A DNA stretch of 64,000 bases from Lycorma delicatula (taxonomy: Eukaryota > Arthropoda > Insecta > Hemiptera > Fulgoridae), in assembly GCF_047948215.1 (NCBI RefSeq), contig NC_134464.1:35773020-35837019 (forward strand), written 5' to 3'. The notes under the pieces were generated by a model. The model was not told the origin of the DNA, did not search any database, and saw only the letters and a list, made by a program, of their open reading frames with translations. The first letter of the stretch is position 1, and every line of letters starts with the position of its first letter. Position numbers and translations under genes: made by a program. Below, in pieces: positions 1-64,000 of the stretch.

Positions 1-12
1 TTCGATTTTATA

Positions 13-240
13 TCCTACCCTATTAAACGGAATTTGTATGTGTGTCTGTGTGCGTCCCTCTCAGCTTAAAAACCGGAATGTACCGATCACTAGCGGAAAA
101 TCCCGATTCGTTAGTACATCTCGTGGTGGTCAGGTGTATATTTGTTATTATCTAAACGGTAGTTATCGGAGGCTAAACAGAAAAAAGAAAGAAGGTGTAT
201 ACTTGTTACCGTATATATATATATGCGAAATATATATCGA
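13..240 (+). repeat. Helitron-like 5' end repeat, copy 1
   Basis: Starts TCCTACCCTATTAAACGG and runs into a GT-rich segment, then a block with GCGGAAAATCCCGATTCGTTAGTA. The same order recurs at 52561-52735, and the inner block alone at 52805-52860. A TC start next to an A, followed by TATTAAA-type and TTTGTATGTG sequence, is usual for 5' ends of non-autonomous insect Helitrons. No partnered 3' end was identified. Positions 165-205 (CGGAGGCTAAACAGAAAAA) look like the SINE tail described at 10806-11101. Confidence 0.4.
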
Positions 241-686
241 AGTTTTGGGAAAAATTTAGTACTGTTTAACCGGATCCGAATATTCAGTCGAAAATCGCAA
301 ATATGTCGAAAACGGTCGGTCCCAGCGCTTTGAAAAAACTTTTTTGACCCCACCCGCTATCAGTGGTACCCGTCGGATGATAATATTTGCTAGTGTCCCC
401 AGGGGCGCTGTTCGGAAATTGGGGAGGGGTGCGATGAGGTGCCACCGAAATATCTCTGCAACCGGTCGTCCGATTTTGACGATTCAAACGACGTATGTAT
501 CAGCAGGTCAAGCGCTAAGTGTTTAACGCATCGGGTACACTCTTGATCGGCCGGATTTTGGTTATTCGGAAATTAAATCGTTTAGTCCTATGTTTTGATT
601 GCGCTCGCCCTGTGCGCTAAACCTGAAATACGCTCAAACCTGTGCGCTAGCGCAGCTGTAAAGTATAAACTTACGAAGACTAAAAA
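241..686. other. Moderately GC-rich repeat-like DNA, unassigned
   Basis: Contains phrasing typical of dispersed insect repeats (for example CAACCGGTCGTCCGATTTTGACG at about 460) and two GTGCGCTA segments at 612-650. It may be the body of the element starting at 13. No coding evidence was seen. Confidence 0.3.
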
Positions 687-1085
687 GTAGAAAATAAAAA
701 ATAGATAAAAGAAATTTTAAAACACTTCTCTTAAATTAAAAGGTAAAAAATAATTTTAGGATGTTATTTCAGAATGGATTTGACAACAAGCTTTGATATG
801 TTGATTATGTGAAAGTCATAGCTTCAAATTAAAAATTGATGTTTTTGGCAATTTTTTTTTTTATGCGTGATGAATGACATAAAAGAGTAGGGTGCAAACA
901 CGCATGAGAAAAAACTGGCAAAAACATCAAATTTTTAATTTGAAGTTATGACTTTACATAATCTTACTATCACAATCAAAGCTTGTTGTCAAATCCATTC
1001 TGAAATAACATCCTAAAATTGATTTTTCCTTTTAGTACGTTTAATTTAAGTGGTGTTTTAATTTTTTTTTACATATTTTTTATTA
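687..1085. repeat. Foldback (long inverted repeat) element
   Basis: The left arm (about 687-869) and right arm (about 899-1085) are reverse complements with scattered mismatches. They share the ATTTTAGGATGTTATTTCAG, GAATGGATTTGACAACAAGC and AATTTTTAATTTGAAG segments and end in ATGCGTG/CACGCAT around a 29-nt loop. Arms of 155-185 bp with almost no unique centre fit a hairpin MITE or foldback transposon. Alternatively it is an inverted duplication. No clear target duplication was seen. Confidence 0.75.
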
Positions 1086-2885
1086 ATTTACGTGATTGTT
1101 ATTCTTCTTAATGTAATGAATTGTAACTAAAATGCGTCTCATTCTGAGATGCCGCCCACCAGGGCAACCCTCCCGGAATGCCTGCAGCCAGTTTTATAAA
1201 ATTTAACCTAATAAAATTTAGTCGTAAATGGATTGTATTAATGTTTTCTTTGGATCTTGCATTTAAAAGTTTTGATTTCTTCCGAGTAATCCTTTAAACT
1301 ATGTATTATCGGTATCACTTAGTTTAAACTTAACCCAGTTAAGTAATCCACAGAGCAGACAGTTTCGAAGATAGGCAATTTCTGGTGAGCATGTAAAATC
1401 TTTACCTGTTCTTGGATGGGTGTTTAATTTTTGGATGAAAAGTTTCTTTTGTTGCAGCTAGCCAGCTTAAAGATGGCCGACTCAAAATCGTTGATCGTTC
1501 TGCTCCCGTTTCACGTAAAAAAAATCATATTTCTCGAAGCGTTGTGGGCTTGATGAGCAACCGCTGTTTAGAGGTTGTTTGATTGTTCCTCTGTGTGAGA
1601 TTTTGTATTGAGGTTCTTTCAAGAATAGATTGTCCTTTCTTATACTCACCCCTTTTCTTTTATGTTGATTCCTTCCTCCCCATTTGTCGCTCTTTGAGTA
1701 TATGACCTTGTAAGGTCTGTTAACCTATCGGTTGATAAAGGATCCATAGACTGATCCCGGTCCTGAAGAGATGGCTTCACGGGAAATTGGGGTACAAGTT
1801 GATCAGCTTTGGCCATTATAACATCAAGGCACGCTTGTGCGAGTGGAGATTGAGACCTCCCGCTGAATACGATTATTGAAGAAGGGAAGACAAATCAGAG
1901 TACACAGTATTCGTATGTGACAGAATCTTACAGGACAGGGAAGTACGTCTGAGAGAATTCGGCTTTGTAATCTACGGGGAACTGTGCTGCAACGAATGAG
2001 CGTGACACGCGGTGTCAAGAATGTTGGTCATAATTATCCAAACGAAGATGGCGTAACAAGTGTATAGAAGAATAGTTCTTGATTTTCCCTTGGATTTGTA
2101 TTCGTAATTAAACAGGTCTGACCCTAAGAAATGTCACAAAAAAGTTCTCCAACCTAAGAATACCGGAATCTCTAGAACAGTACATTCTGTATGTTCGCTG
2201 AATTATTTATTGAATAAAATAAGTCTGATATTACCTTTTGAAATATTTTTTTTTAAATTTGTAATAATTTGTTCAATTTGTTTTTTTTTCGGAGGAAATG
2301 CGTTAAAATCAGTAATTTTTTCATAATGTTATTATTTTACCATAAAATCAAGTTAAATTATACCAAAAATTGTTTGGTTCAACAAAATTTAAATTTTCCA
2401 TATTTATCAAACATTTTCTCTTAAGTACATTTGTAATCAGTAAAATAACTTCTACATAAATTTTTAACATTTTATGCTGCTTTTTTTAAATTTTTAGTTT
2501 GATAACAATTAAAATTCGGTTTTCAATGAAGTTAGAATACTTGATGTTCTATAATTTCATAAAAAAATTTAACGAAAAAAAATGAATTTAACGCGTGAGT
2601 GAAATAAAACCCTTTTTTTAATTCTTATATCTTTATGCATATTTGATGCCATAAAATACGATTGTAGGATACCTGATACTTATCTATAGAATGAACGCTC
2701 AAAATGTTACAGTCATTCCTAAGAATAGCAAACATCTCATGCTAGAAAAGAAGGAAAGAAGATAATAAAATAGTTCACCGTTGCATTCTCCATATAGAGA
2801 CAATATATTGTTAAATATCAGGGTATCAAGCCCGCCGAAAAGAAAGTGATATTCGCCCTTTCAAGTGGATACATTTCCTCCGTTC
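1086..2885. other. No gene recognised
   Basis: AT-rich apart from a more balanced block at about 1440-2060 that could be an old coding remnant. The block has no frame I can match to a known family. 2200-2850 is plain AT-rich sequence. Confidence 0.4.
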
Positions 2886-3005
2886 ATCACTGTAGCTGGT
2901 GGAATGGTAGCGATTCATCTTTCATCCGGAAGTTTCCAGGTTTAAATCCCTGTCAGGTATAGCATTTTTATACGGTGGAAAATTCTCATTCCATATACCA
3001 CGAAA
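2886..3005 (+). repeat. SINE1 (tRNA-Glu-derived), old copy
   Basis: A degenerate copy of the SINE seen best at 6004-6166 and 24911-25088. It retains GGTAGCG..CTTTCATCCGGAAGTTTCCAGG, a weak B box (GGTTTAAATCC) and GTCAGGTATAGCATTTTTATACG. The end reaches ATTCCATATACCA. Decay is heavier than in the 24.9-kb copy. Confidence 0.7.
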
Positions 3006-3369
3006 AAAAAACCAAAAAATACAGGAAAAAATTAACAAATTAATGATTAATTTTGTTAATGTTAATTAAGGGTTGATTAAGCATTACGTTTTACTTAATC
3101 TCTTCTTTAAATTACTTTGTTTTTCCTTAAATAAAAATAAATATATTAATATATAAAAAAATATTTATGTAATATTTTGTATATTCATGCCGGATGACAG
3201 AATACGTTTTTGCCGAGTGATTTATAAAATAAAACTTATATTTGTATTTTTATAAGTTTATAGATTTAGTAAGTTTTATTTATTCAGGTTTCAAAATTTA
3301 TTTTTATTTTATTTTTAATTATTATTCAGAGTCTTGTTTGGATTAGAAATTGCTATTATTACAATAATT

Positions 3370-3450
3370 CGTGATAATGTCTTTGCCTTTCATTCGGAGG
3401 TTCCTGGTTCGAGTCCGGTCAGGAATTTTTTATATCCTACAAAATTATAT
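3370..3450 (+). repeat. SINE1 fragment
   Basis: Matches the anticodon arm to B box region: CCTTTCATTCGGAGG then GGTTCGAGTCC and GGTCAGGAAT. The head and tail are missing or unrecognisable. Confidence 0.6.
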
Positions 3451-5084
3451 TATCTGTTTTGATGACTATTAAGCTTCAGCCTGTTGTTACTATTTATGAA
3501 TAAATAAATTTATATTTATGTGAATAATATTGTTATGGAAGTTCTGATTCCTTATATAAACTGTACGAAACAAAAATATAATTAACAACCTAGGGTTTGT
3601 AAATCTTTAATTTAGAACACAAAATATATGTTTATTGTTAATATTTTCCGTAGTATTGTATTGCAAACTATAATCACAGCTGTGAATTATCTGTAAGTAA
3701 TGCAATTTAAAATTATATTTTAATCAGGTATGTACAGATTGATTTATAAAAAAAATTAAATTTGAGAAAAAGTTCTTTTAAGAAATAAATTGCAGTTTTT
3801 AAACTCATTTAATTCACCATTCGAATGGCTGTTTAGCATCAATACCGATTTTATCTGCATTCTAATGCTAGAAATCTCAAGTTTAGATTAAGCTATAATT
3901 AAGTTATTTTAGAATAAAAAGACATTTTTTATTTAATTTTTTTTAACAATACAATCTCTTTATTTCATATTTTAACAGAAAAAATTGAAATGAATGAACA
4001 AAAATGTGAATGGAAAAATACCTGAAAGGTGAATCCAATTCAAAATGATTATAAGGTCACTAAAAAAAATATATATTGTTATTTTAAATTGCATTTTGTA
4101 ATATAATTTAATATCAAGATAAAATTAAAAAAATAAACCTCTGGTATTATTGTAGGGAAATTAATACAAAATTAAGAAAATTGTATACATTTAAAAAAAT
4201 GTTTAAATGAAATTTTGTACTTATTGAATTATGTCCTTTAACATAAACTTGTAAAAGAAATTGGGTTGTGAAATGTTTGTTTTGCTAATAAAATTAGAGA
4301 TGTTTTTGCAGATTACTTAAGAAACTTTCTTTCAACAATAGATTAAATAAATATAAACATTTAAATAAATAATTACATATATATACACACACACAACTAC
4401 ACACGTACCCACACTATAATATTATGTACATTATATTTTACTGACCATCTTGATATGTTGTTAGTTACGTTCTTCCAATCCAGATCTAAAGAAGTAAATG
4501 TGTAAGGTGTAGGTAAAGCAAAGATCTTTATACCTTTCTTCTCCCCACTTACGTTATCCGTTTTATTCCAACCCTCTCGCTCTCCTTTTCTTCTCTCTCC
4601 AGTAGTAAAGAGAGATGTGCTACTATTAAACCCCTCTCTTCCAACTATGTACACCTTATATCATTTCATTTCATTGTATGAAACACCGACGACTGGTCTC
4701 TTGTCTTGTAATACAGGTTCATGGCCAATGTAAAACATGATTGATATATACAATTTGTGTAAATATGTGTATGTGTGTGTCCATTATATTTTGTTAGAAT
4801 TTATTAACGCAAATATATATATTTCGCTTTTATGAAATTATATTATTTATTCTTTGATAGTTTTGCAATAAAATTTTATTATCCTTCTGTCCATTGATTT
4901 TAATCTCTAGAATCAATTTTTATCATAAATAGTATATATATATTAGATGAAGACGAATGCTTCGTAATAATATTTAATGACAAAAAAAAATTATTAATAA
5001 ATAGACTTAAATAGATAGGCTTAAAAATGACCATGACAAATAAAAATAATTTTTTATCAACCTCTTTAGAATTTTTAAAATTTC
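3451..5084. other. No gene recognised
   Basis: AT-rich. Holds a short (AC)n at 4385-4395 and a pyrimidine-rich stretch at 4515-4640. The 85-codon open frame across the latter on the minus strand looks like compositional chance. Confidence 0.4.
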
Positions 5085-5260
5085 AGAGCCTTTTCTATCC
5101 CAACCTCCAAATTATTCTACTTATTACGTCCTCTCTCTATTCATAAAATGCTCAACTTAATCTCTCCATTTCAACCAAGAACGTCCTCTTACTCTACGCC
5201 TGAAAGATATTCATCTTCACACTCTCAATGAAAGGCTCTCCTTACCCAAACGTCTCATGT
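5085..5260 (-). pseudogene. Possible LINE C-terminal fragment
   Basis: On the minus strand a short stretch (about 5145-5210) reads RRVRGRSWLKWRD, reminiscent of the Arg-rich C-terminal tail of endonuclease-RT type LINE proteins (RGRPRLRW). Frames break on both sides. Composition differs from the surrounding AT-rich DNA. The identification rests on about 13 residues, so it is weak. Confidence 0.3.
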
Positions 5261-5994
5261 ACCCATGTATATATCATTATTGTATCACTGAAATTGTCTC
5301 CTTTCCACTACATCAATAATTTTCTTGGTGTCATCCATCCTCTCTTCTAATTTTAGAAGTGTAAAATTAAAAAAAATTACAAAAACTTACTAAACGATTA
5401 TGTCAAAAAGTCGAAGTTTAAAAAAAGTTGATAAAATATTAGTATAAAAGTTATTTTTTTAATTCTAAGGTCCTTAAGTAAGTTTTATTTTATAAGTTAA
5501 TCTTATTTTAAATGCTAAATTTTTATTTAAAGTATGGAAGTGCGTTTAAAAAAAAATGTTATCCGTATGAAAAACAAACATTAGCAAGAAACGCTAATGT
5601 GTCTTCTGGCTAAGATCCGACAAACCTTGGGTCTTGAAAAATAAAAAAGAAACACTACTAAGTTTTTCAATTATATTTTCTTCAATTTTCGCGTAAAAAT
5701 TCTTTGAATCTCAAAATGTCATCAGGTATATTATATATTTATAATAACAACAATAATAATAATTATATTATTGATTTAAGAATAAATGATTTTTTATAAT
5801 TATGACCTTGTATAATAAAAAATAAAATTGTTTTCAAAAAACTATTATGTAAATTTTGTTCAAAAACATATTTACTTGATACATGAAAACTTAGATGTAT
5901 GGAAAATACTTTCTATAGGAACACAAGAAGAACTTGCTCTCAAAAAACAAAAAAAGGGAAAATTTTTAAAATGTGCGTTTGAACTTAATGAACG
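5261..5994. other. No gene recognised
   Basis: AT-rich sequence with homopolymer runs. Nothing coding or repeated elsewhere in the window was noticed. Confidence 0.4.
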
Positions 5995-6003
5995 CTTGAA
6001 CAT

Positions 6004-6166
6004 GCCGGTCTCCTTGGCGCGAGTAGTAACGTCTCGGCTTTTCACCCGGAGGTCCCGGATTTGATTCCTAGTTAGGAATAGCGTTTTCACACGCTCTACA
6101 AAATTGCTATTTCATCTCATCCTCCGAAGGAATACCAAACTGTGGTTCCGGAGGCAAAAAAACAAA
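6004..6166 (+). mobile_element. SINE1, full-length, with target duplication
   Basis: A 163-bp tRNA-derived SINE flanked by a 9-bp direct repeat, CTTGAACAT (5995-6003 and 6167-6175). The head reads GCCGGTCTCCTTGGCGCGAGTAGTAACG. The anticodon-arm region CGGCTTTTCACCCGGAGG and the following TGATTCC B box resemble tRNA-Glu (loop with TTC). The tail CATCCTCCGAAGGAATACC..TTCCGGAGGC ends in an A-rich run. A SINE encodes no protein: RNA polymerase III transcribes it from the internal A and B boxes and a partner LINE mobilises it. The tail is probably LINE-derived. Some B-box bases have decayed, so this copy is not recent. Confidence 0.88.
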
Positions 6167-6317
6167 CTTGAACATAAATAAAACGTAAATAAATTTCTTA
6201 AGGCAATTAAAAAAAAAAAAAAGTCTTAATATAATGTAAGCGGCGTTCTAATCGATGTTAAAAATAATTAATTTTATCTTAATCTAGTCAATATATATTT
6301 TTTTTTACTATCCAAAC

Positions 6318-6403
6318 CATCGACAGACTTATGCCTGACCAGGATTCAAACCCAAAACCTTTCGGATGAAAGGCAGATATACTACCACCCTGGTTGCTAC
6401 ATA
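6318..6403 (-). repeat. SINE1 fragment
   Basis: Reverse complement of the tRNA-like head: GCCTGACCAGGATTCAAACC, then CGGATGAAAGGC and ACTACCA. The tail is absent. Confidence 0.65.
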
Positions 6404-6726
6404 AACAAAATTCTTGACAATACCATTTTACAAAAATTTTAGAAAAGATATTTATTATAGACCAGTCCTATAATCGATATTATTAGTTCTTTTTTGTAGT
6501 GTATGATTTTGTAGAGTTATTTTTAAATAACAATTGAACGACACCAGTATTTTTTTCGGAGAAAATACATTCGGAGAAAGTATTATTTTATAGTACAGTG
6601 TGGTTTCTTAACAATAGTAATGCATGAAAAATATTTATAAAACTGAAAAAAATATTCGTAATTTATTAATTTTTTTAAATTTAATTATAGTCGAATCAAT
6701 AATTAAAGTCATTTGCGAATTATCAG

Positions 6727-6962
6727 TGTAATGTAACTGTACCAGTACAAATGTGCAGTCTTGAAAAATATCAGGCCGACCATTCCTTAGAATTGTGGTT
6801 AACTGAAACCCAACCACCAATGAATCCCACCGGTATTTTACCATCTAGTATTCAAATCCGAAAAAAAGCTCCTTTATTTAGGATTTTGAACCTGAGAACT
6901 TCGACTTTGAAATCAGCTGATTTACGACGACGAGTTTTACCACTAGACCAACCCAGTGGTTT
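6727..6962 (-). repeat. SINE2, partial copy
   Basis: Matches the SINE at 10806-11101: GGCCGACCATTC, GGTTAACTGAAACCCAACC, ATCTAGTATTCAAATCCG, AAATCAGCTGATTT and CACTAGACCAACCCAGTGG. The shared 3' tail is lacking on its left side. Diverged. Confidence 0.75.
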
Positions 6963-7274
6963 AATTTACTTTAAATATTGTAAAAATATTAAAAATAAAT
7001 ATAAATTTAATATGAGAATCGTTCTTCAGGAAAACAATTGGGTATAAAAATAATTGGAAAAAAAGAAACGAGCGTCATTCAATAAATTAAAGACACAAAT
7101 ATCTGTGGAAGTAAAACAGTTAAGAGAATTAAGATACTTTGAGAACAGTAAATTAATTACTCCGTGATAATCAGCTTTTATTAAATTTGGTTTATCTATA
7201 AATTAAAAATCTAATTTTACGATAACGAGTCCTCTTGTAGTTAACATATTATAATGCTATCATTACATTAAAAA

Positions 7275-7705
7275 ATGTGATGTGAACGTCACATGTCTTC
7301 CTTGTTCGTCTACTAAATTACATATACACATTTTTAAAAGTACATAAAATTTTATTTCATTAATAACTTCTGATATATTTTTTTTGTTGTTATTATTGCA
7401 TTATTATTTATCGTAATTTTTTACAATCAGAGGATTATTAATAGACCAATATATTTAAATTAAAAAAAAAAAAAAAGTTAGAAAAAGGAGATGAAGTCGG
7501 ATTTGAACCGGATGTGCTTTCACAACAATCCTAAATACAAAATTTTAACACCCTACGGCTAATCGTTTTTGAGATACATATATACAGACGTCACGTTCAA
7601 ACTAGTCAAACTGGATTCAGGGATGGTCAAAATGGATATTTCCGTTGAAATCTGAAAACCGAAATTTTTTGCGATCAGAATACTTCCTTTACTTCGTACA
7701 AAGAA
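7275..7705 (+). repeat. Dispersed repeat RB, copy A (internally deleted)
   Basis: Shares both ends with the RB copies at 30470-31140 (minus) and 45728-46440 (plus). The left end is TGATGTGAACGTCACATG. The right end includes CTACGGCTAATCGTTTTTGAG, CAGACGTCACG and ATATTTCCGTTGAAATCTGA, then GTACAAAGAA. This copy lacks the middle (GGTTCC..GAAAGTCCAAAATCC), leaving about 430 bp. Class unknown. The ends of the family carry an inverted ACTTCCTTRTACG-like motif, which suggests a non-autonomous DNA transposon. Confidence 0.7.
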
Positions 7706-8465
7706 CTAAAAAACAGTCATAAAATAAATGCTTAGTTATTAAAATGCCATTTTTTTGGATCGTTCACAAATTAATTCAATATACGAGTACTAAACATTTA
7801 CAGATTGCTTCTTCTAAATTTATATACTCGTATGTAAATGTAATTTATATCAATAATTATCATATAAAATTCAAATAAAGATATTTTTATAAGTTTACAA
7901 GAAAATAAATGTATGCATGGAAACCCGACTCATTGTTCAGGCCATTTTCAAAAATTTGATTATTCCAATCAATCGGCTTAAAGAATTTATTTTTTAAATG
8001 TAACATTATCAGAATGGAGATATTAATAATTTTTTTCATGTTAATTAATTTTTTTCGGAGTTTTATGAATGATTTATTTATTTTTTTTATTTGCTTATAG
8101 TCGCATCTACAAAAAGAGTAATTAGCGACTAGTTAAGTGTTCATAAGTAATTAGGAAATAAACACCAAACATTGAATAAAAAAATGTTGAAACAGGAACA
8201 ACACCACTAGACTATTTTCGCTATGCACCCAGTACTCCGTAACGAATCTCACATTAAAAAAACCGCTAAATTGAGTTCTTCATCCCACTAGAAACACAGA
8301 GTAACCGCAACAGTCGTTTGATGCATTCCTTCCGGTTGAGCTAACCTTTCACATTTGAACCCAGATTTAATTGACAACGAAAACACTGCGCAATCTAGGA
8401 GACACATGTATTATAGGAGCAATCAACTTTATCTCAATAATAAATATACGACCAAAAGGAATAAC
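7706..8465. other. No gene recognised
   Basis: AT-rich to about 8160, then more balanced unique sequence to 8465 without a recognisable frame. Confidence 0.35.
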
Positions 8466-9180
8466 TAGAAAAAAATTCCTTTCGGCACGCCGGAAGGCGG
8501 AGGTAGATTTCACCGGTGCTAAGTAGGTGATAGAAAAAATTTTCCACCTTAAACTTAAGAAAAACTTCAAATTTACTTCAAATTTCTTGTGAAAAAAGTT
8601 CCCCATGTTTAGCATACGACAAGCCCCATCTTCTTACAATTTTTCCACCCACTGGCCCTTATCCAAAGGAACTTTAAACGAATTCGACATTTTACTTAAT
8701 AAAAAAGTTATAGCGATATTTTGTTTTTACTGTTTTTTGGTCATCCCGTGGCCGTATGGGTTGGTCATATCAAAAATTGATTCAGACAAACGTTTTAGGT
8801 AATGTTAAGAGGACTAACGACCGTTTTAAACCGATTCGATACTATGCCTATTAAGGGAGGTATGATGGTTTTTGTCTTTGAAACCCCATTTTTCCACCCT
8901 CTGGGCCAGTGTTTGGCGATACCAAAAAACTTTACTTAGATAAGTTTTAGGGCCTTATCCAAAGAATAGTAGAAACTTTAAACGAATTCGATATTTTACT
9001 TAATAAAAAAGTTATAGCGATATATTTTTTTTTTCGAAAAAGCCCCCGTTTCCAATCTCATGGTCCGATTTTGCCCATTAATGAACTCGACCGAGATATT
9101 TGGGTCGTTATATTTTATGTATAAATTTGAAAGTGATTGGCGGAAAATTACGGCAGTTATCGTGTTCACAAGAAATTGAA

Positions 9181-9219
<39 letters not shown>

Positions 9220-9350
9220 TTTGAGCTGACGGTAGTTTTGGGGTCTTTGGCATGTGATACGCGAAGATAGTCGAAATTTTCCTGAAGTCGAATCATGGTA
9301 CCCATTACAATAGGTAGGTAGCTTTCTTATAAAATCTACCTAAAATACCT
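8466..9350 (+). repeat. Dispersed repeat RA, longest copy
   Basis: About 885 bp, present again at 55013-55765, 56683-57206 and (minus) 42241-42545. It begins CCTTTCGGCACGCCGGAAGG, then GGTAGATTTCACCGGTGCTA. Later blocks include CCCATTTTTCCACCCTCTGG, AGTGATTGGCGGAAAATTAC and GTACCCATTACAATAGG. No conserved frame was seen, so it is probably a non-autonomous element. Odd point: 8648-8725 (TTATCCAAAGGAACTTTAAA onward) duplicates the later block at about 8950-9025. Neither the 55-kb nor the 42-kb copy has it in that place. Confidence 0.8.
9185..9215. repeat. (AT)n microsatellite inside RA
   Basis: About 31 bp of alternating AT. The equivalent position in other RA copies holds shorter AT runs (55622-55632, 57187-57205), so the array belongs to the element and varies in length. 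Confidence 0.9.
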
Positions 9351-10649
9351 GTATTTTCTTTATCAGGTTTAATTACCACCGCAATTCTTTTTTTATTTTA
9401 AGTGGTTTACGGACCATTTTACATTGCATACCTCACAGTTCTGTTGAGGAAGCCAAATATACGGATCTGTGTGCTCAATTCTTAGCCGATTGATTATTAA
9501 TTTTGTACTTATACTGTTTGTCACACATTATTTTTGAATTTTCAATCTTAATGTTTATATTTATGAAATATTTCTAATAAATCTGTATAAAAAACAGATT
9601 TCATTATTATTACAAAATTAGTCGAATGGATCCGCGTCTTTTATGAATTTTAAACTGAACATTTCAAAATAGCTCTAGGCACGCTGTCTTATATCATTAT
9701 AGTGTTTATTTGTTTGTCACATACATTGCGTAGGTCGTCATATTGGCTTTGATAAAACTAAAGAATCTATTCTCTGGTATACAATTCGAAAGTATATTAG
9801 ATATTACACAGAGTTATGGGCAACCTTGAGTTGTACTTTCCAATTGAATAAAACAAAGCAACAGAGATATTTTAGCTGTGTTTTCCGAACCGAATGAAGA
9901 CTACAAAAGACTTCAAAAATATCCATCTTATTACGTATAAATGTATTAATCATGAACCTGCCAAAAAAAAAGAAAAAGAATATTACGAAAATTTGTAAAT
10001 ACTTGTTTTACACTTTTTAATCAAATTATTATAATATATTATATGAGTTTAATTCTTAGGTTAATTCGGATCAAAAGATAACATCATAAATTGATATTTC
10101 TAATATATTTTTAAAATATCAAAACAAACTTTCAATCAAACGTTTACTACACAAAGTAAGGAAATAATGAAGTTTTTTATTATTAAAATATAATCATAAA
10201 TTAATAAAACATTTTTTGCCGCTTTCATACATTTTACAAATTTACCCCCGTACGGGGAGGATGTTTCCGAAAGTAATGGTGGAATATTGTATTGTCACCC
10301 GATCTTAGTAACTGTAAAATTCTACAATCGGCAATGTCAGGGTGTATGTTAAATTAAGAATGCAAGATTTGAGGATAAACATGTAAAAAACATTCTGAGT
10401 TAAAGAAAAACAAGTAAAAATTCTATTCATTATTATCAATTTTTTTATGTACAAGTTTTATGACTACGTTTATAAATAAACTGATTAAAATTAGATTGAA
10501 GCAGAATATATGCATCTTGGATATCCGTTTAACCATTTAAGGAAACAAGATAAAAATTGTATATCCAATTGCCAAAATTTTATATTAGTATAAGTTGTTT
10601 CAATACTGTGGCATTATTTTTTCTTTTTTTGTAAATTTTATTTATTTAT
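9351..10649. other. No gene recognised
   Basis: AT-rich. The only compact feature is a 12-bp perfect palindrome CCCCGTACGGGG at 10246-10257. Confidence 0.4.
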
Positions 10650-11190
10650 TTTTTCTCCTTCCCCCTCGGAGCCGGATCTGTAACTAAACATACTCGACTT
10701 CGAGGGGTGCCATAGCCTCTAACTACCTCATCGGGAACAAAGTTCCCGCCAGATAGCCGGGACTCTGTCTTTAAGGCGTCATGCCTCTAATGATCTCCCC
10801 CCACCTTTCTTTTTTTTTCTTTTTTAGCCCTTGGTAATTACCGTTCACATAATACTTGAGAGGATGAATGAGGATGATATGTATGAGTGTAACTGAAGTC
10901 TAGTCTTGTACCGTCTCAGTTCGACCATTTCTGAGATGTGTGGTTAATTGAAACCCAACCACCAAAGAACACCGGTATCCACGATCTAGTATTCAAATCC
11001 GTGTAAAAATAACTGACTACCAGGACTTGAACGCGGGAAAATTTCGACTTCCAAACCAGCTGATTTGGGAAGACGTTCATCACTAGACCAATTCGGTTGG
11101 TTAATGATCCCCCCACCGGGCTCGGTCTTTATGCCTTCCCTCTAATGGGAAACTCTCAAAAGAATCCCTCTATCGGGACTCTATCTTACT
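10650..11190. other. GC-richer unit split by a SINE2 insertion
   Basis: 10650-10805 and 11118-11190 form one unit once the SINE2 at 10806-11101 is removed. It has repeated phrases (CGGGACTCTGTCTTTAAGGC, CGGGACTCTATCTTAC, CCTCTAATG) and, read on the minus strand, ends in an A-rich AAATAAATAAATAAAA tail. That suggests a retroelement 3' end on the minus strand. Family unknown. Confidence 0.4.
10806..11101 (-). mobile_element. SINE2, full-length, with target duplication
   Basis: A 296-bp tRNA-like SINE. Flanks are TAATGATCTCCCCCCACC (10788-10805) and TAATGATCCCCCCACC (11102-11117), one duplicated site with a small length change. On the minus strand it reads TTGGTCTAGTGATGAACG (A-box region), GTTCAAGTCCTGG (B box), TTGAATACTAGATCGTGG, TTTCAATTAACCACACATCT, and a tail CATCCTCATTCATCCTCTCA..CGGTAATTACC..GGGCTAAA followed by an A-rich run. 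The last part of the tail resembles that of SINE1, so the two SINE families probably use the same LINE. Confidence 0.88.
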
Positions 11191-12020
11191 TGTAAACTTT
11201 ATTTATTGTCGTATTACATTAACTATATTCTAATAAAAAATATTATTTATTTTAATATTCATCGTAAATTTCCAGTTCATAAATAATCGTATGAAAATTA
11301 AGATTTAACAGATTTGAAATCTGATGTTTAAAAGGAATCAGGAGGAAATCCCTAGAAAGATCTGGTAATCTCTGATTGATCATTTTTTTGTTTTAGATAT
11401 TTACAGGAGTAGCTGGAAATCAGTGAATTATAATTATTGATTTTGAAAAGATTTTAAATTCAGTACCAGCATAATAAGAAATAGAAATCAGCGGTACAAA
11501 ATATTCAGCACCCCTTTAATTACTATCTAGTTATTCAGAGCAATGATTTGACGTACGAGCAAGGACTTTATTATGATTTTTTCATTACTACATTTTTAGT
11601 AAATTACTAACAATCTGTTTATTTTTGAATGTGATTATTTGCTTTTGAATAGGTGTCTTTTTTGTACATTAACTTGAGGCGATTGGAGATAGTAGAGGAT
11701 GCTGTGCTTGTAAGGGTTTGTATTTCATCAAGATAATACCCGTGCATGATTTTTTGCCATGCCTAAGTAAAATTATTATTTGTTTATTTTTTCTTTAATT
11801 TGATCAAACTTTTTTCATCTATATTTCTTTTAACGAAGGTCTGTGATGCTGTAAGTCAAATTACCTTAACCCATGATTGAATTTCTACTAATTTTGTATA
11901 AAATTTTATTAGTTTAACAGATCATTGCAGAATATTTTTCATGAAAAAAGTGGATTAATGAGATTTATATTGCGTGATACGATATAACAATATAAATTCC
12001 TACATTGTATAGTATGTCTG
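11191..12020. other. No gene recognised
   Basis: AT-rich unique-looking sequence. No frame or repeat partner was seen. Confidence 0.4.
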
Positions 12021-12208
12021 TTTTTAGATCAATTTTATGTAATATTTGAATTAAGTTTTCTGTTTAAAAAAGAATTATATGTGTACGTGGAATGAAACTG
12101 TATCCTATCTTTCATTTGAAAGATTCTGTGTTTGAATCTCGATCAGGCAATCTTTCTTAATACCTTATAAATATTTTAAATAGCTTCTTTTAAATAGCTG
12201 TATCATAA
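12021..12208 (+). repeat. Paired dispersed repeat with SINE-like core, copy 1
   Basis: Aligns over its length to 15798-15975 at roughly 70%. The core CTTTCATTTGAAAGATTCTG then GTTTGAATCTCGATCAGGC resembles a worn SINE1 tRNA segment. The homologous flanks on both sides show it sits in a larger duplicated unit or an old SINE subfamily. It ends ACCTTATAAATATTTTAAATAG. Confidence 0.55.
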
Positions 12209-12414
12209 TGTTCCCACATCTTGAAAATAAAAATACCCATAAGAATTAAGTGATGGATTAAATTATAAGCTTTATTCAAATTCCAGGAAACTTTATCTAC
12301 ACTTTTTCCAATTTATTTTTTATATTTAATTCTGAATTACGTTGGAAAAATGTTCCCATAAATAGATCAGAAGAATTGTTTAGTTTCCAAGAAAATTAGA
12401 AAAAATAAGGTATC

Positions 12415-13370
12415 ATCCTAATATCCGTAAGGTATTGGCCTTAAATCCTTGACCAGTACGCTGTACAAGTTGATGGAACGTATGATAAACCGTGATGTAG
12501 TGTGGTACCTTGATAGAAACGTCCTAATTGCCCCCGAACAATGGGGTTTCCTCTAAGTTAGATCGGCTGTCGATCATGTAGTTTCCCTAGTATCTGTTAA
12601 TTAAAACGTCTTCCTACTTCGCCTACGCTTGGGTGTGGTATCTTTTGGTATGTAAAAGGCGTACGACACAGCTTGGAGGAGAACACTGCTAAATAAACTT
12701 CATGAATGGGGTATACAAGAAAATTTCCTCGCATTTATCAGGGGTTTCCTCAGCAGTCGTTCCTTTCGAGTTCGAGTTAGAACGATTATATCAAAACGTT
12801 TCACGCTAGAAAACGGAATACCACAGGAAAGTGTCCTAAGCGTGATCTTATTTGCGCGTGCCATAAATAGTATAACTGCGTGCGAAAACCCGTTACGTGT
12901 TCTTTATTTGTTGATAACTTTTCAATTCACGTAACATCAACAATTTTGGCTTCAAGCGAGATGTTGCTCCAAAATACAATAACCCGTTTAGAATCGTGGT
13001 GTAAAACGACTGGATTCACGTTTTCTCCGGAGAAAACGAAATTCATTCGTTTTCTCCTTTCGAGAGAAGATACTGACCCTCAAGTGTTTTTATTTGGTGA
13101 ACCAGTTGAAGCATGCATACTGGTTAGATTTTTAGGAATGTGTTGAGCTTTGAAAATATGTTGGACTTGCTGAGAGTTTTATCTAATACTCGATGGGGAA
13201 CTGATCTAGTAAGCGTGTTGCGCTTCTACCGAGCTCTAATTCGTTCCCGCTTGGACTACGGCTGTGTGGGTTATTCGTCCACTCGGTCCACAGCTTTTAG
13301 ATTGCTATATGTAGTCCATCATTCAGTTTCGTCTTCTTACAGGTGCTTTTCGTTGAAGCCCTGTGGTTAG
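12415..13370 (+). pseudogene. Jockey/I-like LINE reverse transcriptase, broken
   Basis: Translated fragments follow the order of a non-LTR reverse transcriptase: YRPIALTSCLYKLMERMI (after small shifts), then APEQWGFR, then a thumb-side segment at 12961-13140 with TITRLESWCKTTGFTFSPEK, then RSRLDYGCVGY and finally LLTGAFR..SPVVS near 13340-13370. The catalytic block (normally F/YxDD) at about 12890-12920 is damaged: the frame reads CDNFS or VDNFS. Many stops and shifts are present. The enzyme would copy LINE RNA onto nicked chromosomal DNA. The LINE continues at 13905 after a foreign insert. Confidence 0.8.
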
Positions 13371-13900
13371 TCGGGGGTATGAATTGAATATTAAGTTCAC
13401 CAAGGGAACTAGGACTAAATTTTGTTGTTGCGAATAACATTTTTGGTGGGGTTTTTATTATTCTGTTGCCTCGATTATTATGAGTCATTTACAAAATTGG
13501 CTCTGTAAATGTAGAAATAGGCGCGGAGTTTGTGCTTCCGCGAACTCGGTCAGCTAGTTCAGAGGGAAACGACGTAGGAAATTCAAGATGTCCGGATGAG
13601 GCCTGCAGCGAAGGTAAAAGCTGAGTTTAAAAATCACCGTTGCAAATGTCTACCGAGGCATTTACGTCGGTGGCATCCCAACGAGGTCTGGCATGTTACT
13701 ATGAGATGTAAAAAGTTAGAGGGCGAAAGATGATTCCCGTTAAACCCCATCAGAGCTAGGAACGAGGGTGTCTTCCCCTACGGGGTTGGGACGAAGCTCT
13801 GTGGTAAGTTTACTGGTGGAAACTGGTGATCATTCCCTTTCCAAATTATCTGCAATTACGTAGGTCGTATTAAAGTGTAATGAAATAGTCCAATCTTTGA
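13371..13900 (+). repeat. 3' UTR fragment of an R1-like LINE inserted in the LINE above
   Basis: Homologous to the 3' UTR at 17415-18245: TTTTGTTGTTGCGAATAACA, GCATTTACGTCGGTGGCAT, CCCATCAGAGCT and GTGTCTTCCCCTACGGGG. Its left edge follows the SPVVS codons of the host LINE and its right edge precedes DLIRYKEKPR, so it interrupts that reading frame. Confidence 0.65.
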
Positions 13901-13904
13901 CACA

Positions 13905-14530
13905 GTGTTCTATAACCAAGATCTGATCCGATACAAAGAAAAGCCGAGATCTACTGCTCCGCTAGGCATCAGAACTCACCGCCTTTTCTCGGCTCTAAAT
14001 ATACATTTACCTCCAGCTCTTACTGTTTCTCTATGTTATTACTGTCCTTGGCAGCCTTCTCTCATTAATTCCTGCTTTTATCTTTGTAAATGTAATATTA
14101 AAAAAAAAAACACAAATCCGGTTATCTTTCAAAACGAATTTTATAATATTATAAATAGCATGAATTATGATGTTACAGTTTACACGGACGGCTGTAGAAA
14201 CGTTAATTCTGTTGGTTGTGGTTTTGCGTTTGGCAACAGAACATACATGTTTGGCCTTCCCAGCATCACCAGTATTTTCGTTGCAGAACTGTATGCCATT
14301 AATAAGGCTTTACATACGGTTAGCCCAAAATTTCGACATGTTCTTGTTTGCTCAATTCCATGAGTGCTTTACAGACAATTGCTGACAATTATACTTCAAT
14401 TCACACATCCTGTTTTAAGATTTAGTGTATATTTCCCAAATGACTAGACGCAATACAAAAGTGAGCTTTTTGTATTGCCATATAGGAATTTCAGGCAATG
14501 GGCGCACGAACAGTGCGGCAAAAGAGGCGC
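13905..14530 (+). pseudogene. LINE C-terminal region with RNase H domain, broken
   Basis: Continues the element of 12415-13370. KPRSTAPLGIRTHRLFS is followed by an RNase H-like domain: VYTDGCRN (first catalytic Asp), GVGCGFAF-like VGCGFAFGNR, and SIFVAELYAINKALH (catalytic Glu). After stops comes GISGNGRTNSAAKEAL (about 14488-14535), the end motif of these RNase H domains, where the usual E/D-bearing GNERAD reads GNGRTN. RNase H would remove the RNA strand during integration. Position 14345-14480 contains stops, so the protein is dead. Confidence 0.8.
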
Positions 14531-14870
14531 TTTCGGGTATTTTGCCATCTTCAGGAGGGATTATAATTTATGATTGAAATATATAATAGTATAAAACTCA
14601 CATATTTAAATCATATGCACACCAGTTGATTGTCATTCTGTAAAAGTTTTGTAAAACTACGCCCGTATTATATAAATACAATACGGACAATAATACAACA
14701 TAACAGCTGCGATATTATTACAATGAAGACGTAGTAACTTTGGCTTAAGACTTTAACTTTTAAAAATGACGATCAATTATATATATAAAATCTAAATATG
14801 TAAGTTTTATACTATTATATATTTCAATCATATAATAATCCTTCCTGAAGGTGGCAGAGTAGTCGAAAGC
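14531..14870. repeat. Inverted pair of Penelope-like termini
   Basis: 14531-14630 and 14770-14870 are inverted copies sharing GCGCTTTCG, CTTCAGGA, and TGATTGAAATATATAATAGT followed by ATAAAAC. The minus-strand left arm and plus-strand right arm read CTGAAGRTGGCA..CGAAAGCGC. This resembles the CTGA..GAAA framework at the ends of Penelope-like elements. The central 140 bp is unique. The left arm abuts the LINE end. Confidence 0.55.
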
Positions 14871-15194
14871 GCTTGAGGGAATCGAATAATATATAAGTAA
14901 GCAGTTTATATATATTATACATAATAATTTATCTCTATGTTCGTTGACACATATGGTAGCTTTTGATTTCCCGTACATCGATTGTAGCAAGTTTATGTAG
15001 ACTGTGTTTATTCCCTGGTTATGCAATGCAGTTATAATGGCTTTCTTAGTTACCGAATCAAGTTCCTTTTTGTAGTTTTTATATATTTATATAAAATAAT
15101 GTAAAATCATCTCTTGCATAATATGTGTGTGTGTGTGTAGTAGAAATTGATTAACTTATGTAAATTATTATTTAAATTGAATTATATTATATTT
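14871..15194. other. No gene recognised
   Basis: AT-rich. A short (GT)8 lies at 15124-15139. Confidence 0.4.
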
Positions 15195-15240
15195 TTTTGT
15201 AATAGCGCTCTTTCGATCACTAATGATCCATCATCAGTTA
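15195..15240 (-). ncRNA. Hammerhead-ribozyme-like motif
   Basis: The minus strand reads CTGATGA (15237-15231), TG, a 5-bp stem GATCA/TGATC with a 4-nt loop, then GAAA (15214-15211), then GAGCGCTATTAC. CTGATGA and GAAA around stem II are the conserved hammerhead core, and Penelope-like elements often carry such ribozymes with very short stem III. The self-complementary AGCGCT could pair between two RNAs. Two unpaired bases before stem II and no verified cleavage triplet make activity doubtful. Confidence 0.35.
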
Positions 15241-15797
15241 ATACAAAATAATATTTGCTCTAATGTTGTTGTATAGCATGGTCATATAAAAAATTTCTTA
15301 TAAATCAACTTGCTAGTACTTGAGTTATTTGAATTTTTTACTACTAGTATTAAGGCTGTTGACAGTTGTACCAACTTACTGTTTAAATTTATTTTTTATT
15401 TTAAAAATATAATAATGTTTATTTATATATCCTCTGTTTATAGTTTTCCTTCTACTCATCTTATTTTCTACAGCTGCCGTTCGTATACATTTTCTTCTTA
15501 ACCAGTGTTTTTCCAGTTTTTAAAAAATATTTTTCGTTTTCCAGCTCTGCTTACCACTTCTTCATTATTTAATTTATCTATGCTTTTATTAATTTACATT
15601 TTTTACGCATTCATATTCATATTTCTAGTCTTTTTACGCCCATTATTAAAGTTCATGTTTCTTCTCAGTACAATGTCACACTCCATATTTTCCTGGTGTT
15701 GTTCCAGATGTCTTCATAGAAGGGCTTATCCAATAATTTGTTTTATTTTCAAAAGTTGTTTTTTTAATTCTTTTGTATATGTGTGATTATACGTTTG
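15241..15797. other. No gene recognised
   Basis: T-rich on the plus strand. The open frames here are poly-Phe/Leu/Ile and reflect composition. Confidence 0.4.
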
Positions 15798-15975
15798 TTT
15801 TTAAATCAATTACATCTAATACTTGAATTAATGTTTCTGTATAAAAAAATATTATAAATATACTTGGAATAATAATAGTATCTCATGTTTATTATTTGAA
15901 AAATTCTGGGTTTGAATCTCAATCAGGCGTATGTTTTTAATACCTTATAATATTCATTTCTCGTAAATAGCTGTA
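15798..15975 (+). repeat. Paired dispersed repeat with SINE-like core, copy 2
   Basis: Partner of 12021-12208. The core is GGGTTTGAATCTCAATCAGG then TTAATACCTTATAAT and AAATAGCTGTAAT. Slightly better B-box match than copy 1. Confidence 0.55.
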
Positions 15976-16591
15976 ATTGGGTGTAACCCAATAGCTGAAA
16001 GGTTATACATAAAAGATAATAAATACTGATTGTGTATCCTTATTTTTAATCTTTGTTTGAACTGTTACAATTTTCTTTTCTAAATAATATTAATATTTTA
16101 GATCTATTTATAAAACTGGGATATATATTGAGAAAGTACAATTAAAGGTTTAAGATAAATAATAGGTTAGATAACAACAGTATTAATCTTTCTTTACATT
16201 TCGCCCACGTTCAAAAGGTTTCTTTGAAGTGGTTTGTTTTCGAGTGATGTATGTGCGTGATTTTAAACTTATGGGTATGTAAGTGCGTGTATGGTAATGT
16301 ATTTTTATTTTAGTGTATTAACTTTCTATATTTTTCATTTTTGTCTATCAATAGGTAATTATATTGTACAGTTAAGTCTTTTATTTATCTGTGTATAGAA
16401 AGTAAATGTTACGGATATATGTAATCATGATATGACATAAACGTTATCTCAAATTGCTATTAAGACGCTCTCTTTTAAAATATATATTAATGGTATGTCA
16501 TCAATTATCATAAGTAATCGTACGTTTCATATTTTATAAAATGAACATTTTTGATATGTATTTATAAATCACATACTATATTTCTTTATTT

Positions 16592-16635
<44 letters not shown>

Positions 16636-17261
16636 ACGTTATAAAACATATATCTCTTAGTTAAATATTAAGATAAAAAAAATAAAATACTCAAAAATTT
16701 GAAAATTTATTTTAATTATTTTACATTTAGAAAGAATAGATAATTCACAAGAAACACTGATAACACATTACACCAATGATATTATGACCTTTGCTAAAGA
16801 AAAAAGATTAGTAATTTATTTGGAAAATAAATAATTATACACTTACATCAAATCAGACAACAGAATTACTTTTGCGTTACACAGCACAATACTTCGGCTT
16901 ACAAGAAAGGACCTTATTAAATTAGATTGCTTCAATTACTATTGTAATAAATTATCTAATGATCTGAATGATTTTATGACCAATTTATTTAATATTAAAT
17001 TAAAAAGATTTCCTTTTATAGAAACAATATAACGTTTTAGATAGCATTAATTAGATAAGGTAGAATTTTTTACATCCTAATTTTTAACATTTATATTCAG
17101 ATATTAAGTATTAACGCCCTCAAATATTTTTGTTTTCTTTTTCCGAACCTACTTAATTATTTAGCATCTTAAAATTTCACCTCTATTACTTCATATATGA
17201 TTATTTTTATATGTAAAATATAAACTATTACAATTTTTTAAATTATTAATTCTGCTCAGGA
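15976..17261. other. No gene recognised; contains a (GT)n tract
   Basis: AT-rich. 16594-16634 is a perfect (GT)n of about 41 bp. Nothing coding was seen. Confidence 0.5.
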
Positions 17262-17414
17262 TTGTATTTAGAGTGTAGAGCCATTGATGATGTTCGCCAT
17301 GTCTTATATGTCTGCCCCAGGTACGAAGCTGAACGTACCAAAGTAGCTAGAGAGCTTGCGAGGATCAATTGTGATTTTCATCTAATTGGAAAACCGAAAG
17401 GGAATGGAAGATAG
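17262..17414 (+). pseudogene. R1-like LINE, C-terminal end of ORF2
   Basis: An open frame of about 50 codons reads ECRAIDDVRHVLYVCPRYEA and ends at TAG 17412-17414. A Cys..His..Cys knuckle just before the end of the protein, followed by CPRYEXER, is typical of the R1 group of non-LTR retrotransposons. The first Cys of the usual CxxC pair is replaced (YLEC). The RT and endonuclease are absent, so this is a 5'-truncated copy. Confidence 0.75.
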
Positions 17415-18245
17415 TTACTGATAATTAGATTCTTAGCCCTACGGAGGATGGCTGAGGAGGACTGATGTTATAGATGCACACGTAGAAAGCAGCCCGGTTG
17501 GCTTGGGCCCGTCTTGTTGCTTATTTCACCAAGAGAGGCGTTTTTGCATCGAGCTCCGGTTAGCTGAGATATTCGCTGTTAGGATGAGAATGGATGTGTG
17601 GGGACGGTGGTGCGGTATGGGGAGGGTGTAGGCATTGAATTCGTTCCCGAAAACGGACCAGAGCAGAGAGAAGTATATTTTCATTAGAGGCTTATTATAT
17701 TTGTGAACCTGTTTCATGGGTTCTTAAGTAAATCAAGAAGACTTTGAGTAAATTGAATTGTAGGACGAAATTGTCGTTGTTGCGAACAACACTTGTTTAG
17801 TTGGTATGAATATAATGTATTTGGTATTTAAAAACTAAACGAAGTAATGATTTGAGTGCATAGTCTAATTGAAGTTAAATATAGGAAGAGGTTTTGTGTG
17901 AAACCTTCGGTGATAAAGGGAGACGCGGGGATCGCGCGCTTCCACGAATCAGTTAATTTGATAGTTGAGGGTTGTATGTTATGGTAGGTAGTCGTGTGGT
18001 AGGAAGAGGAACTACGAAGGCAATAGTAGGTAGTGAAAGTACACTGATGGAAATGACTGCAGGCATTTACATCGGTGGCATTCTGATAGAGGCCAAACTG
18101 ATGATTTTTATGTGTAATCAGGTTTAGACGATTGTTATCGGGTCTAAAAGACGACCTCCGGTAAAGCCCATCAGGACTCTGAATGGAGGGGGAGTGACCG
18201 GGATCGTCACAAGGCAGGTGTCTTCTCCTACGGGGATTGGATAAA
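17415..18245 (+). repeat. R1-like LINE 3' UTR (reference copy)
   Basis: Follows the C-terminal fragment. Blocks found in other copies: ATTAGAGGCTTATTATATTT, GTTGTTGCGAACAACACTTG, GAAACCTTCGGTGATAAAGG, GATCGCGCGCTTCCACGAAT, GCATTTACATCGGTGGCATT, CCGGTAAAGCCCATCAGGAC and CTTCTCCTACGGGGATTGG at the end. Copies: 13371-13900, 28498-28700 and, inverted, 38395-39030. Confidence 0.75.
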
Positions 18246-18434
18246 TATTATTTTAATTAAGTTTTTCTATTTTTTCCAAGAGTTTTTCACTAAATACTCC
18301 AACAGTTCATTTTTTTTTTAATCTGTAGAACATTATTCTAACCGTTCTTGATTTCAAATATTTATAATATTTAGCAACTAGAGATTAATTATAGATTATA
18401 AATTTGCTAGTATCAAGTACAGATTTAGGAATTT
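18246..18434. other. Short AT-rich spacer
   Basis: No feature was noticed between the LINE end and the mariner fragment. Confidence 0.4.
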
Positions 18435-18635
18435 GCTCCATCCGATATTCACCTCTTTGCTCACATGAAACCCTGGCTAGGAGGACAACATTTTGGGACA
18501 GACAACGATCTGCAGACCAGCGTAGAAACATGGCTGAAAACACAAGCGGCTCCGTTCTATGACGAGGGTATTGAAAGGTTGGTACCACGCTACGACAAAT
18601 GTCTAAATCGGAGTGGCGACTATGTAGAGAAATAG
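18435..18635 (+). pseudogene. Mariner transposase C-terminus, fragment A
   Basis: Open frame of about 66 codons from APSDIHLFAHMKPWLGG to LVPRYDKCLNRSGDYVEK and TAG at 18633-18635. APSD carries the last catalytic Asp of the mariner DD34D triad, and the family's C-terminus is YDKCLxxxGDYVEK. The first two catalytic positions are missing. A mariner transposase cuts at its inverted repeats and inserts at TA. The 3' terminal repeat follows at 18680-18727 (CACTGTGGTTTTAATTTCAT then CGGACCTTGAAA). Confidence 0.85.
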
Positions 18636-18679
18636 CGTAACTATGTAAGTTCTTCTTATAAATACAAAATTTTTTTTAT

Positions 18680-18727
18680 TTTCACTGTGGTTTTAATTTC
18701 ATGACCAATCGGACCTTGAAAAAAATA
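18680..18727 (+). repeat. Mariner 3' terminal repeat A
   Basis: CACTGTGGTTTTAATTTCAT then GACCAATCGGACCTTGAAAA. Repeated at about 19928-19972 and, inverted, at about 19398-19437. It borders the minisatellite on its right. Confidence 0.75.
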
Positions 18728-18732
18728 ACCCT

Positions 18733-19386
18733 CCCCTAATTCTTATCATTATCAGGAACAAAATTCCACCCAATCGTATTTTTTGTTTTTTAACCATACA
18801 TAAGCTGAACGAAATTCTAACCAATCTTTGTTTTTTAACCAATCATAAGATGAAAGTAATTCTTATCATTATCAGGCACGAAATTCCAACCAATCGAATT
18901 CGTTGTTTTCTAACCAATCATTAGGTGAGTGTAATTCTTATCATTATCGAGCACAAAATTCCAACCAATCGTATTCTTTGTTTTTTAACCAATCATAATG
19001 TGAGGTAATTCTTATCATTATCAGGTACGCAATTCCAACCAATCTTATTCGTTGTTTTTTAACCAATCATAAGGTAATAATAATTCTTACCATTATTGGG
19101 CACAAAATTCCAACCAATCGTATTCATTGTTTTTTAACCAATCATAAGTTGAGAGTAATTCTTATCATAATCGGGCACAAAATTCCAACTAATCGTATAC
19201 TTGTTTTTAAACCAATCATAAGGTGAGATAATTCTTATCATCATCATCATGAACGAAATTCCAACCAATCGTATTCGTTGTTTTTTAACCAATCATAAGG
19301 TGAGAGTAAATCTTATTATCAGACACAAAATTCCAACCAATCGTATTCGTTGTTTTTTAACCAATCACAAGGTGAGAGTACGAGGA
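18733..19386. repeat. 75-bp CCAAT-box minisatellite
   Basis: About nine tandem units. The ATTCC(A)ACCAATC marker occurs at about 18763, 18814, 18883, 18958, 19032, 19106, 19182, 19258 and 19329. Spacing is 74-76 bp, except shortened early units (51 and 69) and the last (71). Each unit carries AATTCTTATCATTATC, AAATTCCAACCAATCGTATT, and GTTTTTTAACCAATCATAAG, so two CCAAT boxes per unit. The array lies exactly between two inverted mariner 3' ends. Coding is unlikely. Confidence 0.92.
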
Positions 19387-19703
19387 ATTTTTTTTTTCAA
19401 GGTCCGATCGAACACGAAATTAAAACCACAGTGAAAATATTTTTTTTTTTTGGTACATGTACTTACATAGTTAGAGATGTCTGTGCCAATATGTTATCCT
19501 CCTAGCCAGCGTTTAATGTGTGCAAAAAGGTGAAAATCGGATGGAGCTAAGTCCGTGCTGTATGGTGGGTGATCGAACACTACCCCACGAAAACACTGCA
19601 GGAGCTTCTTTGTTACAGCTGCAGTGTGCGGCCGAGGATTGTCATCGAGCAAGACAATGCCTGATGACAACATTCCTCTCCGCTTATTCTTGTTTGATTA
19701 AGA
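19387..19703 (-). pseudogene. Mariner transposase, fragment B (inverted)
   Basis: Minus-strand frame with LDDNPRPHTAAVTKKLLQ (second catalytic Asp) and STDLAPSDFHLFAHIKRWL (third catalytic Asp), then GTDISNY. The C-terminal coding that fragment A has is deleted and the frame jumps to the 3' UTR and terminal repeat (about 19398-19450). It meets fragment C head to head at about 19703, with a small hairpin CTTATTCTT/AAGAATAAG at the junction. Confidence 0.85.
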
Positions 19704-19980
19704 ATAAGCCGAGGATGAAACGCTGGCTTGAAGGACAGCATTTTGGCACAGACATTTAGCTGCCGACCAGCGTAGAAACATGGCTGAAAACACAGGCGGC
19801 TCCATTCTATGACGAGGGTATTGGGAAGTTGGTACCACGGTACAACAAATGTCTAAATCGGAGTGGCGACTATAGAGAGAAATAGCGTAACTATGTAAGT
19901 ACTTCTTACAAAAAAAATTTTTATTTTCACTGTGGTTTTAATTTCGTGACCGATCGGACCTTGAAAAAAATAACCTTCGT
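19704..19980 (+). pseudogene. Mariner transposase C-terminus, fragment C
   Basis: RMKRWLEGQHFGTDI, a stop, then TSVETWLKTQAAPFYDEGIG to KCLNRSGDYREK and TAG at 19883-19885. Closely matches fragment A, with one stop and Val-to-Arg near the end. The 3' terminal repeat lies at 19928-19972. Confidence 0.85.
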
Positions 19981-20969
19981 ACGTATTTAGAGTTAATTCA
20001 TTCAATAATGAGATGAAATTAAAAAAAAAAAAACATTAATTAAGTTAAAAAAAAAAATTACAAAGAATTACAGGGGCTATAATTTTGTGTCAAATTAATG
20101 TAACGTTAGATTATAAACGTTAATTTGATTATCTGTATTAAGTAACCTCGGAAGTACCGATAAGATAATCCATCTAAATGTTCTGGCTAAGAGCTGGGTT
20201 CTATTTCTTCTTGAACTATGCACATCACTTTGTCTTACAAATTACTATATTTATATTCTAATCAAACTTTTTCAAAATTGTATGGGTTTTATCATTTTTT
20301 GCTTCAATGTTTTAAAGAATTTCTTTATAACCGTGTTTTATCTTAATAGCAGAAATGAGAATAAAAATTTTCGCTGGCCGCATCTTAAAAACAAAGTGTT
20401 TACGAATTCATGTTTATATGAACTTTTTTTGTTATATTAATTACTATAAAAATTAGCAAGAACCTCCTAGAACTTACAGTATAAGCATTATGATTATGCA
20501 TAGATGACGGAAAACAGTTTCTGATGGAAACAGAGAAAGTAATGGATGATATTTCAGATAACGTTTAATCAAAAGTTACTTTTAATAACTTAGGATTTTT
20601 TTTTTATTTTTACAAATTTTATGTATATATAATATATATAAATATATATATATATATTTTTTTTTTACTGTTTCTTCTGATAATTCTTAATTTATACAAT
20701 AACAAAAAAAAAAAAGAAAGGCGCATTAAAGTATGTTATAAAATTAACATACTCGTATAATTAATTTTTGATGTATAAAATTTTAAAAGAGAAGCTTTAA
20801 AATTCCCAAAAGTTTTTATGTAAGTACTTGTTTTTATTAATATACAAATTAGCTTAAACATTTACCAAGTCGTTCATCGTTTATGGAATAAAGTAAACCA
20901 ATATCGATTTTAAATAATTAATTTTTTTCGCTTCAATACATTGTATAAATAACTTCTTTCCAGATAAAA
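19981..20969. other. No gene recognised
   Basis: AT-rich. An imperfect (AT)n lies at about 20625-20660 followed by a T run. Nothing coding was seen. Confidence 0.4.
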
Positions 20970-21110
20970 AGAATTGCTCGTTTTTTACACGACTGCCTAC
21001 AAAGGAGTGTAATGTATTTAGGGTGTATGTATGTTCTAGTTCCATCGTAGCAGCTTTTAGCGGCTGAATTGATTTAGATGTTGGAATCCTTACGTTAACC
21101 GGGGGTGTCA
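20970..21110 (+). repeat. Dispersed repeat RC, copy 1
   Basis: Matches the reverse complement of 50955-51125 at about three quarters identity: TAATGTATTTAGGGTGTATG, GTAGCAGCTTTTAGCGGCTGA, TTGGAATCCTTACGTTAACC. The element is of unknown class. Confidence 0.65.
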
Positions 21111-21755
21111 TAGGCTATATGTATATATATTGTGAGTCCCACGAAGAGGTATATGCATTTGATTTAATATCACTCGCCCATTCTCCCAACGAATCTATTG
21201 AAACTTTACAGACCGTTTAACGAAGGTTCTAAACATGTCGATTGAAAATTTTAAACTTTATAGAAACAAAATGGCAGCTTTCAAATAAGAACATCAATGT
21301 CAAATAAACCAATTTTTTTATTCATTACAAAATAGCTGGTAAAAATGATTAAAAACAGATTATAATTTGAACTAGGATCATTGAAGACAGTTAGTCATGG
21401 TTATGACTAATTACACTGCTCAACAATGAAAATGTTTCGGACCTAAAAATAGCTTATTCTTATGTATTTATATCTGCTGAATTCTAAAATCACCATAAAA
21501 ATGACCGATTAGCTCTTAGTTTGGAGATACGATGACATGTCATTTTTTACGCGATCTACATTTTTAGTTTGCGGGTAATTTTGTTTTTAGAGTTGTCACG
21601 CCTGGTAAATGACAAAACACAGTTCTCCAGCTGTTTGTAGGTTATTAACATTATTATTGTTGCTATGACTGTGAGTTTAATATTGTTTGTGTTGTAATCA
21701 ATGCAGAATTTCTGGTTTTCGAGTTCTTTTGAAGTGAAAAATTTGTTAAATAAAA

Positions 21756-23262
21756 ATGCCACGGAAATGTGTAAATCAGTGAATAATTTTTTTATTTTTG
21801 TGGTGAAACAATATTTTCGTCATAGAAACACAAACTACACCACTTGTAAAGACTGCTTATCAGCATTTTTTTGGTATGCAAGTTAAGGAGGGAGGACCAG
21901 GATTCGACCTATTCTATATTCAGATAGTTTATCAGTTCCTATTCCACCCCAAAATTATGAGCTTGAAGTAGTAGAAAATGAAGACAATGTGGAAGAAGAA
22001 GAACCCAATAAGCCTTTCACATCTCATGATCCTGATTTTGACGAAAAAAATTATAAACCGCAAAGACTGAGTCTAGCGGAATTAAGTGATCTCATTCGAG
22101 GGCTTGATTTGTCGAAGGAGAGAAGGCAGAACTTCTAGGGTCAACACTGCAGCAATGAAATCTTCTCCAACGTGATGTCAGGGTCTCGCAATACAAACAT
22201 CGTTATAGGTATCTTAACTTTCTTTTTTTGTGAAGAAAAACAATTTACTTGTTTGCTGCAACGTTAATGGCGTGATGAAATGTTTGAATTTGAATCATGA
22301 TCAAACTCATTTGAGGCTATTCATAGACTTTTCCAAGTTTAGTTTGAAAGTTGTTTAATTTCACAATGGCAACCGTCTGTCCTCCTTTTCCTGTTGGTCA
22401 TGCAATTCACATGAAGGAGACTTCATGGCAATCCTCATAGACTGACATCAAATATGCTGAACACAAGTAGAAAATCTGGGGTGATCTGAATATCATCGCT
22501 GTACTCTTAGAAATGCAACTGGAATACACTAAATATTGCTGATTTTTATGTATGTGGGGCAGAAGAGATAGAAAATCACATTATATTCAAGCAGACTGGC
22601 CTGCAAGAAATCTTAACTTTAGAGAGAAAAATGTCGTCGCCAAGCTTGTTGTGAACCCAAAAGATGTTCTTCCTCCACCCCTTCGTATAAAGCTGGGTAT
22701 GAAGAAAAATTTTATCAAAAGTATGAACCGAGAAGGACAGGCTTTCATGTACTAAAGAAAAAATTTTCTACATTAAGTGTTGCAAAAATTAAGGAAGGTA
22801 TTTTTGTTTGGCCACAAATTCGACAATTTGTAAAGGAATCCTGCGTTAGACCGAATTTTGGATGGGCAAGAAGAGGAAACTTGGGAAGCCTTAAAGGGAG
22901 TCTTCATGGATTTTTAGGCAACAAAAGAAATGAAAACTATAGTCATTCGGTGAGAGTACTTTTGCCAAAATACCATCAACTCTGATGCAACATGTCCTTT
23001 GTTGTGGAAAACAACAACATATTTTCCCTCCTAGTTGTGGAGTTAGTGATGAAACAGAGAAAAATTCCATCAGGATATTTCTGTAATGGAACAAAGATAT
23101 CAGGGCCGTTGGAATGAAGTATTGCTTGCGGATTACTGCTGGTCTGTGTGCGGGGATGCTCCGGAACCTACAAGAGGAAAGCCAAAAGACAACGATCTCA
23201 TGAAGTCACCACATGATTCTTTTCAGACCCAACCAACTACCAAGTATTCTTCCATCAATTAA
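21756..23262 (+). pseudogene. Decayed gene of a repetitive arthropod protein family
   Basis: Starts MPRKCVN at 21756. Further recognisable pieces are YSDSLSVPIPP with an acidic linker (about 21925-22050), LSLAELSDLIRGLDLSK (about 22064), a region resembling WRLFIDSSK and PVGHAIHMKE, GDLNIIAVLLEMQLEYTKYC (about 22474-22540), then LPPPLRIKLGMKKNFIKSMN (about 22670-22735). It ends FHQDISVMEQRYQGRWNEV and LADYCWSVCGD, stopping at TAA 23260-23262. I recognise these phrases from predicted proteins that occur in many copies in arthropod genomes, but I know no assigned function. The Cys-rich N-terminal part expected after MPRKCVN is mostly deleted, and many stops and shifts occur. It is probably the transposase of the surrounding element, by position. 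Confidence 0.65.
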
Positions 23263-23340
23263 GAAAGCTTAGAACGTAACACGTTAAAAAAATGCCAAAT
23301 GGACTTTGACATTTTATATGTATACTTTGACTTTGATATA

Positions 23341-23370
23341 TACATATATCAACTGTTGTTGATATATGTA
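23341..23370. repeat. 13-bp-stem hairpin downstream of the transposon gene
   Basis: TACATATATCAAC, loop TGTT, GTTGATATATGTA: a perfect stem 79 bp after the stop. It may be a transcript-end structure or a chance AT palindrome. Confidence 0.5.
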
Positions 23371-23725
23371 ATTAAAATGTATCGTTTTCGCTTAATCCGT
23401 TAATATAAAATACTTCCACCTATTGTATATCACAAAAACTAGAGGTAATAAAACGTTTTTTCTTTGTCATATTCGTTTTTCTCCACCCAAATTAGTAAGA
23501 TTTGACTCATGAAGTGAAGGAAGCAATCACCAAAAATTTTTTGTTAGGCAGGGTTATTAACTTGTTTTATTCAGTTTGAACAGCTGATCATCTGTTTTCA
23601 CAGGATATTTCTAGAACCTTCGTTAAAAGGTCTGTAGAGTTTCAATAAAATCGGTGGGGGAGTGGTCGAGTGATACTAAATCAAAAGCGTGTACCTCTTC
23701 GTGGAACCCTTTGTATGTATATATA

Positions 23726-24904
23726 TCCTATATTAAAGAGCAATGTTTATCAGCATTTTTTTTTTTTGGAAATCGTGGTTTTATTTCTTAATATTTATAT
23801 ATTTTTAAAACCAACTTCAACAAAAATCGTTTTTCACTACGAAGCTTATGCTTTTTTTTCTAATGCAGATTTAATTACAGACTATTATGATTTTTTCTTT
23901 GGTATTTTGTTTTGAAACAAAATGGGTTCTTCATTGACGATTTGAAAATTCATTTGTCATCGTCATTATTAGTGTTAGGTTATTAAAGTGTAATAATTAT
24001 ATACACGTAATCTTCATTATGACATTCAGTATTTCTAACTAGAACTTGAAGAAAATTAATTAATAAACTTAACATTAATAGCATTCCAGAGAGGATCATT
24101 TGTTCACTTTCAGTAAGGATTTCTCTATCTAGTTTCTCTGCAACATTTTTCTTATTTTTATACAATAGATTTCTCTATTTTACGTTTTTTGTGAACTGAG
24201 TTATTTCTAATATGAATGGAGATTTTTTTATTATTATATATGTCTATATTTATTTAAAAAAAAACAAAAATCATACAAATGCGTACTTAACAAAAAATAA
24301 TAATGTTTAAATTTCACTTTTTGATGGCATAAAATTAACAATTAAAAATTTGGTGGTAGTTTAGATTTCAGTTGGCGCCGATTTTAAAAAACCAAAATAA
24401 AAAAATAATTCTGGAAACAACTATTCTTTTACATTTTAATTTAGTTTTTTCAATACTCTTCTTATTTTTATAAATTTTATTTTATTAAATTATGCTGAAT
24501 AATAATTAGGATAGAATTGCTACAAAATTCTACTATTTTTTTTCGATTGTATGCTCCAGAAACAGTTTATTTTTATAATTTTTCAATGTCAATTGTCCAC
24601 CGTAAGACTAAGGAATTTAATACTATTCAGATTAGTTTCATCATCATCATATGGTACCCTTAGGCAGGTTCCTTGCGCACCATGTCCATGTTAAAATTTT
24701 AAAATAGTTTCTATTTCCTTTTAGGTATATAATTGTTATTCTTTTCCCACATCCAATTTTTGAATCTATTACTGATCCTTTTAGTGCTGTTTTAATCAAA
24801 TATTATCATGATAAAGTTTTTTTAATCTGAATTGTTCGAACTCTTTTTATTCGTTACTTTTTAATTTCTCGGTTTGTTTACCAGTTTAATCTTTTCCAGT
24901 CTAG
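23726..24904. other. No gene recognised
   Basis: AT-rich with many T runs. No repeat partner was noticed. Confidence 0.4.
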
Positions 24905-24910
24905 TCTATG

Positions 24911-25088
24911 CCATGCCGGCCTCCGTGACGCGAGTGGTAGCGTCTCGACCTTTCACCCGGAGGTCTTGGGTTCGAATCCCGGTCAGACATGGCATTTTTC
25001 ACACACGCTACAATTCATCTCATTCTCTGGGGAATTAATTGCTTGACTGCGGACCCGGAGGTAAAACAAACCAAAACAAAAAATTTAC
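24911..25088 (+). mobile_element. SINE1, best-preserved copy
   Basis: Head GCCGGCCTCCGTGACGCGAG then TGGTAGCG (A box region), CGACCTTTCACCCGGAGG (tRNA-Glu anticodon arm with TTC), GGGTTCGAATCCCGG (intact B box), GGCATTTTTCACACACGCTA, and tail CATCTCATTCTCTGGGGAAT..GACCCGGAGGTAAAAC with an A/C-rich end. Short flanking repeat TCTATG (24905-24910 and 25089-25094), 7 of 8 matching if extended one side. The intact promoter boxes make this the copy most likely to be transcribed by RNA polymerase III. Confidence 0.88.
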
Positions 25089-25094
25089 TCTATG

Positions 25095-26322
25095 TCTACA
25101 TTTCAAATATCTTTAGAGTTTATATTTTTTAGTGTTAATGTTTCACATTAATTTAGAAGTATACACCAAATATAAGATTTCAAAAAAGGGTTTATTCATC
25201 TCCATCTTACTACATGATTATTGTTTTTTTTTCTGTTATTTATTTCTTTAACCGTCGATATTTTTGGTTTATTTCTGAAATATTTAATATGTTAAATATA
25301 TCTATATATTTTTACTGTTCCACTTTTTAAAATTTTCCTTCTTTCATATAATACTTATTAGTTTATTGTTTCCAAACCACATTATTTTAGTTTTCATATC
25401 ATTTATTTTCATCGCCAATTAATGTCTGTACAGGTTATACTATCATTCTTTCATCTTTAGCATCATTAAAAAAATTTTGATTTTGATTTGAGGCTTTACA
25501 TTTTGTCTGGATGAACTTCCGTGTTTTTGAAAAGTGTAAAGCGTAACTTAAATATTTTTTTAATGTTAATTTGACGTTTATTTTTATTTTTTTAATATAA
25601 ATTCAATTAATAGAAAATCCGTAATTTCACCATACATCAAATCTTTAATACATTCGTAAAAATGATTTAAATGTTAACGATTTGCGAAATATCTTAGAAT
25701 AAACTGCTAACTATTTTGATTTAAGAAAACGACAAGGATTCTGTTTCATTCGGTGTATCTATCTGTCAAATTATTAGAGATGAAGGATAAAATAACTTAC
25801 GTAAGGCAAGTTATAACAATCTGAGTTTTAACAAGCTTCCTTGTGTTTGTGTTCATGGGACCAGTTGGATCAGACATCTCAAATATAATCTCGCTCAAGA
25901 TCCTACTTAGATCAACAAATTTGGTCAGTTGTACAAAAGTCTTTGATTACACTAAAACTAAATTCAAGCGATTATAAAAAATGCGTTCGAATATAGGAAA
26001 TAGTTATTATTACGTAAATAATTAATTTAGAAAGGATTACGTGTACTATAGTTTTAATTTTAATTAAAAAATTATAACGTTTGTTTTTAATTTAAAAAAA
26101 AAATTGTTTTAATTTTTTTTGCCGTAGTACTTATTGTACCGTAAAAACGAAATGATTTATTTAAAATTGCGGTAACCGTGCTTTAGAATAAAACATAATT
26201 AACCTCTTGGTACCTAGCAGAATCCTTATTTTTAAATACCGGGTGTTTAATTTTTAAATAAATCTTTTAAAATAAGATTAATTAAAAGAATTCAAGCTCA
26301 ACACCTAGATCTTTATAGTATT
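25095..26322. other. No gene recognised
   Basis: AT-rich unique-looking sequence up to the hAT element. Confidence 0.4.
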
Positions 26323-26330
26323 GGTCTTAT

Positions 26331-27170
26331 CAGTGGCGGCTCGCGTGTAGGCACTGTGGAACTCCAGCACCCCCTATTTCAACTTGACATTATCGATAAC
26401 GTTTAATATAATGAGTCCTTTTTTCTTTAATTCTTTCTTTATACTTGTACAATATATAATCCTTAAACTTAATGTCAGTAGCCAACCCCAGTTTATAAAA
26501 AAATCTTTGTACGGAACTGTGCGCTTCACAGTTCGGCGTGATGTTTAGCTGTTGTGCACATAGGAAGCTGCACGCAGGCTGCGAGGAAGAGAGCACTGTG
26601 GCTCCTACAATGCTGACCCTGGCGTGCTGGGAGAAGGTAGTTTTTTTTTACTCCGTGCTTGAATGGAACGTTCCTTGTTCGTTCCCATTTCTAGTTTTAT
26701 CGGTGGAAGGAATATGAAAGCGGTTTAGGTTTTTTTTCAGTAGTGATCAGAAGATGGAGGAAATCAAGGGCTCTTTGATTACCAAATCTGTTCAAAAACA
26801 CGCCGGAAGGGCGAAAAAGAAGGTAATTAGTAAAAACCAATTATGTATTTGTTTCTGCCTACGTAGAAATTTAAATTAAGCACCATTGGACTATAGTATT
26901 TTTAAGCGGACACTTTATTAAAGTTATTATCTAATAGTACTAAATAATATTATCTGTATTGACATTTTATTATTTATCCGAATACAGTGCTTAAAAACCG
27001 CATGCCATATTCTTGAATGTGATAAAGTACAGAATTAGGTTATTATCCTTCTTCCAGCTATTCTATTTGATTCATTTTTTCGGTTCTTATTTTTACAGAA
27101 AACTTTAACCATGGCCAAAAATATCTTCTGGAGCAGCACCCGTACTAATTTTAGCTACGAGCCGCCATTG
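26331..27170 (+). mobile_element. Non-autonomous hAT element carrying a host exon
   Basis: An 840-bp element with terminal repeats CAGTGGCGGCTCGCG and, at the other end, the reverse complement of CAATGGCGGCTCGTA (12 of 15 match). It is flanked by a perfect 8-bp duplication GGTCTTAT (26323-26330 and 27171-27178). An 8-bp duplication and a CAGTGGCG-type end are diagnostic of hAT transposons. No transposase domain was seen inside. The interior at 26740-26822 encodes the start of amphiphysin, so the element appears to have captured host sequence. Left of that, a GC-richer stretch (26500-26630) may be element or captured promoter and 5' UTR. Confidence 0.9.
26740..26822 (+). pseudogene. Amph: Amphiphysin first coding exon, inside hAT element
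   Basis: ATG at 26754 opens 23 codons with the signature KSVQKHAGRAK, followed at once by a splice donor (AAG|GTAATT at 26823). Upstream TTTTTTTTCAG ending at 26739 is a good acceptor, so 26740-26822 can be an internal exon with a short 5' UTR. In insect amphiphysin this region is the membrane-inserting H0 helix of the N-BAR domain, and in AMPH/BIN1 genes the first coding exon ends at the same place, after RAxEK. Here the last triplet block reads RAKKK, with Lys for the usual Glu. The following N-BAR codons were not found in the window. Since hAT ends and target duplication enclose it, I infer a captured copy, not the native gene, but the native exon cannot be fully excluded. Confidence 0.72.
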
Positions 27171-27184
27171 GGTCTTATATTTAT

Positions 27185-27633
27185 ATTCAAGGAAATAATA
27201 ATAGTAATTATAATAATAATAATTTGTTTATTTGTGCAACAGAACAGTTACACAAAACCTTTGTATGCTGCACAATATCACATAAATTCACAAAAGAACA
27301 GCCACAAGTCAACAACCCACATATAAATTAAAAATACAATATTCCAAACACAATAATAATAATTATACAGTCAAATACAAAAAAATAATAATTAGAACTT
27401 TAAAAACGGTAGCTATGGAGTGATAATAAACACACATAGATGAAAACATACAAAATCAAAAACACAATATTACTAATACATTTCAAATAAAACAAGTTAT
27501 AAGTAATAATCCTTAAAAAAACAACAATTTTAAAATCATAAAAGTGTGCATTACTACCTCACGAATTTTTTAACTATAACCTTATGTGTCGCCTCTAGTT
27601 TTACACCAAGGATAATAATCCATCGGCACGTAA
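27185..27633 (-). repeat. 3' UTR of the LINE at 27634-28475
   Basis: Read on the minus strand, it follows the stop codon and ends near 27190 in a TAA/TTA-rich run (AAATTATTATTATTATAATT). Tails of this type occur in the I/jockey group. Boundaries are approximate. An open plus-strand frame here (27099-27326) is compositional. Confidence 0.5.
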
Positions 27634-28475
27634 CCCTCACAAATTTTTAATGAAGGTCATCTCATCTTCCCAAAAGCTTAGCTTATCCTGGAACTCCACT
27701 GCAACACTGGTACACCGCTCAATCGGAGACACGGTAGAACCAACCGGTGTCACAAATTGTCTAAAAGACCTCACTGACCTTGCCTGGTTTTGTAAGACAA
27801 CATGGTAACGCGGAAGTTTATTGTGCAGAGCTTTATAAAAGAAAACCAAGTCAAAGTATGTTCTTCTATCAGATAACCTGGAAAGGTCTAACCGTCTCAA
27901 CATATCCTGTCTACTAGCGCCAACAAAACAATCTCTAAACTTAAAACGCATCCAGTTCAAGAACCTATTCTGAACACCCTCAACCAGATCAGAGGGAAAA
28001 ACTCGTGTACTATTCCACACCACGGTCGAGTACTTCAAGCGACTCCTCACCAAAGATTTGTACAGCAGGTTACAAGTGGAAATATTGTTAAACCGTCCAC
28101 AAATCCAAAGGACAAGACCATGGTCCTGGCGCGCTTTATTGACAATCCGAGCAACATATTCGTGAAAATACAACTTCGTGTCAAATAAAATCCCGAGGTT
28201 CTCAACCAATGTCTCAGCGACAATAGCGTGCATACCAATCCTATAGCTGAAAACAGAGCTCGACGTCTTACGAGACAAAGTCAAATGTTTGGTCTTTCGA
28301 AAATTTAAGGGCATACAATTGCGGGGTCAGCCCACTCAACAACCTTGTTAATATTCAATTGTAGCAACAGGTGATCCATACTATTCCTGATCGGACAATA
28401 TATTTTGACGTCATCCGCAAACATCTGAAAATTGCACGTCAAAAGATCCCCGATATCATTTATAAAAATAATAAA
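27634..28475 (-). pseudogene. LINE reverse transcriptase (jockey/I-like), 5'-truncated
   Basis: Reading leftward from 28475: INDIGDLLTCNFQMFADDVK, with the FADD catalytic motif intact, then a frameshift near 28320. A 225-codon open frame follows (28314-27637): HLTLSRKTSSSVFSYRIGMH, VENLGILFDTKLYFHEYV, LLYKSLVRSRLKYSTVVWNS, ending in TFIKNL. VxxLGILFDxKLxFxxH and LVRSRLEYxxxVWxP are standard thumb-region motifs of jockey-type enzymes. The upstream RT half is missing at the junction with the LINE fragment at 28498. The long frame suggests moderate age. Confidence 0.85.
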
Positions 28476-28497
28476 AATATGGTTATGCTAGTTATGC

Positions 28498-28700
28498 ATT
28501 GGACCATACTAGAGAGAAATAGTGTATTTTTTTTATTAGAGGCTTATTAAATTTGTGAATCTGTTTGTTGATTTTTAAGTAAAACAAGAGTACTTTGAGT
28601 AAATTGAGTTGTAGGACAAAATTGTCGTTGTTGCGATCAACACTTGTTTTCTTGGTATGAGGATAATATTTTAAAGACTCAATCAAGTAATAATAATAAC
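28498..28700 (+). repeat. R1-like LINE 3' UTR fragment
   Basis: Matches 17660-17860: AGAGAGAAATAGTGTATTTT, ATTAGAGGCTTATTAAATTT, GTAAATTGAGTTGTAGGAC, CGTTGTTGCGATCAACACTTG. Confidence 0.7.
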
Positions 28701-30025
28701 AGATTAATATAAACAATTATGAAATGATATTGGAGTTGTAAGAAATTCCTGTTTGTAATTATGTGAGGTTATTCAAAATTATACTAATCAGCTAACACCA
28801 TTCAGAATCTGGTATTTGATACAGTGATTTTTATTTATTTCGGTCATTTTTAATTCCATATCACATTTACTTAAAATCAGTATTGTGGTATGCTATTAGA
28901 GATATAATGCAACAAATATGATAAAAAATTACGGAAACTTTTTTCTGTAAATTGGATAAAACACTAGGTTTTTTAATTAATTTTTTGTATGCAAAATTCC
29001 GTCCTCTGAGTAGAAGAGAGACATAGATTGTATTTTTTTATCCCGATTATAAAACCGAAACATTCGTTTTACAGTAGAAAATTACGGGTCATGATCTGTT
29101 GAAATTCTATTTTTTAGTTGAAATATAACCAGAAAGTTAAATTTTACGCAATTATCTTTCATGTTTGTGACGTATATTAGTTTACGATAACAAGTCAGTT
29201 GACGTTTGAAATCAAGAGAGCTGTTTACTAACCGTTTATAACTCATATACTATATCTGCATGTAAATATCATTTTTTTTGCAGTGATTTCTTTAACGTTT
29301 TGTTATTTTTAAACATAGTTGCAAAAACGAATTGCTTTGATTCCAAATAAATTTTTTCGTAATTACTGTTCATCATTTAGATGTGGTACGAGATTACTTT
29401 AACCAACTAACCGGCTTGTGAAATTGATGTACTAAATATCCTTGATCTGAATGTAATTTCTTTATTTTTACTTTCCCGCCTATTGCTATAGATATAGAAT
29501 GTAAAGCACGGTAATGGGTTCAATTTGGCTGTATGCGGTTTTCACCGGATCTTTACGTTTTGACACCTAAGGAACCCAAAAAACCGGATGAAAATTTTCC
29601 GGATCTTCATATGTATGTGTGTGAGTTCAAGGTGTTGGTCTATAAATCATCTTATATCTCCCGAACTACTAGACAGATTTTCACCAAACTTGGTCAGATT
29701 ACTTATATGGGGCATTGATGTCCTCATACTGAGGTCGCCCTCACTGTCTCGAGATTTCGTCTAATTAAGGTCTTATTTTTCGTAGGTACATTTGTTAAAA
29801 ATTAAAAAAATAAAATTTTCAAAAACATTTTTTGCATAATCACACCCCCACCTAAAAAATAAACTAGTGGCTAACTGGGTACAATGTGTCATTAGTACCC
29901 TCTTTCACCACAAGGAGTGCTAGTGTAGCACTGACGTACAGCTGCTGTATCTTTCTTTCTTTTTTTGTTTAGCCTCCAACACCAACTGTGTTGTAACGTC
30001 ACAGGTGAGAGTTAGAATTAAATAA
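28701..30025. other. No gene; possible Helitron-like fragment
   Basis: Mostly AT-rich. 29600-29790 (CTCCCGAACTACTAGACAGA then TTTTCACCAAACTTGGTCAG) has wording common in non-autonomous Helitrons and other dispersed repeats. 29958-29985 (GTTTAGCCTCCAACACC) resembles the inverted SINE tail. Confidence 0.35.
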
Positions 30026-30034
30026 ATGAATAAT

Positions 30035-30209
30035 GTTTTTTATAACGTCTGATAATTATTGAATACTACTGGTAGGTATTGCTTCAAAGGATGACATGAA
30101 TGATAATTATTGTTGCATGTGAAAATGCCATGCCTGACCGGGGGATTCGAATCCGGGTCCTCCGGATGAAAGGCCGAGACGCTACCACTCGCGTCACGGA
30201 GGCCGGCAG
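30035..30209 (-). mobile_element. SINE1 with target duplication
   Basis: ATGAATAAT flanks both sides (30026-30034 and 30210-30218). The minus strand has GCCGGCCTCCGTGACGCGAG, TGGTAGCGTCTCGGCCTTTC, CGGATTCGAATCCCCCGG (B box with one extra base nearby) and the tail to about 30060. Confidence 0.88.
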
Positions 30210-30218
30210 ATGAATAAT

Positions 30219-30469
30219 ATTTAAAGTGTAAAAAAGTATTTAATGTGGCCGCTACTACCGCCACACCCACGCGAATGAAATACGGTACTTTGTTAGAATC
30301 TTTGAATTAAATAAACAAAAAATATTATGTTTAAATAAAATGATAAATATTTTTAATTATGTGTGTAAGACGTACATCCGAAAAAAGCAGCTTGGCGGGA
30401 AGTCCTGTTTACAACTGTGTTGTCAGATTTTTTATTCCAGTGTTAAACTTGCATGAAATAATTTGTTAC
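30219..30469. other. Short unique spacer
   Basis: Nothing was recognised between the SINE1 and RB copies. Confidence 0.35.
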
Positions 30470-31140
30470 TTCCTTATACGAAATAAAGGAGTATTGTGAT
30501 CGTAAAAAATTTCTGTTTTCAAGTTTCAAAGGAAATATCCATCTTGACCATCCCTAAATCCATTTTGACTAGTTTCGGCGTGATGTCTGTACATACGTAT
30601 CTCGCATAACTCAAAAACGATTAGCCTAGGATGTTGAAATTTTGAATTTGGAACTGTTGCAACATCTAGTTTTGCACCTCCCCTTTTGCTTGAAATGGAC
30701 TGAACCAAAAATGTTCAAAAAAGTCCAAAATAAAAAAAAATATTGGATTTTGGACTTTTTGTTAACTGCAGTAATAAGCCTTCACTGAGAGCTTTTCAAC
30801 AATATATCATAAGTGGTATTTATTTTCATTGGTTCCTGAGTTATAACCAAATAAAATTCTAATTAATGAAATATTTGGATCATACAAGGGGAAGACTGGA
30901 TCGAATTCGACTTGTCTCCTTTTTATTTTTATTTAAATATATTTATTTATTAATAATGAATTTTTAACCTCTTGTAAATAAAAATTTAAAATAAATAATA
31001 ATCAGTATTAACAATAAAAAAAATAAAAAAATAACAGAATTTATTAATAAAATTTTATGTACTTTTCATTTAAAAAAATGTGTATATGTAATTTAATAGG
31101 TGTACAAGAAAGTCATATGGTGTTCACATCAGTCTTTTTT
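30470..31140 (-). repeat. Dispersed repeat RB, copy B (full-length)
   Basis: Inverted match to 45728-46440 over its whole length: TCCGTTGAAATCTG end at 30520-30545, CGTTTTTGAGTTATGCGAG, ATTTTGGACTTTCTG-type block, GGAACCAATGAAAATA, and ATATGACTTTCTTGTACACC close to the right edge. About 670 bp. No coding capacity seen. Confidence 0.75.
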
Positions 31141-32654
31141 AAAGAAAAATTTTACCGTTTTGTATTTTAGATAAAGAATGATTTTTTGTACGGGCAGAAT
31201 TTTTGTTAACTGCCGCATTTTTCATAAAAATAAAACTAACCTGATAATTAACAGACTGAAATGTAAAGAAAAAAAATGCTATTTAATTTTTTATTTATTT
31301 AAGGTTTTTGAATTCGATGTCAAATTAAGGGTTAATCAGTTATTAATAATTCTTTTATGGGATGAAATTTAAAATTCTAAATTGAAACAATGATTTGAAA
31401 AAAAAATAGTTATTGTTTATTTTTAAGTGTTTTTTTAAAAGAAGTTTCAGATTTTTAAATATTTCACCTTCTCCACGGTTCGTCTTGTGTAATATCTGAA
31501 CACAAAAATATATGTAATTTAACAATATTATTGTTTTTTCTGTTGTTTTATATACTAAAATGAGAATTTTGATTTCCTGTTGTTTTCTTTATTGTACAAC
31601 AAATCTTACAATATAAATAGAGTATATTTTATTTCATAATGACCATTCATAATCTTGCTGTATTAAGTTCTTGTATGGAATATATAATCTTTTAAATTAC
31701 TTTTTTTTTAACATTAATCTGAAATATAAAAAAGGATTCCTTAATGATTTCGTGCGTAAATATCCAACCGTAAAGCAATGATCTAGAAATAATTCATTTG
31801 TACAATATTTTCTTAACTTATAATCCTTGCATAAAATTTTTTACTCTTAATTGCGCGAAAAGAGAAAATGTATAATAATATTATTACCATTATTATATAT
31901 TTACAAGTAACATTTACTTATTTGAATATTGACAGGCCTATAATATTGTGTATGCTACATGGACTAAATTAGTGTTTGATATTTTGTGTGCTCGCGTGCG
32001 CGATACGTCTGTGATCCTATTTTTATTTATTTTTTCTCATTTGCAGTGTTAACAAAACATATTTTATGAAAAGAATAGTTTTCTATATATGAAACCGTAG
32101 GCATTAATTTTTTATTTAATAATAAAGCGTAGAAATAAAAGAAAAATCTACAGATTTATATTACATGATCAGACCGAATAAAATTGAAAAAAAAAATTAA
32201 TGGATAATCCTTTTATATGAATATAATTATATGATACTAATAAAAAGTATACAAAATTTTCGTAATACGTAAATAAATTATTTTGTAACATCAAGGTTAT
32301 TTTTTTTTTTCATTTATGTATTCATTAGCTTTTTTTAAGTTAAAATATGTCCATGAAATATATTTTAGCTAATACAAAACTATTTCGACTTATATATGCA
32401 CAGATGCGATTGAAGTTTAGTAATAAGGCTGAAAAATTGAACTGTTATTTTGAACGGCTGTTAAAATGAACAGTTAATTGAACTGTTGTTATTATATTCT
32501 CAAATTAGTTTTCTGTTGCCTTAGCCAATTTCATTTTATCACCGAAATATTTTATTTAAAAAAAAGATGGAAAACTAAAGAAAACTAACCTTTTTAAATA
32601 TTTTTTTTCAAACCTACATGAAAAGTCATGTAATGTGAAGACATTAGTGTAAAA
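31141..32654. other. No gene recognised
   Basis: Very AT-rich. Nothing repeated elsewhere in the window was noticed. Confidence 0.4.
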
Positions 32655-32885
32655 TACCGGGTAATTTAAAAAGAACTTCACAACATTCAAAGCATATTAA
32701 AATTTATTGAGATAAACTTACAGATTCGGTTGAGGATTAATTTCATTGATAAACTTATCAAATCAAGTTAGTACCCCAATTTTCACTTTGATTCGATATG
32801 GCTTCCATTTGTAATACAAAACATCCCATTTGAGATTCCATCTGAAGTCAATTTCATTCCAGACTGTAGCCAGCAAGTCGGGCAT
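32655..32885 (-). pseudogene. IS630/mariner-type transposase 3' end
   Basis: The minus strand reads WNEIDFR, then after a one-base shift MFCITNGSHIESK and TGA at 32785-32783. YRLDVCxxTNGxHIE is the usual C-terminus of this insect transposase group, related to those at 52973 and 61945. ACCGGGTAATTTAAAAAGAAC at 32657 is the likely terminal repeat. The rest of the gene is replaced by the GC-rich block on the right. Confidence 0.6.
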
Positions 32886-33390
32886 TACTGAGTCTGACCG
32901 TGGGAGACTAAGGTTTTGAGCCTTGTACTTCCGGCGTGATTCCCCTTCAGTCCATCCGCTGAAGTCCTTTTGATACCAGCACCTTATGGGCTATAAGGAA
33001 TACGCCTACCGCGGTCCAACTTATTTGGAGGGAGCAATGCGCCTCCTTCTCCGGAAGGAGTCGCATATGCTGATTGAATTAAATTGCGTTCTCTTCGTGG
33101 TACGGTGTGGTGTGTTGTATAGGTTTTTATAGTTTTAAGAAAATTTAATTGTGAAAACGGTCACTTTCGCGGTCGGAATTTTCGCGCGGTTTCCATTTAT
33201 AGGTTACGCGATATGGAGGCTCCTAAGCCTGGTTTGTCATTTTTTGATTCTCGTACCGCCTCTTCACGGTGGTTCGTTTAATACGGCATGAGGCCTTTTT
33301 CTTGTACCCTGTGGAGTAGGATCCTCTCGGCAGATGTCCCGGAGATTGCCATGTTCGGACACGGCCGGAATGGTCCAAAGTCATAAAATA
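32886..33390. other. GC-rich block, probable retroelement fragment
   Basis: About 500 bp clearly richer in G+C than its surroundings. On the plus strand a short frame from 33213 opens MEAPKPGLSFFDSRTASSRW and stops. A second begins MRPFSCTLWSRIL. Neither matches a family I know. The sharp compositional edge at the transposase fragment suggests insertion. Confidence 0.35.
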
Positions 33391-34095
33391 AAGTTGTGGA
33401 AGAAAAAAGATAAAAATTGAAATAGTTTTGTGTAATCCTTAGAAGGCTTAACAAAAAATAAATCCTAGTGATTAAAGTAAATAAAGTATGATTCTGGTTT
33501 ATTAACTAGCATAATTATGAATGCATGCAGTAAATCATAAAAGTTTATGTAAATCATTGTCCTTTAATAATAATAATAATAATCCCATCTGATAGCAAAT
33601 ATTGCAAACTATTTTATCTTGTTTTTTATTCTTTTTTTTTTTAAAATAACTAATTCTATGGTAGGTCAATAAAATCAGTTCTGCCAGTTTGTTTTCAGAT
33701 CATATCTCTTAACATAAATCGTTTCACTTTTGGCTTTCACTATACTTGGTAAGTTGTGCATCCAGTAAGATGGTTTTTATTGTATTTAATGCTATTTGGG
33801 TCACAAAGTAGTCACAAAAAAAAATTGTCTTCTAGTTTTTGTCTTCATTAAATAGATTATAAAGTAAAAAAGTAATTAATACATTACGTTGGAGAATCTG
33901 TATTATAATAAACATACATTCACTCTGTGTTTTGTGTGTTGTATATACACACGTCATGCTGGTATAAGTTTTACAACCCTGTTATGGTATTCAGTGAAAG
34001 TGAATAAAGTGACTTCTCTTGAAATCTGACTGGAATACTGGAATGCATTTACAAATAAGAGATAAAGTGCAATGACTGTAACAGATTTTATTTAG

Positions 34096-34096
<1 letters not shown>
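33391..34096. other. No gene recognised
   Basis: AT-rich. A short (AAT)n lies at 33566-33585. Confidence 0.4.
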
Positions 34097-34194
<98 letters not shown>

Positions 34195-34205
34195 TGTGTG
34201 TGTGT
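34097..34205. repeat. (TG)n microsatellite
   Basis: About 109 bp of TG dinucleotides with a single TA interruption near 34187. By far the longest simple repeat in the window. Confidence 0.97.
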
Positions 34206-34690
34206 AAGAACATGTGAACCTAGTTATTGTATACATAGTTAAAATCTTCTATTATGTAATTGAATTATTGAATTTATGGTTATTTAGCATTATTTAATTT
34301 ATTCCTAAGTATCTGGTTAGTCTACCTTATAAGAATATATATATATATATCATTTCAACAAAATAAATTGTCGAAGTAATATAATACGTGATGATTGTTG
34401 TGATATTTCATGCTGGTGTACATCGTATTTGCTCCGATATTGACCAAATTATATTATTAGAATAAATTGTAAATTGTATCAAATATTTATCTGGATTTTG
34501 TCATGTATAAATTTATAACAAAGCAAAATATTCATGTGAAATGCAAAATGTTACAATTTTACGTTTATTTTTCCAGAAAAAATAAATAAATTTGTAAAGA
34601 TAAGACGGCTTATAAAAAAAAGAGTCCACATTAAAAAATAATCCATTTTAGTCATGTTTTTAAAATTTAAATTTGTAGAAATCGGCAAAA
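34206..34690. other. No gene recognised
   Basis: AT-rich. A short (AT)n lies at 34337-34351. Confidence 0.4.
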
Positions 34691-34905
34691 TATTATTCGT
34701 CAAAGTTTAGAAAGCTCTGTTGACGCGAAGGTAGGGATTGATTGCTCGACCTTCGATTGGGTTCATCCTATCTATAATGTTATGTCGCGATACCCTGTCC
34801 CTTTCATTGTATTATTAAAAGTGTCAATACCATTTTAGATGACACCCGGGTAGTCATCTACTGCGCACCTAACTGCTGAAGCTTTCTAAACTTTGACAAA
34901 AAATA
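34691..34905. mobile_element. 215-bp MITE-like element
   Basis: Terminal inverted repeats of about 28 bp: TATTATTCGTCAAAGTTTAG then AAAGCTCTG on the left, and on the right the reverse complement of TATTTTTTGTCAAAGTTTAG then AAAGCTTCAG. The centre is more GC-rich and non-coding. A target duplication is not obvious. Superfamily unknown. Confidence 0.7.
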
Positions 34906-35189
34906 CTGTTTGTTGACGTTTGGGCACAGAACGTAGTAGAAGGAAATAATTTTTTTGTTTTATAACTTTTAGTGCGTTCTTTCTTCAGTTTTATTATTAT
35001 TTTCAATTTAATTTGTTTTAAATTTCTTAATTGTACTTTGTGTTAAAAAATCTGAATACAGGAAAAAAGTGCCCATCTAAAAATCGTTTTGAAAGAAACT
35101 ATTACAAGAAACCTCAGTCTTAATAATAATAAAGAAATAGTGTACAGAAACAATGTAAAAAAAAAATATATGACAATCGAGCATAACGT
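34906..35189. other. AT-rich spacer
   Basis: Nothing recognised. Confidence 0.35.
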
Positions 35190-36890
35190 TTTTTTCTTCA
35201 TTCATTTGACTGGTATGGTGTAATTCTCCAAGATTATTTACCTAGTGCCAGTCATTTCATTTAGGTTTATATCCCACAATCTACATCCTTAATTTGTTTT
35301 ACATATTCCAAACGTTGCCTGCTTGCACAATTATTCCCATCTACCTCCCTTCAATATTAAAGCGACTATTTCAGGGCTTTATATGCCTTAATATGTGGCT
35401 TATAAATCGGTGTCTTCTTTTAACTATATTTTTCGAAATGTTTATTTCTTCATCAATTTGCCGCAACACCTCTTCATTTTTCACTTTATTCACCCATCTA
35501 ATTTTTAACATTCTCATATAGCACCACATTTCAAAAGCTTTTAATATTTTCTTCTCAGGTACTCCGATCGACCAGGTTTCACTTCCATATAAAGCTACAC
35601 TCCAAACGTATACTTTCAAAAACATTTTCCTGACGTTTAAATTAATTTTTTATATAAGAAAATTATATTTCTGACTGAAAGGTCGTTTCGCTTGTGCTAT
35701 TCGGCATTTTATATCGCTCCTGCTTCGTCTATCTTTACTAATTCTACTTTCCATATAACTGAATTCTTGTAACTCCATAATCTGCTCTCATTCTATTTTT
35801 ATATTTAAAGGTTTATCTACATTATTTCTACTACATTGCATTATTTTCGTGTTCTTTTTTATTTTCATGCGGTAGTTTTTGCGTAGAACTTCATCCATGC
35901 CACTCATTGTTTCTTGTAAATCTTTTTTACTCTCAGCAAGAATTACTGTATCATCAGCAAATCGTGTAGCATCTTTATCTTTTCACTTTACACTGTTACT
36001 CCGGATCTAAATTTTTTTTTATCATTAACTGCTAGTTCCATGTAAAGATTAAAAAGTAACAGTGATAGGAAACATCCTTCTCGGACTCCCTTTTTTATTA
36101 CAGCTTTTTCTTATTGTCTTCGATTATTGCTATTGCAGTTTGGTCTCGGTAAATGTTAGCAATTTTTTTTCTATTTGTATAGTTGAACCCTAATTTTTTT
36201 TAAAATGCTTAATACTTTATTCCAGTCTGCGGTATTAAAGCCTTTTCTAAGTGCATAAATGCTACGTATGTTGTTTTCTTTTATCTCTTTCTACGATTAA
36301 TCTGAGCGCTAAAATTGCTTCTCTTGTCCCTATATTTTTCCTGAAACCAAACTGGACTTGTTGTAACACTTGTTCCACTCTCCTCTCAATTCTTCTGTAT
36401 AGAATTCTGGTTAAGATTTTTGATGCACGGCTAGTAAAGCTAATTGTTCTGTATTCTTCACATTCATCTGCTCCTGCTTTCTTTGGTATCATGGCTATAA
36501 CACTCTTTTTGAAGACTGACGGAACTTCCCCCTTTTCGTATATTACACACCAGTTTGTATAATCTATCTATCGCTTCCTCACCTGCACTGCGCAGTAATT
36601 CTGCAGGTATTCCGTCTATTCGAGAAGACTTTCTGCCATTCAAATCTTTTAATGCTCTATTAAATTCCGATCTCGGTATTGCAACTCTCCCTTTTCATCC
36701 TCTTCAACTTTTCTGTAACACCAGTTTCTAATTCATTTCCTCCGTTTAACTCTTCAATATATTCCACCCACCTATCCTTTTCTTTCTTATTATAAATTGG
36801 AATACCATCTTTATTTAACATTATTAGATTTTAATTTATGTACCACAAAATTCTCCTTATGGCCGTTTAAGTCCTTCTGACCTTATGCCC
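35190..36890 (-). pseudogene. Endonuclease-RT type LINE, long decayed copy
   Basis: Reads right to left. About 36720-36520: WVEYIEELNGGNELETGV then GIPAELLRSAGEEAIDRLYK, the linker before the RT. 36492-36262: MIPKKAGADECEEYRTISFT, ILTRILYRRIERRVEQVLQ, QFGFRKNIGTREAILALR. Then GVREGCFLSLLLFNLYMEL and a damaged catalytic block near 35970. 35625-35371: VYVWSVALYGSETWSIG, AFEMWCYMRMLKIRWVNKVK, NIVKRRHRFISHILRH. The 3' end has a short T run (35190-35196, the A tail). Matches the younger copy at 49731-50828. Endonuclease absent. Confidence 0.85.
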
Positions 36891-36904
36891 TTAAAAACTA
36901 CTGA

Positions 36905-37037
36905 AAAAGCTAATCTGAGCGCTAAAATTGCTTCTCTTGTCCCTATATTTTTCTTGAAACCAAACCGGACTTGTTCTAACACTTCTTCCACTCTCCTCTC
37001 AATTCTTCTGTATAGAATTCTGGTTAAGATTTTTCCT
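36905..37037 (-). repeat. Second copy of a LINE RT segment
   Basis: Near-identical to 36296-36421 (TCTGAGCGCTAAAATTGCTT, CTTGTCCCTATATTTTTC, CTCAATTCTTCTGTATAGAA) in the same orientation. Either a local duplication or a separate fragment of the same LINE family. Confidence 0.8.
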
Positions 37038-37170
37038 TCTTTCAGGAATCATTCCTTAGTCTGGTTATCAACAGAAACCTCTGATATGGTTGCAACTTCG
37101 GTCCAGCTACTCTATATGAGCACTCAACCCCCCCTCGCCATCAGCAAGGTCTCATGATTCATAGAGGTAG
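37038..37170. other. Possible LINE 5' region
   Basis: More balanced composition than surroundings (GGTTATCAACAGAAACCTCT, AGCACTCAACCCCCCCTCGC), directly after the LINE fragment. It may be a LINE 5' UTR. No frame supported. Confidence 0.3.
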
Positions 37171-37990
37171 AGCATAACTTTAAAATTCTGAAATTTTAAA
37201 TTATGAACTGTAATTTTTCCCCTTAAATTTTTAAACTAATTTTCTTAAATTATTTGATGAAAATACTTTGGAATGTAGGTAAATGAGATTAAATTATTTG
37301 TTAGTACGTTACAACAAATTCTAATAAACGATTATGTCAAAAGAAATGTATTCTTAGATTATTAGTTAAGACTTTTAACTTTCTTTTTAAAAAAATTCTA
37401 CGTATTTTTATAGAAAAAATATTATAGAAGAAGAAATTTATTATCAAAGTAACGAAAGAATCATGGAACTCTATCCGTATGTGTGTATATATATATATCG
37501 TACATCCGGCTCGACTCCTCTGATCAAATATTTACCACGATTTCCCTTGATCCATCCAAATAAATGCTGTTATAGTTCCTTTTTATCCCAATGTGTGGAT
37601 TATTTACCCATTCCTGACATGATTTATGTAATCTATTATTATATATGATCAGAATAAAGGATTCCTGACATCATAGTTCTACAGCTATGCTACAAGAAGT
37701 AAAGTATGATAATCAGTCAAAAAATAGAATAAATGTAAGGATTTTTATAAGGCTTTGTACAGAGATTCATATATATGAGGCAATTTGTTTGGGGTCAATA
37801 TCTCCAGGGGTGGAGTATTTAGTTTTTTTGGGGTCAATTTTCTCAAAATTATAAAAACATAACTCCTACTTTATATTAAGCTCAGTACTCGTGTGCATCC
37901 TTAACTTAACATTTTTAAAAAGATTTTTCCTCATTTCCCTTTTCACCAAAAATCGAAAAAAGTATATTTTTATTAATTACATATATTTAA
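37171..37990. other. No gene recognised
   Basis: AT-rich. No repeat partner noticed. Confidence 0.4.
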
Positions 37991-38270
37991 CCGATTTTGA
38001 TGAAGAAAGAAGTATTTGGAAAAATATAGTTAAAAGAAGAGACAGACTTATAGGCCACATAATAAGCCATCATGGAACAGTCGGTTTAATATTGGAGGGA
38101 CAGGTAGAAGGAAAAGATTGTGCAGGCAGGCATCATTTGGAATATATAAAACAAATTGTTAGAGATGTAGGATGTAGGGGGTATACCAAAATGAAACAAC
38201 TAGCACTAGATTGGGAATCTTTTGAACTGCATCAAACCAGTCAAATTACTGAAGAAAAAAAAAAATTAAG
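37991..38270 (+). pseudogene. Endonuclease-RT type LINE, C-terminal fragment
   Basis: Open frame with FDEERSIWKNIVKRRDRLIG, LILEGQVEGKDCAGRHHLEY and GYTKMKQLALDWESFE, equal to the C-terminus of the copy at 49731-50828. It ends in an A run at 38256-38267. Small shifts changed the last residues. Confidence 0.85.
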
Positions 38271-38394
38271 TGTTTTTTTTATGCCTCCCTAGGTATAATA
38301 ATAGTGAAAGTGAACCAAAAAAAGCTTTGGGGGCAATATTGAGGACGGAATTTTTTAAAACTTCTTTTGGTTTATTTTCATGTATTATTATTTC

Positions 38395-39030
38395 CTCTAT
38401 ATAAGAACATCATGATTCCGAACCGCCTTTTGACGATCCCGGTTACCACACCACCCCCTCCGTTCCTAGCTCTGATGGTCTTTACCGGAGATCTTATCTT
38501 AGACCCTCTGAACTTGGTAACACAACACAGTCTCATCAGTTTGGTCTCTGGCAGGATGTCACCGATGCAAATGCTTCGGCAGACATCCATCAGTGTATTT
38601 ACACAACCTACCATCGCCTTCGTGTATGGCCTTTTCCAACCACGACTACCTAACATAACTTATAATCCTTAACTATTAAAGCAACTGATTCGTGGAAGCG
38701 CGATCTCCGCGTCTTCCTCTAACACCGAAGGTTTTCACACAAAAACGTTTCCTATATTTAACTTTGATTTTGCACTCGGACTTTATTGAGTCTTTAATCA
38801 CCAAAAATACCAAGAAAACAAGTGTTGTTCGCAACAACGTCTTACATTCAATTTTTTCTCTTGATTTACTTAAAAACTGAGAAACAGATTCACAAATTTA
38901 ATTTGACTCTAATGAAAACGTACCCTATCTCTCTGCTCTGGTCCGCTTTCGAGAGCGAGGTCAATGTCTAAACTCTCCCATACTGCAGCACCATCACCAA
39001 GTTCTCCACACATCCATTCTTCCTTGTTTC
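38395..39030 (-). repeat. R1-like LINE 3' UTR, inverted copy
   Basis: Reverse complement of 17580-18235: GACGATCCCGGTTACCACAC, GGAAGCGCGATCTCCGCG, GAAGGTTTTCACACAAAAACG, AAGTGTTGTTCGCAACAACG, CAGATTCACAAATTTAAT, CTCTGCTCTGGTCCGCTTTC. Nearly complete over the UTR, so the LINE inserted here in the opposite orientation. Confidence 0.8.
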
Positions 39031-40464
39031 TCTTTCTTTATTATAACAACATTGTTGTTCTAAAACCATATATTTCCATTTACCATTTTACTTAGTTTTC
39101 ACTTTATAATTCTCAGAAGAATCTTAAATTCATATTGAATTTTATCATTACGTACGGTTTTTATTGTTATTTTTAAACCATTATAATAAAATTTATATCG
39201 TGATTTTAATACTCAATTTATTAAAGGTTATTTATATAATTATAATTAGATATATCCAGTTCAACAAATTTCAGAATTAACCGTTGACAAAGAGAATATA
39301 AAATGAGAGAATAATGAGTAATTTCTATATTAAACATATGAATATTATATAAAAATTTATTATGTATAAGCATTGTATAAGAATATTATTAAAGATATTA
39401 TTATGCATGTAGGTCTGTATGTAATGTATGTTATGAATATAGTTTATAAGCGTAACACAAATCAATTGTGATAATTCAAAAGGGTGGAAATGTTTTTCAC
39501 ACGAATAATACACGCAAAGTACTGAAGCAACTCATTGCTACGCTTCCACTTTCGGCACAGTAAATATGGTTATCTTGAAAGTATTACAATCAAAATTATA
39601 ACATTATAATTAACGTTATTAAATTATAACGTATTTAATTTACTTATTATTATTATTTTTCAGGTGAAAAGTTTGCATGACTACAATAAAAGCACGACTT
39701 CAGAAGATTATTTTTAACGTTTAATAAGTGGAAAATTTTTATTCTCTTTTTTTTTGGTAAGCGGTAATCTCATAAAAATAATTTTATTGTTTTAAGATCA
39801 TTTTTCCGAAGAAAAAAATAAATTACTAGTTAAATTACGTAAAAGATTATTACTGATTATTTTGGTAAAATAATTTTATTATCTTTTGTTATGTTATTAC
39901 GTTGTTTTATTTTGTTTTGTATACGTGAAAATTTTTTAATAATATGCATACTAAATATTTGTAGGTTTTATAAAATGAATTCGTTATGTTCTAATGATAT
40001 TAGGTTTTTATTTATCAAATATCAGCTCTGTTGATCAATTCACATTTCCATGATTGCTCTTTAAGACAGTTATTTACTAGATAAATAACAATGGTATTGT
40101 TCCAAAGAGATTCGATGCCCTAACCTCAAAAACAGTATTCTTTCTTGCCCTTTTATTCTATCTACACGTAGATTTATCTCTTTGTTCGTTATTATTACAT
40201 TTTTTTTGGTTTATTCATACTGTAACGATTTCAATCGTTATGAAATCAATTTTTATTGATTGATTTTTAGATCATAGATCATACAGAGATTTATATCTCA
40301 AGAACAGATTTAAATATTTTAATATTAGAATATATGTTTTTATAAAATTCTTTATGATGTGATAAATATTTCACTGATTTTACATTTATTTTTTTTGTTT
40401 GCTGATATCACCACATACGCATGGCGGTTGTACGTAAAATATAGAAATTGAATTTTGTAACCTA
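39031..40464. other. No gene recognised
   Basis: AT-rich throughout. No coding or repeat evidence. Confidence 0.4.
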
Positions 40465-40545
40465 TTAAAATTCCATGTCTGACCGGGATTCGAATCTAGA
40501 ACCTCAGGATGAAAGGCCGAGACACTAAACTCTGCCATAATGATT
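40465..40545 (-). repeat. SINE1 fragment
   Basis: CCATGTCTGACCGGGATTCG, AACCTCAGGATGAAAGGCCG then AGACACTAAACTCTGCCATAA: inverted head and B box. Confidence 0.75.
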
Positions 40546-40913
40546 GGAAATTTTCAAATTTGGGACCGTATAAATTTTTAAATAGTAATATTTTGATAAT
40601 TACTTCTATCAAATATATTGTTGACTAAAATGTTAAAATTTTTAGACAAAATGATACCATATTCATTAAATCATGATTTAAATCAATCGTATTCATTTAT
40701 GCTGAAAACTACGTATAAATTCTAAAGAAATAACTTTTAAGATTTCTTACTCCTATATAAAATTAAATGTAATTAATTTAAATTACATTTTTTTATGGAG
40801 TATTAATCATTTGCCTTTTTCGTACTTGACTTTCCTTAATTAGAGGACTGTTTTATTATTGTTAGAACTAACAAATGTGTTACCTATTTTCTTCGTTTAT
40901 TTATTAATTATGA
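40546..40913. other. AT-rich spacer
   Basis: Nothing recognised. Confidence 0.35.
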
Positions 40914-40960
40914 CTAGCATCCCTCGTCGCGGCTTCGCCCGGTACTAAAATAAAAATGTC
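40914..40960 (-). mobile_element. Helitron 3' terminus
   Basis: On the minus strand: GTACCGGGCGAAGCCGCGAC, GAGGGATG, then CTAG followed by T. A GC hairpin (CGGGCGAAGCCG) about 12 nt before CTAG next to a host T is the standard Helitron 3' end. The 5' end should lie to the right but was not located. 41010-41270 may be the body. Confidence 0.6.
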
Positions 40961-41965
40961 AAAAATTGGAAATATTTTTTTGATAATGATGTATGAGCGT
41001 AGCGTATATGTTGCTGTTCAAGTCTTTCTGAACGTTCTGGTATAAATAAACATCGTCTACGATCATAAATTGTAGTAACTGTAGAAGTTCGTCTAACTGT
41101 GAACTTGCCGACCTAGGCGCTATGAAAGTATTAAAATCAAATAAAAAGTCGAATTTATAACGATTATATGTGTGGTAACACTAATGGAACGTCTTAAATC
41201 AGGATATAAAAATCTACAGTGTGCTACTTTCCTCCCGTGAGAATGGATTCTCGTGGATCGTTAACAGATTAGACTATGATATTAAATTTATTAATACACT
41301 TAACTGTCTGAAGAAGTAGGTATTTACATATACAGTGGTCGATATAGGCAATGACATTAAATTTAGTAAAAGAAGTTTTAGGTTATTTATTTGTTTATAC
41401 TTTTTTTTTATTCATGATATATAGTAAGGAGATTTTGAGGTTTGAACTGTGGTAATCATTCCGAGGGGGGTCATAAACAAATACAGTTAAAATTGTGCAA
41501 TGATTGGTTAAGTAGTGTTCGCGGTTGTCGGCAACAAACAAAAAAGATGTCTGTTTATATGATAGTAAAATTATGGCACGAAAATATTTTATTTATTAAT
41601 TTTTTTTTAAAACGATTTAAAAATTTACATCAGATTTTTGAAATTAGAATTATCACTTTTATTTACTTATTACAGAATGGAAATATAACTTTTATAAAAA
41701 TGTTATTAAATTACTTCAGTAATTTTTAAGATTTATATTTCTGTTGAGAAGTTTCAAAAGTCGAATATTGAAGGGAAATAGGTTATTTCTTCATTTAATC
41801 TTTTTGGTTTATTTATATGTTCTGGATAATTTCCTTATTTTCATATAGTTTCTCCAGTAGTTTTCGTTTTTTTGAAAATAAACGTCAAATAAATCTAGAG
41901 TATTACTTTGGAAGTGGGAGACAGTAATCGTGAAGAAGTTGTTTTCTGTCATCTGCATTTGAAGG
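40961..41965. other. Probable Helitron body, then AT-rich DNA
   Basis: 41010-41270 has repeat-like wording (GTTGCTGTTCAAGTC, GATCATAAATTGTAGTAAC) but no supported frame. The rest is AT-rich. Confidence 0.3.
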
Positions 41966-41975
41966 ACACTAAATT

Positions 41976-42139
41976 ATTATTTTTTTTTTAACCTCCGGGA
42001 CCACCGTTAGGTATTACTTCAGAGGATGAGAAGAATGATAATTTTTATAGCGTGTGAAAATGCCTGACCGGATTCGAACCCGGGACCTCCGGATGAAAGG
42101 CCGAGACGCTACCACTTGCGCCACGGAGGTCGGCAAAGC
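41976..42139 (-). mobile_element. SINE1 with target duplication
   Basis: Flanks ACACTAAATT (41966-41975) and ACACTAGATT (42140-42149), 9 of 10 identical. Minus strand: GCCGACCTCCGTGGCGCAAG, CGGCCTTTCATCCGGAGG, GGGTTCGAATCCGG, tail CTCATCCTCTGAAGTAATAC then GGTGGTCCCGGAGG and an A run. Well preserved. Confidence 0.88.
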
Positions 42140-42159
42140 ACACTAGATTTTTTCTATCC

Positions 42160-42237
42160 TATTTAGCCTCCGGGAATTACCGTCAGGTATTATTTCAAAG
42201 GATGAATGAGGGTGATATGTTTGAGTGTAAATGAAGC
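42160..42237 (-). repeat. SINE2 tail fragment
   Basis: GCCTCCGGGAATTACCGTCA, ATTTCAAAGGATGAATGAGG and GAGTGTAAATGAAG match only the tail of the SINE2 at 10806-11101. Confidence 0.65.
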
Positions 42238-42240
42238 GAT

Positions 42241-42545
42241 ACCTCCCTCAATAGGTACAGTATCGAATCGGTTTAAAACTTTAAACGTTACCTAAAACTT
42301 TTGTCTGAAACAATTTTTGATATGACCAACCCTTACGGCAAGGGATGACCAAAATGTTATTGGAATTGTAAGAAGATGGGGCTTGTCGTATAGTAAATAT
42401 GTGAAACTTTTTTCCACAAGCAACCATTGTCGTATTGAGTAAATTTCAAGTTTTTCTTAATTTTAAGGTGGAAATCTTTTGTGTCCCCTACTTAAGCGCC
42501 GATAAAATCTACTTCCGCCTTCCGGGATTTAAAGGGATTTTTTAA
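42241..42545 (-). repeat. Dispersed repeat RA, 5' half
   Basis: Inverted match to 55013-55300 (GACCAAAATGTTATTGGAAT, AGATGGGGCTTGTCGTATAG, CTACTTCCGCCTTCC). The 3' half is missing. Confidence 0.8.
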
Positions 42546-43003
42546 ACATACCGTTATTCTTGAAAATTAAATTTTTCAACATCTTTTTTACATTTTTCAT
42601 ATTTTTCGCCAAAATTTTATTGGAAATTTTCATAATTTTAAACAGTGCGCGTCTTTGTGTTCTCGTCTTGATAAAAGAAAACCTTGTAATTGCGTGCCAT
42701 CAGTTTAATTTCATTGCGTGAAAACAACCACGTGCTTGCGCGTGCGTATGTTGAATTACTCTTAGTTGTTCCCTGATTGCAAATAGAGATGCGGTTTATT
42801 GTATTTTTTATTGGTAAATTCTCAATCTTTCGTTATATGTTAGCATTGATTTATCTTAAATAAGAGAGAGGTTCTGCATTCGACCATAACATTTATGAAT
42901 CCAGAAAAAAATTTCCGTAAGCAATTCGACTAAAAATTTCAGATTCAGTATAGTTGAGTAGCGCCTGGAGGAATATTTTAGTTATTTATTTATACATCAA
43001 CAA
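42546..43003. other. No gene recognised
   Basis: Unique-looking sequence of mixed composition. Confidence 0.35.
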
Positions 43004-43134
43004 TAGGCTGACATCCAATTACAGTTACCGTGATGGATGATAATGAATTTTGTAGCGCGTGAAAAATGCCATGCTTGACAGACTCGAATACGGAACCTCC
43101 GGTTAAAAGGTATAGAAACGCTACGGAGATCGAC
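43004..43134 (-). repeat. SINE1, old copy
   Basis: GTAGCGCGTGAAAAATGCCA, GACTCGAATACGGAACCTCC, GGTTAAAAGG, CGCTACGGAGATCG: inverted and degenerate. Confidence 0.65.
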
Positions 43135-43229
43135 TAATAATGATAATAGTACTTATTCTTTACTTCTATATGCATATAGAATTTTAAAAAAAGAATTAAA
43201 CAAATTTATTTATATTAGGTTAATTCAAT

Positions 43230-43875
43230 AGTAAAAAAATAGACAAAAATAATTTAAAGATGTTTCAGTTAATATGTAAACGAGGTACGACATTTGGTCA
43301 TCTGTCGGGGTTGGTATTCAAAGAAATCAACAAAAAAAAAGAAAATGATAAGTCTTGTGGTAGCGTCTCGACCTTTCATCTGGAGATCCCGGGTTCGAAT
43401 CCCGGTTAGGCACTGCATTTTTCGTACGCTACAAATTTCCATTTGAGTTAATGACCATAGCAGTTGAGTCCTTAATATCATAAAGAAAATAGTTAAAAAA
43501 ATAAAATTTAATTACATATACTTTGCACTTAGAACCACATTAATAAAAGAGAAGTAAAAAAATAGACAAAAATAATTTAAATATGTTTCAGTTAATATGT
43601 AAACGAGGTACGACATTTGGTCATCTGTCGGGGTTGGTATTTAAAGAAATCAACAAAAAAAAAGAAAATGATAAGTCTTGTGGTAGCGTCTCGACCTTTC
43701 ATCTGAAGATCCCGGGTTCGAATCCCGGTTAGGCACTGCATTTTTCATACGCTACAAATTTCCATTTGTGTTAATGACCATAGCAGTTGAGTCCTTAATA
43801 TCATAAAGAAAATAGTTAAAAAAATAAAATTTAATTACATATACTTTGCACTTAAAACCACATTAATAAAAAAGA
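43230..43875. repeat. 323-bp tandem duplication (two copies)
   Basis: 43230-43552 and 43553-43875 are direct copies with only about seven substitutions (roughly 98% identical), for example TATTCAAAG/TATTTAAAG, CTGGAGATC/CTGAAGATC, TTTTTCGTA/TTTTTCATA. Each holds a head-truncated SINE1 (about 43352-43475 and 43675-43798, plus strand) with an intact B box GGGTTCGAATCCCGG. A recent unequal event, not two SINE insertions, because the unique flanks are duplicated too. Confidence 0.95.
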
Positions 43876-44388
43876 AAAAACTGAGGTTTTATTAATCATT
43901 TCATGTTAAAGAAAATCTTTTTACAATGATATCTTAAGTACAAATTAAGGAAACAGAATGCATTTGTAAATTATGTTGTATGAAGTTATTAATCTTAGAA
44001 TTATCTCTTTTTTTATTGGGCATCAGTTGGAACATTACTAAACGTTTTTAACGAGGATTTATATCCATTGATTTGAAGATTGCATGGCTGAGAAGCAATT
44101 TTGACCGTTTCAAAGCGTCAAACTTTTATCAAGAAACTTGATTGGACGGCATGATCAAACACCATGGTTCAACTGAAATGCCTACAGATTAATTTTTCTA
44201 TGTTTGACTCCAAATAACTGTGTATTCATTCGCGTATTAAAACTGATGATTATTACTGCTATTGCAACCAATTTTCTAGAGATAGTTTTTATATTGAAAG
44301 TTATTTATCTTGTCATATAAAACTTAAATATTTTGGCCTTCAAATACCACAAATAACATCTCGCTGTTTGTAATTTTTTATCGTCATC
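43876..44388. other. No gene recognised
   Basis: AT-rich unique-looking sequence. Confidence 0.35.
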
Positions 44389-44735
44389 TTATTTTATTTA
44401 TTTCCTAATGTGTACGTTGCAGTCTGTTCAATTAGTGAACGATAAGGAACGCCGCCCTCCCTCCATTGTGACTCAATTATGTAAGGATCACTTATATGAT
44501 GTGTAAATTAGGTGTAGTCGTACAAATTCAGGCCGACATTCCTGAGATGTATGGTTAATTGTACCCAACCATCGAAGTAACCGGTATCCAGTGTCTAGTA
44601 CTGAAATTCGTATAAAAGCAACTAACCTTTGCTAGGATTTGAACCTCAGGACCTTCCACTTCAAAAATAAGCTGTAAAGCAGGTAACCGTTAACGGTTTG
44701 GTGGTTTAGTTTACCACTAGACTAGCCCGGTGTCC
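44389..44735 (-). repeat. SINE2 with alternative tail
   Basis: The head and body match SINE2 (GGCCGACATTCCTGAGATG, GGTTAATTGTACCCAACC, GTCTAGTACTGAAATTCG, TTTACCACTAGACTAGCCC). The tail instead reads, on the minus strand, CACAATGGAGGGAGGGCGGC then GAACAGACTGCAACGTACAC and an AAATAAAT end. The same tail follows the SINE2 body at 52083-52285. A GTTAACGG/TTACC duplication widens the head near 44680. Confidence 0.7.
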
Positions 44736-45727
44736 CGTTATATGACCAGGAAATATTTATGTAAACTTGGGTGAAATAATACCCAAAGTGTTATCGGCAG
44801 TGTAATAACGTTTTATGTTAGGGTCGGTGTACGTGAAGTGTGTGTGTTTTATAAAAATAATGGCGAACGAATTTAAATTGTTTTAAGAGAAAGGTTTTTT
44901 AATAAAAGTTCATATTACTGATAGTTCGTAAAAGCCATTTCTTCAAATAAGTTCATGACTTAAGGCTATTATGTTAGAATGAGAATGTATGGGGCTATTA
45001 AGTGCACTGTCACAGTTAATAATTGTGTTAACTGAAGAGCTGCTCCTCAAATAATTAATATAATTGTAGATTTCTTTTATCCTATATGTTACTATAACCA
45101 ACAATTTATTGTAAATTACGTATTACCGGTTTAACGCGTGTGGGAAGTAGAAATCATTATAATTTTTATTTTACAATTATAATCAGGAAATTTAATGTAG
45201 ATTGTAACTCGGTAAAAGTGTTTCATTTATTATTTAACTCATTAAATTTTAATTATAATTGTTAAATTTTATTATTATTATTGTTTGTTGCATTATCAGT
45301 TTCCGTAATTATTTTCTAATTGTTTCTGATGTATTCTTTCCCTTAATAATTTATATCATCTTCTTGGGTTTTAATTATCTTATAAAATCTTGGATGATTT
45401 ATATAAATGTAAATTCTGTTTTAATGTCTTTCTTTTCAGATTCATCTTAAAATTTGTTTATTTAAGAAATTATAAATTTATAATATTTTTCTTTAACTTC
45501 TTTTAAAATTTCTTCAGAAATCATAATATTTCTTTTCTTGATTTTTTTTTTTTTTTTTTTACCCATATTTCAAGTTTTACGTACCAAACCACACTAAATG
45601 TTTGGTTATAAATGCAAAAAATTAATGTATGTATGTTATTGTTTTTTTTTCAATTTCCCAGCTCTTTTAGTAAATACCAGAGGGAAATATTTTGTGTATA
45701 TTTTATACTTTTTTGATTTATTTGAAA
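44736..45727. other. No gene recognised
   Basis: AT-rich. A T run of about 20 lies at 45541-45560. Confidence 0.4.
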
Positions 45728-46440
45728 AAATCTGATGTGACACCATATATGACTTCCTAGTACGCCTATTAAATTACACATACTCTTTTTTTTTTTTAAT
45801 AAAAAGTACATAAAATTAATGAAATAAATTAATAAATTTGATATTTTTTCATAATTTTTTTTTATTATTATTTATTGTAAATGTTTTTGTTACAATCATA
45901 AGTTTATAATTATTAATAAATAAATATATTTAAATTAAAAAAAAAGATAAAAAAGAGAAGTCTGATTCGAACCGATGTGTCCGATTCGAACCCTTGTAAG
46001 ATCCAAATATTTCATTAATTAAAATTCTATTTGGCTGTAACTTTGGAACCAATGAAAATAAGTCACACATGATATATCGTTGAACTGCTATCAATGCAAA
46101 AATCATTGAATTGCAATGCAAAAGCTCTTATTACTGCAGTTAATAGAAAGTCCAAAATCCAATTTTTTTGGATTTTGAGCTCTTTCGGACACTTTTAGTG
46201 TCCGAAAAAGAAAGCTAGTTCAGTCGATTGTAATAAAAAAGAAAGGTGCACAACTAGATGTTACAACAGTCCTAAATCCAAAATTTCAATGTCCTACGGC
46301 TAATCGTTTTTTGAGTTACGCGAGCTACTATGTACGTTCGTACGTACAGACGTCACGCCGAAACTAATCAAAATGGATTCAATTATGGTCAAAACGGATA
46401 TTTCCGTTGAAATCTGAAAGATCGTACAAGAAAGTAAAAA
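45728..46440 (+). repeat. Dispersed repeat RB, copy C (full-length)
   Basis: Left edge TCTGATGTGACACCATATAT then GACTTCCTAGTACGCC. Middle block GGAACCAATGAAAATAAGTC and the hairpins AAAATCCAATTTTTTTGGATTTT (46155) and TTTCGGACACT/AGTGTCCGAAA (46184-46209). Right block CTACGGCTAATCG, CAGACGTCACGCC, TTCCGTTGAAATCTGA, ending GTACAAGAAAGTA. A small duplication of GATTCGAACC lies near 45965-45990. Confidence 0.75.
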
Positions 46441-48124
46441 TAATGACAAAATTGTACACGAAGCCTTCTGTGCTAAAGGTTGTTAATCTAACTTAGTTTT
46501 GTTATTGTACCTATTTCAGTTTTGTTATTTCCAATTAAGTATCGATGTTGTGTGTAGTAATTGGGATTCAGTAGAGAATTTTATGTTTATTCTAGTCTAT
46601 TCATTTGATTTATTTATTTATCTAAATAATGATTTTTATTAATGAATAATAAAAAAATGAAAATAAATTGCCAGTATTCTCGAAAAAAGTAACAGTTTTT
46701 CGACTTGTTCTGTTGATGAAAATTAAAAAGAAAGTTGAATAAATAAAGGTTCAGAAACCCTTCATTTTGAGTGTCGGGTAATGAAATATTTGGTCCTAAT
46801 TTCTGCGTCTTTGGTAAAATTAGGGCAGACTGTAATTCTTGCGACCTAAATTAATGGTTATATTTTGTGGTTTTGTATGAAAAGCGGAAATTTGAAAAAA
46901 GAAAATTACGTCCCAGAACCGTATTTTTAGTAATCTTTGAGAAGTTTAGGTAAAAGACAAAATTGGGGTCGAACACATCTTTTTTATGTTTGTCTTAAAA
47001 TAACTTAGTTAAATTGGTAAAATACATATAAATGGTTTTAAACAAAAAATTGTATAGAATTCGAATCTGAGTAAAATGGTATGAATAATGTTCACAGCAA
47101 CTAATTGCAACCTTAAAGCTTATTAAAAACGAAACATATCAAAATGTGGCAGATATCAACTAGGTATTTTATACGGAAAAAATTTTTCGTAATTATTAAA
47201 TTGAGGTGCTTCCCCCAGAAATTACAAAAAAACATATCATATTCATTCAAAATTTATATTTATTCATTTAATGATGTATTTTGGGTGTCGGAAAATAGAA
47301 AATTAATAAAAATTTATATAACCTAACCTAGCGGTGGCTAATCATGTATCGATGTATTGCGAAACGGCTACGTTAAACGGTTTACTTTCGTATTACTTAT
47401 GTTTGTTGAGTACACGAAAGGCGTTTTCTACAACGGAAAATGTGTCGATCTTCAATCAGTTTAATTTCGTTATTGCACGATGAACATTGTCTGTATTTCG
47501 CCAAAATGCCATGATTGTAAAAAAATTGTCTCACGTTATCAACCGTCTAAGAGAATTCAATAAGTGTAATAAATGTAAATGTATAATTTTAACATATACA
47601 TTTCAGGTCCAGCAGATTTTTTATTTTCATCCGTTGTAGTTCACTCTATTTACTTACTGAACGCTGTAAATTCTATAAAGAAAACTCAGAAAACTGAGAC
47701 GCCGTGTGAGTATAGGAGACAACAATGTAATGTAATGAATAAGATATAAATAATAAAAGCAGTGTAGCGAATAAGAAAGAATTCTACATTATCCAGAGGT
47801 GAGAATCTACATTATCGAGTGTATCAATATTCAAATATCTACTTTTCCGACACTTCATTTCCGTCAGAAAATACATTTCAAAAGATTTTACAACGATTTG
47901 AGTTTTTTTTTGTGATTTCGGGGTGGGGAACCTCAACTAAATAATTACCAAATTTTTTCAATATTATAAGGATTACAGGCCACAGAACCTTTGCGTCGGT
48001 ATTTTGATGCTTACGTACTACCGGATCACATTTATCTTTTTCAATATTCTTCTGAAAGGCAAGTTTGTATATTTCTTGATGATATCACCATAGAAGATTA
48101 AAGTTTGCGTGGGATACCTAAATG
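46441..48124. other. No gene recognised
   Basis: Mixed AT-rich sequence. No frame or repeat partner was noticed. Confidence 0.4.
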
Positions 48125-48206
48125 GAATTTTTTAGCGAGTGAAAAATTACATGACTGACCGGGATTCGCGACCTCCGGATAAACGGCCGAGACGCTACCA
48201 CTTCCA
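48125..48206 (-). repeat. SINE1 fragment
   Basis: GACTGACCGGGATTCG, CGACCTCCGGATAAACGG, CCGAGACGCTACCACTTCC. The B box is shortened. Confidence 0.7.
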
Positions 48207-48808
48207 AGTCCTATATCACAGATGTATGAATATACCGTTATATCTTTCTGAACTGAGATTTATTTAGTTCTTTCCAAGTATTATTCGAAACATTTACAAA
48301 TTGTTCCTTCTTTTGTGTACGTGCAAACCAATTCCAATTCTTTACAACAGCCAAAAAAAATTAATTTCTTACATTTCCTAGCCACGTAGAAATTACAAGG
48401 AATAAACAAACCGATAAATCTATCGAAAATGTATTAATCTATCTACCGATTTAACTACCAAGCTGTCATTCAAGCCAGAGATCATCTGGTTTGTTCTGAT
48501 TATAGATCATCTGTAAAGTATCGATTGAGATCTTTATTAGTACTTATCGATGAGAGCTGGTTTGACATGAAAATCTTCATTGTAGTTAAATTGTTGCTAC
48601 TAAATAATTGTTTTTCGTTTATATATCGAGTAAATTTGTTTATGTATATATTTATTTCATCTAGTAATTCTTGAGAATTTATACTAATTAATTGACGTTA
48701 ATAGGTTTCTCACGTTTTCCTTCTTTATTTTTATTTGGAAGTTGACACCATTTTTTTTTTCTGGATTATTTCGCTAAAGCTTGAAGCTTGTCCGCGGCAT
48801 ATGGATTT

Positions 48809-48898
48809 TTGTGTATGAAAAGTATCTCACCGGGATTCAAACTCTGTAACTTCGGATGAAAGGTGGAGACGCTACCAACCTGCCACGAAGATCGGCAG
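48809..48898 (-). repeat. SINE1 fragment
   Basis: CTCACCGGGATTCAAACTC, CTTCGGATGAAAGGTGGAG, ACGCTACCAACCTGCCACGA then AGATCGGCA. Confidence 0.75.
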
Positions 48899-48939
48899 AA
48901 TTAATCTTACACTCGGAATCGCTCTTTTAGATGTAACTA

Positions 48940-48942
<3 letters not shown>

Positions 48943-48972
<30 letters not shown>
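48943..48972. repeat. 30-nt T run
   Basis: Uninterrupted thymines. May be an inverted A tail of an unrecognised retroelement to its right, or a simple repeat. Confidence 0.9.
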
Positions 48973-48976
<4 letters not shown>

Positions 48977-49719
48977 GTTGTACAATGATTGAATTTTATT
49001 GTAATATTTAATATTATTTTATCATTAATAAAATTTATTTTTACATTCTAGTCCGAAAAATATATTACTTCTATCTGATAGATGTATTTGTATATATTTG
49101 TTACTGTATATGTAGGTTTTTTTTATTAATTAAATTTTTTTATAGTTATGATTATTATTTTTAACGGTGTACTGGTGCTGGAACTCCATTCCACTACTGC
49201 CTTTTTTGGAAAAATAAAAAATTGTACTTTCTCATAAAATTTGTTTTAATTTAAAGTCATACAAAATTTAATCAAAATTATAATAATCAGACCCCTCGAA
49301 AATGGTTCTTGCTTTTGGATATGATTTAACAAAGGACAAGAAAATAAATCGCTAGAAATCTAATTCATGAACAAATGTTAAAATTTTGATATGTAAAAGA
49401 TAAATTTGATTCTTCTCAATATATGATATCGAAATGAATGTGAATTATTCATAACATTTTCATGTAGCCAGCCAGCTTGTGGCTGTGAATCATATTATTG
49501 GTGTTTGCTACAGTACAATATCTATCGTTCAGTTACTGGAAAATATACGAGTGCACCTTTGATTAAGAATGTTTTACACCAATTTTGAGTTGTATTTTAA
49601 ATTTGGGTCTCATTATAATTTCTTTAATCGTTACTTTAATGATTTAAATTTATTCCTTTTTGCTATTAACTTTTTAGATAAAAAATTTAAAAAAAAAAAC
49701 GACTGCCAAAAACAAAAAC
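48973..49719. other. No gene recognised
   Basis: AT-rich up to the LINE target duplication. Confidence 0.4.
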
Positions 49720-49730
49720 ATTGTTCTTTA

Positions 49731-50828
49731 TTTTTTTTTTTTTGTCTTCAGTCATATTTGACTGGTTTGATGCAGCTCTCCAAGATTCCCTATCTAGTGC
49801 TAGTTGTTTCATTTCAGTATACCCTCTACATCCTACATCCCTAACAATTTGTTTTACATATTCCAAACGTGGCCTGCCTACACAATTTTTTCCTTCTACC
49901 TATCCTTCCAATATTAAAGCGACTATTCCAGGATGCCTTAGTATGTGGCCTATAAGTCTGTCTCTTCTTTTAACTATATTTTTTCCAAATGCTTCTTTCT
50001 TCATCAATTTGTCGCAATACCTCTTCATTTGTCACTTTATCCACCCATCTGATTTTTAACATTCTCCTATAGCACTACATTTCAAAAGCTTCTAATCTTT
50101 TCTTCTCAGATACTCCGATTGTCCAAGTTTCACTTCCATATAATGCGACACTCCAAACATATACTTTCAAAATCTTTTCCTGACATTTAAATTCATTTTT
50201 GATGTAAACAAATTATATTTCTTACTGAAGACTCGTTTAGCTTGTGCTATTCGGCATTTTATATCGCTCCTGCTTCGTTCATCTTTAGTAATTCTACTTC
50301 TCATACCTCCATAATCTTTTCTCCTCCTATTTTCACATTCAGTGGTCCATCTTTGTTATTTATACTACATTTCATTACTTTTGTTTTCTTCTTGTTTATT
50401 TTCATGCGATAGTTCTTGCGTAGGACTTCATCTATGCCGTTCATTGTTTCTTCTAAATCCTTTTTATTCTCGGCTAGAATTACTATATCATCAGCAAATC
50501 GTAGGATTTGTAAGTAGGATTTGTCAGTACCTTGTACTGTTACTCCGAATCTAAATTGTTCTTTAACATCATTAACTGCTAGATGCAGGTAAAGATTAAA
50601 AAGTAACGGAGATAGGGAACATCCTTGTCGGACTCCCTTTCTTATTACGGCTTCTTTCTTATGTTCTTCAATTATTACTGTTGCTGTTTGGTTCCTGTAC
50701 ATGTTAGCAATTGTTTTTCTATCTCTGTATTTGAACCCTAACCTTTTTAAAATGCTGAACATTTTATTCCAGTCTACGTTATCGAATGCCTTTTCTAGGT
50801 CTATAAACGCCAAGTATGTTGGTTTGTT
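49731..50828 (-). mobile_element. 5'-truncated endonuclease-RT LINE with target duplication
   Basis: Flanked by an 11-bp perfect repeat ATTGTTCTTTA (49720-49730 and 50829-50839). A 13-nt A tail (49731-49743 as T) marks the 3' end. Minus-strand coding from the 5' break: AFIDLEKAFDNVDWNKM, TATVIIEEHKKEAVIRKGVR, QGCSLSPLLFNLYLHLAVND, ILRFADDIVILAENKKDLEE (FADD catalytic pair intact), open for 170 codons (50813-50301). Then shifts and stops through VYVWSVALYGSETWTIG, RMLKIRWVDKVTNEEVLRQ and LEYVKQIVRDVGCRG to the tail. Endonuclease and first part of RT missing. The most recent LINE in the window. Confidence 0.95.
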
Positions 50829-50954
50829 ATTGTTCTTTAATGTAAGTATAACTTTTATACGATAATTAAAGAGCGTGCGGGTGACAATTTTGTGTGTAGT
50901 ATTTAAATATATAGTATAATTTGTTTTTCTATCATTATAAATTTATTTAAATAT

Positions 50955-51125
50955 ATATCACACTCTTGGTAACGTAAGGATTCCAACGCGGGATCATACA
51001 TCTAAATCGGTTCAGCCGTTGAGCTGCTACGCTGGAATAAACATACATACTCATACATATGTACATACACCCTAAATACATTACTCACTTTTGGGCAGTC
51101 TTGTAAAAAAAAAAAAACACTCGTT
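50955..51125 (-). repeat. Dispersed repeat RC, copy 2
   Basis: Inverted partner of 20970-21110: GGTAACGTAAGGATTCCAAC, ATCTAAATCGGTTCAGCCGT, CATACACCCTAAATACATTA, GGGCAGTCTTGTAAAA. Confidence 0.65.
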
Positions 51126-51832
51126 TTAATTACCTGAAATTATCATTATTTTGTGGTGATCAGGTGATTCTATTTAAATTTGCATTAAATTCACAAAAAT
51201 GAAAAAATTCGTCCTAAAAAAAGATGATCATAAAATTTATGTAATATGTGAAAGATATTACATTAACTTTTAATTATACATAAAATAAGATTAGATCGTA
51301 AAAGTTAAGGAAAATAACTTTTTTTTTTTTAAAGTGTAACCTTCTTTTATTAATATAAAAGAAGACTAGTCAGGTAATCCTGACTAGTTTTTCGAATGTT
51401 AACTGTTGAAAAACCGGTAATGCATTACATTCTAAGTTTACTTACTTTTAAAAACATATAGATCGTATGTGTCTTATAATTACATTATTTTTTGTTTATA
51501 CTAAGAGTAATTCACTAGAGTTAATTTTTAACGAGATAGAAACATTTGGTTACCAATGTATAAAATACATTTATTGCAAGCATGTATTTATAGCTTTTTA
51601 TATTTTTGTTTTAAATATTTTATAATTTTAATAATTTACAAAAAAAAAACTTGTATATTTAAATGAATTTATTTGCTTTGCATTATTTGCAAGTTAGTGC
51701 TAGAGAAAATAGAGAAAGAATTTCTCTTTGTTACTTTAAATTGAAATCGTTTGATATAATGTCTTTTATTGGATGCATTCCGTAGGTACAATGAGATTTT
51801 CTTTACAGAATGATATAAATGGTTTATTATTT
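51126..51832. other. No gene; one small hairpin
   Basis: AT-rich. 51365-51388 forms a perfect 10-bp stem (ACTAGTCAGG, loop TAAT, CCTGACTAGT) followed by T5. Its role is unknown. Confidence 0.45.
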
Positions 51833-52080
51833 CAGGCAATGAGCGCGCAAAGGCGATGTTGTGACAAGGAAGCTTGTTTTCAGCCTCCGTTCACCAATTG
51901 CGTCGCTTGGAATAATCTATTTCCTGAAGAAGGTGGTTCATGATGAGTGGCAAAGGAAATGGAATGCTATCATGAACAGTAACTTCCACCCAGTTAAAAT
52001 CACTGTGTCACCGTGGAGCACCTCGTACAGAAATAACCGTTGAGAGGAGGTTATTACCTGTCGTTTGCGAATAGGTCACT
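51833..52080 (+). pseudogene. LINE RNase H C-terminal fragment
   Basis: GNERAKAM opens the fragment (the usual end motif of LINE RNase H is GNERAD). A later frame has NFHPVKITVSPWSTSYRNNR, a stop, then EEVITCRLRIGH. The segment TVSPWxTSxRxNRxEEVVLxRLRIGHT is a familiar C-terminal signature of RNase H-bearing LINEs. It continues the part of the protein that ends at 14530, probably the same family. Both ends are truncated. The SINE2 piece follows directly. Confidence 0.75.
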
Positions 52081-52082
52081 AG

Positions 52083-52285
52083 TTGTAGGCACTATACCGG
52101 TGTACTTTGGTGGTTAGATTTAACCACACGTCTCAGAAATGATCGGCCTGAGTCTGTTCAAGATTACACCTCATTTACACGTGTTAACATATCATCCTCA
52201 TCTCGTTGGGCCTTGTGGTGGGGTGGTTGCTTATTGTTCACTAGCTCAGCAGATTGCAACGTACACATTAGGATGAAAAAACATA
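52083..52285 (+). repeat. SINE2 3' part with alternative tail
   Basis: CACTATACCGGTGTACTTTG, GATTTAACCACACGTCTCAG, ATGATCGGCCTGAGTCTGTT, CATATCATCCTCATCTCG, then GGCCTTGTGGTGGGGTGG and GATTGCAACGTACACATTAG with an A-rich end. The tail matches 44389-44475 (inverted), not the common SINE2 tail. Confidence 0.7.
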
Positions 52286-52560
52286 TAGAGATTGGAAAGG
52301 GTTAAACTGATTTCCCGTTAATTAAGACAGACGAAAAAATATGTCACTGATACGGATGGTTTTGATGGCCTTGAAATAATTTTTACTATTATATGTGTTC
52401 GCAATACTAAGTGTCCTGGGAAAGTGAGTATATCATAGAGAAGATGTTGGAATGGGAGGAGTGAAAGGACAGACCTTGAAGAACTGCATTTTAATAAAAT
52501 GTATTGAACTGTTTTATGATTATTAAAATAGTAGTAATTTATTTATTTTCCTAAGAACTT
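52286..52560. other. Unique spacer
   Basis: Nothing recognised. Confidence 0.35.
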
Positions 52561-52860
52561 TCCTACTCTACTAAAGGGAATTTGTATGTGTGGTGTCTGT
52601 CTGCGTGTGTATCCGTTCCCCTTAGCTTAGCACTGGAATGTACGTATCACCAGCGGAAAATCCCGATTCCTTAGTATATGTCTCGTGGTGTATATTTTTT
52701 ACATTATTATATATCGATATATATGTATGCGAAATATATATTAATAATATATTTTTTTTATTTATGTGATTTTTCTTCATAAAATAGTGAACTATAACCA
52801 AAAGGTAGGCACCGGGATGTACCGATCACCAGCGGAAAATCCCGATTCGTTAGTATCACA
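52561..52860 (+). repeat. Helitron-like 5' end repeat, copies 2 and 3
   Basis: 52561-52735 begins TCCTACTCTACTAAAGGGAA then TTTGTATGTG and repeats GCGGAAAATCCCGATTCCTT. A second inner block GTACCGATCACCAGCGGAAA lies at 52818-52860 after a short AT region, so the inner part is duplicated in tandem. Homologous to 13-240. Confidence 0.55.
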
Positions 52861-52972
52861 TCATTTATCTTATTCCCATGAGAGTCTGGCATAGGATGCT
52901 TGAGGTCATGTGAATATTGGCGTCATCTTTGGAGTGACTGGTTTCATAACAGGTCGCTTACAAACGTTAATA

Positions 52973-54308
52973 CAGTACGTTCGGAAAGTTGTGTGCACTT
53001 GATTATGAAAGTATATTAAGGAAATTTTATTAATTATTACTTTGTACTTTTATTTCATTATTTTATAGAAACAAGTATTATAGTTACTGGAATAGTTTAT
53101 AAAAGGTGTTGAATGTGATCTCCTTCAACATCAATACAACATGCATGCGCATGCGTTTCAATTTGTTTTCGAACACTTTAACCAACAGATGTTAATGTCT
53201 CGTACGTATGCTGTTTTAACATCGTAAATCCTGCTTGGTCTGTTACGATATACTGCTTGTTTCGCTGGCCTCCATAGAAAGTAATCTGGACGAGTCTCAT
53301 CGGGCGATCCTTCAGGACACAAAATCTTCGAAATGATTCGTTTCGAAGATATTTCGTAAAAAATTGATTGACTTGTTAAATGCGTGCACTGCGGTGCCAT
53401 GCTCTCGGAACAAACCGTGGTGATTGATTTCTACTTTTGTTAACTGACTAATGAAACTTTTGTTAACATCACAATAAGGATCACTATAACTATATTTTCA
53501 AAAAAGATTGTATCTACAATGCGTGTTCTACTCACATCGACAATCCAATTTTCGCTTGGTGTAAAGATGGTTCGTGGAATTCATGAGGGTTAGTTATCGG
53601 TCACAATCGTGTATTTTGTGAATTGTTATCTTCCCAGATGAAACCTCGCTTTATATGTAAAAAGTATAATGTCGGGGAAACAACGGAATGTTTGACAATA
53701 ATTTAGTCTTATGGCGTGATCTGTAGGTTTCAGTTCTTGAACACACATTACTTGTAGTGGAAAAGTAGTAGTCCTTTTCTTACAGCTTTATGTGGGTAGC
53801 AAGTCCGATATCTTGCTGCTGTGCCAACTTAACACATCGACTTTGACGGAATTTCAGCCATAGCATCAGAAATATCAAGCATCTTCTGTTCGTTTAGTTT
53901 AGGTGGCCTTCCACTTTGGTCAGTATCTTCAACAGAGCCTGTTGCCCGAAATTTTTCGATAGGAGTTCCAACTGCATTACGGCAAGGATCAGGAATATTT
54001 GGAAACTTTTCAGAAAACTTGTGCTTCACTAAATCATTATACTTTTCACCTTCTTAAAAGACGTGTTCAACGAGAAAAATGCGTTCTTCTATCAATAGAA
54101 GCATTACTTTTCTTGCAACTGTTGATTCCGATGGACGAAATAGCATAAAACGAAACGAAACACGTTCAATTACAACTCAACAACTGACGTCTTGTTTGTT
54201 ATTGAGAAACGCCCAACGAACCCGAAAGATAAATAACCTAACACCGAAAGAACAGAATGCATCACATAATTCTAAAGAATACTGCATACCGATTTTTTGA
54301 ACGCACTG
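52973..54308 (-). mobile_element. IS630/mariner-type transposon, short TIRs, decayed
   Basis: The left end CAGTACGTTCGGAAAGTTGT matches, inverted, the right end (minus strand CAGTGCGTTCAAAAAATCGG), and both continue TATGCA/TGTGCAC-like. A TA precedes the left end (52971-52972). The right flank reads TT then TA. About 1.34 kb. Encloses one decayed transposase gene on the minus strand. Confidence 0.78.
53158..54090 (-). pseudogene. IS630/mariner-type transposase, frameshifted
   Basis: Read from 54090 leftward: FLVEHVF, KHKFSEKFPNIPDPCRNAVG, TPIEKFRATGSVEDTDQSGR then PPKLNEQKMLDISDAM (the helix-turn-helix region). After a gap come FHYK/CVQELKPTDHAIRL, NNSQNTRL and NPHEFHEPSLHQAKIGLSM, FLRNIF, and finally DETRPDYFLWRPAKQAVYRN at 53300. 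The last is the SPDLTPxDFFLWG region with its Asp kept. The second catalytic Asp block (usually QQDGAxAH) reads REHGTAVHA, so that Asp is lost. Non-functional. Confidence 0.8.
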
Positions 54309-55012
54309 TTTAAATGGTCTGCAACTTTACAGATTGTCTAAATCCCGCTGTTTATTTTTTAAGTGTTGTTTTTTCGTCTTTTTAAGTAATAAAATCTTTT
54401 CACACCCCTATCCTGCTTATTTTTAATTTATATTGAAACACGTTAAAGATTATTTATTTTAAGAAATAATTTGTTTTTAATTTTGCATTTTCTTGGAAAT
54501 AAACCTTGTTTGGTTTGTGTTTAATTTCATTGAATTTCTTCCCGTATTGGACTTTTTTTAAAAATATTTCTTATAAAATTAAATCTCTTTTTTAGTGCGT
54601 CTTACGTTTTGGTTATTTAAGTAATAATAACTTACCTAGTTGTGTTTAACTATTAAAATTCGCCTAATTTCACTGCTATTGTTTTATAAATTATGTTTTT
54701 TTAGGTTTTAAATTTTTTTACTTTTTAATCTTCTTAACATCAAATGTTTTTTCACGGTTTTTTTTTGTATATTCTTCCAGGAAAATTATGAACCTTTTGT
54801 AAATAGTAAATTTAATTTCTATCTTTGCTTTAATCTGTATAAAGTATTTATTTATTTAAATATACTCTGTAAATTTATGTAAAAATAATTCATTTATATT
54901 ATTTTTTATATAATACTGCATAATTTTAATTTTCAAGGCGTTGTGTTTACTTAGTTTATGATTTTAAACAGAAATCCTTTCATATTTCTTGACGAAAAAC
55001 AAATGAAAAAAA
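54309..55012. other. No gene recognised
   Basis: AT-rich. Confidence 0.4.
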
Positions 55013-55765
55013 AATCCCTTTCAGCACGCCGGAAGACGGAGGTAGATTTCACCGGTGCTAAGTAGGAGATAAAAAAGATTTCTTAAAGTTAAGAAAAACT
55101 TTACATTTACTCAATATGACAACGGTTGCATGTTAAAAAAATGTTTCACATGTTTAGCCCCATCTTTTCACAATTCCAGCAATATTTTGGTCATCCCTTG
55201 CCGATCATTTCAAAACTTGTTTCACACAAAAAATTAGGTAATGTTTAAGAGGACTAACCATCTTTTTAAACCAATTCGATTCTTTGTCTATTAAAAAAGG
55301 TTTGATTATTTTTTATCTTCGAAACCCCATTTTTCCAACCCCTGGGCCAATGGTTAGTGATATCAAAAAATTTTCTTAAATAAACTTCAGGCGCTAATCC
55401 AAAGAATAGTAGGAACTTTAAACGAATTCGATATTTTACTAAATAGTAAAGTTATAGCGATACTTTATTTTTTCGATAAAGCCCTCCCATTTCTACCCCC
55501 ATGGTTTGATATTTCCGATTAACGAACTCAGTCGAGATTTTGGGTCGTTATATTTTATGTATCAATTTGAAAGTGATTGGCGCAAAATTATGGCAGTTAT
55601 CGTGTCCATAAGAAAGTGAAATATATATATAATAACTTTTGAATTGACGGTGATTTTGGGATGTGGGAGATGTGAAACGAAGATATATCGAAATTTTCCG
55701 GAAGTCAAATCGTGGTACCCATTACAATAGGTTACTTTCTCATGAAATTACCTAAAAATGGAGAA
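55013..55765 (+). repeat. Dispersed repeat RA, full copy
   Basis: Starts CCCTTTCAGCACGCCGGAAG, then GGTAGATTTCACCGGTGCTA. Ends GTACCCATTACAATAGGTTA with CATGAAATTACCTAAAAATG. It lacks the internal duplication seen at 8648-8725, so it is probably nearer the original. Confidence 0.82.
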
Positions 55766-56682
55766 ATTTTATTTTGAATGGAACTCAATATCGTTTCGAA
55801 ATGAATAATATTTTTAATATGTATAAATCAAACTCTCATTTCATTCTTATTTTTTATAAATGTGGTGAAATCTCTTTTGTAATTATTCTAGATGTATTTA
55901 ATAGTAAACAACAAACATTTTAAAATTTCTTCTCCATCAGTTAATCATAATATTTCATATATGTTATTATACCAAATGATTAGTTCCGTTATTTGTTGTT
56001 TGACATTTGCTACCAGTCCTTTAGTGTTATTAGTTAAAATGCGTATAGTAAATGTTTGCTATATAAGAAGATAGACCGGTGAGTTAATCACTACTGGTTG
56101 TCAGGATGTCACATGAAAAATATAAAAATAACGTGCTAAACAGAGATTATATTATTAATGCAGTTTAAAGAACTGGTGCAACTCATTATCCAATAAGCGA
56201 AAGCTGTTAACTCAGGAAGAGAAAAAACTCGATTGACCGGACAACACATGTACAAACATAAATAAATACACATCCTTATAGTTTTGTAGTTACTTCCGCA
56301 CGTGCGTCCGTGTGTTTTATAAATAATCATTTCTATGTATTTTCTTAATTTATATTCATTTAACTATTTGTATTTAGAGTACTTGCGTTCGCTGTCAATA
56401 TTTGTATTATTACGCAGGAAGATTAATTTTATGTAATTTTATTGCGATTTGTTTTCTTTTCATAAGGAAGTAAAAAATAGCTGACAATGTTTATAAACTT
56501 CCCGGCAATGTAGGGAGATCTAAACGTCTAATGAAGTGAGGAAGTTTAAAATCATTTTTATTTATTTTTGTTTACTGGAAGAAAAATAACTGTATTATGT
56601 AATTAAACAGTCTCAAAATTAGTACAAACTTTATCCTTTCATAAGGTATTCTGTCTTAATATTCGTATTAAAACAAAAAAAA
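55766..56682. other. No gene recognised
   Basis: AT-rich, no frame or repeat partner noticed. Confidence 0.4.
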
Positions 56683-57206
56683 ATCCTTTTCGGCCCGCGC
56701 CGTAAGGTGAAGGTAGATTTCACCGGTGCTAAGTAGGGGATAAAAAAGATTTCCATCTTAAAGTTAAGAAAAATTTCGAATTTACTCAAGACGGCAATGG
56801 TTGCATATTAAAAAAAAAATACAAAAAAAAAATACAAAAATGTATTTGATTACATATAAAAAATTATTTTTTAAAAAGCTTTTATTTAACTAATATTAAC
56901 ATTAACCAACCAACCAATGGTTGGTGATATCAAAAAACTTTACTTAGATAAGTTTTAGGCCCTTATCCAAAGAATTGTAGGAACTTTAAACGAGTTCGAT
57001 ATGTTTCTTAATAAGAATGTTATAGTGATATTTTGCGTTTTCAAAAAATAAAACCATTCCCCCCATGGACCGATTTTGCCCATTAACGAACCCGAACAAG
57101 ATTTTGGATCGAGTTATTTTTAAGATACGTTTTGAAAGTGATTGGCGCAAAATTGCGACAGTTATCGTGTCCACAAGAAAGTGAATTATATATATATATA
57201 TATATC
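56683..57206 (+). repeat. Dispersed repeat RA, internally deleted copy
   Basis: Has the head (TTTTCGGCCCGCGCC, GGTAGATTTCACCGGTGCTA) and the later part (TTATCCAAAGAATTGTAGGA, AAAGTGATTGGCGCAAAATT). About 300 bp between are replaced by A-rich filler. Ends in (TA)n at 57187-57205. Confidence 0.8.
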
Positions 57207-57399
57207 ACACGAAATTTAGTAATAAATTTATTTAAAATCTTACTTTAAATGTTCTCATTTGTCTATGCGACCATTTTCAGTATCTGTTGTTTTCACTCTG
57301 ACGTCAGCCAGTGTTATTACTAATTTTTTTTTTTAATTTGTTAATTAGGCAGTCACGTATTATGATGTGGTCGAAAAGTGCGTGGTGTAATTTGGATTT
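57207..57399. other. Possible Penelope-like 3' sequence
   Basis: Lies directly downstream (minus strand) of the GIY-YIG fragment. No defined motif. Confidence 0.3.
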
Positions 57400-57668
57400 T
57401 ATTCAATAATTTAATGTATCTTTGTATTTTTTATTAAATATTTTATAGCTTTCAAGTGTTATGATGTGGTCATTTTTCACGTACCTGTAGAATATTGAGA
57501 CTGTTTTCAATGCTAGTGGTCTTTTAATTTGTGTCCATGAAATGGTAAGAAGGATTCTATGTTGTTGCATACGTTTTCTATAAATTTGCGTACGTTCATT
57601 GTACCTGCTTAAAGCTACGTTCCGTTTGACCGATGTAAAATATTGCGCAATCAAAACAGATTAGTTAA
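57400..57668 (-). pseudogene. Penelope-like element, GIY-YIG endonuclease fragment
   Basis: Minus strand: CAIFYIGQTERSFK, then after one frameshift RYNERTQIYRKRMQQHR and, at the end, IITLESYKIFNKKYKDTLNY. FYIGQTGRSFxxRYxEH is the core of the GIY-YIG nuclease at the C-terminus of Penelope-like retroelements, and LExYEIYKxY follows in the family. The GIY Tyr is here FYIG, and the catalytic Arg of RY is present. The reverse transcriptase was not found nearby. The enzyme would nick the target DNA for insertion. Confidence 0.75.
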
Positions 57669-57815
57669 TTTATTTCAATGACATTTTATTGGTTTGGTAA
57701 TTTTGTTTTGAATATAATTATTTATTTTGTTTTGTTATTTTTATGAAGGCTATGTTGTATCAAGATTTTTTTAAAAATTTGAATGCTTTTTTTTCTGAAT
57801 CTTTATCTATGTCAA
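57669..57815. other. AT-rich spacer
   Basis: Nothing recognised. Confidence 0.35.
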
Positions 57816-58000
57816 CTAGCATCTCCTCGTCACGGCGGTCAATCTTTTTTTTTTATGTTATATTTTTTAGTCAAGTAACCGGAGGCAGGTGCACCCAGTC
57901 GCGTCGCACAGACGGTAACAGTGGCTGCGCACTGCCGCGCCGCGCCGTACACTGTCGCGCCTCTTAAGCAGTTGAACTTCAAAAACCTAAAAAATGGTTT
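57816..58000 (-). mobile_element. Helitron-like 3' end with CpG-rich block
   Basis: CTAG (57816-57819) with A before it, then CATCTCCTCGTCACGGCGG, matching the end at 40914 (CATCCCTCGTCGCGGC). 57875-57970 is strikingly CpG-rich (GCACTGCCGCGCCGCGCCG) and recurs in weaker form at 58503-58615. Confidence 0.5.
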
Positions 58001-58030
58001 TTAAATAAATATCTGAGCAAGCCAAAAAAA

Positions 58031-58620
58031 CTAGAGCATCCTGTCCCGGTTTCGCTCGCTCTATATATGGTTACTTATGTTTCCTGTGGCAGTCAGGGGA
58101 TATTAGCCGGTCATGACTCGGTTCGCCCGTCTTTCCTGTCTAGCTAGAGGATTCTGACCCTTGCACCCCGTTGTGTTCAATAAACTCATGCTTGTGGGAT
58201 AATAATGATAAATAAAAATTAAAGCCTGTTCATTTTATAAAAATTATCAGTGTATTGTAATTTCTTCAGAGAAACAGTTTGTTCACTACAGAATCCGAAA
58301 TTTTGAGTGATCTAAGAATGTGAGTCTGAAAACAGGCGGCCTTCATCTTAAAAATATTAATTATAACTTGTTAATCGTACGGGTAAAAATTTCTTTTTCC
58401 TGGTTCTTAGCGTGACCTGAAAAACACAATTACATGACCGCACTTCGTTTCTCATTCTTTTTATTTTTATTTTTTTAATTACTTTTATTTTATTTATTTT
58501 TTGTTGAATAACCGGAGACAGGTGCAGCCAGTCACGTCACACATACAGTAACAGTGGTTATATTGATTGAGCTGCTGCGTTGTATACAGTCGCACCTTTG
58601 AAATTGAAAATTAAAAAAAA
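58031..58620 (-). mobile_element. Second Helitron-like 3' end and internal repeat
   Basis: CTAG (58031-58034) preceded by A, then AGCATCCTGTCCCGGTTTCG and CTCGCTCT. The minus strand reads GAGCGAAACCGGGACAGGAT followed by GCTCTAGT, the usual hairpin plus CTAG-T. 58503-58615 (ATAACCGGAGACAGGTGCAG, GTAACAGTGG, CAGTCGCACC) is the partner of 57880-57965. Confidence 0.55.
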
Positions 58621-59341
58621 CAAACATTCGATTTGCTCGTATACACACTCAATTATCAGTAAAAAAAGTTAAAACAAAATCTCTGAAAAGGAAAGTATTT
58701 AAAAGTGATTCTTCAGTGTATTGCTATCTGATTAACCTGTCTAGTAGACCCGCGGTTTCTATTTGGTTCCCGCAGTATCGGATTTAGCCTCTACTAGGCC
58801 CTAGACAAAATGTTAATAGAAGGGATCCCATTTATATAAATGGTGGACAACTTCAAAACAAAAATTGAGGGGTAGTTGGGAAATTCCTTTTTCGGCATCA
58901 GAAAAAAAACAATGTTTCTCATATTTTTATTTGATTTTAAATGGAAGAAACTTTTTTTTATATTTTTAAAAATAATTTAAAGGTATTACTTTATTTTTTT
59001 TAAATATACTGTTAACCTTCAATTGGGGTATGGACCCCACAGCCCCCTTGTTCCGCACTAATCCGATTTTATTACTTTGTTAATTCTTACGATGACATTT
59101 ATTTGTTGTATTTAAAAATAAGATAACATTCCTTATTATTAAAAATAATTGTTTTTTTTTAAATTTATTATTTTTATTTTTGTATTGAAGCCGAGTCGTT
59201 TTGAATTACGGGCCCTAAACATTTATCTTATTTGTCTACTGGTTAATCCAACCCTGGGTTATCTAGCTCTAAGTTATACTGTGGTATTTTTATCTGTTTA
59301 GTTATCAGAACAACTCCAGTATTTTCTCAAATAAATGTAAA
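58621..59341. other. No gene recognised
   Basis: AT-rich with two GC-richer patches (58740-58850, 59030-59070). No frame supported. Confidence 0.35.
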
Positions 59342-59647
59342 TCTTATATATAAATTCAAAAGTTGTGTTTGTTTGCATAAGCATCCCGTGAGAACCAACC
59401 GAGGGATTGCTTTCAAATTTTCAGGATACATTCGTTTCATTCCAGGAAAGGTTTTAAGCTTGAGATCGAGACCCTAGCCTCCTTGAGGGTAAAGATATTT
59501 ATTAAAGAAACAAAAGTTAATCCTTTTACTTCATGGCAACAGAAATAAAATGAAGTAAATCAATATCTATAAAATATTTAATACTCTCACAACCCTTAGG
59601 ATGACGAACACGTCGGGGATCCAAAGGGTGGATCCCTGACCGGCTAA
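59342..59647 (+). mobile_element. 306-bp non-autonomous Helitron
   Basis: 5' end A|TCTTATATATAAATTC then AAAGTTGTGTTTGTTTGC. 3' end has hairpin GGGATCC (59616-59622), loop AAAGGGT, GGATCCC (59630-59636), 7 nt, then CTAA|T (59644-59648). Insertion between A and T, TC start, hairpin about 7-12 nt before CTRR and no target duplication are the Helitron hallmarks. Non-coding. Confidence 0.68.
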
Positions 59648-61026
59648 TTTATAAATTTTATATTGATCATTTATTTTAAAATGATCGTTTCGTTACGCTG
59701 GATTGATAAATTAACTTTTGAATTTGTTGTAGTGCAGTATCTTGGTGAGTTGTTGAAAGACAATTCGTTATTCAGCACCATATTTCTTCATTTCTGCTTC
59801 AGTTCGACCTTGATATCCGATAACGCCCACGCAGAACCACCACCTCAGCACTGTCTCTTTCTTTATTTCATTTGGAGACCTCCCTTATTTCTGTTCCATT
59901 ATCATCACATTTTTAATAACAGCATTATAAATAATTATTTTTTTTTTTGTATCTGTATTCAAGTACTCATATCACTACACCCTTTAACGAATTGCTACTT
60001 TACGAAGCATAATTCTATGATCAGTGCCTTTGTTACTATTTGGTTCTTGCGAAATTTTGAAGCCCAGATATTTATATTCTGTAGAGGATTTTACATTCTT
60101 TCAAATCCGTGTCAGTGATTCGTACACTAACAATTAGTAGAAGGTTCTATAAAACTAAAATTAATAAGATTAAAGGCTGTTTTATGAAATTTTATTTTAA
60201 AACACTTTGAAAAATCTGATGATAAGCCTATTATTCTTATTCTCAAAAAAAGAATGTATTATTATGAGTAAAGATTATTTTTATGATTGTAATTTAAAAT
60301 TTTCTTTAATATAGAGCAAAATATTTGCCAAATATACTTTTACACAAAAGCACGCACACACCATTTATATATATATGTATGTATATAAACATACACACAC
60401 ATATCAGTGACGCAAACATATCAATATACATATATTGATAATAATTCGTATACTTATAAACTTTGGTATCACAAAACGGAAGGTATTAAAAGTTAAGCCC
60501 GAGAAGTATGGCAGTAAGTTAAGTTTCTAATGTATAATCTAATATAACAGCCGGAAAAGAAAAGCTTTCACGGTTGCTACTGTATTCTATGCCCTGAATT
60601 GATATTTTAATGGCGATAATTTTCGTTTAATTTAGTTAATGCTCTACTTAAATTTACTTATATATTCTGAAATCAACACCAAAGTATACACTTAGATTGT
60701 AATTTCTTTATTAATGAAGATAGAAAAACTGAAAAAAATAAGTATAAAAAATTACGGTAGAAAATGCAAAAACAGTAAAAAACAAGAATGTTTTACAGTT
60801 GAATAAATTTCTTTTAGGGAGTAAATTAATTAAAATTTTTAAAGTAATTTAATTGAAAAATTCTAGATTTTTTTGTATTATTGTAAAAACATAATTTTGT
60901 TTTTTGTCTCTATGATCCCAACGGAGAAATTGGAAAAATTACGAGTAAAAAAATAAAATAAGAGAAGAGTCAGGAACCAAAAAAAAAACAAAAAAAAAAA
61001 AAACATTTATAACATTTAAAAGGAGC
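59648..61026. other. No gene recognised
   Basis: AT-rich. A 151-codon open frame (59663-60118) has no family resemblance and is probably chance. An A-rich run lies at 60979-61001. Confidence 0.4.
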
Positions 61027-61068
61027 GAAGTGATTTTGAGTAATATAATTACTACTCAAAATCACTTC
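61027..61068. repeat. Perfect 16-bp-stem hairpin
   Basis: GAAGTGATTTTGAGTA, 10-nt loop, TACTCAAAATCACTTC. No mismatch in 16 pairs, preceded by an A-rich run at 60979-61001. Could be a tiny MITE-like palindrome or a small-RNA hairpin. Flanks show no obvious target duplication. Confidence 0.9.
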
Positions 61069-61636
61069 ACAGATTAAAATAAAATTTGTTTGCGAAAAGA
61101 AAGGCTACGAAACTTAGATTTATAAAAGTTATTTTTCTAAATGACTAACAGTTTAATATCTGTGGTTATATTTTATGATGTAGTGTATATCAAAATGTAA
61201 TGTTGTTAAAATAACTAATGGACCTTGAAGAAGTGTGGTGGAAAGTGAACGGGAATATTCAGTTCCTTTGCAGAAAAGGAAAGGTCGTTAGATCTTCATA
61301 CGCCTGTTCTATAATATATGACTGCAACGTACGAATATCACTCCTTTCTTTTCCGCTTTAGTTCTCGATCATATCTTTATCTTCAATAATCGCTTCGGTA
61401 TTTCAGATAGTAATAAAAGAAGATTAATTATATATACACCATATTCCGGAGTTCAGCTCCCAGCATAGACTTACTATTTGCTCATTGATATTAGCTTTAT
61501 TCTCATTAATGATGCACAAATAAATTCTTATATGTTAATTTAATAAGATAATTAAATCTAATAAAACAACATACTTTTTTCGCTGTATTATTAAAATTGT
61601 TTTTGGTTTATATTTGAATGATCGTAGAATGTATAA
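61069..61636. other. No gene recognised
   Basis: Mixed AT-rich sequence. Confidence 0.35.
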
Positions 61637-61930
61637 TATAGTATAACCCTTGGGTCTAGTGGTAAACTCGTCATCGCAAATCAGCTGATTTCGAAGTCAA
61701 GATTTGTAAGATTCAAATCTTGTAAAGGCAGTTGCTTTTACGATATTGATTTGAATACTAGATCGTGGATACCGGTATTCTCTTTGAGTTTCAATTAACC
61801 ACACATCTCAGAAATGGTAAACTTGAAACTGTACAAAACAATACTTCATTTAAATTCATACTTATCATCCTCATTCATCCTCTGAAGTAATAACTTAGTG
61901 ATTCCGGAGGCTAGACAGAAAAAGAAGAGT
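61637..61930 (+). mobile_element. SINE2, near full-length
   Basis: ACCCTTGGGTCTAGTGGTAA (A box region), AAATCAGCTGATTTCGAAG, GATTCAAATCTTGTAAAGGC (B box), TTGAATACTAGATCGTGG, TTTCAATTAACCACACATCT, tail CATCCTCATTCATCCTCTGA..GATTCCGGAGGCTAGAC and an A-rich end. It sits just left of the transposon at 61945. Confidence 0.85.
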
Positions 61931-61944
61931 ATATGTAGACTATA

Positions 61945-63979
61945 CAGCGAGTCAAAAGTATGGAAACCCCTCAACAACTTTAAAACCGTTCCACATAAAA
62001 TACTCTAAATTTCAGGATAAAGTATTGGTCAACTACTTTATCTTTTGATGAGAAATAGAATTTCAACGGTAACACCCATTGTGTGATACATCATTTTAAA
62101 GATATCTTTAATTCAAGAAAAGTGGTATAAATAAAATATCCTTACCTAAAATAAGATATCTTAAAATAAGAAGATGTCTTTACCCAAAATGGAGGCAGGA
62201 TAAATTTTGGATTTTGGAAACAATTACGTTATAATTTAAGGAACTGTTACCGCAAATAAATAAATTTATAAAACAGTTATTTCTCAAGCATAAAATTTGC
62301 TTACTCCCTTACATTTCACTTTAATAAATGTTCGAAATGCCCTCTTTCTGTTTGACGAGACTGCAAATAAATGGCTGATACTGCATTATTCAATGATTCC
62401 CTAGTGATATTTTGTGCTAACTCTCGAATTTTATTTTGTAAATCATTGATATTTTGGGGCTTATTATGATAAACAATACTTTTTAATCGGCCCCGTAGAA
62501 AATAATCCAATGTTGACAAGTTAGGTGATCTTACTGGCCATCCTATTTCACCTTTCCGCCAGTCCGTCTTTTAGGAAAAAAATGCACCTAAAATTTCACT
62601 TATCTGAAGATCGAAATGAGACGGAGCGCACCATATTGTTGAAACCAAATGTTTTTAAAGTTGGAGCCATTGAATGTTTGGTACGTTCTGGTCGAGAAGC
62701 AAGGTCTCATATTTCACTGCGTTTCAATTTTCATCAGTAAATATAAACCCTATCAATCGTCCACCAATTAATTTAATTTGAATGGAAACTGTGTTTGTGT
62801 CTCACGATAACAGCGTGGCTTAGTATCAGTCCGGTGTCGACAATTACGGCGATTTATATTTCCATTTAAAAAAATTGTGGACTCATCACCAAAAGCTATA
62901 TTGTTTAATAAATTAGGATCTGCATTAATATTATTCATCATAATCTCACAAAACTCAAGGCTTCGTTCGTAGTCATTTTCATTAAATTCTTGGACCAACA
63001 TTTTTAAGGGTTTTAAATTTTTAATGTTCGATTCACTGAACTTTGGCTAATTTTATGTTTTCGTGCTGCTGGTCGATTACAGGAATGAGGATTCTCGATA
63101 AATTCTTACGTAATCTCTAACAATTTGTTGTTATTTCTTGCAGTTTTAGGCTGGTTTTCCTCTATTATTGATGCATCCTGTTCTTTCAAATCGTTTGATG
63201 GTTTTTGACACTGTACCTTTTGAAATTGAAACTTCATTATACGACCTAATTCTTATCACCAACATCCCTCACGGTTAAAAGTTTGACACTCTACTGTTCA
63301 CTAAGTGACATGTTGATAGCCGTGTTAACAGGTTGCACAGATAAACTACATGCAGTAAAAAACAATTACAAAAAAGATGCAAATAAGAAAAGCGGCTTAC
63401 AAATGCGGTAAAGGCAGGTAAAATCAATTAGCCATCCGATCACAATAAATTTTCATAAGAAACTAACAGTATTATAATTAAACACTGTAGACTGAATATT
63501 ATTGTTTCTGCAACAATGAGGCCATCAGTGATCAGCTGATCAGCATGATTAAGTGACGATATTTTTATTTACTCATTAAATTTGAACAAAAACAATTTTT
63601 TTGTTAAAAAATAAATTTTACTTTTAAAATAAATTTTTATTAAATTAAATTTTAATTTAATTCAGTTTAAATATATTTTTATTTCATTTCATTATTTGAA
63701 CCTAATAAATGTAGTAATTTTCAAAATCAAACCTATATCCCACCGTCATTTTGGGTACAGACATCGCTTTTTATATATACCATTTTGTTGTCTTTAAAAT
63801 GATTATCACACAAAGGGTGTTACCTTTAAAATATTTGAGTTAAAATACCTCGGCTACCCGTCCAAGAATGGGTTGAAATTCTATTTCTAATTAAAAGGTA
63901 AATAATTGACCGGTATCATTCAGGGTCATCTTAGAATGTTTCTCCTGCTTATTATTTGAGCCCCATAACATTCTGGTTG
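61945..63979 (-). mobile_element. IS630/mariner-type transposon with 270-280-bp TIRs
   Basis: Left TIR 61945-62227 and right TIR 63714-63979 are inverted matches: AGAAATAGAATTTCAA, GGTAACACCC, TGTGTGATA, CATTTTAAAGA, GATGTCTTTACCCAAAATG, with outer ends CAGCGAGTC / CAACCAG. TA lies outside both ends (61943-61944, 63980-63981), as expected for the superfamily. The right arm has a 45-bp insertion at about 63830-63875. The whole element is inside the window, about 2.03 kb, with one transposase gene on the minus strand. Long TIRs are unusual for this group, where 20-40 bp is common. Confidence 0.88.
62316..63311 (-). pseudogene. IS630/mariner-type transposase, decayed
   Basis: Start ATG at 63311 (MSLSEQ). 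Helix-turn-helix region SISKGTVSKTIKRFERTG (about 63235-63180), DNA-binding half to about 63010. 63001-62768 open: VQEFNENDYERSLEFCEIM, NIAFGDESTIFLNGNINRRN (first catalytic Asp in FGDE). Then GGRLIGFIFTDEN, and IWFQQYGAPSHF, where the usual QQDGAP Asp is Tyr. Then SPNLSTLDYFLRGRLKSIVY (third acidic position, STLD) and the C-terminus GHFEHLLK, TAA at 62318-62316. Full length but with several stops and shifts, and one catalytic residue lost, so inactive. Confidence 0.87.
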
Positions 63980-64000
63980 TATCGACAAACTTTATTTCTG

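Follow-up and report, generated by a model that had tools for sequence, protein, structure and literature searches.

Evidence that a hAT transposon family in Lycorma delicatula carries a captured first coding exon of amphiphysin

What is a first coding exon of amphiphysin doing between the ends of a hAT transposon? The question is raised by an 840-bp segment at 26331-27170 of a window on contig C10 (by window we mean the whole 64,000-nucleotide stretch of Lycorma delicatula DNA that we analysed; the genome comprises 2.2 Gb in 14 contigs), for which the original prediction had proposed that a hAT element captured the exon. Our analysis shows the segment to be a hAT element of the non-autonomous type, whose 13-bp inverted ends differ by one mismatch, and the same 8-bp target-site duplication, GGTCTTAT, stands on both sides of it, just as had been read from the letters of the window (Table 1). 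When the hAT end is sought in the window with up to three mismatches, four matches appear, and those with none or one lie only at the two ends of the element. The consensus of the element family (see below) has CAGTGGCGGCTCG at both termini, i.e. short terminal inverted repeats (TIRs) as in hAT MITEs, and finds short matches only (E 0.16 or worse) in the rest of the window.

Other repeats lie in the same 64 kb. A tandem array of ~7 copies of a 75-bp unit occupies 18828-19380, and long imperfect palindromes, with self reverse-complement matches of 79% and 70%, are found at 693-1084 and 14527-14872. The segments 35189-36280 and 49739-50828 are 81% alike and probably represent copies of one LINE; a reverse transcriptase fragment (RVT_1, E 5.5e-31) is encoded on the minus strand at 50301-50942. 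As for the assembly at large, its contig C14 (15,410 bp; our locus L041 is C14:1-10000) is the mitochondrial genome, judging from its reading frames and a methionine-rich COX1.

Table 1. Features of the hAT element in the window (numbered as in the 64-kb stretch) and exons of the native amphiphysin gene on contig C9
Feature	Position	Strand	Remark
Left target-site duplication GGTCTTAT	26323..26330	no strand	
Left terminal inverted repeat CAGTGGCGGCTCG	26331..26343	+	
Parental hAT element, 5' part	26331..26659	+	occurs in exon-free copies too
Donor-like GT (GAAG/GTAG) in 5' hAT part	26637..26638	+	exon-free consensus has the same site
Segment derived from native amphiphysin	26660..26983	+	= C9:22363857-22364179; right edge blurred in window copy
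Acceptor-like AG after T run	26739..26740	+	native locus has the same AG
Amphiphysin first coding exon MEEIKGSLITKSVQKHAGRAKKK	26754..26822	+	native and family consensus: MAESKGSLIAKSVQKHAGRAKEK
Splice donor GTAATT	26823..26828	+	phase 0, like native exon 1
Inverted-filler remnant and 3' part of parental hAT element	26984..27170	+	
Acceptor-like AG (TTTTTACAG/AAAAC) in 3' hAT part	27097..27098	+	
Right terminal inverted repeat, reverse-complemented CAATGGCGGCTCG	27158..27170	-	one mismatch
Right target-site duplication GGTCTTAT	27171..27178	no strand	exact 8-bp match to the left one
Native amphiphysin exon 1	C9:22363951-22364019		
Native amphiphysin exon 2	C9:22683307-22683442		
Native amphiphysin exon 3	C9:22688939-22689129		
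Native amphiphysin exon 4	C9:22695860-22696138		

The exon itself is open throughout its 69 nt up to the donor. Searched against the Protein Data Bank with a cut-off of E 10, its peptide has a single match, to residues 1-23 of 1uru_A, the Drosophila amphiphysin (E 0.00056; 16/23 identical), and when searched alone against Pfam the peptide retrieves no family. Other N-BAR exons were not found in the 64-kb window, where the next best tblastn match has an E value of 0.49. Position and phase (0) of the GT donor are those of the junction between native exons 1 and 2, which bears out the claim that an ATG exon ends here at the donor of the first amphiphysin intron. A polypyrimidine-CAG acceptor had likewise been placed 14 bp ahead of the ATG; the acceptor is present but the distance needs correction, as it ends at 26740 and thus 13 nt upstream. 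Finally, a Glu-to-Lys change near the exon end had been taken to hint at decay. The consensus peptide MAESKGSLIAKSVQKHAGRAKEK reads AKEK at this place, hence the change is not ancestral, and only two of 37 other copies compared (L019, L023) have Lys there. We take it as drift in the window copy and, in agreement with the prediction, as a symptom of that copy's decay.

Where, then, is the gene to which this exon belongs? With 250 residues of Drosophila amphiphysin as protein query, the best 150 of 1950 candidates were scored, and three of these are downstream N-BAR exons on C9. First-exon matches make up the other 147 (E 0.005-0.224); the match at C9:22363951 shares the strand of exon 2 and precedes it by ~319 kb. 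Joined together, with limits placed by hand at GT/AG, native exons 1-4 give 675 nt that are open throughout and encode an in-frame N-BAR of 225 aa; AG precedes exons 2, 3 and 4, and the junction after exon 1 is in phase 0. Intron 1 of the native gene (C9:22364020-22683306) would be ~319 kb long. As 150 of the 1950 candidates were scored, a second amphiphysin first exon, nearer to exon 2, could exist inside this interval. Of the remaining 146 first-exon places, the 17 that were fetched proved without exception to be element copies, and 4 more lie inside elements found by the DNA search.

That DNA search used the 840 bp as query, and the best 40 of 5404 first-look candidates, window included, were scored. 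All 40 have E values below 1e-200 and include, besides the window, 39 copies of 78-84% identity, most of them aligned over nearly the full element length. The amphiphysin exon region aligned in each of the 40; with the same structure in all these relatives, a chance motif is ruled out. The best 8-bp flank pairs, if shifts of up to 3 bp are allowed, are exact in 10/40, agree at 7 of 8 positions in 10/40 and score lower in 20/40; nine of the exact pairs, including that of the window copy, need no shift and the tenth a 3-bp one. In a control of 19,473 pairs taken across copies, exact agreement has a frequency of 0.0000 (rounded) and agreement at 7 or more of 8 positions one of 0.0092. Several copies thus combine the same chimeric structure with distinct target-site duplications, as multicopy Pack-TIRs do. 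Once L034 and L039, which nearly duplicate L026 and L036, had been removed, 38 DNA-found copies were left, which together with 17 protein-found ones (L045-L061) make up the 55 copies behind the 897-bp consensus of the exon-bearing (loaded) element; with both near-duplicates counted, we read 57 exon-bearing copies, window included. The exon-bearing places besides the native gene number 182 and spread over each of the 13 large contigs: these are the 57 copies read plus 125 matches by peptide score alone (E 0.0145-0.224 each; the native exon itself has 0.0511), and since the figure of 182 comes from best-scoring candidates only, the true number may be higher. Copies have drifted by 5.6-7.8% per site outside CpG, and more at CpG sites. 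The original prediction had set out beforehand how capture could be checked in the genome, namely by looking for many hAT-ended copies of the exon and for a separate native amphiphysin locus, and both are there.

How much of the native locus the element holds can be told from the alignment of its consensus to C9. About 323 bp are common to both (C9:22363857-22364179), 98.5% identical with 5 differences and no gaps, and they consist of 94 bp before the ATG, the 69-bp exon and 160 bp of intron 1. The match falls off abruptly at both edges; BLAST carried it 24 low-identity columns further to the right, so that the 323-bp edge is our own reading. As in Pack-TIRs, a host fragment lies in a TIR element and its parental gene is identified elsewhere, here amphiphysin on C9. 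The native sequence differs from the consensus by 1.5% per site, where the closest of the 55 copies reaches 3.1% and their median 6.2%, and the simplest reading is that the native C9 locus is the source of the captured piece. What speaks against capture is that the native noncoding flank has 3 differences in 254 sites, several times fewer than the copies. A native flank closer to the consensus than the copies requires an extra assumption, either that the flank is constrained or that the copies mutate faster. To our minds, it is simplest to assume that the native exon 1 flank (L062:857-1179) evolves slowly under constraint, and its noncoding part may be a constrained promoter or splicing region. 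Elsewhere in the window (43230-43876), two tandem units that are ~97% alike have the length of the captured piece, 323 bp, by coincidence; the element consensus has no match there.

Consistent with Pack-TIRs, too, a related element without the fragment exists. We joined the two hAT parts without the captured piece and used them as query: 29 of 44 match rows are near-full-length with a span too short for the captured piece (the 15 rows that are not near-full-length were omitted). The ten best-scoring of these 29 exon-free elements were read, and their consensus of 554 bp matches the hAT parts of the loaded element at 99-100% (356/357 and 197/197 positions). Words from the exon region (two tested) and from the filler described below are absent from all ten. 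Six of them pass straight from the 5' part to the GTGCTTA of the 3' part; this junction shows one change in L072 and L076, and the stretch is missing from L071 and L073. It is from this junction, which bears no trace of amphiphysin or filler, that we infer the exon-free form to be the parent of the loaded element; the alternative would be that exon-free elements could be secondary losses from exon-bearing ones. Median substitutions in the hAT parts are 0.071 for loaded (54 copies, as one of 55 was lost to a length filter) and 0.070 for exon-free elements (10 copies), equal divergences that, with best-scoring copies in both sets, amount to no unbiased dating. Going by these figures, loaded and exon-free elements were probably amplified in the same broad period.

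The right edge of the captured piece may tell how it was gained. Here, the element continues after native ATTCGGTT with an inverted copy of that very string, AACCGAAT; fuller copies carry an additional inverted copy of the adjoining parental TGTGCTTAAAAACCGT. The filler, put together as a composite, folds as two hairpins placed back to back (-21.1 kcal/mol, z -8.8). This full two-hairpin form is found letter for letter in 0/55 copies, the stretch being highly variable; a loose pattern of the two-armed second hairpin occurs in 24/55 and the exact core of the first hairpin in 10/55. Since strand switching in replication would leave inverted filler of this kind, a template-switch route is favoured, and the right edge does look like the outcome of replication template switching.

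We consider it very probable, then, that the element in the window is a Pack-TIR in which a hAT transposon captured the first exon of host amphiphysin, a reading for which the native source, the exon-free sister, the sharp edges, the target-site duplications and the copy family have been directly observed. By this mechanism, a short non-autonomous and exon-free hAT element of ~554 bp would have gained ~323 bp of host amphiphysin, likely by replication template switching that involved the native locus on C9, and the enlarged ~897-bp element would then have been copied genome-wide by hAT transposase acting in trans. The resulting set of copies would now decay neutrally, and those with ATG, open frame and donor might serve as portable start exons if they were transcribed and spliced.

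Could the window exon instead be the native amphiphysin exon in place, with hAT ends around it by coincidence? Such a view is compatible with a window that has no BAR exons elsewhere, if intron 1 is very long. Yet it is C9, as opposed to the window's contig C10, that has the native N-BAR exons together with a first exon that matches and is free of hAT ends, and the full 840-bp segment recurs genome-wide with the same ends. We hence reject the window exon as a native one and rate its chances as practically nil; the case foreseen in the original prediction, in which this would be the only amphiphysin first exon of the genome and spliced to downstream N-BAR exons, does not apply. A further rival is that the captured copies do something for the host, i.e. 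are maintained as start exons of host genes or as carriers of amphiphysin promoter activity. Among the 38 DNA-found copies, the exon is open and has its ATG in 23, the GT donor is kept in 33 and the AG in 30, and the 16 that keep ATG, frame, donor and acceptor would suit such a role, as would the apparent constraint on the source flank. Against it, changes in these 38 fit the neutral expectation (non-silent 141 vs 156.2 expected, silent 64 vs 61.6, p 0.35) and the conservation of exon columns (0.918) does not exceed that of the flanks (0.938 and 0.934). For all 55 copies, 29 of which keep ATG, frame, donor and acceptor, non-silent changes do show a deficit (175 vs 243.7 expected). We discount this as a sign of selection and ascribe it to search bias because the deficit resides in the 17 protein-found copies (34 vs 87.5), which are enriched for intact exons, rather than in the DNA-found ones. 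As a set, the exon copies show no detectable selection and, as far as their substitutions tell, are in neutral decay, so that maintenance by the host appears unlikely.

Another option sees the captured exon as a working part of the element, located in the first intron of a transposase gene and spliced on as an amphiphysin start or leader. The hAT parts flank the captured piece with a donor-like site (GAAG/GTAG, a putative donor of a transposase-gene intron) and an acceptor-like one (TTTTACAG/AAAAC), and in the consensus the frame after the captured exon continues without stop into KTLTMALKRPRKKFSGA before the 3' end is reached. KTLTMALKRPRKKFSGA may resemble hAT transposase starts and so could, we presume, mark where a transposase exon begins. 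Part of this stretch is gone from the window copy, in which an ATG at 27111 would be in frame downstream of its captured exon. Were the exon such a working part, it would have to be squared with an exon-free sister that multiplied as well and with the non-silent changes of the DNA-found copies, which show no significant deficit (141 vs 156 expected, p 0.35). Moreover, no transposase-bearing copy or autonomous element with the same ends was present at the 8 loci read of 130 DUF4371 matches, where no match to the element is better than E 0.07. All in all, we judge this option to be very unlikely. Capture of a host exon by the hAT element remains our preferred reading, and it leaves room for the idea, raised in the original prediction too, that the element shuffles a membrane helix into other genes. 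The family would then be a kit of portable start exons scattered over the genome, some of which might be transcribed, perhaps from the co-captured amphiphysin upstream sequence, and their phase-0, membrane-binding H0 segment spliced onto downstream host genes. We propose this tentatively and regard it as rather doubtful; if true, one capture event would have seeded many chimeric N-termini.

Among known systems, Pack-MULEs (named in PMC8277862) share with the amphiphysin family gene fragments placed between terminal inverted repeats. They belong to the Mutator superfamily and have plants as hosts. For animals, the passages of Tan et al. 2021 (PMC8277862) on which we draw here count 370 Pack-TIRs in 100 genomes, 208 of them in hAT elements, and mention four multicopy Pack-TIRs in reference genomes, none in insect ones. 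Frog Pack-hAT-N8_XT as described there is also a hAT TIR transposon with a host fragment (a CAPSL 5'UTR piece), has distinct target-site duplications at several loci and an identifiable parental gene and element, but it occupies three sites whereas we read 57 copies and count 182 matching places (PMC8277862). Unlike the animal Pack-TIRs in these passages, the amphiphysin family carries a first coding exon in full, donor included, and its consensus exon is in frame with the downstream acceptor-like site of the element (PMC8277862). A multicopy captured gene in an insect, for which a template-switch model was put forward as well, is Ssk-FB4 of Drosophila melanogaster; it differs by having four copies in fly populations, nearly a whole gene as cargo, FB4 rather than hAT as carrier, transcription and signatures of positive selection (PMC8277862). 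Template switching followed by transposition is the origin proposed for multicopy Pack-TIRs, and going by the text of that proposal the amphiphysin family agrees with it (PMC8277862). Pack-TIRs are therefore a known kind, of which the amphiphysin family far exceeds the multicopy animal copy numbers given in these passages of one survey (PMC8277862). In the open-licence literature searched, we found no paper on amphiphysin capture by a transposon, nor did the end sequence of the element occur there as a word.

What the locus offers is a capture whose stages are kept in one genome, with donor gene, empty element, loaded element with edge scars and copy family side by side. Two questions thereby come within reach of a test: by what route TIR elements of animals take up host DNA, and how frequently host genes use a captured exon that has intact splice signals. 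Last but not least, the copies provide a neutral yardstick against which the native start region of amphiphysin seems to be constrained beyond its coding exon.
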